NCBI GenBank assembly: GCA_947074345.1
Contig: CAMTPH010000013.1
Location: 1 to 42,757 of the forward strand
From: an uncultured Bacteroides sp.
GTDB taxonomy: Bacteria; Bacteroidota; Bacteroidia; Bacteroidales; Bacteroidaceae
Reading direction: 5' to 3'
DNA length: 42,757 nucleotides
Shown here: positions 1 through 42,757 of the stretch, in pieces
Layout: every line of letters starts with the position of its first letter
Position numbering within the stretch: the first letter of the stretch is position 1
The notes under the pieces: model-generated
What the model saw: the letters and a program-made list of their open reading frames with translations, nothing else
Databases searched by the model: none
Told to the model about the DNA's origin: nothing
Translations under genes and position numbers: made by a program

Positions 1-57
1 TAGAGTAGCTGACTACGGATCAGCCGGTTACAGGTTTGAATCCTGTCGCGATCACCA
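1..57 (+). tRNA. tRNA-Arg (anticodon ACG), 3' part only
   Basis: The window opens inside a tRNA. The anticodon stem is GCTGA (8-12) with TCAGC (20-24); the 7-nt loop CTACGGA places anticodon ACG at 15-17, which reads Arg CGN codons. The T arm ACAGG/CCTGT encloses TTTGAAT. The acceptor 3' strand CGCGATC is followed by discriminator A and an encoded CCA end (55-57). The D arm and 5' acceptor strand lie outside the window. Confidence 0.93.
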
Positions 58-92
58 AAGCTTCTACAATGTGAATTGTGGAAGCTTTTTTT
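58..92 (+). terminator. Rho-independent terminator of tRNA-Arg
   Basis: A 13-bp stem (58-70 with 75-87, one T-G wobble) with loop GTGA is followed by a run of T. It starts directly after the tRNA CCA end. Confidence 0.9.
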
Positions 93-139
93 ATATACAC
101 ATTTCACTCCTCTTTTCCTCTTTTCTAAATAATAATATT

Positions 140-147
140 TACTTTTG
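140..147 (+). promoter_or_regulatory. Bacteroidota -7 element TACTTTTG
   Basis: TACTTTTG fits the TAnnTTTG consensus of the Bacteroidota primary sigma factor exactly and lies 28 nt before the ATG of the DUF362 gene. No clear upstream TTTG (-33) is seen. The spacing supports the start at 176. Confidence 0.5.
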
Positions 148-175
148 TTATATTAGATTAATTAATGCACTAACC

Positions 176-1297
176 ATGGAAAAGTCTAAAGTCTATTTCA
201 CAAATCTACGAACTAAGCCAACTGCTAATCTATTAAATAAATTAGAAAGGCTAGTAAAGAAAGCAGGTATCGAGAGTCTATCTTTAACCAACAGTTTTGT
301 AGCTATCAAAATACATTTCGGCGAACCGGGCAATTTGGCTTATCTACGGCCAAACTATGCCGCTTGCATTAGTAATCTATTAAAAAGTCTTGGAGCCAAA
401 CCTTTCTTGACAGATTGCAACACGCTATATTCGGGTAAACGGGCCAATGCCGTTGATCATTTACAAAGTGCGATGGAGAATGGTTTCAACCCAATATCAG
501 CACAATGTCAAGTAATCATAGCCGATGGATTAAAGGGAACCGATTATAGAGAGATAGAAGTAGGAGGCGAATATTGCAAAACAGCTAAGATTGGCACAGC
601 TATTGCCGATGCTGATGTGATATTAAGCATGACACATTTCAAAGGTCACGAACAATCGGGTTTTGGAGGTTCATTAAAAAACCTTGGTATGGGTTGCGCC
701 AGTGTGGGCGGCAAATTAGAGTTACACAGCGCCTCACAGCCAGTCATAGAGAAACAAAACTGTATTGGTTGTAATATCTGTGTGAAATATTGCGCACACG
801 ATGCCGTACATCTCAATGCTAAACGAAAAGCAGATATTGATTATGATAAATGTGTTGGATGCGGACAATGCGTAGCACTCTGTCAATACGATGCAGCCGT
901 GATGGGAAGTAGCGATACATCAGAACGACTGAATTATAAAATTGCAGAATACTCATTGGCAGTCGTCAAAGACAAGCCCCATTTCCATATCAGTTTTATA
1001 ATGAATGTATCTCCCGAATGCGATTGTTGGAACCACAACGATGCAGCAATCATCCCCGATTTAGGTATTCTAGCATCGTTTGATCCTGTTGCCCTCGATA
1101 TGGCATGCGCTGATATGGTTATCAACGCCCCTATCCTACGAAATGATAACCAACTAGCCAACGAGCATCACCACGATGATCTTTGCGGTTGCGATAAGTT
1201 TCGTCTTATGCATCCCGACACCGATTGGTTTGCTGGATTGGAACATGCCGAAAAGATAGGCTTAGGCACAATGCAATACAAATTAATAACCGTTTAA
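176..1297 (+). CDS. DUF362 domain protein with two [4Fe-4S] ferredoxin motifs
   Basis: A 373-residue protein. A DUF362-type domain fills the N-terminal ~190 residues (GEPGNLAYLRPNY, FLTDCNTLYSGKR, SMTHFKGHEQSGFGG). Two ferredoxin clusters follow: CIGCNICVKYC and CVGCGQCVALC, each CxxCxxCxxxC, able to hold two [4Fe-4S] centres. The tail resumes the DUF362 fold. The family is probably redox-linked, but its substrate is not established. No signal peptide, so likely cytoplasmic. The frame stays open upstream to position 71, but that earlier ATG lies inside the tRNA terminator; the ATG at 176 sits just behind a TAnnTTTG promoter. The next gene starts 20 nt after the stop, so the two are probably co-transcribed. 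Confidence 0.85.
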   Translation: MEKSKVYFTNLRTKPTANLLNKLERLVKKAGIESLSLTNSFVAIKIHFGEPGNLAYLRPNYAACISNLLKSLGAKPFLTDCNTLYSGKRANAVDHLQSAMENGFNPISAQCQVIIADGLKGTDYREIEVGGEYCKTAKIGTAIADADVILSMTHFKGHEQSGFGGSLKNLGMGCASVGGKLELHSASQPVIEKQNCIGCNICVKYCAHDAVHLNAKRKADIDYDKCVGCGQCVALCQYDAAVMGSSDTSERLNYKIAEYSLAVVKDKPHFHISFIMNVSPECDCWNHNDAAIIPDLGILASFDPVALDMACADMVINAPILRNDNQLANEHHHDDLCGCDKFRLMHPDTDWFAGLEHAEKIGLGTMQYKLITV

Positions 1298-1317
1298 ACA
1301 ACAAGATATCACCTGAT

Positions 1318-1713
1318 ATGAGCAGAAACATGAATGAAGTAATGGAGAGATTCAGAACCATCGAGTTTACAGAAGATTTCGACATTATTGTAGCTATTGC
1401 CAATGGAGGAATTATTCCGGCAACCATCATCAACCAACGTTTACAGAAAGAAATGCAGATAGTAAAAATCAATCTGAGAGATGAATTTCAACGACCTAAG
1501 TACGATGCCCCTATTTTAATTTCTCCAATAGATTTTGAATTTAAAGACAAAAGCATATTGTTGGTAGACGATCGAATAAAAACAGGTTCAACGATCAAAC
1601 TAGCCAAAGAGTTGATGGCAGACGCAAAACTAATAAAAACATTTGCAGTTAACGGCAATGCAGACTATGCGCTCTTTGACGAAACATGTTTTAAGTTCCC
1701 GTGGATTATATAA
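1318..1713 (+). CDS. Phosphoribosyltransferase-like protein
   Basis: A 131-residue protein with the type I phosphoribosyltransferase signature: hydrophobic strand then acidic pair and loop, ILLVDDRIKTGST (residues 80-92), which binds PRPP in the family. The N-terminal half has IVAIANGGIIP, the loop that usually contacts pyrophosphate. It is short for the family and lacks a recognisable base-binding hood, so the substrate cannot be named. The frame is open upstream to 1225 inside the previous gene; ATG 1318 is chosen because it clears that gene. It follows the DUF362 gene by 20 nt, suggesting an operon. Confidence 0.7.
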   Translation: MSRNMNEVMERFRTIEFTEDFDIIVAIANGGIIPATIINQRLQKEMQIVKINLRDEFQRPKYDAPILISPIDFEFKDKSILLVDDRIKTGSTIKLAKELMADAKLIKTFAVNGNADYALFDETCFKFPWII

Positions 1714-1831
1714 TTAAAAATAGCAGTAGGCTTTTACAACCACAGCACGTCTTTATTTGTTCTTTTTCTTATTAAGCATTTTTTAATTATACTAATTTTT
1801 CTATTTTCGTAGAATTCTTACTTATACTAAG

Positions 1832-2635
1832 ATGGAGACAATCAATATCAAGCATAAGCCACACGACATAGGCTTTGCACTTAGTGGAGGATTTATTAAG
1901 GGATTTGCACATTTGGGTGCTATGCAAGCATTACTAGAGCACGACATTAAACCCGATATAATCTCGGGCGTTAGCGCCGGTGCATTAGCAGGCGTATTTG
2001 TTGCCGATGGCAATGAGCCCTATAAAGTGCTTGATATTTTCTCAGGACATAAATTCGAAGATCTCACTACCATGGTTATCCCTACCGTTGGGCTATTCGA
2101 TTTAAAAGACTTTATCGAATTTCTGAAAAGCAATTTAAAAGCCAAGAAAATTGAAGATTTAAATACACCACTTATCATAACCGCAACCGACTTCGATCGC
2201 GGTCGCTCAGTACATTTTAGAAAAGGCGAGATAGCAGAACGAGTAGCAGCATCTTGTTGCATGCCCGTTATGTTTAGGCCCGTCAATATTAACGGAACAC
2301 ATTTTGTGGATGGAGGATTGTTAATGAACTTACCCATAAATACCATTCGCCGCGATTGCAACAAAGTGATAGCCATAAATGTTAGTCCTCTCGAAGCCGA
2401 TGAATATAAGATGAATATTATCAGCATCGCACTACGCTCCTATCATTTTATGTTTAGAGCCAACGGTTTTACAGTTCGCGACAACTGCGATTTGCTTATC
2501 GAGCCATACAATTTAAATGGATACAGTAATCGTGAATTAGAAAAAGCCGACGAGATCTTTAAACAAGGATATGATACAGCCAAAGAGATTATAACCAGAT
2601 CGCTCGAAGAAAACGGCACTATCTGGATCGAATAA
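1832..2635 (+). CDS. Patatin-like phospholipase
   Basis: A 267-residue patatin-family acyl hydrolase. The oxyanion-hole glycine loop SGGFIKGFAHLG lies near residues 18-29, the nucleophile elbow GVSAG puts Ser at 48, and the catalytic Asp is D160 in VDGG: the Ser-Asp dyad of the family is complete. Bacterial members cleave acyl groups from phospholipids or related lipids; the substrate here is unknown. No signal peptide or transmembrane segment, so it looks cytoplasmic (RssA-like) rather than secreted. The start follows a T-rich stretch with a near-consensus box (TATTTTCG at 1802). The alpha-amylase gene starts 28 nt after its stop, so the two may share a transcript. Confidence 0.88.
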   Translation: METINIKHKPHDIGFALSGGFIKGFAHLGAMQALLEHDIKPDIISGVSAGALAGVFVADGNEPYKVLDIFSGHKFEDLTTMVIPTVGLFDLKDFIEFLKSNLKAKKIEDLNTPLIITATDFDRGRSVHFRKGEIAERVAASCCMPVMFRPVNINGTHFVDGGLLMNLPINTIRRDCNKVIAINVSPLEADEYKMNIISIALRSYHFMFRANGFTVRDNCDLLIEPYNLNGYSNRELEKADEIFKQGYDTAKEIITRSLEENGTIWIE

Positions 2636-2663
2636 AATTATTACATTACAAAAAGATTCCAAA

Positions 2664-4361
2664 ATGGATAACAACTCCAAAATACTTATTTATCAAGTCA
2701 TGACACGCCTATTTGGCAATGATAACTGTTCGTGCATCAACAATGCGGATATAGGTGTCAATGGCTGTGGAAAGATGTCTCATTTCAATACCAAGACCTT
2801 CAAAGAGATCAAGAAATTAGGCACTACCCATATTTGGTATACCGGTATCATTGAGCATGCTACTCAAACCGATTATAGACGTTACAATATTCGCCCCGAC
2901 CATCCTGCTATTGTAAAAGGCAAAGCCGGATCACCCTATGCCATAAAAGATTATTTCGACATAGATCCCGATATAGCCAGTGATGTCCCCGAGCGTATGC
3001 ACGAGTTTGAAGAGTTAGTAAAACGTACTCACAAAGCAGGATTGAAAGTCATCATCGACTTTGTTCCCAACCATGTAGCTCGCCAATACCATTCCGATTC
3101 ACAACCCGATGGAACGGTTCAGCTTGGTGCAAACGATGATTCCAGTTATGCATTTAGTCCATACAACAATTTCTACTATATTCCGCAATGCCAGCTACAT
3201 GGGCAGTTTGATATGAAAGGTAGCGCTAGCGAACCATATTATGAATTTCCTGCAAAGGCAACAGGCAACAATCGGTTTGACGCATATCCCAACATCAATG
3301 ATTGGTACGAAACCATTAAACTCAATTATGGGATTGATTACCAAAATGGCGGGACACATAACTTCACCCCTACTCCCGACACATGGATAAAGATGTTAGA
3401 CATCCTATTATTCTGGGCTTCCAAAGAGATTGATGCATTTCGATGCGATATGGCAGAAATGGTACCCGTTGAATTTTGGGAATGGGCAATACCAAAAGTA
3501 AAAGAGAAATACCCCCAAATATTATTCATCGCCGAAGTATACAACCCTGCCGAATATAGAAACTACTTGTTCAAAGGTCATTTCGATTATCTGTACGATA
3601 AGGTAGGACTCTATGACACCTTACGCAATGTTATTTGCGGATATGATTCGGCAACAGCCATCACACGTAGTTGGCAGAGCTTAGATGGCATAGAAAAACG
3701 GATGTTGAACTTCCTCGAAAATCATGATGAGCAACGCATCGCCTCAGATTTCTTTGCTGCAAATCCTATTAAGGCGATACCCGGACTAATTGTATCATCC
3801 TGTATGAATACAAATCCAATGATGATTTATTTTGGTCAAGAGTTTGGAGAGCTAGGCATGGATAGCGAAGGATTTAGCGGACGAGATGGACGAACAACCA
3901 TATTCGATTATTGGAGTGTAGACACCGTTCGCAGATGGAGAAACGAAGGAACATATGATGGTAAATTGCTTACCAAGAACGAGAAACTAATTTACGATTT
4001 ACACAAAAAGATACTAAACATATCTGTCAATGAGCCTGCTATTTCGAAAGGTAGCTTCTTTGATTTGATGTATGCTAACTTAGACGGTTGGAAGTTCAAT
4101 GCACACAAACAATATGTGTTCTTCAGAAAATACGAAAATCAGCTATTATTAATTGCAGTAAATTTTGATAATCAGCCGGTTGATATAGCAGTCAACATAC
4201 CTTCGCACGCATTCGATTATTTAGAGTTACCACTTATCGACTCGTACAAGGCCAAAGAGCTAATATCTGGCAAGAATGAAAACATCAATCTACTTCCTGA
4301 TAAATCAACCGAGCTTACTCTAAATGCCTATAGCGGCAAGATACTGAAGATAGAATTATAA
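2664..4361 (+). CDS. Alpha-amylase family (GH13) glycosidase, cytoplasmic
   Basis: A 565-residue GH13 enzyme acting on alpha-glucans. Conserved regions in order: region I IIDFVPNHV (130-138), region II DAFRCDMAE with nucleophile D262, region III FIAEVYNP with acid/base E291, and region IV NHDEQR (353-358). A beta-sandwich C domain ends the protein. No signal peptide, so it probably works on intracellular glycogen or imported maltodextrin. It follows the patatin gene by 28 nt. A branching enzyme gene lies about 7 kb away on the other strand, consistent with internal glycogen turnover. The exact product specificity cannot be read from sequence. Confidence 0.9.
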   Translation: MDNNSKILIYQVMTRLFGNDNCSCINNADIGVNGCGKMSHFNTKTFKEIKKLGTTHIWYTGIIEHATQTDYRRYNIRPDHPAIVKGKAGSPYAIKDYFDIDPDIASDVPERMHEFEELVKRTHKAGLKVIIDFVPNHVARQYHSDSQPDGTVQLGANDDSSYAFSPYNNFYYIPQCQLHGQFDMKGSASEPYYEFPAKATGNNRFDAYPNINDWYETIKLNYGIDYQNGGTHNFTPTPDTWIKMLDILLFWASKEIDAFRCDMAEMVPVEFWEWAIPKVKEKYPQILFIAEVYNPAEYRNYLFKGHFDYLYDKVGLYDTLRNVICGYDSATAITRSWQSLDGIEKRMLNFLENHDEQRIASDFFAANPIKAIPGLIVSSCMNTNPMMIYFGQEFGELGMDSEGFSGRDGRTTIFDYWSVDTVRRWRNEGTYDGKLLTKNEKLIYDLHKKILNISVNEPAISKGSFFDLMYANLDGWKFNAHKQYVFFRKYENQLLLIAVNFDNQPVDIAVNIPSHAFDYLELPLIDSYKAKELISGKNENINLLPDKSTELTLNAYSGKILKIEL

Positions 4362-4402
4362 AGCTCAAAGTTCATCTATCCGAATATAAACAGAAGGTTT
4401 GA

Positions 4403-4418
4403 TAACTGTTAACAGTTA
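4403..4418. repeat. 16-bp perfect palindrome TAACTGTTAACAGTTA
   Basis: TAACTGTT is followed at once by its reverse complement AACAGTTA. It lies in the short gap between two convergent genes, 15 bp from a long hairpin whose loop repeats the GTTAAC core. It could be a protein site or an RNA hairpin; nothing in the sequence decides. Confidence 0.5.
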
Positions 4419-4433
4419 ACAGATGAAACATAT

Positions 4434-4475
4434 ATAAATAGCGCGATAACAGTTAACAGTTATCGCGCTATTTAT
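4434..4475. terminator. Bidirectional terminator between alpha-amylase and AraC genes
   Basis: A perfect 17-bp inverted repeat (4434-4450 with 4459-4475) has the 8-nt loop AGTTAACA. It includes a GC-rich core GCGCG and A/T-rich outer ends. It sits between convergent genes, so it can serve both. Confidence 0.8.
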
Positions 4476-4512
4476 GTATATACAATTGAGAAAAGCCAAC
4501 TAAACAATCTGT

Positions 4513-5331
4513 TTATTTAAGCTGTCTATACTCCGAAGGCGAATAGCCTGTATGTTTTTTGAAGTATCTACCCAGAAAAGATTGATCAGGGAAATTATAT
4601 TTATCAGCAATTTCTTTAATTGATAAGTTAGTCTTTTGCAAAGCCACTTTCAATTCGAGCACAGAGAAGCGGTCAATAATATCTTTAGCAGACCTTACTT
4701 TAGTAATCTCCTTGACAATAGTAGCTAAATATCTTGTCGATATGCACAATGTATCAGCATACCAAGTCACATCTCTTTGCAAAGGAGCATTATTATGAAG
4801 CAAATCAATAAACTTCTTAAACAACTCCTCTTTTCTACTATTACCACTTAACTGCTCTTTCGTAAAGTAACGCTGAACCTTATCATAGGTATCCCAAATA
4901 AAGATTTCAAGAAGATTTTGCGCTATATCGTTTCGAAAACGATTTTCACGATCCAAATATATAATCGAAGCTGTTTTTATGAGTTGATAGAAAGGCCCAA
5001 CATTATCTTTCTCACTTGTTATAAAAAAAGGATTATCATTAATAAAGTGAAAAAATGCCGGCTCAAGTCTAAAACAAGCAATATGCATCATTTCAGTTGA
5101 GTATTTAAAATAACTGACAGAAAAGTCATCGCTACAGCTATCAATTGAAATTATTGAATTGGGCAACAAGAAAATATTCGCTTTCTGAACAACATGATAT
5201 TCATTTAAATTAATGGTCATATGTGCTTCTCCTTTCTCGCAATACATTAGCACGCCGTAATCTATCTTAGTAAGATTATTATAATATTCATGGAGCTTTC
5301 CGCAACCAATTATAAATTTATCATTATCCAT
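4513..5331 (-). CDS. AraC-family transcriptional regulator
   Basis: A 272-residue regulator. The N-terminal half looks like a cupin-type sensing domain (GVLMYCEKGEAHMTI). The C-terminal ~100 residues carry two helix-turn-helix motifs typical of AraC: one around LCISTRYLATIVKEITK, the other NLSIKEIADKYNFPDQSF followed by FKKHTGYSPSEYRQ. The start is ATG at 5331: the frame runs nine codons further only to a TTG (5358), while ATG 5331 lies about 40 nt after a consensus TATATTTG box. It is divergent from the RND efflux operon, so it probably controls that operon and may regulate itself through the palindrome at 5362-5379. The effector is unknown. Confidence 0.85.
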   Translation of the reverse strand: MDNDKFIIGCGKLHEYYNNLTKIDYGVLMYCEKGEAHMTINLNEYHVVQKANIFLLPNSIISIDSCSDDFSVSYFKYSTEMMHIACFRLEPAFFHFINDNPFFITSEKDNVGPFYQLIKTASIIYLDRENRFRNDIAQNLLEIFIWDTYDKVQRYFTKEQLSGNSRKEELFKKFIDLLHNNAPLQRDVTWYADTLCISTRYLATIVKEITKVRSAKDIIDRFSVLELKVALQKTNLSIKEIADKYNFPDQSFLGRYFKKHTGYSPSEYRQLK

Positions 5332-5361
5332 CTCTTTTCGATTTACAAAATCACACAATTA

Positions 5362-5380
5362 ATATTTGATGTCAAATATA
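5362..5380 (-). promoter_or_regulatory. Palindromic operator overlapping the araC-type gene's -7 box
   Basis: ATATTTGA-TG-TCAAATAT is a perfect 8+2+8 inverted repeat at 5362-5379. Read on the minus strand, 5380-5373 is TATATTTG, an exact TAnnTTTG box about 42 nt before the regulator's ATG. A protein bound to the palindrome would cover this promoter. Operator function is inferred. Confidence 0.5.
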
Positions 5381-5469
5381 GACAATAGATTTTGTTTTTT
5401 TATATATTCTATTCCGAAAATGAACAAACGAACAGTTATTATGAAACATAATGAGATGAGACATATTAA

Positions 5470-5477
5470 TAATTTTG
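5470..5477 (+). promoter_or_regulatory. -7 element TAATTTTG of the RND operon
   Basis: An exact TAnnTTTG match 39 nt before the ATG of the efflux adaptor. No clear TTTG is seen at the -33 position, which would fit a promoter needing an activator. Activation by the divergent AraC protein is inferred. Confidence 0.5.
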
Positions 5478-5516
5478 CAATCGGTTATTAGTTAAATAAA
5501 AGATTGAATATTAATT

Positions 5517-6644
5517 ATGAGAAAAAAGTATGTAACAAAATCAATGTTGATTTTGATTAGCACTATTGTCATGGCTTCATGTGGAGAAGCACCCGTACAA
5601 CAACAGCAAGCACAAGCTTACGACACAATGATTGTTGGTACATCAAATAAGGAGTTAAAAACAAACTACACTGCCACTATACGTGGACAACAAGATATAG
5701 ATATATATCCTCAAGTATCGGGAGCATTGACTAAGCTCTTAGTAAACGAAGGTGAAACTGTACAAAAAGGAAAATTACTCTTTGTAATTGACCAAGTACC
5801 TTATCAAGCAGCCTTGCGCACTGCAGAAGCAAATGTAGAAGTTGCAAAAGCAGGCGTAGCAACTGCACAATTGGTGTTTGACAGCAAACAAGTACTATTC
5901 AACGAGAATGTTATCTCTGAGTTTGAATTGCAAACAGCCAACAACAGTTTATTGACAGCCAAAGCACAATTGGCACAAGCAGAAGCTCAACGCATCAATG
6001 CTGCAAACAATTTGTCTTTTACAGAAGTTAAAAGCCCAGTAAATGGTGTTGTAGGTGTATTGCCATATCGAGTTGGTTCATTAGTTGGTCCAACTATTCC
6101 AAAACCATTGACATCGGTATCTGATAATTCGGCGATGTTTGTTTACTTCTCAATGACAGAAAATCAATTATTAGATTTAACTCGCAAATATGGTTCTAAA
6201 GATAAAGCCATGAGCGAGATGCCAGAAATCCAATTGATTTTGAACGATAAATCGGTTTATGAAACTCCAGGAAAAGTAGAAGCTATCAGCGGTGTTATCG
6301 ACCGTAACACAGGCTCTGTAACATTGCGTGCTATGTTTCCTAACCCAAATGGCTTATTGCAAAGTGGAGCATCAGGCAATGTAGTATTTCCAGTTGAAGT
6401 ATCTAACTGCATGGTTATCCCAAGAACTGCAACATTCGAAATTCAAAACCTAACTTTCGTTTACACGATTGCCGATGGTAAAGCAAAAGCGATTCCGGTA
6501 AATGTGACTCGCATCAATGGTGGTGAAGAGTACATTGTAAATAGCGGACTTAATGCAGGTGATCTAATCATCACAGAAGGTGTTGCCTTGTTGCGCGAAG
6601 GAACTCCTGTTACTGCTAAAAACACATCGTCGGTTTCTAAATAA
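5517..6644 (+). CDS. RND efflux periplasmic adaptor (membrane fusion protein), lipoprotein
   Basis: A 375-residue AcrA/MexA-type adaptor that joins an inner-membrane RND pump to an outer-membrane channel. The N-terminus is a lipoprotein signal with lipobox VMAS-C, lipidated Cys at 22. A biotinyl-lipoyl half motif follows (IDIYPQVSGALTKLLVNEGE), then an alpha-helical hairpin rich in Ala/Gln (about 95-165), the second lipoyl half (FTEVKSPVNGVVGVLPYRVG) and beta-barrel and membrane-proximal domains. It is the first gene of a three-gene operon, 15 nt before the pump gene. Exported compounds are probably drugs, bile salts or other amphiphiles, but this is not readable from sequence. Confidence 0.93.
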   Translation: MRKKYVTKSMLILISTIVMASCGEAPVQQQQAQAYDTMIVGTSNKELKTNYTATIRGQQDIDIYPQVSGALTKLLVNEGETVQKGKLLFVIDQVPYQAALRTAEANVEVAKAGVATAQLVFDSKQVLFNENVISEFELQTANNSLLTAKAQLAQAEAQRINAANNLSFTEVKSPVNGVVGVLPYRVGSLVGPTIPKPLTSVSDNSAMFVYFSMTENQLLDLTRKYGSKDKAMSEMPEIQLILNDKSVYETPGKVEAISGVIDRNTGSVTLRAMFPNPNGLLQSGASGNVVFPVEVSNCMVIPRTATFEIQNLTFVYTIADGKAKAIPVNVTRINGGEEYIVNSGLNAGDLIITEGVALLREGTPVTAKNTSSVSK

Positions 6645-6659
6645 AAAAGGAAATAAATC

Positions 6660-9600
6660 ATGAATTTAAGAACATTTATAGAGAGACCCGTTCTATCAGG
6701 GGTCATCTCTATTACAATAGTAATCCTAGGTATCATAGGGTTATTCTCATTGCCTGTAGAGCAATATCCAGACATTGCACCCCCTACTATTCAGGTAAGT
6801 GCAACCTATTTTGGTGCTAGTGCCGAAACCATTCAGAAGAGTGTGATTGCGCCTCTTGAAGAAGCAATCAATGGTGTAGAAGACATGACATACATGACCT
6901 CTTCTGCTACCAATGCCGGTACAGCCACTATTACAGTTTACTTCAAACAAGGTTCTGACCCCGACATGGCTGCTGTCAATGTACAAAACAGGGTAACAAG
7001 AGCCACAGGCTCGCTACCTGCCGAAGTAACTCAAGTTGGGGTAACAACATCGAAACGTCAAACAAGTATGTTACAGATGTTTAATGTAAATAGTCCCAAC
7101 AACTCTTACGACGAAACATTTCTTTCTAACTACATCAACATCAACTTGAAACCTGAAATTTTACGTATTCAAGGTGTGGGTGACATGATGGTTTTAGGAG
7201 GTGATTACAGTATGCGTATCTGGTTAAAACCAGATGTAATGGCACAATACAAGCTAATTCCAGTTGATGTAACAATGGCTTTAGCAGAACAGAATATTGA
7301 AGCTGCTACAGGTTCTTTTGGTGAGAACTCTACTGAGTCTAATCAATATACGATGAAGTATAAAGGACGTATGCAAACACCTGAAGAGTTTGGAGAAATC
7401 GTAATTCGCTCTACCGACGATGGTGAAGTGTTAAAACTAAAAGATATAGCCGATATTGAATTAGGTAGAGACTCATATGCATTCCAAGGAGGTTTGAATG
7501 GCCATAATGGTATCTCTTGTATGATCTTCCAAGTAGCTGGTTCTAATGCGACTGATGTAAATAAGAATATTGATAAATTCTTAGATGAAGCTCGCAAAGA
7601 TTTACCAGAAGGTCTAGAGATTACTCAAATCATGAGTACTAACGACTTCTTATTTGCATCTATTTACAATGTAATTGAGACACTTGTTATCTCTATCTTC
7701 TTGGTAATTTTAGTGGTATACGTATTCTTGCAAGATGTGCGTTCAACCATTGTACCTTTGGTAAGTATCATTGTTTCTCTTATTGGTACATTTGCTTTCA
7801 TGGCACTTATCGGTTTCAGTTTGAACTTAATCACACTGTTTGCGCTCGTCTTAGTAATTGGTACGGTAGTAGATGATGCCATCGTTGTGGTCGAAGCCGT
7901 TCAATCTCGTTTCGACGTAGGTTACCGTTCATCATATATGGCAAGTATTGATGCTATGAAAGGTATCAGCAATGCCATTATCACTACTACCATCGTATTT
8001 ATGGCCGTGTTTATTCCGGTATCATTCATGGGTGGTGTATCAGGTACATTCTATACACAATTTGGTCTTACCATGGCAGCTGCCGTTGCTATCTCTACAT
8101 TGAATGCACTTACTTTGAGTCCTGCTCTTTGTGCATTAATGCTTCGCCCTTATGTAAATGAAGATGGAACAGTAAAAGATAACTTTGCAGCTCGTTTCCG
8201 TAAAGCTTTCAACATAGCTCTTAACTATTCAGTAGGTAAATACAAAAACGGAGCCATGTTTTTCATTAAGAAACCTTGGTTAACATGGGCTACTATACTT
8301 TGCTCGGTAGTATTGCTTGTATATTTTATGAATACAACTAAGAGCGCACTTGTGCCCGACGAAGACCAAGGTGTTCTATTCGTGAACGTTAATACAGCTC
8401 CTGGTAGTTCACTTAAAACGACTGCAGAAATTGTAAAACGCATCGAAGAGCGCTTATTGGATATGCCTCAGAAAAAAGAGTTACAAAAAGTATCTGGTTA
8501 TGGTTTACTATCAGGACAAGGTAACTCATTTGCGATGTTGATTATGAAACTTAAACCTTGGGATGATCGTAAATCGAAAGAAGATCAAGTGCAAAGTGTC
8601 ATTCAACAAGTTTATGCGAGAACTGCCGATATTAAAGATGCACAAATCTTTGCTATTGCTCCAGGTATGATTCCAGGTTATGGTATGGGTAATGCACTCG
8701 ATCTTCAACTGCAAGACAGAACTGGTGGAGATGTGAATGACTTCTATATGACTACTATGCAGTATCTAGGTGCATTGAATGCTCGCCCTGAAATTGCCAT
8801 GGCCTTCTCTACTTTCGACGTAAGATATCCACAATGGACAGTAGAAGTAGATGCGGCTAAATGTAAACGTGCCGGTATCACTCCTGATGCTGTACTAAGC
8901 ACCCTTTCGGGATATTATGGTGGACAATATGTATCAAACATCAACCGCTTCTCTAAAGTATACCGTGTAATGATGCAAGCCGAGCCTAACCAACGTTTAG
9001 ACGAAGAGTCTTTGAACGGTACGTTCGTAAGAATGGCTAATGGTGAGATGGCTCCTTTAAGCCAATTTGTAACTCTTACTCGTACGTATGGAGCTGAGTC
9101 GTTAAGCCGTTTCAATATGTACAATTCAATTGCAGTAAATGCAATGCCAGCTCCTGGTTATTCAACAGGTGAAGCGATCAATGCTGTTCGCGAAACAGCC
9201 GCAGTTGCTCTTCCTAGAGGATATGGCTATGACTTTGGTGGTATCACTCGCGAAGAGAGTGAACAAGAAGGTACAACAGGTATCATCTTTGCCATCTGTA
9301 TCTTAATGGTTTACTTAGTATTGTGTGCACTATACGAAAGTTTCATCGTACCATTTGCTGTAATCTTTGCAGTGCCAATGGGTTTGATGGGTAGCTTCTT
9401 ATTTGCTCGCATGTTTGGTCAAGAAAACAACATCTACTTACAAACAGGTTTGATTATGTTGATTGGTCTATTGGCTAAAACAGCCATTCTTCTTACTGAG
9501 TATGCTTCTGAAAGAAGAAAAGCAGGTATGGGTATTGTAGCATCTGCTATCAGTGCAGCAAAAGCACGTTTTCGTCCTATCCTTATGACTGCCCTTACTA

Positions 9601-9860
9601 TGATCTTCGGTCTGTTGCCATTGATGGTAGCTAGTGGTGTAGGTGCCAACGGTAACCGTTCACTTGGTACAGGTACTGTAGGTGGTATGGTGATTGGTAC
9701 ATTGGCTCTTCTTTTCTTGGTTCCTTCATTGTTTGTAATCTTCCAATGGTTGCAAGAGAAAATTCGCCCTGTAAGATATGACAACAACCGCGACTGGCAA
9801 ATCGAAGAGGAAAAGATTGTTAGCCAACAAGAAATTACTGAGAGCCATAAAAACAAATAA
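6660..9860 (+). CDS. RND multidrug efflux pump, inner-membrane subunit (AcrB/HAE1 type)
   Basis: A 1066-residue proton-driven RND transporter, the usual length for the AcrB family. It starts with the typical NLRTFIERPVLSGVISI first helix and keeps the periplasmic porter segment (FGASAETIQKSVIAPLEEAI). The proton-relay aspartate pair lies in transmembrane helix 4 (GTVVDDAIVVVEAV, about residues 403-404). A second copy of the transmembrane bundle fills the last third. Twelve membrane segments are expected. It works as a trimer with the adaptor encoded just upstream and the outer-membrane factor 27 nt downstream. Substrates are unknown. Confidence 0.96.
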   Translation: MNLRTFIERPVLSGVISITIVILGIIGLFSLPVEQYPDIAPPTIQVSATYFGASAETIQKSVIAPLEEAINGVEDMTYMTSSATNAGTATITVYFKQGSDPDMAAVNVQNRVTRATGSLPAEVTQVGVTTSKRQTSMLQMFNVNSPNNSYDETFLSNYININLKPEILRIQGVGDMMVLGGDYSMRIWLKPDVMAQYKLIPVDVTMALAEQNIEAATGSFGENSTESNQYTMKYKGRMQTPEEFGEIVIRSTDDGEVLKLKDIADIELGRDSYAFQGGLNGHNGISCMIFQVAGSNATDVNKNIDKFLDEARKDLPEGLEITQIMSTNDFLFASIYNVIETLVISIFLVILVVYVFLQDVRSTIVPLVSIIVSLIGTFAFMALIGFSLNLITLFALVLVIGTVVDDAIVVVEAVQSRFDVGYRSSYMASIDAMKGISNAIITTTIVFMAVFIPVSFMGGVSGTFYTQFGLTMAAAVAISTLNALTLSPALCALMLRPYVNEDGTVKDNFAARFRKAFNIALNYSVGKYKNGAMFFIKKPWLTWATILCSVVLLVYFMNTTKSALVPDEDQGVLFVNVNTAPGSSLKTTAEIVKRIEERLLDMPQKKELQKVSGYGLLSGQGNSFAMLIMKLKPWDDRKSKEDQVQSVIQQVYARTADIKDAQIFAIAPGMIPGYGMGNALDLQLQDRTGGDVNDFYMTTMQYLGALNARPEIAMAFSTFDVRYPQWTVEVDAAKCKRAGITPDAVLSTLSGYYGGQYVSNINRFSKVYRVMMQAEPNQRLDEESLNGTFVRMANGEMAPLSQFVTLTRTYGAESLSRFNMYNSIAVNAMPAPGYSTGEAINAVRETAAVALPRGYGYDFGGITREESEQEGTTGIIFAICILMVYLVLCALYESFIVPFAVIFAVPMGLMGSFLFARMFGQENNIYLQTGLIMLIGLLAKTAILLTEYASERRKAGMGIVASAISAAKARFRPILMTALTMIFGLLPLMVASGVGANGNRSLGTGTVGGMVIGTLALLFLVPSLFVIFQWLQEKIRPVRYDNNRDWQIEEEKIVSQQEITESHKNK

Positions 9861-9887
9861 GTCATTACCTATTATATATAATAACGT

Positions 9888-11255
9888 ATGAAAAGTAAAA
9901 TCATAATATTAGGAATTATAACTATCGTAATGAGTAGTTGTGGCATCTATAAGAAATATGAACCCACAACTACTGTTCCCGAAAATCTTTACGGGGAAGA
10001 AGTTAGTCTGAATGATTCCAGCACCCTTGCTTCATTATCTTGGGAAGAGCTATTTACTGATCCACAATTGCGATCAATCATAAATAAAGCACTTGCAGGA
10101 AACCTGGATTTGCAATCAGCAGAGTTGCGTATCGAACAAGCAAAAGCATCTTTGACATCTGCTAAATTGGCTTATTTACCATCATTCATGCTTACTCCTC
10201 AAGGTAACGCCATGAGCTTTGATAAATCAAAACCAGTATGGGGATACACCGGAGTAGTATCAGCTTCATGGGAAATTGATGCGTTTGGTAAACTAACCAA
10301 TGCAAAGAGAGGATCTAAAGCAGGATACTTACAAAGCCTTGAATATCGTCAAGCAGTGGTATCATCGCTTATCTCGAACGTAGCAAATCTATACTATACG
10401 TTACTAATGCTTGATGAGCAATATCGTATCTCAAACGAAACAGCTGCTGCTTGGGAAGAGAGCGTTAAGACTATGCGCCTAATGAAAGAGGCCGGTATGA
10501 CTAATGCAGCTGCTATCTCGCAATCGGAAGCTAACTATATGAGTGTAAAAACATCGGTTTTAGAACTAGCTCAACAGATTAACGAGATTCAAAACACCCT
10601 TTGTGTACTATTGGGTGAGGTTCCAAGTGATATCGAAAGAGGTTCTATCTATACAGCAACTTTCCCAGAGAACTTGTCTGTGGGTGTACCTGTAGAACTA
10701 TTGGCAATGCGCCCCGATGTACGTAGTGCAGAGTATGCAGTAGCTTCAGCATTCTATGCAACCAATGCAGCTCGTTCTGCCTTTTATCCATCTATCTCAT
10801 TGGGTGGAACTGCAGGATGGACAAATACAGCAGGAGTTGCTATAATGAATCCAGGTAGCTTAATCTTGAATGCTATTGGTTCTTTAACACAACCTCTTTT
10901 CAATAAAGGGTTGAACAGAGCACAACTTAAGATAGCTAAAGCACAACAAGAGCAAGCGCAATTATCATTCCAACAAACTATTTTGAATGCTGGTAAAGAG
11001 GTAAATGATGCGATGACTCAAATACAAACAGCTAAAAGCAAGAAAGCAATTCGCGTAGATCAAATCACATCACTAGAAACCGCTGTGCATAGCACAAAAC
11101 TATTGATGCAACATGGTTCATCGACTTATCTTGATGTATTGACAGCGCAACAATCATTATTGAGCGCACAATTACAACAAGTAGCAGATTTGTTTAGCGA
11201 AATACAAGGAACAATCAATCTTTACCAATCACTTGGTGGTGGTAGAATTGACTAA
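9888..11255 (+). CDS. Outer-membrane efflux channel, TolC/NodT-type lipoprotein
   Basis: A 455-residue outer-membrane factor. The lipoprotein signal ends in lipobox VMSS-C (Cys 18). The body holds the two repeated long helical hairpins of the TolC family, with typical segments NLDLQSAELRIEQAKASLTS, SWEIDAFGKL and, in the second half, LLAMRPDVRSAEYAVASAFY. It forms the trimeric exit duct of the tripartite RND pump and is the last gene of the operon, followed by a terminator at 11287. Confidence 0.93.
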   Translation: MKSKIIILGIITIVMSSCGIYKKYEPTTTVPENLYGEEVSLNDSSTLASLSWEELFTDPQLRSIINKALAGNLDLQSAELRIEQAKASLTSAKLAYLPSFMLTPQGNAMSFDKSKPVWGYTGVVSASWEIDAFGKLTNAKRGSKAGYLQSLEYRQAVVSSLISNVANLYYTLLMLDEQYRISNETAAAWEESVKTMRLMKEAGMTNAAAISQSEANYMSVKTSVLELAQQINEIQNTLCVLLGEVPSDIERGSIYTATFPENLSVGVPVELLAMRPDVRSAEYAVASAFYATNAARSAFYPSISLGGTAGWTNTAGVAIMNPGSLILNAIGSLTQPLFNKGLNRAQLKIAKAQQEQAQLSFQQTILNAGKEVNDAMTQIQTAKSKKAIRVDQITSLETAVHSTKLLMQHGSSTYLDVLTAQQSLLSAQLQQVADLFSEIQGTINLYQSLGGGRID

Positions 11256-11286
11256 TTAACCAACTATACCTTTAAACATTCGAGTG

Positions 11287-11320
11287 AGGGCTGCCTGATT
11301 AATTTTGGGTAGCCCTTATT
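11287..11320 (+). terminator. Terminator of the RND efflux operon
   Basis: A 9-bp stem AGGGCTGCC (11287-11295) with GGTAGCCCT (11308-11316, one wobble) is followed by TTATTATTT. It lies 31 nt after the operon's last stop codon. Confidence 0.75.
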
Positions 11321-11377
11321 ATTTGGTAAATAGTTTATCTAAAATCCACTAAACAAAGAAGGTAAGTATCAAAACAA

Positions 11378-11418
11378 AATAGGCTATCACAATCAATGAA
11401 TGATTGTGATAGCCTATT
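11378..11418 (-). terminator. Terminator of the glgB operon
   Basis: A perfect 18-bp inverted repeat (11378-11395 with 11401-11418) with a 5-nt loop. Read on the minus strand it is followed by ATTTTGTTTTG. It begins 20 nt after the branching-enzyme stop codon. Confidence 0.88.
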
Positions 11419-11438
11419 AATTATCTCTTAGATCTATA

Positions 11439-13451
11439 TTATTTCTTCTTTCTAAGAACCATTGCAGAACGAGCAGGAACATAAAGTTTCAGCCATTCTT
11501 TCTTTTCTTTAGCATAGAGAGGATCTACATTTGTGAAATGAACCATGCTTTCATCAACAAGTCCATTACCTCCAAAATCTTTATTATCCGTATTCAAGAT
11601 AGTTTCATAAGCACCCGGTGCAACTAAGAAACCATAATCTGTATATGAATGTTTAGGACTGAAGTTAAACACAAATACTAAGTCTCCACGTTCGAAAGCT
11701 AATATCTGATCGTTATCATCATGCCAAATCTCTTTGATTGATGTAGCTTGGAAGTTCTTGATACTTTTGATTACACGAATCATAGCTTCATCAAAATCAC
11801 CTAAGTAGTGATAAGCAAGATTCTTGTTATCAACTAAATCCCATTGTCTTCTAGCATACTTATACGACCATCCATTGCCCTCTCTTGGGAAGTCAATCCA
11901 TTCTGGATGTCCAAACTCATTGCCCATGAAGTTAAGATATCCCCCATTGATGGTAGAAGCAGTTACAAGGCGAATCATCTTATGAAGAGCAATACCGCGA
12001 TGTACCACATAGTTCTCATCTCCTTTTTGCATATGCCAATACATATCAGCATCTATCAAACGGAAGATTATTGTTTTATCCCCTACCAAAGCTTGGTCAT
12101 GACTTTCAACATAAGAGATTGTTTTCTCGTCATCTCTACGGTTAGTCACTTCCCAGAACAAGCTAGAAGGTTTCCAATCCTCATCAATTTTCTCCTTAAT
12201 CACTTTAATCCAGTAATCAGGGATATTCATGGCCATACGGTAATCAAAACCATATCCGCCATCTTCAAAAGGAACAGCTAATCCTGGCATACCCGAAACC
12301 TCTTCGGCAACAGTAATAGCTTTAGATTTAACCTCATGAATCAGTTTGTTAGCTAGAGTCAAATAGCATATTGCATTATCATCTTCATGTCCATTATAGT
12401 AATCACCATAATCAACAAAAGCTTCGCCCAATCCATGGCTATAATAAAGCATTGAAGTAACACCATCAAAACGGAAACCATCAAATTGATACTCTTCTAA
12501 CCAGTATTTGCAGTTCGATAGCAAGAAGTGTAAAACTTCGTTCTTGCCATAATCAAAGCACAATGAATCCCAAGCCGGATGTTCATGACGAGCACCTGGA
12601 TAGAAATATTGGTTAGGATCGCCAGCAAAGTTACCCAAGCCTTCCACTTCATTCTTCACAGCATGCGAATGGACAATGTCCATAATCACAGTAATGCCTA
12701 AAGAGTGAGCAGTATCGATCAAGTCTTTCAACTCATCGGGAGTACCAAAACGCGAACTAGCAGCAAAGAAGCTAGATACATGATAGCCAAAGCTTCCATA
12801 ATAAGGATGCTCTTGAATTGCCATGATCTGAATACAATTGTATCCTTCTTTAATGATACGTGGCAAAGTTTTTTCCTTAAACTCCGTATAACTTCCAACC
12901 TTTTCCTCTTGTTGAGCCATACCAATGTGGCATTCATAGATCAACAAAGGATCGGTAGATGGCTTAAAAGCCTTCTTTTTGAACTTATATGGTTTTTCAG
13001 GGCTCCATACTTGTGCACTAAAAATCCTAGTATTATTATCTTGAACAACTCGAGTAGCCCAAGCAGGAATACGTTCGCCACAACCATTTTCCCAATGAAC
13101 GATTAATTTATATAGATCGCCATGGTTGATAGAATCGCTATTTAGCTTTAGCTCCCAAATGCCATTTCCAATGTTTTGCAATTTATAGTTCTCATCTTCT
13201 TTCCAATCGTTGAAAGTACCAACAAGAAATATCTCAGTTGCATTAGGTGCCCATTCACGAAACACCCATCCATCTGTAGTTCTGTGAAGTCCAAAATACA
13301 AATATCCTGAAGCAAAATCAGAGAGTGTTTGTTTTCCATTGTTCGTAAGTTCAGCCTCTTTATCGATTGCATATTGATGGCGTCCAACAATAGCACTCTC
13401 AAAAGGCTTCAACCAAGAGTCATTCTTTACTAGTTTTAGTGTTTTTTCCAT
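11439..13451 (-). CDS. glgB: 1,4-alpha-glucan branching enzyme (GH13)
   Basis: A 670-residue branching enzyme that makes alpha-1,6 branches in glycogen. A CBM48-like N-terminal domain (HRTTDGWVFREWAPNATEIF) precedes the GH13 barrel. Catalytic regions: DGFRFDGVTSM with the nucleophile near residue 327, VAEEVSGMPG with the acid/base near 384, and ESHDQALVGDK near 449. The layout is closer to the eukaryotic-like branching enzymes common in Bacteroidota than to E. coli GlgB. It is the last gene of a minus-strand operon, 16 nt after the YhcH-type gene, and ends before a strong terminator. Confidence 0.94.
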   Translation of the reverse strand: MEKTLKLVKNDSWLKPFESAIVGRHQYAIDKEAELTNNGKQTLSDFASGYLYFGLHRTTDGWVFREWAPNATEIFLVGTFNDWKEDENYKLQNIGNGIWELKLNSDSINHGDLYKLIVHWENGCGERIPAWATRVVQDNNTRIFSAQVWSPEKPYKFKKKAFKPSTDPLLIYECHIGMAQQEEKVGSYTEFKEKTLPRIIKEGYNCIQIMAIQEHPYYGSFGYHVSSFFAASSRFGTPDELKDLIDTAHSLGITVIMDIVHSHAVKNEVEGLGNFAGDPNQYFYPGARHEHPAWDSLCFDYGKNEVLHFLLSNCKYWLEEYQFDGFRFDGVTSMLYYSHGLGEAFVDYGDYYNGHEDDNAICYLTLANKLIHEVKSKAITVAEEVSGMPGLAVPFEDGGYGFDYRMAMNIPDYWIKVIKEKIDEDWKPSSLFWEVTNRRDDEKTISYVESHDQALVGDKTIIFRLIDADMYWHMQKGDENYVVHRGIALHKMIRLVTASTINGGYLNFMGNEFGHPEWIDFPREGNGWSYKYARRQWDLVDNKNLAYHYLGDFDEAMIRVIKSIKNFQATSIKEIWHDDNDQILAFERGDLVFVFNFSPKHSYTDYGFLVAPGAYETILNTDNKDFGGNGLVDESMVHFTNVDPLYAKEKKEWLKLYVPARSAMVLRKKK

Positions 13452-13467
13452 AAATAGGATTATTATA

Positions 13468-13914
13468 TTAAGCTTTCACTTTAACGATTACTTTTTTCAC
13501 TCCATCTGGAGTAATGCCAGGAGCATGGCCATCTTGAGGGAAGAATATAGCGAACATACCTGGTTCAACAGGGATATAAGCGTCAGCCAATCCATCAAAG
13601 AAAGTAATATCTTTTGCAGCATTATAAGGAGCATCAGCAGGCACACATTTAGCACCATCCGTATATCCCATTACTTCAACGCCCGAAAGAGGAATTTGAA
13701 TATCGATAAATTCATTATGAGTTTCAAGTTTTGCAGCCTCCTTAGTTTTAGGAGCAGTTTGAGCAATATTCACAACAAGGTCAGCGCCTTCCAACTCAAT
13801 CTTACCAACTTCTAAAGCAGATAAATCATGAGATTTAAGAAATTCAATAGCTTTAGGAAATAAAGGATTCAATGAAGCGTATTTTTCTAAGTTATCCAAA
13901 TTATCAATTACCAT
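13468..13914 (-). CDS. YhcH/YjgK/YiaL family protein (DUF386)
   Basis: A 148-residue single-domain protein of the YhcH/YiaL/TabA group, a cupin-like beta-barrel. Typical segments are THNEFIDIQIPLSGVEVMGY, FDGLADAYIPVEPGMFAIFF and PQDGHAPGI, which carry the conserved His, Glu and Asp residues thought to bind metal. Members are linked to sugar or sialic-acid catabolism and to anomerase-like roles, but functions differ, so no substrate is assigned. It lies between the DUF2461 gene (35 nt upstream) and glgB (16 nt downstream), probably in one operon. Confidence 0.87.
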   Translation of the reverse strand: MVIDNLDNLEKYASLNPLFPKAIEFLKSHDLSALEVGKIELEGADLVVNIAQTAPKTKEAAKLETHNEFIDIQIPLSGVEVMGYTDGAKCVPADAPYNAAKDITFFDGLADAYIPVEPGMFAIFFPQDGHAPGITPDGVKKVIVKVKA

Positions 13915-13949
13915 AGTTGTTATCTTTTTAAATTATTAATTATATAAGT

Positions 13950-14615
13950 TTATTCAAAATCATCAATCGTGTAATTCAAGAAGTCTGCAAACCTCTTAAA
14001 CTGACGAAACACAAGTTCAGTCTGTTCCAAAAAATCGTTTGATAGAAAGAAATCATCAGTCACATGGTATGTGCAAGTATATTCTTTGCATTTCAAGTAG
14101 TTGATGTATTCAAAATCTTTTGGAAAACCTTTAGGAGCAGTTTTTAGAAAGTCCTCACCTACAACCGGAAAGTATTGTTTAAATTGAGGGTCTTCTACAA
14201 TTTCACGATACTCATCAATATTATCATAGATAGACTGTCGCACAGCTTTAAGCACTTTGGGAGGCAAACAAATGCTACCACCGGCAAGCATTGACTTACC
14301 AGGTTCCAAATGTATATAATATCCACAATGGTCAGACTTCTTACCATGTGCATTTATATATCCACCAAAATGAATTTTATAGGGGGTCTTATCAAGCGAG
14401 AAGCGAGTATCACGATAAATCCGATAGGTGCAGTCTTTAGGTTGAATATTCTTCACGCTTTCATCAAAAAGAGAAATACGAGAGATTACCAATGACAACA
14501 AGTTTTCAAATTCCAAACGAGCTTTTTCATATTCATCGCGATGATTATTAAACCACTCGCGGTTATTATTTGCAGAAAGTTCTTTTAGAAAATTAAAAAT
14601 AACAGATAGACTCAT
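13950..14615 (-). CDS. DUF2461 family protein
   Basis: A 221-residue protein matching the DUF2461 family along its whole length: FLKELSANNNREWFNNHRD at the N-terminus, YRIYRDTRFSLDKTPYKIHF near residue 65, and GGYINAHGKKSDHCGYYIHL. The molecular role of the family is not known. No signal peptide. An AAAGGA-like ribosome-binding stretch precedes the ATG, and a consensus promoter lies 30 nt upstream, so this is the first gene of the operon with the YhcH-type gene and glgB. Confidence 0.88.
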   Translation of the reverse strand: MSLSVIFNFLKELSANNNREWFNNHRDEYEKARLEFENLLSLVISRISLFDESVKNIQPKDCTYRIYRDTRFSLDKTPYKIHFGGYINAHGKKSDHCGYYIHLEPGKSMLAGGSICLPPKVLKAVRQSIYDNIDEYREIVEDPQFKQYFPVVGEDFLKTAPKGFPKDFEYINYLKCKEYTCTYHVTDDFFLSNDFLEQTELVFRQFKRFADFLNYTIDDFE

Positions 14616-14644
14616 TCCTTTACTCTTTTCTGTAGATTAATTCA

Positions 14645-14677
14645 CAAACGTACTAATTTTATTTGTAACAAACCAAA
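14645..14677 (-). promoter_or_regulatory. Promoter of the DUF2461-glgB operon
   Basis: On the minus strand TACGTTTG (14652-14645) fits TAnnTTTG exactly. A TTTG (14677-14674) lies 21 nt upstream, the normal Bacteroidota -33/-7 spacing. The ATG is 30 nt downstream. Confidence 0.7.
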
Positions 14678-14689
14678 AAAAAGAATAAA

Positions 14690-14719
14690 AAAGCACCGAC
14701 TACACTTAGCCGATGCTTT
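14690..14719 (-). terminator. Minus-strand terminator with no visible gene
   Basis: An 11-bp stem (14690-14700 with 14709-14719) has two G-U wobbles only when read as minus-strand RNA; on the plus strand these would be C-A mismatches. On the minus strand it is followed by TTTTATTC and then a run of eight T. A second small hairpin ACAGA-CGCT-TCTGT (14738-14751) lies just before it. No minus-strand gene lies between here and 17888, so it may end a small RNA. The rest of the gap 14720-15021 shows only the promoter of the next plus-strand gene. Confidence 0.6.
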
Positions 14720-14977
14720 AACACATTTATCAACAAAACAGACGCTTCTGTCTTTGACGTACTTACTTATCACAAGCAGGTACAATCTCCTTTAATTAAT
14801 CTTATATCTAATACTATGAAAAACACAATATTAAAACAACCCCACAAACAGATTGTTCATAGGTTTAATGAAAAAAATCAATCTTTTTCGCAATAAAATA
14901 TGTAGTAACTTATCTAAGATGTTAAATTATAGAGCATGGCGTAAAACCCCTATTATAAGATATTCGTATAAATAATG

Positions 14978-14985
14978 TATATTTG
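14978..14985 (+). promoter_or_regulatory. -7 element TATATTTG of the POT transporter gene
   Basis: An exact TAnnTTTG match 36 nt before the ATG at 15022. No convincing TTTG at -33. Confidence 0.6.
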
Positions 14986-15021
14986 CAAGACTATTAACAC
15001 TAAAATAAAATTATCTAAAAC

Positions 15022-16401
15022 ATGAACACTTCTCCGAAAAGTGCTTCCAACAAGTTCACAAAAGCTTTCTGGGTAAGCAATACAGTCGAGCTGTTTGAGC
15101 GCATGGCCTACTATGCAGTATTTATCGTATTAACCATTTACCTTTCTAACATTCTTGGATTCAATGACTTTGAGGCAAGTATGATATCCGGTTTATTCTC
15201 AGGAGGTCTTTATTTACTTCCCGTATTTGCCGGTGCATATGCCGATAAAATAGGATTTAGACAATCCATGATTTTAGCATTCTCATTACTTTCGGTTGCT
15301 TATATCAGTTTAGGATTACTCCCTACTCTATTAGAAACTGTAGGATTGGTGAGTTATGGAGCAACAACACAATTCCACGGATTGCCAGATAGTTCAACAA
15401 AATGGTTGATCGTTCCAATCCTAATCATATTAATGGTTGGTGGTTCGTTCATCAAATCAGTAATATCGGCATCAGTAGCCAAAGAGACCACTGAAGCAAC
15501 ACGTGCCAAAGGTTTCTCAATCTTTTATATGATGGTAAACATCGGTGCATTTACCGGTAAAACTGTAATTGACCCATTAAGAGATGTGATTGGTGATAAT
15601 GCATACATCTACATCAATTACTTTTCGGGTATCATGACTCTTATCGCCCTATTTGCCGTAATCATTATGTATAAATCGACTCATCATGCAGGCGAAGGAA
15701 AAGATATTCGTGCAATCGGACAAGGCTTCTTAAAGATCATCACTAACTGGCGTTTACTTATCTTAATCCTTATCATCACAGGATTCTGGATGGTACAACA
15801 GCAACTTTATGCAACCATGCCAAAATATGTAATTCGTATGGCAGGCGAAGGAGCTAAACCAGGATGGATTGCCAATGTAAACCCATTCGTAGTAGTGATT
15901 TGTGTAAACTTCATTACTCGATTCATGGCCAAGCGCACAGCTATTACTTCAATGAATGTAGGTATGTTCTTAATCCCATTCTCTGCATTATTAATGGCAT
16001 GGGGTAACATCTTCGACAGCGAATTAGTACATGGTGTGAGCAACATCACCCTAATGTTAATTGCCGGTATTGTAATACAAGCATTAGCCGAATGTTTCAT
16101 TTCACCACGATATTTTGAATACTTCTCACTACAAGCACCCAAAGGCGAAGAAGGCATGTATATGGGTTTTAGTAACCTACATTCATTCCTATCATCTATC
16201 TTTGGTTTCGGTTTAGCAGGGGTATTACTAACCAAATATTGCCCAGATCCATTGCTATTCGAATCGCATGAAGCATGGGAATTAGCAAGTGCAAACGCAC
16301 ATTATATCTGGTATTATTTTGCAGCAATCGGACTGATAGCAGCAATAGCATTACTTATTTTTTCTAAAATCACCCAATCAATCGATAAAAAGAAGAATTA
16401 A
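15022..16401 (+). CDS. Proton-dependent oligopeptide transporter (POT)-like MFS permease
   Basis: A 459-residue membrane protein with about 12 hydrophobic segments. The first helix carries the POT signature ExxER: VELFERMAYY with E23, E26, R27 and Y30. In POT carriers this motif takes part in proton coupling for di- and tripeptide uptake. The second segment (MISGLFSGGLYLLPVFAGAYADKIGFRQ) has the MFS loop 2-3 motif. The 35-residue insert after helix 4 and the long later loops are unlike E. coli DtpA, so the substrate is less sure than the family. Single gene with its own promoter and a hairpin terminator after it. Confidence 0.82.
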   Translation: MNTSPKSASNKFTKAFWVSNTVELFERMAYYAVFIVLTIYLSNILGFNDFEASMISGLFSGGLYLLPVFAGAYADKIGFRQSMILAFSLLSVAYISLGLLPTLLETVGLVSYGATTQFHGLPDSSTKWLIVPILIILMVGGSFIKSVISASVAKETTEATRAKGFSIFYMMVNIGAFTGKTVIDPLRDVIGDNAYIYINYFSGIMTLIALFAVIIMYKSTHHAGEGKDIRAIGQGFLKIITNWRLLILILIITGFWMVQQQLYATMPKYVIRMAGEGAKPGWIANVNPFVVVICVNFITRFMAKRTAITSMNVGMFLIPFSALLMAWGNIFDSELVHGVSNITLMLIAGIVIQALAECFISPRYFEYFSLQAPKGEEGMYMGFSNLHSFLSSIFGFGLAGVLLTKYCPDPLLFESHEAWELASANAHYIWYYFAAIGLIAAIALLIFSKITQSIDKKKN

Positions 16402-16429
16402 TTATTATTTAAATTGATTCTATTTTGTG

Positions 16430-16437
16430 TATATTTG
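16430..16437 (+). promoter_or_regulatory. Possible -7 element TATATTTG of the MBL-fold gene
   Basis: An exact TAnnTTTG match 61 nt before the ATG at 16499. Its last G is also the first base of the hairpin at 16437-16469, so the transcript would begin inside the upstream gene's terminator. Use in vivo is uncertain. Confidence 0.4.
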
Positions 16438-16475
16438 CCGCCAATTAGCCATAGGTTAAAATTGGCGGCATTTTT
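16437..16475 (+). terminator. Hairpin terminator after the POT gene
   Basis: GCCGCCAATT (16437-16446) pairs perfectly with AATTGGCGGC (16460-16469) across a 13-nt loop and is followed by ATTTTT. It ends 23 nt before the next gene. Confidence 0.75.
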
Positions 16476-16498
16476 GCATATAAGTACCAACGATTATA

Positions 16499-17302
16499 AT
16501 GAAGATAAAATTTATAAGCCTTGCTAGTGGCAGTAGTGGTAACTGCTATTATCTGGGAACTGACACATACGGAATTTTAATTGATGCCGGAATCGGAATA
16601 AGAACGATAAAAAAGCTATTAAAAGAATTTCATATCCCAATCGATACAATTAAAGGTGTATTCATCACCCATGATCATGCAGACCATATCAAGGCTGTAG
16701 GACATTTGGGAGAGAAACTCAACATCCCCATTTATACAACCAGCCTTATTCACGAAGGCATTAATAAGAGCTATTGTATGACAGAAAAGCTGCATACCTC
16801 GGCTCATATATTAGAAAAGCAACAACCATTAAAGTTTCATGATTTCACGATTGAATCATTTGAAGTGCCTCATGACGGTACCGACAATGTAGGATATTGC
16901 ATCGAGATAGCAGGCAAAACGTTCTCATTCTTGACCGACTTAGGCGAGATAACTGAAACAGCTGCTCATTATATTTGCAAAGCTAATTATTTAATACTTG
17001 AAGCAAACTATGATGAAGAGATGCTAAGAATGGGCCCATATCCAAGACATCTAAAAGAGCGTATCTTTGGTAACAATGGTCATATGAGCAATGCCGATAC
17101 AGCAGAATTTCTTGCAGAAAACATTACCGAACACTTACAACATATTTGGCTTTGCCATCTAAGCAAGGACAATAATCATCCTGAATTGGCATACAAAACT
17201 GTTGAGTGGAAATTAAAATGCAAAGGCATTTTGGTTGGTAAAGATGTACAACTAACTGCTTTAAAGCGAAATACGCCATCAGACGTCTACATCTTCGATT
17301 AA
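16499..17302 (+). CDS. Metallo-beta-lactamase fold hydrolase (WalJ/YycJ-like)
   Basis: A 267-residue MBL-fold protein. The metal-binding motif HDHADH is at residues 58-63, and later ligands appear as VPHDGTDNVGY, LTDLGEI and CHLSKDNNHPE. The opening KFISLASGSSGNCYYLG and the length match the YycJ/WalJ group, which are probably nucleases or hydrolases linked to cell-wall or DNA metabolism in other bacteria; the role here is unproven. No signal peptide, so cytoplasmic. It stands alone between the POT gene and tRNA-Lys. Confidence 0.87.
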   Translation: MKIKFISLASGSSGNCYYLGTDTYGILIDAGIGIRTIKKLLKEFHIPIDTIKGVFITHDHADHIKAVGHLGEKLNIPIYTTSLIHEGINKSYCMTEKLHTSAHILEKQQPLKFHDFTIESFEVPHDGTDNVGYCIEIAGKTFSFLTDLGEITETAAHYICKANYLILEANYDEEMLRMGPYPRHLKERIFGNNGHMSNADTAEFLAENITEHLQHIWLCHLSKDNNHPELAYKTVEWKLKCKGILVGKDVQLTALKRNTPSDVYIFD

Positions 17303-17362
17303 TAAACACTTTTTGTATTAAAAAAAGTTTCTAAATTGCTTGCAGGTATCAGAACAATACAT

Positions 17363-17370
17363 TACTTTTG
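17363..17370 (+). promoter_or_regulatory. -7 element TACTTTTG of tRNA-Lys
   Basis: An exact TAnnTTTG match 22 nt before the mature tRNA 5' end. No gene other than the tRNA follows. Confidence 0.6.
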
Positions 17371-17392
17371 CACACGCAATAAGGAAATAAAT

Positions 17393-17465
17393 GCACTCTT
17401 AGCTCAGTTGGTAGAGCAACTGACTCTTAATCAGTGGGTCCAGAGTTCGAATCTCTGAGGGTGTA
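17393..17465 (+). tRNA. tRNA-Lys (anticodon CTT)
   Basis: A full cloverleaf of 73 nt to the discriminator base. The acceptor stem is GCACTCT with AGGGTGT (G1-U72 and one other wobble). The D arm holds AGCTCAGTTGGTAGAGC. Anticodon stem ACTGA/TCAGT encloses CTCTTAA, giving anticodon CTT (17426-17428). The T arm is CAGAG/CTCTG around TTCGAAT. The bases after discriminator A are CCT, so the final A of CCA is not encoded, unlike the tRNA-Arg at the window start. Confidence 0.97.
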
Positions 17466-17471
17466 CCTCTA

Positions 17472-17515
17472 AAAACGCTAATTACTTTACTAATAAGTAG
17501 TTAGCGTTTTTTCTT
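17472..17515 (+). terminator. Terminator of tRNA-Lys
   Basis: A 16-bp stem (17472-17487 with 17495-17510, one wobble) and 7-nt loop are followed by TTTTCTTTTT. Confidence 0.9.
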
Positions 17516-17652
17516 TTTATAACTGCACAAGATTTTAAAGTTTACCACACTGTAGACGATAGATTAGAAGAAGATCTATCATCCATACCAAAGCAATTCA
17601 CTCCAGCTAACTCTTTTAATATTTTTGGTTTAACCACAATATTAAACATGTA

Positions 17653-17737
17653 TCAACCTAAATTAGGAATAGTTCCGAACTAGAGTCAACTTAATTTAGG
17701 AATAAGTATAAAATGAGTCAACCAAGTTCAGGAGTAT
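17653..17737. repeat. Three diverged ~20-bp direct repeats spaced 32-33 bp
   Basis: Copies start at 17653, 17686 and 17718: TCAACCTAAATTAGGAATAG, TCAACTTAATTTAGGAATAA and TCAACCAAGTTCAGGAGTAT. Copies 2 and 3 are preceded by GAG. Regularly spaced, diverged repeats without a gene resemble the multiple terminal repeats at one end of IS21-type elements; that assignment is inferred, and no transposase is present. The stretch 17516-17652 before them shows nothing recognisable. Confidence 0.5.
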
Positions 17738-17763
17738 ACTAATCAATAACAGCAATGAACATA

Positions 17764-17878
17764 TGCAGCAACACTGCAATCAGCATGCAATGCTACTGCA
17801 GACCTTTTGCATTGAGACTGCATCACCATTGCAATATCACTGCAAAGCCGTTTGCAGTGATATTGCAATGGTAGTACA
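17764..17878. repeat. 11-bp-phased TGCA array
   Basis: TGCA occurs at 17764, 17775, 17786, 17797, 17808, 17819, 17830, 17841, 17853 and 17864, with TACA at 17875. Ten steps are all 11 bp except one of 12. Only the tetramer and a loose AC/AT before it are kept; the other seven bases vary. The array ends 9 bp from the stop codon of the next minus-strand gene. It is either a worn 11-bp minisatellite or an array of sites on one face of the helix. A 39-codon plus-strand frame (17763-17882) spans it but has no sign of being a gene. Confidence 0.75.
17825..17872. other. Perfect 22-bp stem-loop inside the TGCA array
   Basis: Bases 17825-17846 are the exact reverse complement of 17851-17872, with loop GCCG. 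The inverted repeat is in register with the TGCA phase. It lies 15 bp past the stop of the minus-strand gene, so it could end that transcript, although no T-run follows on the minus strand. Confidence 0.75.
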
Positions 17879-17887
17879 GTGATTTAA

Positions 17888-18340
17888 TCAAATAGACCAA
17901 TCGGGACAAAGCTCATATTTGTCGAATAAAGGAGCAGATAAGCCACTGTTTTTGAATATAGCTATTATCTTTTCTTGCTCATTTGGCGAGATAAGTTGTT
18001 CGCCCTTTTGAGCATAATAAAAGACACGCTCGCACGAGAAGCAATTTATCACTTTAGATCTCACAGTATTATATTGACCTTTTGGCACAATATCAAAAAG
18101 AATCTTCATTCCACGAGCATAGCGCAATGGTGTATCACTACGAAAATGGATGCAAGTTTCGCCCGCTGCCACACGATTGACATAGGCAGGAGTTATACAC
18201 GACAAGACTTCTCTTGGCATCGCCAAATCTTCTTCATTCATTCGCGCAGCATGACTACGCAAACAGCGATTACTTTGTTCACATTGCTTTGCAGTAGCAT
18301 AGCAGTAAGCATATTGAAAGGGGATATCATCTATTTTCAT
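17888..18340 (-). CDS. Conserved hypothetical Cys-rich protein (resembles DUF6078)
   Basis: A 150-residue protein that I recognise only loosely as the DUF6078-like group found in Bacteroidales. The N-terminus IPFQYAYCYATAKQCEQSNRCLR has four cysteines in a spaced pattern (CYATAKQCEQSNRC) that could bind metal. A second Cys pair is in CFSCERVFYYAQKGEQL. No signal peptide or membrane segment. Its function is unknown. It stands alone: the 3' side is the TGCA array and stem-loop, the 5' side the terminator of the NagB-like gene. Confidence 0.65.
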   Translation of the reverse strand: MKIDDIPFQYAYCYATAKQCEQSNRCLRSHAARMNEEDLAMPREVLSCITPAYVNRVAAGETCIHFRSDTPLRYARGMKILFDIVPKGQYNTVRSKVINCFSCERVFYYAQKGEQLISPNEQEKIIAIFKNSGLSAPLFDKYELCPDWSI

Positions 18341-18406
18341 TTATCTGTATTCTTCAAAAACGTTTATATACTAAGGGTAACAATAGCACATTTATCATGT
18401 TACAAA

Positions 18407-18439
18407 AAAAGCGAAACTGAAATTATCAGTTCCGCTTTT
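18407..18439 (-). terminator. Terminator of the NagB-like/PIG-L gene
   Basis: A 14-bp stem (18407-18420 with 18426-18439, one G-U wobble on the minus strand), loop AATTA. On the minus strand the stem ends in a seven-T run. It starts 28 nt after the stop codon. Confidence 0.85.
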
Positions 18440-18466
18440 GTATTATTGTGATTTATGTATAGTCGA

Positions 18467-20458
18467 TTATAGAGGAATATACTCTACAAAAGCCTCCATA
18501 GCCTCGTAACTAGCAAGACCAAGATCATTGTATAAGTTCGCAGTACCACGATTGCGATCTTCACTTCGTTGCCAGAAAAGACGCTCGTCATTACCCATGA
18601 ACGGAGCACTTTCCATTTGCGATTGATGTTTAAGAATCGAGTTACGTTTCGCTCTAAGCTCTTCAGGAGAGATAGGCACCGCCATTTCGATGTTTTCAAT
18701 TTCCCATTCAGCCCAAGCACCACGATACATCCATAGACGACAATCTTGCAACCATTCAGCACCTTCTTCTTTTTCAAGATCAACAGCAGCAAAAACAGCA
18801 TCCGTACATACACGGTGAGTACCATGTGGATCGGCTAAGTCGCCCGCAACAAAGATTTGGTGTGGTTGAATCTCAACAAGCAAGTTTCTAACAATCTCCA
18901 CATCCGCTTCGCTGATAGGACTCTTCTCAATCTTACCAGTCTCATAGAAAGGAAGATCCAAGAAGTGGCAGCGACTCAATGGGATATTGTTGTATGTACA
19001 AGCCGTACGAGCTTCACCTCTACGAATCAAGCCCTTGATGGTTAAGATATCGCGTGAGTCAAGATCACCATCTTTCTTATGGCCTAAGTACTCTCGAATT
19101 TCGAGGAACTTATTACGAATCACCACATCCTCGCTATTATTAAATAGTTGGTTGAAGCCATTGATGAAGTGCATAAATCTCATTACTTCCTCATCGCCTA
19201 CCGCAATGTTACCCGAAGTTTGATAAGCAACATGAACCTCGTGTCCTTGTTCCACCAAACGGCGAATAGTACCACCCATCGAGATTACATCATCATCTGG
19301 GTGAGGCGAAAACACCACAATACGTTTAGGGAATGGAGTAGCACGTTCAGGTCTGTATGTATCATCCGCATTAGGTTTACCACCAGGCCATCCGGTAATG
19401 GTATGTTGCAAATCATTAAAGATCTTAATATTTACATTGTAAGCCGAGCCAAAAAGTGCAAGAAGCTCACTCAAGCCATTCTCATTGTAGTCTTTGTTCG
19501 TCAGCTTCAAGATAGGTTTGCCAGTACGAAGACAAAGCCAAACGATAGCACTACGAATCAATTTATCGTTCCATTCGCACGAAGTCACCAACCATGGACG
19601 TTGAATACGAGTTAAGTTAGCCGCAGCACCAAGATCAAGCACTACTTGCGCATCCTTGTGAGTTTGCAAGTACGAAGCAGGAATAGTATCGGTGATAGCA
19701 CCTTCCACACATTCTCTAATCATCTTCGCTTTATCCTCGCCCCATGCCAATAAGTATATCTTCTTAGCAGCAAGAATCGTAGCCACACCCATTGTAATAG
19801 AACTGATAGGCGTATTTTCGATTGTACCAAAGATTTTAGAAGCCTCTGCTCTCGAAGCAGCATCAAGCAAAATCAAGCGAGTAGTAGAGCTCATGCGCGA
19901 ACCCGGTTCATTGAAAGCGATATTACCTACACGGCCAATGCCAAGCAAAGCAATATCCAGACCACCATAACCAGCGATACGTTGTTCATATTCACGACAG
20001 AACTCATAGATTCCATCCTGAGGCATAGCACCATCGGGGGTAAAGACATTCGTGCTATCAATATCAACCTTGCTCAAGAACATCTCTTTCAGTTGGTTGA
20101 AGTTACTAGTAATCGCATCAGCAGAAAGCGGATAATACTCGTACAAGTTAAAAGCCACTACATTTTTGAAGCTCAAACCCTCTTCATTGTGCATGCGTAC
20201 AAGTTCCTGATACACTCCTTTAGGCGAATGTCCACCTGGCAAAGCCATTACACACAGTTCACCTTTCTTTTGTTTATCTTTAATCACCTTTGCCACTTCG
20301 GTAGCCACATAAAGTGCCCCTTCAGTCTCCGATTCATAGATATCAGTAGCAATTTTCTCAAACCGTGTCAATACCGATTTGTCAAAAGCATTCTCAGGTT
20401 TATAGTATTTCGTAGAAACCCTGTTGAGAGTGATTTGAGAACTTAAATTAGTTTTCAT
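18467..20458 (-). CDS. NagB-like domain fused to a PIG-L/LmbE deacetylase domain
   Basis: A 663-residue two-domain protein. Residues ~20-290 are a glucosamine-6-phosphate deaminase/isomerase (NagB) fold; residues ~378-660 are a PIG-L/LmbE metal-dependent deacetylase. Such fusions are usually annotated NagB in Bacteroidales. Compared with E. coli NagB, the motif MDEY reads LYEY (Tyr 106 for Asp 72), and GxDGHIAFNE reads GRVGNIAFNE (Val 177 for Asp 141, Asn 179 for His 143); only Glu 184 (Glu 148) is kept. The PIG-L site looks intact: PHPDDD at 385-390 and DPHGTH with His 545 and His 548. So deacetylation of an amino-sugar derivative is more likely than deamination. Cytoplasmic; own promoter and terminator. 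Confidence 0.85.
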   Translation of the reverse strand: MKTNLSSQITLNRVSTKYYKPENAFDKSVLTRFEKIATDIYESETEGALYVATEVAKVIKDKQKKGELCVMALPGGHSPKGVYQELVRMHNEEGLSFKNVVAFNLYEYYPLSADAITSNFNQLKEMFLSKVDIDSTNVFTPDGAMPQDGIYEFCREYEQRIAGYGGLDIALLGIGRVGNIAFNEPGSRMSSTTRLILLDAASRAEASKIFGTIENTPISSITMGVATILAAKKIYLLAWGEDKAKMIRECVEGAITDTIPASYLQTHKDAQVVLDLGAAANLTRIQRPWLVTSCEWNDKLIRSAIVWLCLRTGKPILKLTNKDYNENGLSELLALFGSAYNVNIKIFNDLQHTITGWPGGKPNADDTYRPERATPFPKRIVVFSPHPDDDVISMGGTIRRLVEQGHEVHVAYQTSGNIAVGDEEVMRFMHFINGFNQLFNNSEDVVIRNKFLEIREYLGHKKDGDLDSRDILTIKGLIRRGEARTACTYNNIPLSRCHFLDLPFYETGKIEKSPISEADVEIVRNLLVEIQPHQIFVAGDLADPHGTHRVCTDAVFAAVDLEKEEGAEWLQDCRLWMYRGAWAEWEIENIEMAVPISPEELRAKRNSILKHQSQMESAPFMGNDERLFWQRSEDRNRGTANLYNDLGLASYEAMEAFVEYIPL

Positions 20459-20515
20459 AAATACCGTAATTAAGTTTTAATTAGATTAAGTCGATTAAGT
20501 ATTATTTTGAGCAAG

Positions 20516-20523
20516 CAAATATA
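20516..20523 (-). promoter_or_regulatory. -7 element TATATTTG of the NagB-like gene
   Basis: An exact TAnnTTTG on the minus strand, 57 nt before the ATG at 20458. The leader between them is A/T-rich without a clear hairpin. Confidence 0.6.
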
Positions 20524-20663
20524 CAAACAGAAAATTAACAAACCCCTCCCATCCTGAAGTATCTTTTCACACTTCACACCCTTTTAACTTTTATTTAAAA
20601 ACCGATATAAAAGGAGGAAAACGTGAACGAGCACAGAGCAAAGCAACTACCTCACTACCCTAT

Positions 20664-20702
20664 CAAAAAAAGAGAGACTGCCGATAAATCAGCAATCTCT
20701 CT
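20664..20702 (-). terminator. Second minus-strand terminator with no visible gene
   Basis: Stem AGAGAGACTGC (20671-20681) with GCAATCTCTCT (20692-20702); its one odd pair is G-U on the minus strand but C-A on the plus strand, so the minus RNA is the better fold. On the minus strand a T-run follows (20670-20664). The fcl gene upstream already has its own terminator at 21031-21067. The gap 20703-21030 holds no open gene but has further minus-strand hairpins (20869-20905 and 20800-20835). Confidence 0.6.
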
Positions 20703-21030
20703 ATCTAACTAATATTCACTTATCGTCACAGTCTATAGTCGTTGCAACTACTTGCCAGCCTAACCAGTCAAATAAAAACTTACACTTAAAGACACCAAAG
20801 GCACACGCCGCTAAACATCTGTAAAGCATCGTGCCACCAAAGATTATCCATTAGTCTGTCCGATAAATTATAGCCTCTCGCACCTATGAAGCACGATAGA
20901 CTATAACTCTAAACACATTTACTGCCCAATTACTGCTTCAGATATGGCGACACAAGCCATTCTTTAACATTCGTTACCCTATCTATCCAATTATTATTAT
21001 TTACACCGGCATGCTACTGTATAAATACAA

Positions 21031-21067
21031 AACGAGGAAGTTCTTTAGGGTTAAGAACTTCCTCGTT
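21031..21067 (-). terminator. Terminator of gmd-fcl
   Basis: A perfect 15-bp stem (21031-21045 with 21053-21067) and 7-nt loop; on the minus strand TTTTGTATTT follows. It starts 25 nt after the fcl stop codon. Confidence 0.88.
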
Positions 21068-21092
21068 GTTGGATATTTTTAGATGATATAAT

Positions 21093-22172
21093 TTAGATAG
21101 AAGATGAAAGATACCATTCATACATTCTTCTAACACCCTCATCAATCTCTACTTTATGATGCCATCCTAGGTCATGAAGTTTAGAAGGATCAGTAAGCTT
21201 ACGCATCGTACCATCTGGTTTCGTTGCATCAAACGAGATTTGTCCTTGGTAGTTTACTGCATCAACAATAAGTTGAGACAAATCACGGATAGTAATCTCT
21301 TTGCCTGTACCAATATTAATATGACAATTGCGAATCTCTTTTGCATCCGAAGCATACGTATCTTTAAAGTCTACACGCTCCATCACATAGACACTAGCAT
21401 CTGCCATCTCTTCACTCCATAAGAATTCACGCATTGGTTTACCTGTACCCCATAGTTTCACTTCATCAGCAGAGATACCATATTTATTCAGTACAGCAAG
21501 AATCTCTTCTTTCGAATGATTTCCGGTTACACCCTCTACAGGACGTTTATTTAAATCATTGCAAACAGCCTCCCAGTTATCTGTATTCAAGCAGTGAGCA
21601 AGATGAATTTTACGAACCATAGCAGGCAATACATGACTACGTTCTAAGTCAAAGTTGTCATTAGGACCATACAAATTAGTAGGCATCACCGCAATATAGT
21701 TCGTACCGTACTGCACATTGAAACTCTCGCACATCTTTAATCCGGCAATTTTTGCAATTGCATAAGGCTCATTGGTGTATTCAAGCGCCGAAGTCAACAA
21801 TTCAGTCTCTTTCATTGGTTGCACAGCATCGCGAGGGTAGATACAAGTACTACCCAAGAATAACAATTTCTTCACACCATGACGATAACTCTCCCCAATT
21901 ACATTTTGCTGAATCTGTAGATTGTTGTAGATAAAATCAGCTCTATATGTATTGTTGGCCATGATACCACCCACATGAGCAGCCGCTAGAAACACGTACT
22001 CAGGTTTCTCAATGTCGAAGAATTGGCGTACAGCCACTCCATCCATCAAATCCAATTCAGCATGTGTGCGACCTATCAGGTTAGTATATCCCTTCTCTTC
22101 CAGATTTCTCCAGATAGCAGAACCCACTAAACCACGATGACCGGCTATATAAATCTTAGCACTCTTCTCCAT
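21093..22172 (-). CDS. fcl: GDP-L-fucose synthase
   Basis: A 359-residue short-chain dehydrogenase that turns GDP-4-keto-6-deoxymannose into GDP-L-fucose (epimerase plus NADPH reductase). The nucleotide-binding motif is AGHRGLVGSA (10-19). The catalytic residues appear as GSTCIYP (Ser 108, Cys 110) and YAIAK (Tyr 137, Lys 141). It is longer than E. coli Fcl (about 321) because of an insert near residues 195-235. Its ATG overlaps the stop of gmd by one base (TAATG), so translation is probably coupled. Product is used by fucosyltransferases such as the GT11-type gene at 33576. Confidence 0.95.
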   Translation of the reverse strand: MEKSAKIYIAGHRGLVGSAIWRNLEEKGYTNLIGRTHAELDLMDGVAVRQFFDIEKPEYVFLAAAHVGGIMANNTYRADFIYNNLQIQQNVIGESYRHGVKKLLFLGSTCIYPRDAVQPMKETELLTSALEYTNEPYAIAKIAGLKMCESFNVQYGTNYIAVMPTNLYGPNDNFDLERSHVLPAMVRKIHLAHCLNTDNWEAVCNDLNKRPVEGVTGNHSKEEILAVLNKYGISADEVKLWGTGKPMREFLWSEEMADASVYVMERVDFKDTYASDAKEIRNCHINIGTGKEITIRDLSQLIVDAVNYQGQISFDATKPDGTMRKLTDPSKLHDLGWHHKVEIDEGVRRMYEWYLSSSI

Positions 22173-23251
22173 TATTCAGCACACTTTTGCACACGAATCA
22201 TACGAGCTACTTTATCCATATCGTGGCGAACCATAATCTTCACAAGTTCAGTGAAAGGAGTAGCACATGGATCCCAACCCAATAAAGTTCTTGCTTTTGT
22301 AGGGTCACCCAATAATTGTTCTACTTCAGCAGGACGGAAATATTTAGGATCCACTTCAACCAATACTCTATCAGTAGCAGTATCAATACCCTTTTCTGTA
22401 ATACCTTCACCTTCCCAACGCAAGTTAATACCCGCTTCAGCAAAAGCCAATGTACAGAATTCACGAACTGTATGCATCTCACCTGTAGCAATCACAAAAT
22501 CCTCTGGAGTATCGTGTTGCAACATCAACCACATACACTCTACATAATCTTTTGCGTAACCCCAGTCACGACGAGCATCTAGGTTACCCAAGTAAAGTTT
22601 ATCTTGAATACCTTGAGCAATACGAGCAGCAGCAAATGTAATCTTACGAGTTACAAAAGTTTCACCACGACGTTCACTTTCATGATTAAACAAGATACCA
22701 TTCACAGCAAACATGCCATAACTCTCACGATAGTTTTTAGTAATCCAGAAACCATATTGTTTAGCTACCCCATAAGGAGAACGAGGATAGAAAGGAGTTG
22801 TTTCTTTTTGAGGAACCTCTTGCACCTTACCATAAAGTTCTGATGTAGAAGCTTGGTAGATACGAGTTTTGTTTTCCATTCCAAGAATACGTACCGCTTC
22901 AAGCATACGCAATGTACCAATTGCATCCGAATCAGCGGTATATTCAGGTACATCAAAAGACACTTTTACGTGACTTTGTGCAGCCAAGTTATAAATTTCA
23001 TCAGGTTGTACCATCTGGATGATACGAATTAATGAACTAGAATCAGTCATATCACCATAGTGCAATTCAACTGTACGACCCTGTTTCATGTCACGTACCC
23101 ACTCATCAAAATAAAGATGTTCGATACGACCTGTATTAAAAGAAGAAGAACGACGAATGATACCGTGTACTTCATAACCTTTACTTAAAAGAAGTTCAGC
23201 TAGGAAAGATCCATCCTGGCCTGTAATACCTGAAATTAATGCTACTTTCAT
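22172..23251 (-). CDS. gmd: GDP-mannose 4,6-dehydratase
   Basis: A 359-residue enzyme that converts GDP-D-mannose to GDP-4-keto-6-deoxy-D-mannose, the first step to GDP-L-fucose. The NADP motif is [12 protein letters not shown] (8-19). The active site is ASTSELYG (134-141, with Thr 136 and Glu 138) and YGVAK (Tyr 160, Lys 164). Full length. First gene of the gmd-fcl operon. Its GDP-mannose can come from the guanylyltransferase at 24825, which is on the same strand but separated by a plus-strand ATPase gene. Confidence 0.96.
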
Positions 23252-23411
23252 TGTTTTGAATATTTGATTTTATGATTGTTAATCTATTTATTGATGCAAA
23301 TTTCTCAATTAATTACAATAAGTGCTAATAATCAATTCACAATTTTATACCAAAGAATAATATAAAACCAATTATAACACAATTTTATAGAGTACAACTT
23401 ATAAAACGGAT

Positions 23412-23419
23412 TATCTTTG
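23412..23419 (+). promoter_or_regulatory. -7 element TATCTTTG of the ATPase gene
   Basis: An exact TAnnTTTG match 54 nt before the ATG at 23474. No clear -33 TTTG. Confidence 0.55.
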
Positions 23420-23473
23420 CAGAATTATATACAATAAACGATATTCATTATTTTAAATAATAAACTATATACA

Positions 23474-24739
23474 ATGATTGATATATTCAACGAATTAAGC
23501 AAATACAATTATTGGTCTAGTCAGGCTCAAAACAGCGGTATACCACGTAAATCGTACATCAATCCCATTATCGGATATATTGGCAATAAACTAATCAAGA
23601 CATTAATCGGTCAACGTGGCACAGGCAAGGCTACTCTTTTACGACAGATAGCCGCCCATTTACTAGCCGAAGGTGTATCTCCTCGCAATATTCTATACAT
23701 CAATCGTCGATTTACCGATACAGGAGTAATGACATTACACCCCAATCTCGACGAACTCTTATCACTCTACCATGAGAAGATACGCCCTATTGGTAAAATT
23801 TACCTATTCATTGAAGAGATACAAAACCTACCCTATTGGCAACAGTTTGCATATCAGCATTCACAAGATAGCGCTACTAGTTACGAAATCTTCCTTACAG
23901 GATCAGGCAGAGAGCTTCTCTCTCCAACTCAAGAAAGCAATCTATCTCGTAATTGTGTCTATTTCGAAATACTTCCATTAAGTTATCATGAATATATTGT
24001 CCATACTAAAGAAGATAAAGGAGCCATTAGTTATCGCAACTATTCTGAAGCCAATCATCTACCTGCACTACTCACTTTGTCGCAAGCTGATGCAACCACA
24101 CAACTTATCTCATTAAAAAATACCATCCTTTTGCGAGATATCATCCAACAATACAATATCAAAGACCCTGTATTGCTAGAACAACTCTTTCTATACATCA
24201 TTCAAAACCTATCACAACCCTTTAGCATCAATCAATTCGTTAGCTATTTCTCATCTGCTTTACAGCGCACCAGCTACGAAACCATTGCCAATTATATTAG
24301 CTATCTCGAAGAATCATTCTTGATATATCGTGTCAAGCGTTATCAAGTAAAAGGACGAGAAATCATTTCGGGCAGTTGTCGCTATTATCTCAATACTTGG
24401 GCGTTTGCAAACAATCTATATCCCATCTATTGCCCCGAAAATGAAGTGCGACTCAAAAACCAAGTATATCAACAATTGCGCCGTGCCGGATACACTATCT
24501 ATACAGGTATCCACCGCAATCGTACCATCGATTTTGTAGCACAACACAAAGATCGCATCATCTACCTGCAATGTATCACTACAATAAGTAATATCATTCA
24601 AAGCGAAAATCTATATAACACTCTATCCTCTATCAATGACAATTATGAAAAATGGATAATATCACTAGATACTGAAGCTGCTTCTTCCAAAGAAGGAATT
24701 AGAAATATCCAGGCTTGGCGATTGGCCGAACTATTATAA
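23474..24739 (+). CDS. AAA-type ATP-binding protein with DUF4143-like C-terminus
   Basis: A 421-residue protein of the common prokaryotic AAA_14/DUF4143 group. The P-loop region is IGQRGTGKATLL, where the residue after the invariant Lys is Ala instead of Ser/Thr. The Walker B-like strand is IYLFIEEIQNLPYW, with Glu where the family usually has Asp (LDEIQ). The C-terminal part (SYLEESFLIYRVKRY, then RNRTIDFVA) matches the DUF4143 nuclease-like region. The family is widespread, its role is not established, and it is often mobile. Flanked by its own promoter and a strong bidirectional terminator; unrelated to the sugar genes on both sides. Confidence 0.82.
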   Translation: MIDIFNELSKYNYWSSQAQNSGIPRKSYINPIIGYIGNKLIKTLIGQRGTGKATLLRQIAAHLLAEGVSPRNILYINRRFTDTGVMTLHPNLDELLSLYHEKIRPIGKIYLFIEEIQNLPYWQQFAYQHSQDSATSYEIFLTGSGRELLSPTQESNLSRNCVYFEILPLSYHEYIVHTKEDKGAISYRNYSEANHLPALLTLSQADATTQLISLKNTILLRDIIQQYNIKDPVLLEQLFLYIIQNLSQPFSINQFVSYFSSALQRTSYETIANYISYLEESFLIYRVKRYQVKGREIISGSCRYYLNTWAFANNLYPIYCPENEVRLKNQVYQQLRRAGYTIYTGIHRNRTIDFVAQHKDRIIYLQCITTISNIIQSENLYNTLSSINDNYEKWIISLDTEAASSKEGIRNIQAWRLAELL

Positions 24740-24743
24740 AAAG

Positions 24744-24788
24744 AAAAATCGCTATTGATAACCGTCAAAGTTATCAATAGCGATTTTT
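24744..24788. terminator. Bidirectional terminator between the ATPase gene and manC
   Basis: A perfect 19-bp inverted repeat (24744-24762 with 24770-24788), loop CGTCAAA, with A-run on one side and T-run on the other. It serves the two convergent genes. Confidence 0.93.
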
Positions 24789-24824
24789 ATAAGATTCTAT
24801 TTCTTTATAAATAGCAAACTAGGT

Positions 24825-25862
24825 TTATTGCCAGTTCTTAATGTTTTGTTCTTCTGACAAAGCACAAATCAACAATGTATTATCGTGTTCAGCCACAATA
24901 CAATCTTTCATGCCTTGAATCACAACCTTACGTTCTTGCGAAGTATGCACTACACAACCTTCACAATCTATCAAGTTTACCTCTTGGCTAACAGCAGCAT
25001 TGCCTTTATTATCTTTATCAAGCAAAGTATAAAGCGAACCCCATGTACCTAAATCACTCCATCCAAAGCTAGCTGGATAAACAAAAGTACGTTTACTCTT
25101 CTCCATCACCGCATAGTCTATCGATATCTTCTCGCAAAGCGGAAACTCTCTATCAATAACCTCTTGCTCTTGATTAGTAAAGAAGTAATCATTCAATCCT
25201 TCAAAGCGTTCAGCCAAAGCAGGAGTTTGCTCTTCCAATTCAGTGATTACCGTATTAGCTTTCCAAATAAAGATTCCCGCATTCCAGAAGTATGAACCAT
25301 CAGCAATATACTCTTTAGCAGTATCCAAGTTAGGTTTCTCTTTAAATGCTTCTACCTGGCAGATATCATTCATGCCATCTACAGCCTTAATATATCCATA
25401 ACCCGTTTCTGGGCGAGTAGGTTTCATACCAAGAGTTACAATAGAATCGTTGCTTTCAGCAAACATAAGTCCATTGGCAATCACACGTTTGAATTCAGTC
25501 GTATCCATTACAATATGATCGGCAGGCGAGAACACCAAGTTAGCATTTCCGTGCTTTGCACGAATCTTATAAGTTGCATAAGCCATACAAGGTGCTGTAT
25601 TTCTCATACATGGTTCCAGCAATATCTGCTCATCGCTAATTTGTGGAATTTGTTCCTTTACAATATCGCGATAGTTTTTAGATGTCACCACCCAAACATT
25701 CTCCATCGGTATTACATCTGCAAAGCGTTCCACGGTCATTTGCAATAAACTCTTCCCTACACCCAATACATCAATAAACTGCTTTGGATATTCGGGTGTA
25801 CTCATTGGCCAAAAGCGACTACCAACGCCACCAGCCATTATTATTAAGTGATTATTATTCAT
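24825..25862 (-). CDS. manC: Mannose-1-phosphate guanylyltransferase
   Basis: A 345-residue nucleotidyltransferase that makes GDP-mannose from mannose-1-phosphate and GTP. The signature is IIMAGGVGSRFWPMSTPEYPKQF at the N-terminus, given here in part: MAGGVGSRFWPMS then PKQF. Other conserved parts are FSPADHIV, ETGYGYIK, FKEKP and FWNAGIFIW. It has only the transferase part with a short C-terminal tail, not the isomerase domain of bifunctional ManC/AlgA. It feeds gmd-fcl for GDP-fucose. The start ATG at 25862 is 42 nt from an IS30-type remnant. Confidence 0.93.
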   Translation of the reverse strand: MNNNHLIIMAGGVGSRFWPMSTPEYPKQFIDVLGVGKSLLQMTVERFADVIPMENVWVVTSKNYRDIVKEQIPQISDEQILLEPCMRNTAPCMAYATYKIRAKHGNANLVFSPADHIVMDTTEFKRVIANGLMFAESNDSIVTLGMKPTRPETGYGYIKAVDGMNDICQVEAFKEKPNLDTAKEYIADGSYFWNAGIFIWKANTVITELEEQTPALAERFEGLNDYFFTNQEQEVIDREFPLCEKISIDYAVMEKSKRTFVYPASFGWSDLGTWGSLYTLLDKDNKGNAAVSQEVNLIDCEGCVVHTSQERKVVIQGMKDCIVAEHDNTLLICALSEEQNIKNWQ

Positions 25863-25903
25863 TCTTAGCTGAATTCAACTTGCAAATGCATCTGAATTCT
25901 AGT

Positions 25904-26190
25904 TTATAATTTGTTTAATTTTTCGTTAGACGTGAGGTATCCAAGTCTTTTATGAGGTCGATTATTGAAGATATTTTCAATCCTTTTAATCTGTTTATTG
26001 GTTACTTCACTAAAATCCGTCCCCTAGGGATATATTGCCTAATAGGTCCGTTAGTGTTCTCATTGACGCCACATTCCCAAGAATGGAATGGGTTACAAAA
26101 ATAGAAATTTATTTCCAATTTATGTGCTATCTCCTCTGTGTTTTCCAAACTCCTTTCCATTGTCAGCCGTATTGACTTTGATTGAGGCAC
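25904..26190 (-). pseudogene. IS30-family transposase remnant (C-terminal part)
   Basis: The last ~95 codons of an IS30-type transposase are spread over three frames on the minus strand. In order: TADNGKEFGKH (holding one catalytic Asp), then after a frameshift FYFCNPFHSWE and VNENTNGPIRQYIPRG (with the catalytic Glu in NENTNG), then after a second shift TDFSEVTNKQIKRIEN and NNRPHKRLGYLTSNE up to a stop at 25904. The N-terminal two thirds are missing. No terminal inverted repeat was found. The element is dead. It marks the left border of the polysaccharide region. Confidence 0.9.
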
Positions 26191-26249
26191 ATCCGATTGA
26201 AAAAGAGAATATGTACAATCAGATGCTCACAGGTCTTTGGTACTAAGTA

Positions 26250-26265
26250 TGTGTGTGTGTGTGTG
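26250..26265. repeat. (TG)8 dinucleotide repeat
   Basis: Sixteen bases of alternating TG just beyond the transposase remnant, in non-coding DNA. From here to 26719 I see no convincing gene; one 59-codon frame (26385-26564) has no recognisable product. Confidence 0.8.
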
Positions 26266-26719
26266 AAAGCCCTTGGAATGCCAAAAGAGAAAATGCCTTT
26301 CTATACATACCGAAAAGTATAACTCAAAAATTGAGCATTTACAGTCTATATATTGAAAGAGACGGTAATTTTGGTCATATTTAAATGAAAAATAAAGTTT
26401 GTCCTCAGAATTTTAAAGCTAGTAAATTCTTCTCTTTGCGTTGTCAAATTCAAAGTTTCTTGGTACTATTGTCAATATTTCCTAAAGATGTGGTTGTTGC
26501 CAGTATTGGATATTTTATTCATGACTTTAAAGTTGCTTGGTGTCAGTGTAAAGATGGGCATTAAAGAATCCATAAAAGAACGTTTATGATAGTTATAACT
26601 TTATTCAGCTATTCACAAAATCTATTTGGCTGTATAACTTATTTTTTTTTGCGAAATACAAGGGATAAATGTCAACTTTAATTAAAATTAGTTTGTAGCG
26701 TTTGATAATATACTCATTT

Positions 26720-26751
26720 TTTGGGAGCACCGGCATTTTTGCGTAACTTTG
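26720..26751 (+). promoter_or_regulatory. Full Bacteroidota promoter of the sugar transferase gene
   Basis: TTTG (26720-26723), 20-nt spacer, TAACTTTG (26744-26751): both elements of the Bacteroidota sigma consensus are exact. The leader to the ATG is about 107 nt and holds an imperfect long hairpin (GGCGGATTCA near 26767 with TGATTCTGCC near 26812) and a small one, ATTCG-TTT-CGAAT (26832-26844). Confidence 0.85.
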
Positions 26752-26863
26752 CAAGGAATTAAAGATGGCGGATTCATTGAGTAGGACAAGAGGTATGTCT
26801 TAGTTATTTGGTGATTCTGCCTATATTAGAAATTCGTTTCGAATAAATAAAAGTTGAAATTAT

Positions 26864-27517
26864 ATGTTCCTAAAAAGATTATTTGATATTGTCGCTAGTT
26901 TGTTTGGCTTGCTTCTTATATGGTGGGTGTACCCAATAGTGGCGATTTTGATTAAGATTAAAATGCCAAACGGACCTGCGTTTTTCTGTCAAAAACGAGT
27001 AGGTAAAGATGGTAAGTTATTTACCTGTCATAAGTTTCGATCGATGACAGTGAAGCATGGTGGTTCATCTGTATCTGTAACTGGTGACAGCCGAATTACA
27101 CCTTTTGGTGCAGTACTTCGTCACTATAAAATTGACGAGTTACCAGAACTTTGGGATGTATTGATTGGAACAATGAGCTTTGTCGGCCCTCGTCCAGACG
27201 TTCCTGGTTATGCTGATCAATTAAAAGGTGATAACCGTATAGTCTTGAAACTACGTCCAGGTATTACTGGTCCGGCCACTTTAAAATATCGTCTCGAAGA
27301 TGAGATGATTTCCGAATATGTCGCCAAACAGAAGGCAGCAGGAGACGCTCGTCCTGATCAAGAGATTGCAGTAGAGTATAACGATACGGTAATATATCCT
27401 GATAAGGTTCGTTTGAATAAGTATTACTATGAACATTACTCATTCATGAAGGACATTCAGATGATATTTGCTACAGTCTTTGGCTTCAAGGTTAAGTTTG
27501 CTGGTGAAGAAATATAA
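26864..27517 (+). CDS. Initiating phosphoglycosyl transferase (bacterial sugar transferase, WcaJ/PglC type)
   Basis: A 217-residue monotopic phosphoglycosyl transferase. Residues 3-28 form the hydrophobic re-entrant helix (KRLFDIVASLFGLLLIW), followed by AFFCQKRVGKDGKLFTCHKF, the family block with conserved basic residues, then DELPELWDVLIGTMSFVGPRPD, cited here as DELPELWDVL and FVGPRPD. The Asp-Glu catalytic dyad lies in this group. It moves a sugar-1-phosphate onto undecaprenyl phosphate at the inner membrane, the first step of Wzx/Wzy polymer synthesis. Only one on the plus strand in the locus, with its own promoter; the assembly genes face it on the minus strand. Confidence 0.9.
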   Translation: MFLKRLFDIVASLFGLLLIWWVYPIVAILIKIKMPNGPAFFCQKRVGKDGKLFTCHKFRSMTVKHGGSSVSVTGDSRITPFGAVLRHYKIDELPELWDVLIGTMSFVGPRPDVPGYADQLKGDNRIVLKLRPGITGPATLKYRLEDEMISEYVAKQKAAGDARPDQEIAVEYNDTVIYPDKVRLNKYYYEHYSFMKDIQMIFATVFGFKVKFAGEEI

Positions 27518-27597
27518 TCAAAGTGGATTGAAACATTTTCTAGAGTTGGTCGTTATTGATTCTTTTAAAAAGCGAAATCAATGACTTATAACCTCAA

Positions 27598-27905
27598 TTA
27601 ATTTATCACCATAACCATCAACACACCAATAGTAAATCCAAGAATACATCCTAGCGTATTGTGAAACACATCATCAAATTTGTATAATCCTCTTTTGAAA
27701 ATGAGTTGACTTAATTCAATCGATGATGAAAACACGAACTCGGTCAATCCAGCCTTCCAACAGCCCCGCTTTTTCACAATAAAACTCTACAGAAAACCAA
27801 TCGGCATGCCTAGTGCCACATTCATCAAGTTCTCTTTGATTAAATCATCAGGTTCACTTGCATTTATAACTGCATAGTACCAGTACGGAGTAAATTCAAA
27901 TTAAC
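27598..27905 (-). pseudogene. VanZ-like family protein, broken
   Basis: The minus strand reads EFTPYWYYAVINASEPDDL, ENLMNVALGMPIGFL, a TAG stop at 27787-27789, then in the same frame SSSIELSQLIFKRGLYKFDD and VFHNTLGCILGFTIGVL to a TAA at 27598. The block ELSQLxxxRGxxxxDDxxxNTLGxxLG is the VanZ-like signature. There is an in-frame stop, and no open start: the N-terminal part upstream of 27897 is in other frames. VanZ-like proteins are small membrane proteins often seen in polysaccharide loci. Non-functional as read. Confidence 0.8.
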
Positions 27906-28148
27906 ACTATCACAAGAATGCCACTCATCGCGAGGAAAGACAACTCAACCACCATGTTTGGAATGTCCTTCGTTACATCCACCCGAGATTTGATTGAATA
28001 GGTTACTGGATCTGGAAACATTAGATTTTACTTCTTCTACATTTCAGCAATTTGTATTTCGTATCATCGGCTTTTCAAGGATTTCTCTCCACATTAGAAT
28101 TGTTACTAATACAAGAATACACAAAAAGACTTCATCTTTTAAACAAGC

Positions 28149-28186
28149 AAGGCTCGTGCCCGCCCTAAAAGCGAACTACGAGCCTT
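28149..28186. terminator. Hairpin with 9-bp base stem, possible terminator
   Basis: AAGGCTCGT (28149-28157) pairs with ACGAGCCTT (28178-28186); an inner CGC/GCG can extend it. T-rich bases follow on the plus strand (ATTTCAT) and TGCTTGTTTAAAA on the minus strand. It lies between the degraded genes of this region. The rest of 27906-28281 shows no intact gene. Confidence 0.5.
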
Positions 28187-28281
28187 ATTTCATATCATTG
28201 AAGTTGCTAACTTTGATTGGACAGTAAGTTAAGATAAAAACTTGCTGAATTGCCATATGACATATATCATACGTTTCATAT

Positions 28282-28413
28282 TCACATTTCCTTCATTGTC
28301 TGTTCTACTTCTTCTATGGGAACATGCAAATGGTTGCTGAAACCCTGAGCAGTAAGTTACGTAAGATTTCAATCTGCTCGTTCTTTGCCGATGAGATAAG
28401 TTATTTGTTTCAT
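28282..28413 (-). pseudogene. Small unrecognised gene relic
   Basis: Reading from ATG 28413 with two frame changes gives a coherent ~45-residue peptide: MKQITYLIGK, then NEQIEILRNLLLRVSA, then VPIEEVEQTMKEM and a stop at 28282. Each piece is open only briefly. It follows the WbuC relic by about 20 nt. I do not recognise the family. It may be a small degraded gene of the polysaccharide operon, or chance. Confidence 0.3.
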
Positions 28414-28434
28414 TAAATCCTCTTTACTAACATT

Positions 28435-28844
28435 TTAAGCACAATTTCCGCATGAATAGAAGGACTCCGTACCATCCTCACCTTATTTGCCATCTTTTCC
28501 TTCATAGATTACAGATGGTTCATCTACTTCAAAGTTATGCCATTGTCCTTTGGACACTTCACATCCCATTGCACCTTCAGCAAAAGAAAGAAGAATGCGC
28601 TCCACTTCCTTTCCGTTTTCATTATATAGCACTTCATCCACACTACCGCATAGGCAAAGCACATTTTCGATACTATTAGGATGTCGATGTATTGAAACTA
28701 TTGTTCCTAGTATTGCTGCATTCAAAATACGCCGAGAAGTATCTTCTGCAGTCGTACGTAAATCGTATGCTACGGGAGGTGCGGATTCACTTTTGTCTGA
28801 ACCAACAAAGCATCCAGAAATTCTTTATCAAAGATTGGATTCAT
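28435..28844 (-). pseudogene. WbuC-family cupin, frameshifted
   Basis: WbuC-type cupins are small metal-binding proteins found in O-antigen and capsule loci. Here ATG 28844 gives NPIFDKEFLDALLVQTKVNP, then the frame breaks near 28771-28776 (one base lost). The other frame continues AYDLRTTAEDTSRRILNA, then IHRHPNSIENVLCLCGSVDE with the cupin His pair, and GQWHNFEVDEPSVIYEGKDGK. A TAA then interrupts, after which the same frame reads GEDGTESF and ends at 28435; the family normally continues across this point. So one frameshift and one late stop. It follows the DegT aminotransferase by 24 nt. Confidence 0.82.
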
Positions 28845-28868
28845 GACCCATTTACTTATCAAATATCT

Positions 28869-30134
28869 TCATTCAACAATAGCCTCCTTGATACACTCTA
28901 CAATATAGCGCACATCATCATCGGTTACGTAAGGACCTGCAGGCAGACAAAAGCCCACTTTGAAGATTTCTTCCTCTACGCCATTGGTATAAACTGGAGC
29001 ATCCGCATATACTGGTTGCTTGTGCATTGGCTTCCAGGTCGGACGAGTCTCTATCTTCTTAGAGAGTATATATAGACGCAATGCTTCGACATTTTCATTC
29101 GGTTGGCAATCAGTAGTAGGGCTATCAACGGCATGTATCACACCAACCGCACCTCCTACAGCTGTCTTCACCACTTCTTTGTAAGCATTCTCTTGACCTT
29201 TTACATACACATCCTTATCGATAGTAGCTGTACAAAGCCAGAAGTTGGAGTCATAACGAGCGTCTGCAGGTTGCTTGTGCATATGTACTCCAGGAACATC
29301 TTTCAACAAATCCTCATAAAGTGCCTGAACATATTTATGGTGAGCGATGTGCGCATCTGCGACAGTCATCTGACCACGTCCAATACCTGCACATACATTA
29401 CTCATGCGGTAGTTATAACCGATGGATGAATGTTGATAGTATGGATATGCTTCACGAGCCTGCGTTGCGTACCACATCACGGTATTCTTATCTTCTGCAT
29501 TCTCGCAAATCAATGCGCCACCGCCAGAGGTTGTAATCATCTTGTTGCCATTGAATGATAGCACACCGAATTTCCCATAAGTACCGAGTACTTTACCATC
29601 GAATTTTGAGCCGAATCCTTCAGCAGCATCTTCTACAACTGGAATACCATAACGATTCGCAATCTCCATGATGCGCGAGCAATCGTATGGCATGCCATAG
29701 AGTGCAACAGGTACGATTGCCTTTGGAGTCTTACCCGTCTTAGCAATTCGGTCTTTGATAGCTTCTTCGAGAAGCACTGGATCCATATTCCATGTCTCTG
29801 GCTCAGAACCTACAAACACTGGTTTTGCACCCAAATAAGTGATAGGATGTGATGATGCACAAAATGTAAAGCTCTGTACGATTACTTCGTCACCAGCTTT
29901 CACATCGCAAGCAATCAATGCCAAGTGCACTGCTGCCGTACCAGCGCTTAAAGCTACCACTTCATGATTGCCATCTACAAACTTCTTCAAATCTTCTTCG
30001 AAGCCATTCACATTTGGTCCCATTGGCACTACCCAATTAGTATCAAATGCTTCTTTTACATATTTCTGTTCTATACCTTCCTCGCTCATGTGAGCCAAGC
30101 AGAGGTATATTGTTTTTTCTGGAACATAAGACAT
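28869..30134 (-). CDS. DegT/DnrJ/EryC1/StrS family aminotransferase
   Basis: A 421-residue PLP-dependent sugar aminotransferase or relative. The cofactor Lys is K198 in LSFNGNKMITTSGGG; the Asp that holds the pyridine nitrogen is D169 in VVEDAAEGFG. Other family blocks are ALSAGTAAVHLAL and YRMSNVCAGIGRGQ. Members aminate keto-sugar nucleotides to make amino sugars for surface polymers. The CapD/WbpM-like dehydratase at the right edge could supply a 4-keto sugar, so the two may form one amino-sugar branch; this is inferred. It is the last intact gene of the minus-strand cluster. Confidence 0.9.
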   Translation of the reverse strand: MSYVPEKTIYLCLAHMSEEGIEQKYVKEAFDTNWVVPMGPNVNGFEEDLKKFVDGNHEVVALSAGTAAVHLALIACDVKAGDEVIVQSFTFCASSHPITYLGAKPVFVGSEPETWNMDPVLLEEAIKDRIAKTGKTPKAIVPVALYGMPYDCSRIMEIANRYGIPVVEDAAEGFGSKFDGKVLGTYGKFGVLSFNGNKMITTSGGGALICENAEDKNTVMWYATQAREAYPYYQHSSIGYNYRMSNVCAGIGRGQMTVADAHIAHHKYVQALYEDLLKDVPGVHMHKQPADARYDSNFWLCTATIDKDVYVKGQENAYKEVVKTAVGGAVGVIHAVDSPTTDCQPNENVEALRLYILSKKIETRPTWKPMHKQPVYADAPVYTNGVEEEIFKVGFCLPAGPYVTDDDVRYIVECIKEAIVE

Positions 30135-30203
30135 AATTATATACTATATTTATTATAATAATTGATTTCACACAATATTTCTGGAGAAGATTCCATCCGA
30201 TTG

Positions 30204-30320
30204 CTAACTTTCTTTCATAGAGAAATCCCTATTATTGGCTGAAAAAGTTTTAATACAAGAACTGTAACTTGATTCAAAATCCTCATGAATCAAGTATGCA
30301 AACTCACCTTTTACATTCAT
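30204..30320 (-). CDS. Possible 38-codon small ORF after the Fe-S gene
   Basis: ATG 30320 lies two bases after the stop of the Fe-S protein gene. It encodes 38 residues beginning MNVKGEFAYLIHEDFESS and ending FSMKES. No known family; it may be the remnant of a longer gene or chance. An 8-bp inverted repeat CTTGATTC/GAATCAAG (30268-30294) lies inside it. Confidence 0.2.
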   Translation of the reverse strand: MNVKGEFAYLIHEDFESSYSSCIKTFSANNRDFSMKES

Positions 30321-30322
30321 TT

Positions 30323-31534
30323 TTATCTTAATCGTTTAAGCAGTCGTTTAAGATCAAAAGGCAAATACCAATTGATTGTATTGAGAAGTCGCTTTACTTT
30401 CATTCCAAGGCCTGCATTTTTATAAAACAAATCAACAGCATCACTCAATGGCCGAGTTTCATCAGCAATGACTAACAAGATTTCCTTGCGTAGCTTCCAA
30501 CGAGTTGGATATGTTTTTCCATAACTTTGACCTAGTTTGACCTCTGCCATTGTTCTTCTTTCTGTTTTGAACTGATTCGCAACAGCAATAAACAACCTAC
30601 TTCCTTTTTCTGATGAAATAGCAACTGCAGAAACACCTTTTCTATCGTTCACATATCGTTTGCCCCAGAAGTCACCTAATCGGATATCTGTATATTCCAT
30701 AGTGCTTCTAAGTAAGCAGTCCGAACAAGAATCATTCAATGCGTGGTCACAAAAGAATAATGAGTAGAATTCATCTCTACTAGGTTTGCTTACAAACGCC
30801 TTAACTCCCTCTACTACTACTTCTACTACGTAGAAACTACCCCAATCTCGAACCTTACTTCGGAACTGTACTTCATCGAACTTTTTTTGTTGAACATCCT
30901 CTTTAATTTGCTTCTCATACTTATTCCAAATATGCATTGAAGGACAACCGTGGCAGAACAAGTCTACCAAAATACAATTATCACGAAGTTTTCGAAAGGA
31001 CAAGAATCTATCAACAGCATAAATATGGCATGGGAGACCAAAAACCGCATACTTTGTAGTACGAGCGGTCTTTACAAGCATTTTGAATGCATCGAAACTA
31101 TACGACTGTATATATTTTGAACCTCTGAAAACATCTGTTTCCTGTTCTGTTGTTACAATAGTATGCTCTGCACGATGATGTTCGTCATTATAGTTTACAC
31201 CTATGCATGTATATCCTTGACGAATCAGCTCCTTAGCAAGCGCATCAGCAACACCACCAGATGTGACGTGCGTTAACAAGTCATCAGAAAGTGATTGTGC
31301 TGCATAAGTCTCCATTGTATCAAGAGCACCTTGTGTTGTTATCTTAATTTCATTGTCAAATTTATAACACACCCTTTTACACAATCCACAATCGGTACAT
31401 TTACTTTCATCAACGTAAGGACGATAGAAGCCATCCTCATTTAGGCGTACTTCTATCGCTCCATGTGCACATACTGCTCCGCACATTTGGCAGCTTGTAC
31501 ATTCGCGTATAGCCGATTTATCCGTTATATTCAT
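30323..31534 (-). CDS. Fe-S protein, coenzyme F420 hydrogenase/dehydrogenase beta-subunit family
   Basis: A 403-residue protein with two N-terminal [4Fe-4S] motifs: C12, C15, C18, C22 and C46, C49, C52, C56. The remainder matches the FrhB/FdhB-like region (GSKYIQSYSFDAF, VFGLPCHIYAVDRF, VDLFCHGCPSMHIW, IRLGDFWG), which binds flavin in relatives. In Bacteroidales capsule loci such genes commonly stand beside polysaccharide pyruvyl transferases, as here: its ATG overlaps the stop of the pyruvyl transferase gene by 4 nt. Bacteroidales do not make F420, so another electron carrier is likely. The reaction is unknown. Confidence 0.87.
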   Translation of the reverse strand: MNITDKSAIRECTSCQMCGAVCAHGAIEVRLNEDGFYRPYVDESKCTDCGLCKRVCYKFDNEIKITTQGALDTMETYAAQSLSDDLLTHVTSGGVADALAKELIRQGYTCIGVNYNDEHHRAEHTIVTTEQETDVFRGSKYIQSYSFDAFKMLVKTARTTKYAVFGLPCHIYAVDRFLSFRKLRDNCILVDLFCHGCPSMHIWNKYEKQIKEDVQQKKFDEVQFRSKVRDWGSFYVVEVVVEGVKAFVSKPSRDEFYSLFFCDHALNDSCSDCLLRSTMEYTDIRLGDFWGKRYVNDRKGVSAVAISSEKGSRLFIAVANQFKTERRTMAEVKLGQSYGKTYPTRWKLRKEILLVIADETRPLSDAVDLFYKNAGLGMKVKRLLNTINWYLPFDLKRLLKRLR

Positions 31535-32631
31535 ACTTCTTTAGCTATCATTTCATCTAGATAAGACATAGCGTCAGCCCTACGTATTCTTATTTGTTCA
31601 TGTACAGGATTGAAATCAATAGGCTTATCCAGTACCTTGGTTAACATATCCCATGTTTTTACAATGCGATTTTCCAAGCCATATTCCGCAAGCAGATTAA
31701 ATAGTTTGAAGTGATTGCTATCACGAGTACAAACTGCCATGGAGGCATCAGTAATAATACTCATTACACTACCATGAAATGTGTCTGTAATAACCCCTGA
31801 AGCATATTTAAAATAAGCTAAAAGGTTTACAGGATCTACATCCACATTATAGTCTACCCAAGGATGATAAAACCCTGGAGAAAGTGTTTTCAATCCTTTT
31901 GACTTGGCATAAGCCTTAATAGCTGTCACTTCTTCTGGGGAATCCATTCTGCCGTCATAAGCATATACTAAGAGATATTTACCCCTGACAGGGCGTTCCA
32001 TCTTGGCAATTTCTTCTTCATAGCCGTAAAGCAATACAGGATCGCAAACAAGCTTTGGGTTGATGTCGATCAATTTTTCCACAGCGATACGGCTGTTCTC
32101 ATCACGCACCGAAATGCCACACATCGCTTTTAGACCACTTCCCACAAATGCTTTACATTGCTTTTCTACAACATCTTCATAGGTGGTAGGACCAAAACAG
32201 CCAGCATAAGTGAAAACCTTTCTAGAAGGAAGGGCATGGCCAAAGAACACTAGAGTAGGACCTGTATGAAGCGCAAAAACTTCATCACTACCCACGATTA
32301 CAGCATCCATATTTTTTTCATCAGTATAGTACTTACCGATAATATGTGAAGAAGCACGATAACGATTAAGTGTTCTACTTTTGCGGAAATTATACCAAGT
32401 CTTTTTCAAGCCTTCCTTCCAAAGATAATTAATATATATCCCCACAGAACGAATAGAGATATCATACTTTGCACGTATCTCACGACCTAAAAAATCATAG
32501 TTTTTTTCAAACTGCAAAGCTGAAGCCTCTATCTCTTTTTTATGTAAAACTCTAACAAGAGCTGTCAGCTGAAGCAAAGCTCCATGATTATGCACCATAT
32601 AATGCGTTATAATTCCATACCTATTTGTCAT
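31531..32631 (-). CDS. Polysaccharide pyruvyl transferase family protein
   Basis: A 366-residue protein of the polysaccharide pyruvyl transferase family, which adds a pyruvate ketal from phosphoenolpyruvate to a sugar. Typical segments are YGIITHYMVHNHGALLQLTA at the N-terminus, AVIVGSDEVFALH in the middle, VRDENSRIAVEKL, and the C-terminal SGVITDTFHGSVMSI. This CsaB-like fold is similar to GT-B enzymes. It overlaps the Fe-S gene downstream by 4 nt, so the two are probably translated together. The sugar acceptor is unknown. Confidence 0.88.
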   Translation of the reverse strand: MTNRYGIITHYMVHNHGALLQLTALVRVLHKKEIEASALQFEKNYDFLGREIRAKYDISIRSVGIYINYLWKEGLKKTWYNFRKSRTLNRYRASSHIIGKYYTDEKNMDAVIVGSDEVFALHTGPTLVFFGHALPSRKVFTYAGCFGPTTYEDVVEKQCKAFVGSGLKAMCGISVRDENSRIAVEKLIDINPKLVCDPVLLYGYEEEIAKMERPVRGKYLLVYAYDGRMDSPEEVTAIKAYAKSKGLKTLSPGFYHPWVDYNVDVDPVNLLAYFKYASGVITDTFHGSVMSIITDASMAVCTRDSNHFKLFNLLAEYGLENRIVKTWDMLTKVLDKPIDFNPVHEQIRIRRADAMSYLDEMIAKEV

Positions 32632-32687
32632 ATCAAACCTTTATTTTTACAAACATTTATCTTTACAAACATTTTTATGAACGAACT

Positions 32688-33509
32688 TCATCTTAATATT
32701 TTATATGCAATTTTCAATAACCAGCTTGGTGATATCATAAGCATATACATAGCATAAGCATATACATCAGCCATAATGCCGTAATTCAAGTCTTTCTTTA
32801 TGAGCTTTCTTAGCTCTAACTGACTTTTGGCAAAGGCTCTACCATTGCGTCTCTGCTTAAACATACTGTTAGTCATTCGAAAATTTAGCACTACATCTGG
32901 AATGTTAGCTATAACACATCCATGCTTGTATCCTTCATGCCACAGACGTGTATCTTCGTTGCGCTCAAAATCCGTTGGATATAGACAATCCGCTTTCTCA
33001 AAGAAACTCTTGCGGAACATAACAGTTGGATGCGCAACGGGATTACGCTTTGCGAAAAAAGCATAACATTCTGTAGGTTCACAAGGATATTTAGTTATCT
33101 TACCCCTGTCATTGCTATTCTCATCAATTTCATTGATTGCGCCACCAACCATGTCAACACTCTGATGACTTTCAAGATATACAATTTGCTTCTCAAATCG
33201 ATTAACTACTGCTATATCATCTGCATCCATACGCGCAATATATTCATAACCAGCAGGCATAATAATTTTAAGCAATTCGTTCAATGAACAAGCTAACCCC
33301 TGATTTACATCTCTTTTCCGTAACTTCACTCTTTCATCTTTAAGAGAGGTAAGATAAGCATCAACTTCATCAGGAACTGGTCCATCATATTGGATATAGA
33401 AATCAAAGTTTTTGTATGTCTGCGAGAGAATGCTTGTAGCAGCTAGTTTTACATATTCAAGACTGTCATTCTTATAGAGAGACATTATTACTACTATCTT
33501 CTTCATCAA
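32688..33509 (-). CDS. Family 2 glycosyltransferase
   Basis: A 273-residue GT-A enzyme. It opens with IVVIMSLYKNDSLEYVKLA, and the nucleotide-binding region has ILSQTYKNFDFYIQYDG. The metal-binding DxD is in ARMDADDIA near residue 95. A C-terminal hydrophobic stretch (MLMISPSWLLKIAYKIL) may touch the membrane. It probably adds one sugar of the repeat unit on undecaprenyl diphosphate at the cytoplasmic face. Donor and linkage cannot be told. Confidence 0.9.
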   Translation of the reverse strand: MMKKIVVIMSLYKNDSLEYVKLAATSILSQTYKNFDFYIQYDGPVPDEVDAYLTSLKDERVKLRKRDVNQGLACSLNELLKIIMPAGYEYIARMDADDIAVVNRFEKQIVYLESHQSVDMVGGAINEIDENSNDRGKITKYPCEPTECYAFFAKRNPVAHPTVMFRKSFFEKADCLYPTDFERNEDTRLWHEGYKHGCVIANIPDVVLNFRMTNSMFKQRRNGRAFAKSQLELRKLIKKDLNYGIMADVYAYAMYMLMISPSWLLKIAYKILR

Positions 33510-33575
33510 AATATCTTATAATAAAAACTTCATCAACAACTAAAAAGAAGAGTTTCTTTACGTAGAACGATCAAA

Positions 33576-34457
33576 CTACTCTATGCTTATTCGTTTCCAA
33601 CTATCACAGATTGGGTCATTTACTAAAGGCTTATTCATCCAAATTTCTGGTGCTAACACAACCTTGTCTTCATGATTATTAAGCCATGCCCCCCACCATG
33701 AGAAACTGCTATTCGCTATAATATTATAGTGGCAGAGCGACATTAAATGCATATCACAATAACTCTCTTTTCCTTTGTTCCAATCCACATAGACAACTAG
33801 CTTGTCCTTTCCAATCAAGTCAGCAAGATTCTCTTTACACCATTCTATATCATTGCTAAAAATACAATATAAGTCAGGATCGACGGTTCTATTCAGTTCT
33901 GATACTGCCCTCTCATAATATTTGCTGTTACATACACCATAAACGGAATCATTTAAATAATCTCCACGTCTAACATGACAAGATGCCGCTCTTGATTTCT
34001 GCAACTTCTTGAAAAGTCTCAAATTAATTTCATCTTCAAACGGTGAGAATGTAAAAGTCTTCATAACAATGTCCCTAATTGGTTTAAAATTTTTTTCATT
34101 TTGCCAATAACCATCATAAAAAACATTATCATTTCGAGTTATTTCATTATAGTTGAATGGAATTTGAGTAGTCCCAGTTACCATACTCTTCCGTTTAGGA
34201 AAGAAATGACACATCATTTGCCATGTCTTGTAATTAAAATAAGGATATGCAATCTTAGAAAGTTGCATTAACGAAGCCTCTGGGCTTTCTATATTAAATA
34301 TTCTATCCAATTCATAGCCGTTATGAAGAGGATAGCCTTTATAGCTCCTCCTACACAACAACACTTCTTCGTCAGAATGAGCTTCTTGTAATGCCAAATA
34401 CATAGCATATACAAACATCTGGTTACCAAGACCGCCAAGGACATTGACTATTTTCAT
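33576..34457 (-). CDS. GT11-type alpha-1,2-fucosyltransferase-like glycosyltransferase
   Basis: A 293-residue enzyme of the GT11 family. Motifs are VLGGLGNQMFVYAMYLAL at the N-terminus, HVRRGDYLND in the middle (motif I of alpha-1,2-fucosyltransferases, HxRRGD), and IIANSSFSWWGAWLN near the C-terminus. GT11 enzymes take GDP-L-fucose and usually transfer it to galactose by an alpha-1,2 bond. This fits the gmd-fcl and manC genes 10 kb away. Cytoplasmic, acting on the lipid-linked repeat unit. Confidence 0.92.
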   Translation of the reverse strand: MKIVNVLGGLGNQMFVYAMYLALQEAHSDEEVLLCRRSYKGYPLHNGYELDRIFNIESPEASLMQLSKIAYPYFNYKTWQMMCHFFPKRKSMVTGTTQIPFNYNEITRNDNVFYDGYWQNEKNFKPIRDIVMKTFTFSPFEDEINLRLFKKLQKSRAASCHVRRGDYLNDSVYGVCNSKYYERAVSELNRTVDPDLYCIFSNDIEWCKENLADLIGKDKLVVYVDWNKGKESYCDMHLMSLCHYNIIANSSFSWWGAWLNNHEDKVVLAPEIWMNKPLVNDPICDSWKRISIE

Positions 34458-34502
34458 AATTATTATTAAATTGTTGTAATATAGATTCTATTCTTGTTAC
34501 AC

Positions 34503-35336
34503 TTATCGATGGCTATACCACCACTGTAAAGGCGCAAAGTAAAATGGTTTCAATACGTAATCTTTTAATACACGCTTAAAACATGCCATTACCATCTTCT
34601 TTCGATTTTCGACTTCACCTTTTCTCAGCCTTGTTGCTCTAATGGCTTGATTGAAAAAGAGATCATAATTCTCTATATGTTCCCATTGCGTATATATTTT
34701 CTTTCTAGTTTCAGGAATAGCTAGATACTTATAAACCAACGCAGAATATATAGCCTGATCATGTCGATTTTCAATCAAAGAGGAAGATTGATTCATCCTT
34801 TCTTCTGGCATTACATCCATAGCAAATTCAGGATATTCAATCATAAGATTGCGCCATTCACGAATAAATTTTCTAGTAAAGTCTGATACTACTACTACTA
34901 TTACTGTAGCTTGATATTGAAAACATTTCAACCATGAAGTCCCATTACTCTGAAAATAATCTATTATCTCTTTACGAGTCCAATTCTCTGTGCGTTGGAA
35001 AATTCGTTGAGCAATAATATCATGAGCTTCCAGTTTCCTCCACATCTTTTTCCACTCTGGAGAAGGGTAAATAGTACACCCTGCATCACAATACACAATA
35101 ATATCACCATCTTCATGGCTCTCCATTGTGCTAAGAATTATATCAGGTTTCCAACTCCAGAGTCCACCACCACGTTTTATATTGATGACCTTAGAAGCTA
35201 AAAGATCTGAAGACAAATCACTCCGACCACACGAAATTATCTCTTGAAATTCACCAGTCAGCCACGCTTCTTCTACAATCTTTGCTTTAGCCGCTTCGAA
35301 TCCAGAATCACCATATGTAAGAAAAATATGAGCCAT
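34503..35336 (-). CDS. Probable glycosyltransferase-like protein, unknown family
   Basis: A 277-residue protein in the assembly cluster. It begins HIFLTYGDSGFEAAKAKI and has DGDIIVYCDAGCTIYPSPEW; the acidic CDAGC after a beta-strand looks like the DxD of a GT-A fold. GGGLWSWKPDIIL and the later NRHDQAIYSALVYKYL also recall enzymes that search and bind nucleotide sugars. I do not recognise the family with certainty. No signal peptide; lies 45 nt upstream of the GT11-type gene, so in the same transcript. It could also act on a non-sugar decoration. Confidence 0.55.
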   Translation of the reverse strand: MAHIFLTYGDSGFEAAKAKIVEEAWLTGEFQEIISCGRSDLSSDLLASKVINIKRGGGLWSWKPDIILSTMESHEDGDIIVYCDAGCTIYPSPEWKKMWRKLEAHDIIAQRIFQRTENWTRKEIIDYFQSNGTSWLKCFQYQATVIVVVVSDFTRKFIREWRNLMIEYPEFAMDVMPEERMNQSSSLIENRHDQAIYSALVYKYLAIPETRKKIYTQWEHIENYDLFFNQAIRATRLRKGEVENRKKMVMACFKRVLKDYVLKPFYFAPLQWWYSHR

Positions 35337-35425
35337 ATCAGTTTTTATTTACGTAATCAAAAAAATCCTCAAAGGAATCAAATATCGGTTTTGATTTAAG
35401 GAAATGTGAAATAATGTCATCCTCC

Positions 35426-35937
35426 TCAATATCTCCTGACAAATTCGTTTTTTATATTATGCTTATGCATACTTTCTATATTTCTTTCTAAAAACAAGAA
35501 ATAAAATGATTCCATCTCAGATATAAATGGTTTTCTATTATAATAACCGAAAAATCTTTTCGTATATAAGACAGCTTCGGAAAGAGGATTATTTAGTCTT
35601 TTTTCATAATACGTATCCAAGGAACAAATTACTTTTACAGGAATGCCTGCTGCTGTCACGCAATTAGAAGGAATCGTACCAGAAATGACGCTCCCAGCTC
35701 CAATAATAACATTATCACCTATTAATGTTTCGCGAGCTTCCCAATAACAAGACCATACTTTAAACATAGCACAGATCTATTGTAATCATGTGTTAAGATT
35801 GTGATGCCTTTTGTAATCTTGCAATAATCTCCTATTCTTAACAGCCAAGGACGTTGAATATCAATGGTATTACTACAAAGGTAAAAGAATACAGTGTTGT
35901 CTCCAATCTGGATTCCCATACTTTTCAAGTAATACAA
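35426..35937 (-). pseudogene. Hexapeptide-repeat acyltransferase (LbH fold), frameshifted
   Basis: The first part, from a TTG at 35937 (or ATG 35919), reads MGIQIGDNTVFFYLCSN, IDIQRPWLLRIGDYCKIT and GITILTHDYNRSV, then runs into a stop after VIGKLAKH. A second frame continues EARETLIGDNVIIGAGSVI, TIPSNCVTAAGIPVKVICSL and a C-terminal tail to 35426. The join is at ATTGGGAAG near 35735: one more base, for example in the G run, would restore the frame. The family normally has one more hexapeptide coil here, so some sequence may also be lost. Such enzymes acetylate sugars. Either decayed, phase-variable or a sequencing error. Confidence 0.85.
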
Positions 35938-36007
35938 ATATTTTTTTGATTTAATACTTGAAGATATAAACTTCCTCTTAATACGATATTTAAATTTAGA
36001 GATATCC

Positions 36008-37405
36008 TTATTTTATTAGTTTCTTTAAATAAACAGAAGCTGGTACCAAATAAACAACCACACCTGTTAAGATTTCAAGAATTAAACGCATATATATATT
36101 AATCTGCAAGGCTGAAACAATACGAACCACTATTATCATTACTATTCCAAATGACAAAAAGGGTATGGATCTCATAATCATTCTAAAAACAGGAAGTTCT
36201 TTTTTTGATTTGACAGATTGAATAATAGCCACTATCAATTCTGCAATAATTGTTGAAATTACTGCACCTATAGCCCCAAATTGACGAATTAGAAAAAGAT
36301 TAAGAAGAAAATTCGTTATAGCGCCAAAAATAACAGACCATACATACACCCTATCATGATGGAATGGCATGAGATATTGAGTTCTAATTACATTAGCCCA
36401 CGAAATAATTATTGCAGTAATAACCAAAGCTTCCATAATCTCTACACAAGGCAGAAATTCAGTGCCAAAATAAATTGGTATAAAATCTGGTGCAATTGCA
36501 AAGATACCACATGCAATTGCAATAGATAAAAACATTACAAAATCCATAGATTTGATAATGTATGCAAATGCATTCTCCTTTGACCCATTAGCCGCCAAGT
36601 ATGACATTCTTGGTAGCATAACTGTTCCCAAGGCAGTTACAAAACCCAATACTACAGTTAGTATTTTCTCAACATTCTCATAATAGCCAGCATCTGTTAT
36701 AGAAAAATTACCTAGCATTATTTTATCCATATACTTATAAATACTAATAGCTACAACTGGCACAAACAATATAAGATTGGGTTTAATATGCTTAATCACG
36801 TTTGGAATCCTCGGTTTGATGAAAGTGATTTCTCGGCGAAGATATGGCCATAGGGCGATGGACGTTAATAGGACAGATACTGAATGAATAAAAATGTATA
36901 TCCATAAGTCTGATGATTCTTTTATAAACAGAAATATTGCGACTACAGAAAGCACTTTAATTATAGCATTTCGTATAACTGTGAGTTTAAACTCTTCCAT
37001 TCCAAAAAAGTACCAATTTACATCAAATAGAGTGGCTATTAGATTCAACGAAAGTATAATATAGAACACTTGATACTGAGCACCCCAAATAAGTACAAAA
37101 AGAATATAAAACAAAAGTATCAACACACTGATAAATAACTGCATACAGTATATTTCACTAAAGACAATATCTCTTTTTTCTTTTTCTTTACCAACCATGG
37201 CAATTTCTCTTACGCCATAATTATTAAGACCTAACAATGCGAATATATAAAAATATTGATTTATGGAACTTGCATAAGCATATATTCCTAATCCGTCAGG
37301 ACCAAAAATTCTTGAAACGTATGGTATCGTCACCAAAGGCAATGCCATAGAAAGTATTTGATATAGTACGCTATATATATAATTTTTTTTTATAGATTTT
37401 GACAT
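36008..37405 (-). CDS. Wzx-type flippase (oligosaccharide transporter)
   Basis: A 465-residue MATE/MOP-superfamily membrane protein with about 12-14 hydrophobic segments. The start IKKNYIYSVLYQILSMALPL and the segment PYVSRIFGPDGLGIYAYASS are typical of the family. It moves the undecaprenyl-linked repeat unit to the periplasmic side. Its start overlaps the end of the Wzy-like gene by 16 nt. The downstream acyltransferase relic follows after about 70 nt. Confidence 0.9.
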   Translation of the reverse strand: MSKSIKKNYIYSVLYQILSMALPLVTIPYVSRIFGPDGLGIYAYASSINQYFYIFALLGLNNYGVREIAMVGKEKEKRDIVFSEIYCMQLFISVLILLFYILFVLIWGAQYQVFYIILSLNLIATLFDVNWYFFGMEEFKLTVIRNAIIKVLSVVAIFLFIKESSDLWIYIFIHSVSVLLTSIALWPYLRREITFIKPRIPNVIKHIKPNLILFVPVVAISIYKYMDKIMLGNFSITDAGYYENVEKILTVVLGFVTALGTVMLPRMSYLAANGSKENAFAYIIKSMDFVMFLSIAIACGIFAIAPDFIPIYFGTEFLPCVEIMEALVITAIIISWANVIRTQYLMPFHHDRVYVWSVIFGAITNFLLNLFLIRQFGAIGAVISTIIAELIVAIIQSVKSKKELPVFRMIMRSIPFLSFGIVMIIVVRIVSALQINIYMRLILEILTGVVVYLVPASVYLKKLIK

Positions 37406-38607
37406 TGTTTTTTTGATTTAGCAGAAAACAAAAGACCTAAAAGAAAGTAAAACAAAGGAAAAGTGAACCAACTTCGTGAGACAAGAAGCGGGAACAAACC
37501 AACTGTTACAGATATGATAAACAAATTCTGTTCATCAACTGAAGTCCACTTAAAAATTCTAGTCCATAACTTCTGAAAAAGAAAAAATACAAGAAGGCAT
37601 CCTGGTATTAATCCAAACTGCATTAACACTTCTGCAAAAAAGAAATGAGAGTATGAACCATAAACTGTGGCTGTAGGAGACGTTATAAAGCTATATTTAT
37701 ACAAAAAAATACGATCATTTAATAAGCCGGTACCCCAAAATGGATGATCCAAGGCATATTGAAAAGAGGTGTTTCTCAACAACTCCCTGATATCGTCTGT
37801 TGCTAAATCATTGTTTAATAGTTTCTCAATATTTCTTGTACTCACAGATATTTGTGTAAAAAAATCCAAGACCCACGTGAGTATTTCATATTGATATACT
37901 TTATAAACTAAAAAAATCAGAAATACAATAAATGAAGTAAAGACAGCCTTACTTGAAATTCCATGCTGAATAATGAATACAAATAAAAATAATAGGACAC
38001 CACATAGCAGCGGACCGCGCGAACCACTCATAAGAATAATTGCGAAAGAAATAGTTATTGGTACCAGATAATATAATTTTCTTTCTCGTACATAGGATAG
38101 GGTAAAAACAGCTAATGGAATGAGTGCGCCATAACCTGTTTCTTGACTATACCCTAAACTGACAACACTAAACGATAAAAGTCGCAATAATTCACATGCA
38201 ATTGCGAGATATCCAACAATTTTTAGTATTTTAAATAAATGACCAAAATCTTTTATTTTAAATGCCATAATAAAATATGGCCAACACCAAAGATACAAAG
38301 TACGAAATACTTGCCCCTCAAACTCTTCATCATCGCAGAATGCTGAAGATATAAAATATATTAGAAAGTAGAATAATAAAAATATAAAAATAGTATTTTT
38401 ATATTTTCCTCTAAAAACAGCAGGAATAGCATTAAATATTGCTCCAAGATAGCACAATTGTAAAATCTTAAAAATTGGTTGATTATTCATTCCGTCCTCG
38501 TATATGGCTCCAAGCAAAGATGTCAATGATATCCAAGCTAACAAGAATGCAATACAAAAATTTATGCTATCATATCTTGGAAATAGAAAACCTCTATTAT
38601 CATTCAT
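37390..38607 (-). CDS. Wzy-like O-antigen polymerase
   Basis: A 405-residue membrane protein with about ten hydrophobic segments and no other domain. A large periplasmic loop sits near residues 240-310 (ISVSTRNIEKLLNNDLATDD), as in Wzy polymerases. A short block MSGSRGPLLCGVLLFLFVF recalls the O-antigen ligase/polymerase motif. Sequence identity in this family is always low, so the call rests on topology and on its place next to the Wzx-type gene, which it overlaps by 16 nt. It overlaps the upstream glycosyltransferase gene by 4 nt. Confidence 0.8.
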   Translation of the reverse strand: MNDNRGFLFPRYDSINFCIAFLLAWISLTSLLGAIYEDGMNNQPIFKILQLCYLGAIFNAIPAVFRGKYKNTIFIFLLFYFLIYFISSAFCDDEEFEGQVFRTLYLWCWPYFIMAFKIKDFGHLFKILKIVGYLAIACELLRLLSFSVVSLGYSQETGYGALIPLAVFTLSYVRERKLYYLVPITISFAIILMSGSRGPLLCGVLLFLFVFIIQHGISSKAVFTSFIVFLIFLVYKVYQYEILTWVLDFFTQISVSTRNIEKLLNNDLATDDIRELLRNTSFQYALDHPFWGTGLLNDRIFLYKYSFITSPTATVYGSYSHFFFAEVLMQFGLIPGCLLVFFLFQKLWTRIFKWTSVDEQNLFIISVTVGLFPLLVSRSWFTFPLFYFLLGLLFSAKSKKQCQNL

Positions 38608-39740
38608 ATTAATTCAATTTGTGTAATCACTTTACTGATTTGAACATCCCAAGCATAATAGCGAACAGCAAAGGAATGGATAAATTCTCTTAATTCAGTT
38701 CTATTTGTTATCGTATTGTACCACTTTTCCACCTGATTAAAATCTATAGGAGTATCATTTGATTTAACAAGAAACGATTTTTCTAATATTTCTTTTTCGA
38801 TACCTTCTGAATCAGACAAAATCATCAACATTCCTCTTGATGAATATTCCTTAGCTTTAAGTGAAGAATTAGCAAACACTTTTCTTCTATGGTTACCTAA
38901 GGCCCCTAAGGCAATATCAGCATTAGCATAAGCTTTATCCAAATCCTGTCCAGATAAAGCGCCCGTAAATGTAACATACTTCTGAATTCCTAATTTTTCA
39001 GTTTGCTGTATCAATGATGCACCTGCGTTCTTATCGCCTACCATGGTTAAATGAATATTACAATTCTTATGGTCTTTAACATAATCAGCAAGACCACTGA
39101 TTGCTCTATCATAACCATTCCATATAGAAAAATTACTAACTGCAATGATATTGATTTTATCGTTCTCTTCTTTTACATGGTAAGGGTTCTTTTCCAAATC
39201 AATTCCATTTTCCACACGAATAGTCTTTGAAAATAAAAACTTCTTATTATCAGCTATTATGACAACCAATTTAGAATTGATTGTCATAATATACATATCT
39301 AAAAAAACTAATGGTGTGCCTATCAATGTTTTTAATGCTCTAAAGAATCTACCACGTGACCACGAAGCTTTGATACGAGCAATACTTTCTTGGTATGGGG
39401 GATAAGTAGGAATTTCTGATACTATCTTTAATTTTAATCTCTTGCATAGACATATCATCTTACGATAATATGTATGCCTCAATAATTCAAATCGAACATA
39501 ACAGAACTCGCAAGATACCATATACCGTGACAATTCATCTTTTATCTTTATATTGGTCAAGTCTATTTTTTCCGTGCTGCCATCTATGCTTCTCAAATAG
39601 GCTGTAGATGTATCACGCACAAAAAGTACCTTTCCTTCATAGCCCAAACGATTGAAGGCATTAACCTGTGCTATAATTTTTTTATAAACTCCAGACGACT
39701 CATCTATCGGAGCCATAGTGATATAGATAAACTGTTTCAT
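38604..39740 (-). CDS. GT-B glycosyltransferase (family 1/4-like)
   Basis: A 378-residue GT-B enzyme. The N-terminal Rossmann half starts QFIYITMAPIDESSGVYKK. The C-terminal half has NIIAVSNFSIWNGYDRAISG, LTMVGDKNAG, VTFTGALSGQDLDKAYANAD and, near the end, FANSSLKAKEYSSRG, where the Glu after Lys is typical of the donor-binding EX7E motif. It probably adds a sugar to the lipid-linked repeat unit. Its stop overlaps the Wzy-like gene start by 4 nt. Donor unknown. Confidence 0.87.
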   Translation of the reverse strand: MKQFIYITMAPIDESSGVYKKIIAQVNAFNRLGYEGKVLFVRDTSTAYLRSIDGSTEKIDLTNIKIKDELSRYMVSCEFCYVRFELLRHTYYRKMICLCKRLKLKIVSEIPTYPPYQESIARIKASWSRGRFFRALKTLIGTPLVFLDMYIMTINSKLVVIIADNKKFLFSKTIRVENGIDLEKNPYHVKEENDKINIIAVSNFSIWNGYDRAISGLADYVKDHKNCNIHLTMVGDKNAGASLIQQTEKLGIQKYVTFTGALSGQDLDKAYANADIALGALGNHRRKVFANSSLKAKEYSSRGMLMILSDSEGIEKEILEKSFLVKSNDTPIDFNQVEKWYNTITNRTELREFIHSFAVRYYAWDVQISKVITQIELI

Positions 39741-39909
39741 GTTTATATTAAAATAATACTTTATAATAGATACATTAACTTAGTTGTCATTATATCTCTT
39801 TAGTACTTTAAGAAGTCATTTATACTCTTTGTGTCATTTCTCTGAAGGAGATTATTTTCAAAAGTCAAACCTTTATCTTACAACTCAGTTGCTAAAGTCA
39901 TATTGATAT

Positions 39910-41223
39910 TTAATCACGACGAAATATATCTCTTGTATAAACTTTTACTTCCACATCGCTCAGACAATCATCAAAGCGATTAGCAATGATTGCGTGGCTC
40001 AACTCTTTGAACTTCGCCAAGTCATTTATTACCTTACTACCAAAGAACAACTCGCCATTATTCATGGCTGGCTCATAGATGATAACCTCGGCACCTTTGG
40101 CTTTGATACGTTTCATAATGCCTTGTATTGCACTCTGGCGGAAGTTGTCAGAATTTGACTTCATAGTCAGACGGTATACACCGATAACGCATGAATGTTC
40201 GCTCTGCGCACTCCAATCACTATTGGCTGTATAATAGCCCGCCTTATGCAGCACTGCATCAGCAATGTAATCCTTACGCGTGCGATTGCTCTCTACGATA
40301 GCGGTCATCATATTTTGAGGTACATCGGCGTAGTTGGCCAACAACTGTTTGGTATCTTTTGGCAAGCAATATCCACCGTAGCCAAAACTTGGATTGTTGT
40401 AATGCGTACCGACACGAGAATCTAAACCTACGCCATTGATGATGGCTGCGGTGTCGAGTCCTTTCATCTCGGCATAGGTATCGAGTTCGTTGAAGTATGA
40501 TACACGCAAAGCCAAATAGGTATTGGCAAAGAGCTTCACGGCTTCTGCTTCCTTCAAGCCCATAAATAGCGTATCAATGTTTTCCTTAATAGCACCTTCT
40601 TGCAAAAGCTTTGCAAAGGCATGAGCAGCTTCTTCCATGTGGTTGCCAGCAAGCTTGATAATAGCATCGTTCTCTACCTGGAATTCAGGTTGACGAATCA
40701 TCTTGGGATAGCCTACAATTATACGGCTGGGATATAAGTTGTCATAAAGTGACTTGCTCTCACGCAAGAATTCTGGTGAGAAGAGCAGACGGAACTTTGC
40801 TGTATCACCTAGGGCACAGAGTTTCTTAGCATACTTCACATAGAGTGAGCGGCAATAGCCCACAGGAATGGTACTCTTGATAACCATTACGGCTTCAGGA
40901 TTTACCGCAAGAACCAAATCTATTACATCCTCAATATGATGAGTATCGAAAAAGCTCTTTACAGGGTCATAGTTCGTAGGTGCTGCGATGACTACATAAT
41001 CCGCATCACGATAAGCTTCTGCTCCGTCGAGAGTAGCACGAAGGTTAAGATCCTTCTCGGCCAAATATTTTTCAATATACTCGTCTTGTATGGGCGATTT
41101 CTTCTGATTGATTAAATCAACCTTCTCTGGTATTACATCAACGGCTACCACCTCGTTGTGCTGCGCCAACAACGTGGCGATAGACAATCCAACGTAACCT
41201 GTTCCTGCTACTGCTATTTTCAT
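39910..41223 (-). CDS. ugd: UDP-glucose 6-dehydrogenase
   Basis: A 437-residue enzyme that oxidises UDP-glucose to UDP-glucuronate with 2 NAD+. The N-terminal NAD motif is [13 protein letters not shown], followed by [22 protein letters not shown] and SPEFLRES. The catalytic Cys is in [14 protein letters not shown], near residue 283. It looks more like the E. coli Ugd type (388 residues) than the longer Gram-positive type, with extra C-terminal sequence. Provides a uronic acid or the precursor of another sugar for the polymer. It has 169 nt to the next gene and 461 nt upstream of it, so it may have its own promoter. Confidence 0.9.
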
Positions 41224-41684
41224 ATCGTAATTTTTTAATTATAACTTTTGGAAATAATTTATACTCCTAATTTCTTCGTAGTTCTTGAACATATTTTATA
41301 ACTTTAGTCACAAATTCAAAGCAAAAATGCAAAGCCATAAAATGTATCTGTTAAATTTTCAATAAAAATCCAGTCCAAATAGCCATCGCGCAGAAATTCA
41401 CGCTAAGGAATGCCGATTTGCACCCAAAAAGGCTAAATTTGACTGGAAAAAGATTATTCTCTCTATTTGATTGTCGGGAAGAAATCGACGAGAACTGCGT
41501 TTATGCCCTACCAAGTGTTGTGTTGTTTTGTTCTCTATATGTACCCAAAGTGGCTATATTATTGCAAATTTTGTTCCTATTTTGTTACTCGCTTTAGGCA
41601 CGTAATTGAAATATGGCTGATAAACGGACGTTTTCAAGCCGCTATGCGGCGAACGCATATTCCAAGACATATATTATTCTTTTT
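41224..41684. other. 461-bp gene-free stretch upstream of ugd
   Basis: No convincing gene, tRNA or repeat. A compact hairpin GCCGC-TAT-GCGGC (41638-41650), with outer CGTT/AACG pairing possible, lies just after the CapD-like gene's stop, but no T-run follows it on either strand. No clear TAnnTTTG box was found for ugd. A 73-codon plus-strand frame here (41467-41688) has no recognisable product. Confidence 0.5.
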
Positions 41685-42757
41685 TTAATCTTTCTTCCCC
41701 ACTTTCACATCAAACTTCTCATAAACAGAGTTCTTTGACACAAAGTCTGGCATGAGTTGTTTCATAATCTTTACACACTCTTCTATGCGCACAAAAAGGG
41801 CATAGCTATGGATGCGTTCGTAATAATCGAGGATATCCTCGCGATTGTATTCGCGCACTTTTGCTTTGTGAATCTTTTTATGTTCGGTTGGTAGCGTGTT
41901 TTCTGCATCACTCAATACCTCTTCGTATAATTTTTCACCTGGGCGAAGTCCGGTGAAAGTGATTGGAATTTCTTCGTATGGGATAAATCCTGCTAAACGA
42001 ATCATGCGTTCGGCTAAGTGTACAATCTTGACTGATTCGCCCATATCGAACACAAAGATCTGATTACCGGTACTCATCGTAGCTGCTTCCATCACCAATC
42101 TACATGCCTCGGGAATAGTCATAAAGAAACGAGTGATATCTGGATGGGTTACTGTTACCGGACCACCACGTTCTATCTGTTTGCGGAAGTGTGGAATAAC
42201 ACTACCATTGCTTCCTAATACATTACCAAAACGGGTTGTAATGAATCGTGTGTAGCCTTTTACTTCGCCACGCTCTACTGCTAAACCTAAACTTTGTACA
42301 TATATTTCGGCCATTCGCTTCGATGCACCCATCACATTGGTTGGGTTCACGGCTTTATCGGTCGAGATCATCACCATCTCTTCTACTCCATACTCCAAAC
42401 AGAAGTCGGCTACTTGGCGCGATCCTACTACATTGACACGCACGGCTTCGCATGGATTCTCTTCCATCAAAGGTACATGTTTATAGGCTGCTGCATGAAA
42501 AACGATTTGTGGTTTATAACGTTCAAACGCCATACGCAATCGTTCTATCTGACGAACATCGCCTAAGTATGGTACAAAATTTAATTCGGGATGGGTACGC
42601 TCTAATTCTAAACGGAATTCGTGCGTAGGGGTTTCTGCATTGTCAAACAACACCAACTTCTTTACTCCAAATGTTGCCAACTGACGGCATAATTCGCTAC
42701 CAATACTTCCGGCTGCTCCGGTTACCATCACCACTTTGTCTTTGAAATGGTTGGTCA
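41685..42757 (-). CDS. CapD/WbpM-like nucleotide-sugar dehydratase, N-terminus beyond the window
   Basis: At least 357 residues, frame open through the right edge. The Rossmann motif is VMVTGAAGSIGSELCRQL; the family block STDKAVNPTNVMGASKRMAE follows, with Met where short-chain dehydrogenases have the catalytic Tyr, a mark of the WbpM/CapD/FlaA1 group. Then TTRFGNVLGSNGSVIPHF and GLRPGEKLYEEVL. The long members carry an N-terminal membrane domain, which would lie outside the window; the visible part is the complete catalytic domain. It converts UDP-GlcNAc or a relative to a 4-keto-6-deoxy sugar. The first ATG seen (42734) is internal, not the start. Confidence 0.88.
   Translation of the reverse strand, partial: TNHFKDKVVMVTGAAGSIGSELCRQLATFGVKKLVLFDNAETPTHEFRLELERTHPELNFVPYLGDVRQIERLRMAFERYKPQIVFHAAAYKHVPLMEENPCEAVRVNVVGSRQVADFCLEYGVEEMVMISTDKAVNPTNVMGASKRMAEIYVQSLGLAVERGEVKGYTRFITTRFGNVLGSNGSVIPHFRKQIERGGPVTVTHPDITRFFMTIPEACRLVMEAATMSTGNQIFVFDMGESVKIVHLAERMIRLAGFIPYEEIPITFTGLRPGEKLYEEVLSDAENTLPTEHKKIHKAKVREYNREDILDYYERIHSYALFVRIEECVKIMKQLMPDFVSKNSVYEKFDVKVGKKD

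Follow-up and report, generated by a model that had tools for sequence, protein, structure and literature searches.

The locus described here raises the question of why a palindromic tetramer, TGCA, should be repeated at nearly constant 11-bp steps between the genes of an uncultured Bacteroides sp. It lies in contig CAMTPH010000013.1 (assembly GCA_947074345.1), whose positions 1 to 42,757, the whole stretch of DNA that was analysed, are referred to as the window; the genome of origin (G000) comprises 3.1 Mb and is 84% complete. An earlier sequence-only reading had described the array, held that no gene type explains it and offered three guesses, namely a worn minisatellite, a protein-binding array or a mobile repeat family. 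The results presented below indicate that the array is probably the cognate DNA site of the protein encoded next to it, a member of the family DUF6078 (PF19555), which would bind it in a sequence-specific manner. The features of the locus, in their order along the window, are as follows.

17393-17467: tRNA-Lys gene, beyond the (A/G)TCAAC motifs on the side away from the array
17651-17744, forward strand: second repeat, three (A/G)TCAAC motifs 32-33 bp apart, adjoining the array
17764-17878, no strand: phased array of ten TGCA tetramers and a final TACA; the step is 11 bp except for one of 12 bp
17825-17872, no strand: inverted repeat with two perfect 22-bp arms (17825-17846 and 17851-17872), centred on the 12-bp step
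17888-18340, reverse strand: DUF6078 gene, 150 aa, with a PF19555 match; proposed cognate DNA-binding protein

The phased TGCA array is confirmed as real. Its tetramers start at 17764, 17775, 17786, 17797, 17808, 17819, 17830 and 17841 and, after the 12-bp step, at 17853 and 17864; the last of the ten ends at 17867, and the final TACA starts at 17875. With a chain defined by steps of 10-12 bp, the longest TGCA chain in the window had ten members, as originally described, compared with a maximum of three in 300 dinucleotide shuffles. Among the 256 tetramers combined with constant steps of 6-40 bp, TGCA at 11 bp was the sole combination in the window with a run of five or more. The perfect inverted repeat was also recovered; it has a 4-base loop and is self-complementary at 44 of 48 positions.

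Two parts of the earlier description had to be modified. A relaxed turn of B-DNA measures 10.5 bp. As the 11-bp step is slightly longer, the cores would drift by about half a turn across the array in naked DNA rather than all face one side of the helix. The stretch had further been called gene-free, and the array indeed lies between genes, but it is not isolated: it is found 9 bp past the stop codon of the DUF6078 gene, that is, just 3' of that gene.

The repeat unit and its recurrence

The recurrence of the array was assessed with a pattern of four TGCA tetramers at 11 bp. It matched 41 of the 301 genomes of the window's family, compared with five of 301 for a reversed control pattern, and the expectation that the array would recur in related genomes was therefore borne out. 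The two large control counts (G023 and G049) came mostly from tandem repeats of near-identical 11-mers; these are ordinary 11-bp minisatellites with ACGT-bearing units, present at many loci of one other genus (L330, L331). In the window's own genome, the four-unit pattern revealed one further TGCA array, on contig C139. When species genomes were scanned for seven TGCA units, at least 117 stretches were obtained, many of which were identical-unit repeats of unrelated bacteria, and arrays with divergent units were found chiefly in Bacteroides and Prevotellaceae.

Analysis of 90 divergent arrays highlighted the unit that is repeated. The bases on either side of TGCA alternate, with an orientation product of −1.19 at lag 1 and of +1.12 at lag 2. 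Identity of the 7-bp spacers is 24% at lag 1, the chance level, and rises to 60% at lag 2. From this alternation of the flanks and the likeness of next-but-one spacers, the true repeat is read as a 22-bp pair of half-sites, CTGCAA and TTGCAG, in opposite orientation. TGCA recurs every 11 bp because the middle of this half-site is palindromic, and the tetramer previously taken for the conserved core is not itself the recognised unit but the palindromic middle of an alternating hexamer. The array of the window is a degenerate member of this class; the alternation is weak in its own hexamers and is demonstrated over the 90 arrays.

Neither of two familiar repeat types fits these arrays. A minisatellite, worn or otherwise, consists of near-identical tandem units, but here adjacent spacers match only at the chance level. 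A CRISPR array was rejected since there are no identical long repeats with long unique spacers, the spacers being only 4-8 bases. Unit number is unequal in the similar arrays L046 and L074, so that units are both gained and lost. Exactly one 12-bp step was present in 25 of 94 distinct divergent arrays, and spacer types mirror across the step. Mirrored spacers matched at 3.32 of 7 positions (n = 62), no better than the 3.49 of 7 seen for unmirrored ones (n = 162), which favours repeated protein sites over one conserved hairpin.

Two further occurrences of phased TGCA were noted. A short array of 4-6 units recurs in several genera at an equivalent position between two genes (L017-L019, L021-L024, L027 and L032); in L022, neither gene has a Pfam match. 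The viral contigs L156, L160, L161, L166, L178 and L180 share a stretch in which six TGCA follow one another at 11 bp; it lies within related ORFs and is, as far as seen, unrelated to the arrays.

Arrays and half-sites of DUF6078 genes

The protein encoded beside the window array matched PF19555 with an E-value of 9e-34 (117.3 bits, cut-off 27), and the family cut-off was reached by all 22 members of alignment A2. PF19555 was found in 128 of the 301 genomes of the window's family and in five of 395 genomes sampled from the phylum, the window's own included. A tblastn comparison of the window protein with loci fetched by the TGCA pattern alone showed that DUF6078 adjoins arrays in other species. 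Contrary to the first impression, the array does accompany a particular gene type.

A total of 76 distinct DUF6078 loci were drawn from among the PF19555 matches listed, of all of which they form a part: nine met through TGCA arrays, 30 fetched and 40 chosen by PF19555, less three duplicates. A TGCA chain was located within 700 bp on the 3' side at 10 of the 76 loci and on the 5' side at one. Nine of these ten 3' cases belong to one clade of 11 (support 100/99), which includes the DUF6078 of the window; in the remaining two members, L223 and L235, the gene is followed by 22-bp arrays of a different kind. When no core was preselected, 22-bp periodicity (p < 0.02) was detected in 55 of the 76 3' flanks and in eight of the 76 5' flanks, including one false case each (L207 among the 55, a CT-rich simple repeat; L106 among the eight, where the gene lies at the edge of the locus and the signal is an artefact). 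The mean autocorrelation on the 3' side peaked only at lags 22, 44 and 66 (z = 14.9, 10.9 and 7.6), compared with z = 2.2 at lag 22 on the 5' side. Among the 3' flanks of other ORFs at the same loci, more than 300 bp from DUF6078, only 1 of 72 showed this periodicity. A bias toward having arrays is inherent in the nine loci that were reached by way of TGCA arrays; without them, 48 of the 67 protein-chosen loci pass the 3' test.

The 3' test was failed by 21 of the 76 loci. At L187 and L220 arrays are visible whose step is different, and L106 has an array 398 bp away. Arrays upstream of the gene were observed at L190, L191 and L193, as well as at L207 from the 55; these are not 3' UTR elements. 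L216, seemingly and by eye, has an upstream array, and L132 an upstream TGCA chain. At the other 13 failing loci, no clear array was seen on either side in the flanks inspected by eye. At the array-rich loci of the Prevotellaceae RUG11392 and UBA3294, no array-linked DUF6078 was seen.

Half-sites follow the protein clade, with TGCC/GGCA, GGAAAC/GTTTCC, GTACC/GGTAC, TGAAAA/TTTTCA, GTTTCCC/GGGAAAC and others in addition to the TGCA type. Dispersed arrays of four half-sites were counted in 22 same-genus genomes, and the presence of a clade refers to the matches listed, outside which lie four DUF6078 genes of G055, G191 and G269. Four-unit TGCA matches were found in G000 (10), G074 (18), G149 (66), G232 (117) and G298 (1) and in none of the other 17, and it is in exactly these five that a protein of the TGCA clade occurred among the matches listed. 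GGCA matches, with at most one mismatch, were obtained in G290 (24), G232 (24), G000 (19), G055 (18), G245 (10), G269 (7), G219 (6), G257 (2), G074 (1) and G149 (1) and in none of 12, with control counts of one each in G149 and G290. Among the matches listed, the GGCA clade was seen in G290, G232, G055, G245, G269 and G257 and not in G219, G074 or G149; G000 has a likely member, L217, without an array beside the gene. Forward GGAAAC matches numbered 80 in G091, 67 in G002, 23 in G290, 13 in G298, 11 in G269, 6 in G149, 4 in G257 and 1 in G032, with none in 14 genomes; the cognate clades were seen, again among the matches listed, in the first six of these and not in G257 or G032. In G232, the half-site of a related member has changed to GTAAC, and this genome has no GGAAAC and 17 GTAAC matches; elsewhere, GTAAC gave four matches in G298, one in G219 (where the control also gave one) and none in 19. 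G121, G135, G163 and G280 are without a PF19555 match and without any of the four array types. Array type tracks the cognate clade for TGCA, GGCA, GGAAAC and GTAAC and is nearly absent elsewhere, with G219, G257 and G032 as exceptions.

The second repeat of the window was also seen at other loci. GTCAAC motifs at 32-33 bp spacing adjoin, on one side only, arrays of three half-site types. Visual inspection showed them beside both TGCA arrays and beside eight of the 14 GGCA array loci of the window's genome; a profile (E 0.01) detected them next to the window array, at five of the 14 GGCA arrays and at four of 20 fetched G091 loci, some of which are seeds of the profile. The loci concerned are L316, L321, L323, L327 and L328 in the window's genome, L338, L351, L352 and L357 in G091, and L026.

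Four cysteines of the protein (C13, C20, C26 and C63) are invariant in 22 diverse members. The structure predicted from seven sequences had a mean pLDDT of 75.6, with about 88-95 per ten-residue block over residues 71-140 and lower values before. Of ten paralogs scanned, five matched an Xre-like helix-turn-helix (HTH) profile in a common C-terminal region, with a best E of 1.4e-4 and every match below the Pfam cut-off; the other five and the window protein gave no match. Structure searches with the DUF6078 model returned nothing significant, weak HTH rows appearing among unrelated ones. No transposase family was found in Pfam scans of the window protein and the 22 diverse members, and alignment A2 contains no conserved His pair. 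Judged by eye, the segment before a conserved Tyr pair varies with the half-site (CFSCER-type with CTGCAA, SRRT with GGCA and GRKN with GGAAAC), and within the TGCA clade changes of a Glu-Arg pair accompany altered half-sites in L220, L223 and L235. In Parabacteroides distasonis (L258, 1501-1674), the gene of a short hypothetical protein, WP_009275490.1, adjoins a KilA-N gene; over its first 37 residues this protein is 62% identical to the N terminus of the window's DUF6078, and it is perhaps a truncated paralog. The open-access literature searched contained no mention of DUF6078 or PF19555.

Proposed function and rival explanations

Among 83 placed intergenic arrays, 35 were located between convergent genes against a background of 100 of 478 (p 8e-5), and nine between divergent genes against 106 of 478 (p 0.018); a further 19 TGCA arrays inside ORFs of at least 130 aa were excluded, a part of which came from unrelated bacteria or lay in doubtful ORFs. 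The preference for 3' ends and convergent pairs would also suit arrays that act as RNA, forming 3'-end hairpins that end transcription or protect the message, with DUF6078 as an RNA-binding partner or merely linked. Alternating inverted half-sites are always able to pair, and the window array folds as RNA at −68 kcal/mol, compared with a shuffle mean of −37.9 (z −8.7). We nevertheless regard this explanation as unlikely, given that arrays lie upstream of the gene in one clade and between divergent genes in the nine cases above, that mirrored spacers do not co-vary, and that hairpins do not require a strict 22-bp step.

For seven loci of G091, the counterpart in the close genome G002 was sought. 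Six were queried by both flanks, of which four returned both, one a single flank and one no convincing match; the seventh, L352, aligned through from the left flank. The array was kept at all five comparable loci. Changed positions amounted to 2 of 358 in half-sites and linkers, 8 of 72 in four-base spacers and 84 of 1361 in flanks (spacer versus site, p 1.5e-5; site versus flank, p 4.6e-7). Four of the eight spacer changes represent one whole four-base spacer replaced (L352/L360, 4 of 4 bases), with the rest of the array unchanged. Exchange between arrays could keep the half-sites alike.

A mobile, REPIN-like system, in which DUF6078 would spread the arrays as non-autonomous elements and a role for the host would at most come second, is compatible with DNA binding and differs in purpose. 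It would account for cognate arrays at many unrelated sites, for several dispersed G091 arrays with one common internal architecture and unrelated flanks, and for arrays present in one species and missing at the orthologous site of another (L148/L111, L131/L095 and L136/L030). However, the array was kept at each comparable locus of G091 and G002, Pfam scans found no transposase domain in DUF6078, and no clean empty site or target duplication, as the insertion of a MITE would leave, was found in orthologous-site comparisons that include distant species pairs and array ends that are not clean; we consider this explanation slightly less probable still. A functionless worn minisatellite or chance TGCA run would fit the varying unit number of L046 and L074, but is highly improbable in view of the shuffles, the half-sites kept while spacers change, and the gene-linked recurrence.

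The most economical account, as we infer from the sequence comparisons, is that DUF6078 proteins bind DNA and that each paralog has phased arrays of its own. The protein, with a putative Cys4 zinc-type N-terminal half and a putative HTH-like C-terminal half, would bind each half-site, and neighbouring copies would load cooperatively along the array. The resulting large assembly of protein and DNA would sit for the most part downstream of genes and within convergent pairs, most likely as a roadblock, terminator or boundary, functions that have been proposed for REP/BIME repeats. Through the array next to its own gene, the protein would regulate its own expression. A protein-binding array thus appears to be the best supported of the three original guesses, and the idea of a dispersed repeat family also found support.

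A broader proposal is put forward more tentatively, as one that may well prove wrong: DUF6078 could represent a new class of repeat-keeping system based on a non-transposase DNA-binding protein. Paralog specificity would shift via a few recognition residues, genome-wide phased arrays would follow, and one cell could contain several protein/array sets that are blind to one another and that shape the ends of transcription or the structure of the chromosome. If the DNA-binding reading is true, it provides a testable function for a common family, PF19555, so far of unknown function. It would further offer a natural library of protein/site pairs, with dozens of paralogs whose half-sites can be read and whose variable segment is short, from which changes of DNA specificity could be studied.

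Comparison with known systems

Iterons and multi-site repressors are operator-site arrays for cooperative DNA-binding proteins. The DUF6078 arrays resemble them in helical phasing, inverted half-sites and a site adjoining the regulator's gene; they differ in lying mostly 3' of genes and genome-wide, with an own half-site for each paralog. The ACGT minisatellites of G023 and G049 likewise show an 11-bp step and a palindromic tetramer, but their units are near-identical, and neither genome is among the PF19555 carriers listed.

The genomic pattern matches that of the RAYT (TnpA-REP) transposases with their REP, BIME and REPIN repeats (PMC2817692, PMC3116915, PMC8266576). Both systems combine a gene with cognate palindromic repeats that lie alongside it and dispersed between genes, BIMEs and DUF6078 arrays alike alternate in orientation, and in both gene and repeats co-evolve, with repeat abundance tracking the presence of the cognate gene. 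Three differences emerge. DUF6078 is an unrelated protein in which no HUH/Y1 transposase domain was detected. The RAYT gene is flanked on both sides by inverted repeats, whereas the 22-bp signal of DUF6078 is 3' at 55 of 76 loci and 5' at eight, one artefact included. Finally, REP hairpins measure 20-40 bp, while DUF6078 arrays are helically phased rows of 5-7-base half-sites. Since the defining transposase was not found, the DUF6078 system is not filed under RAYT/REP. The comparison suggests that gut Bacteroidales contain several parallel dispersed-repeat systems, comparable to REP/RAYT and built on an unrelated protein.
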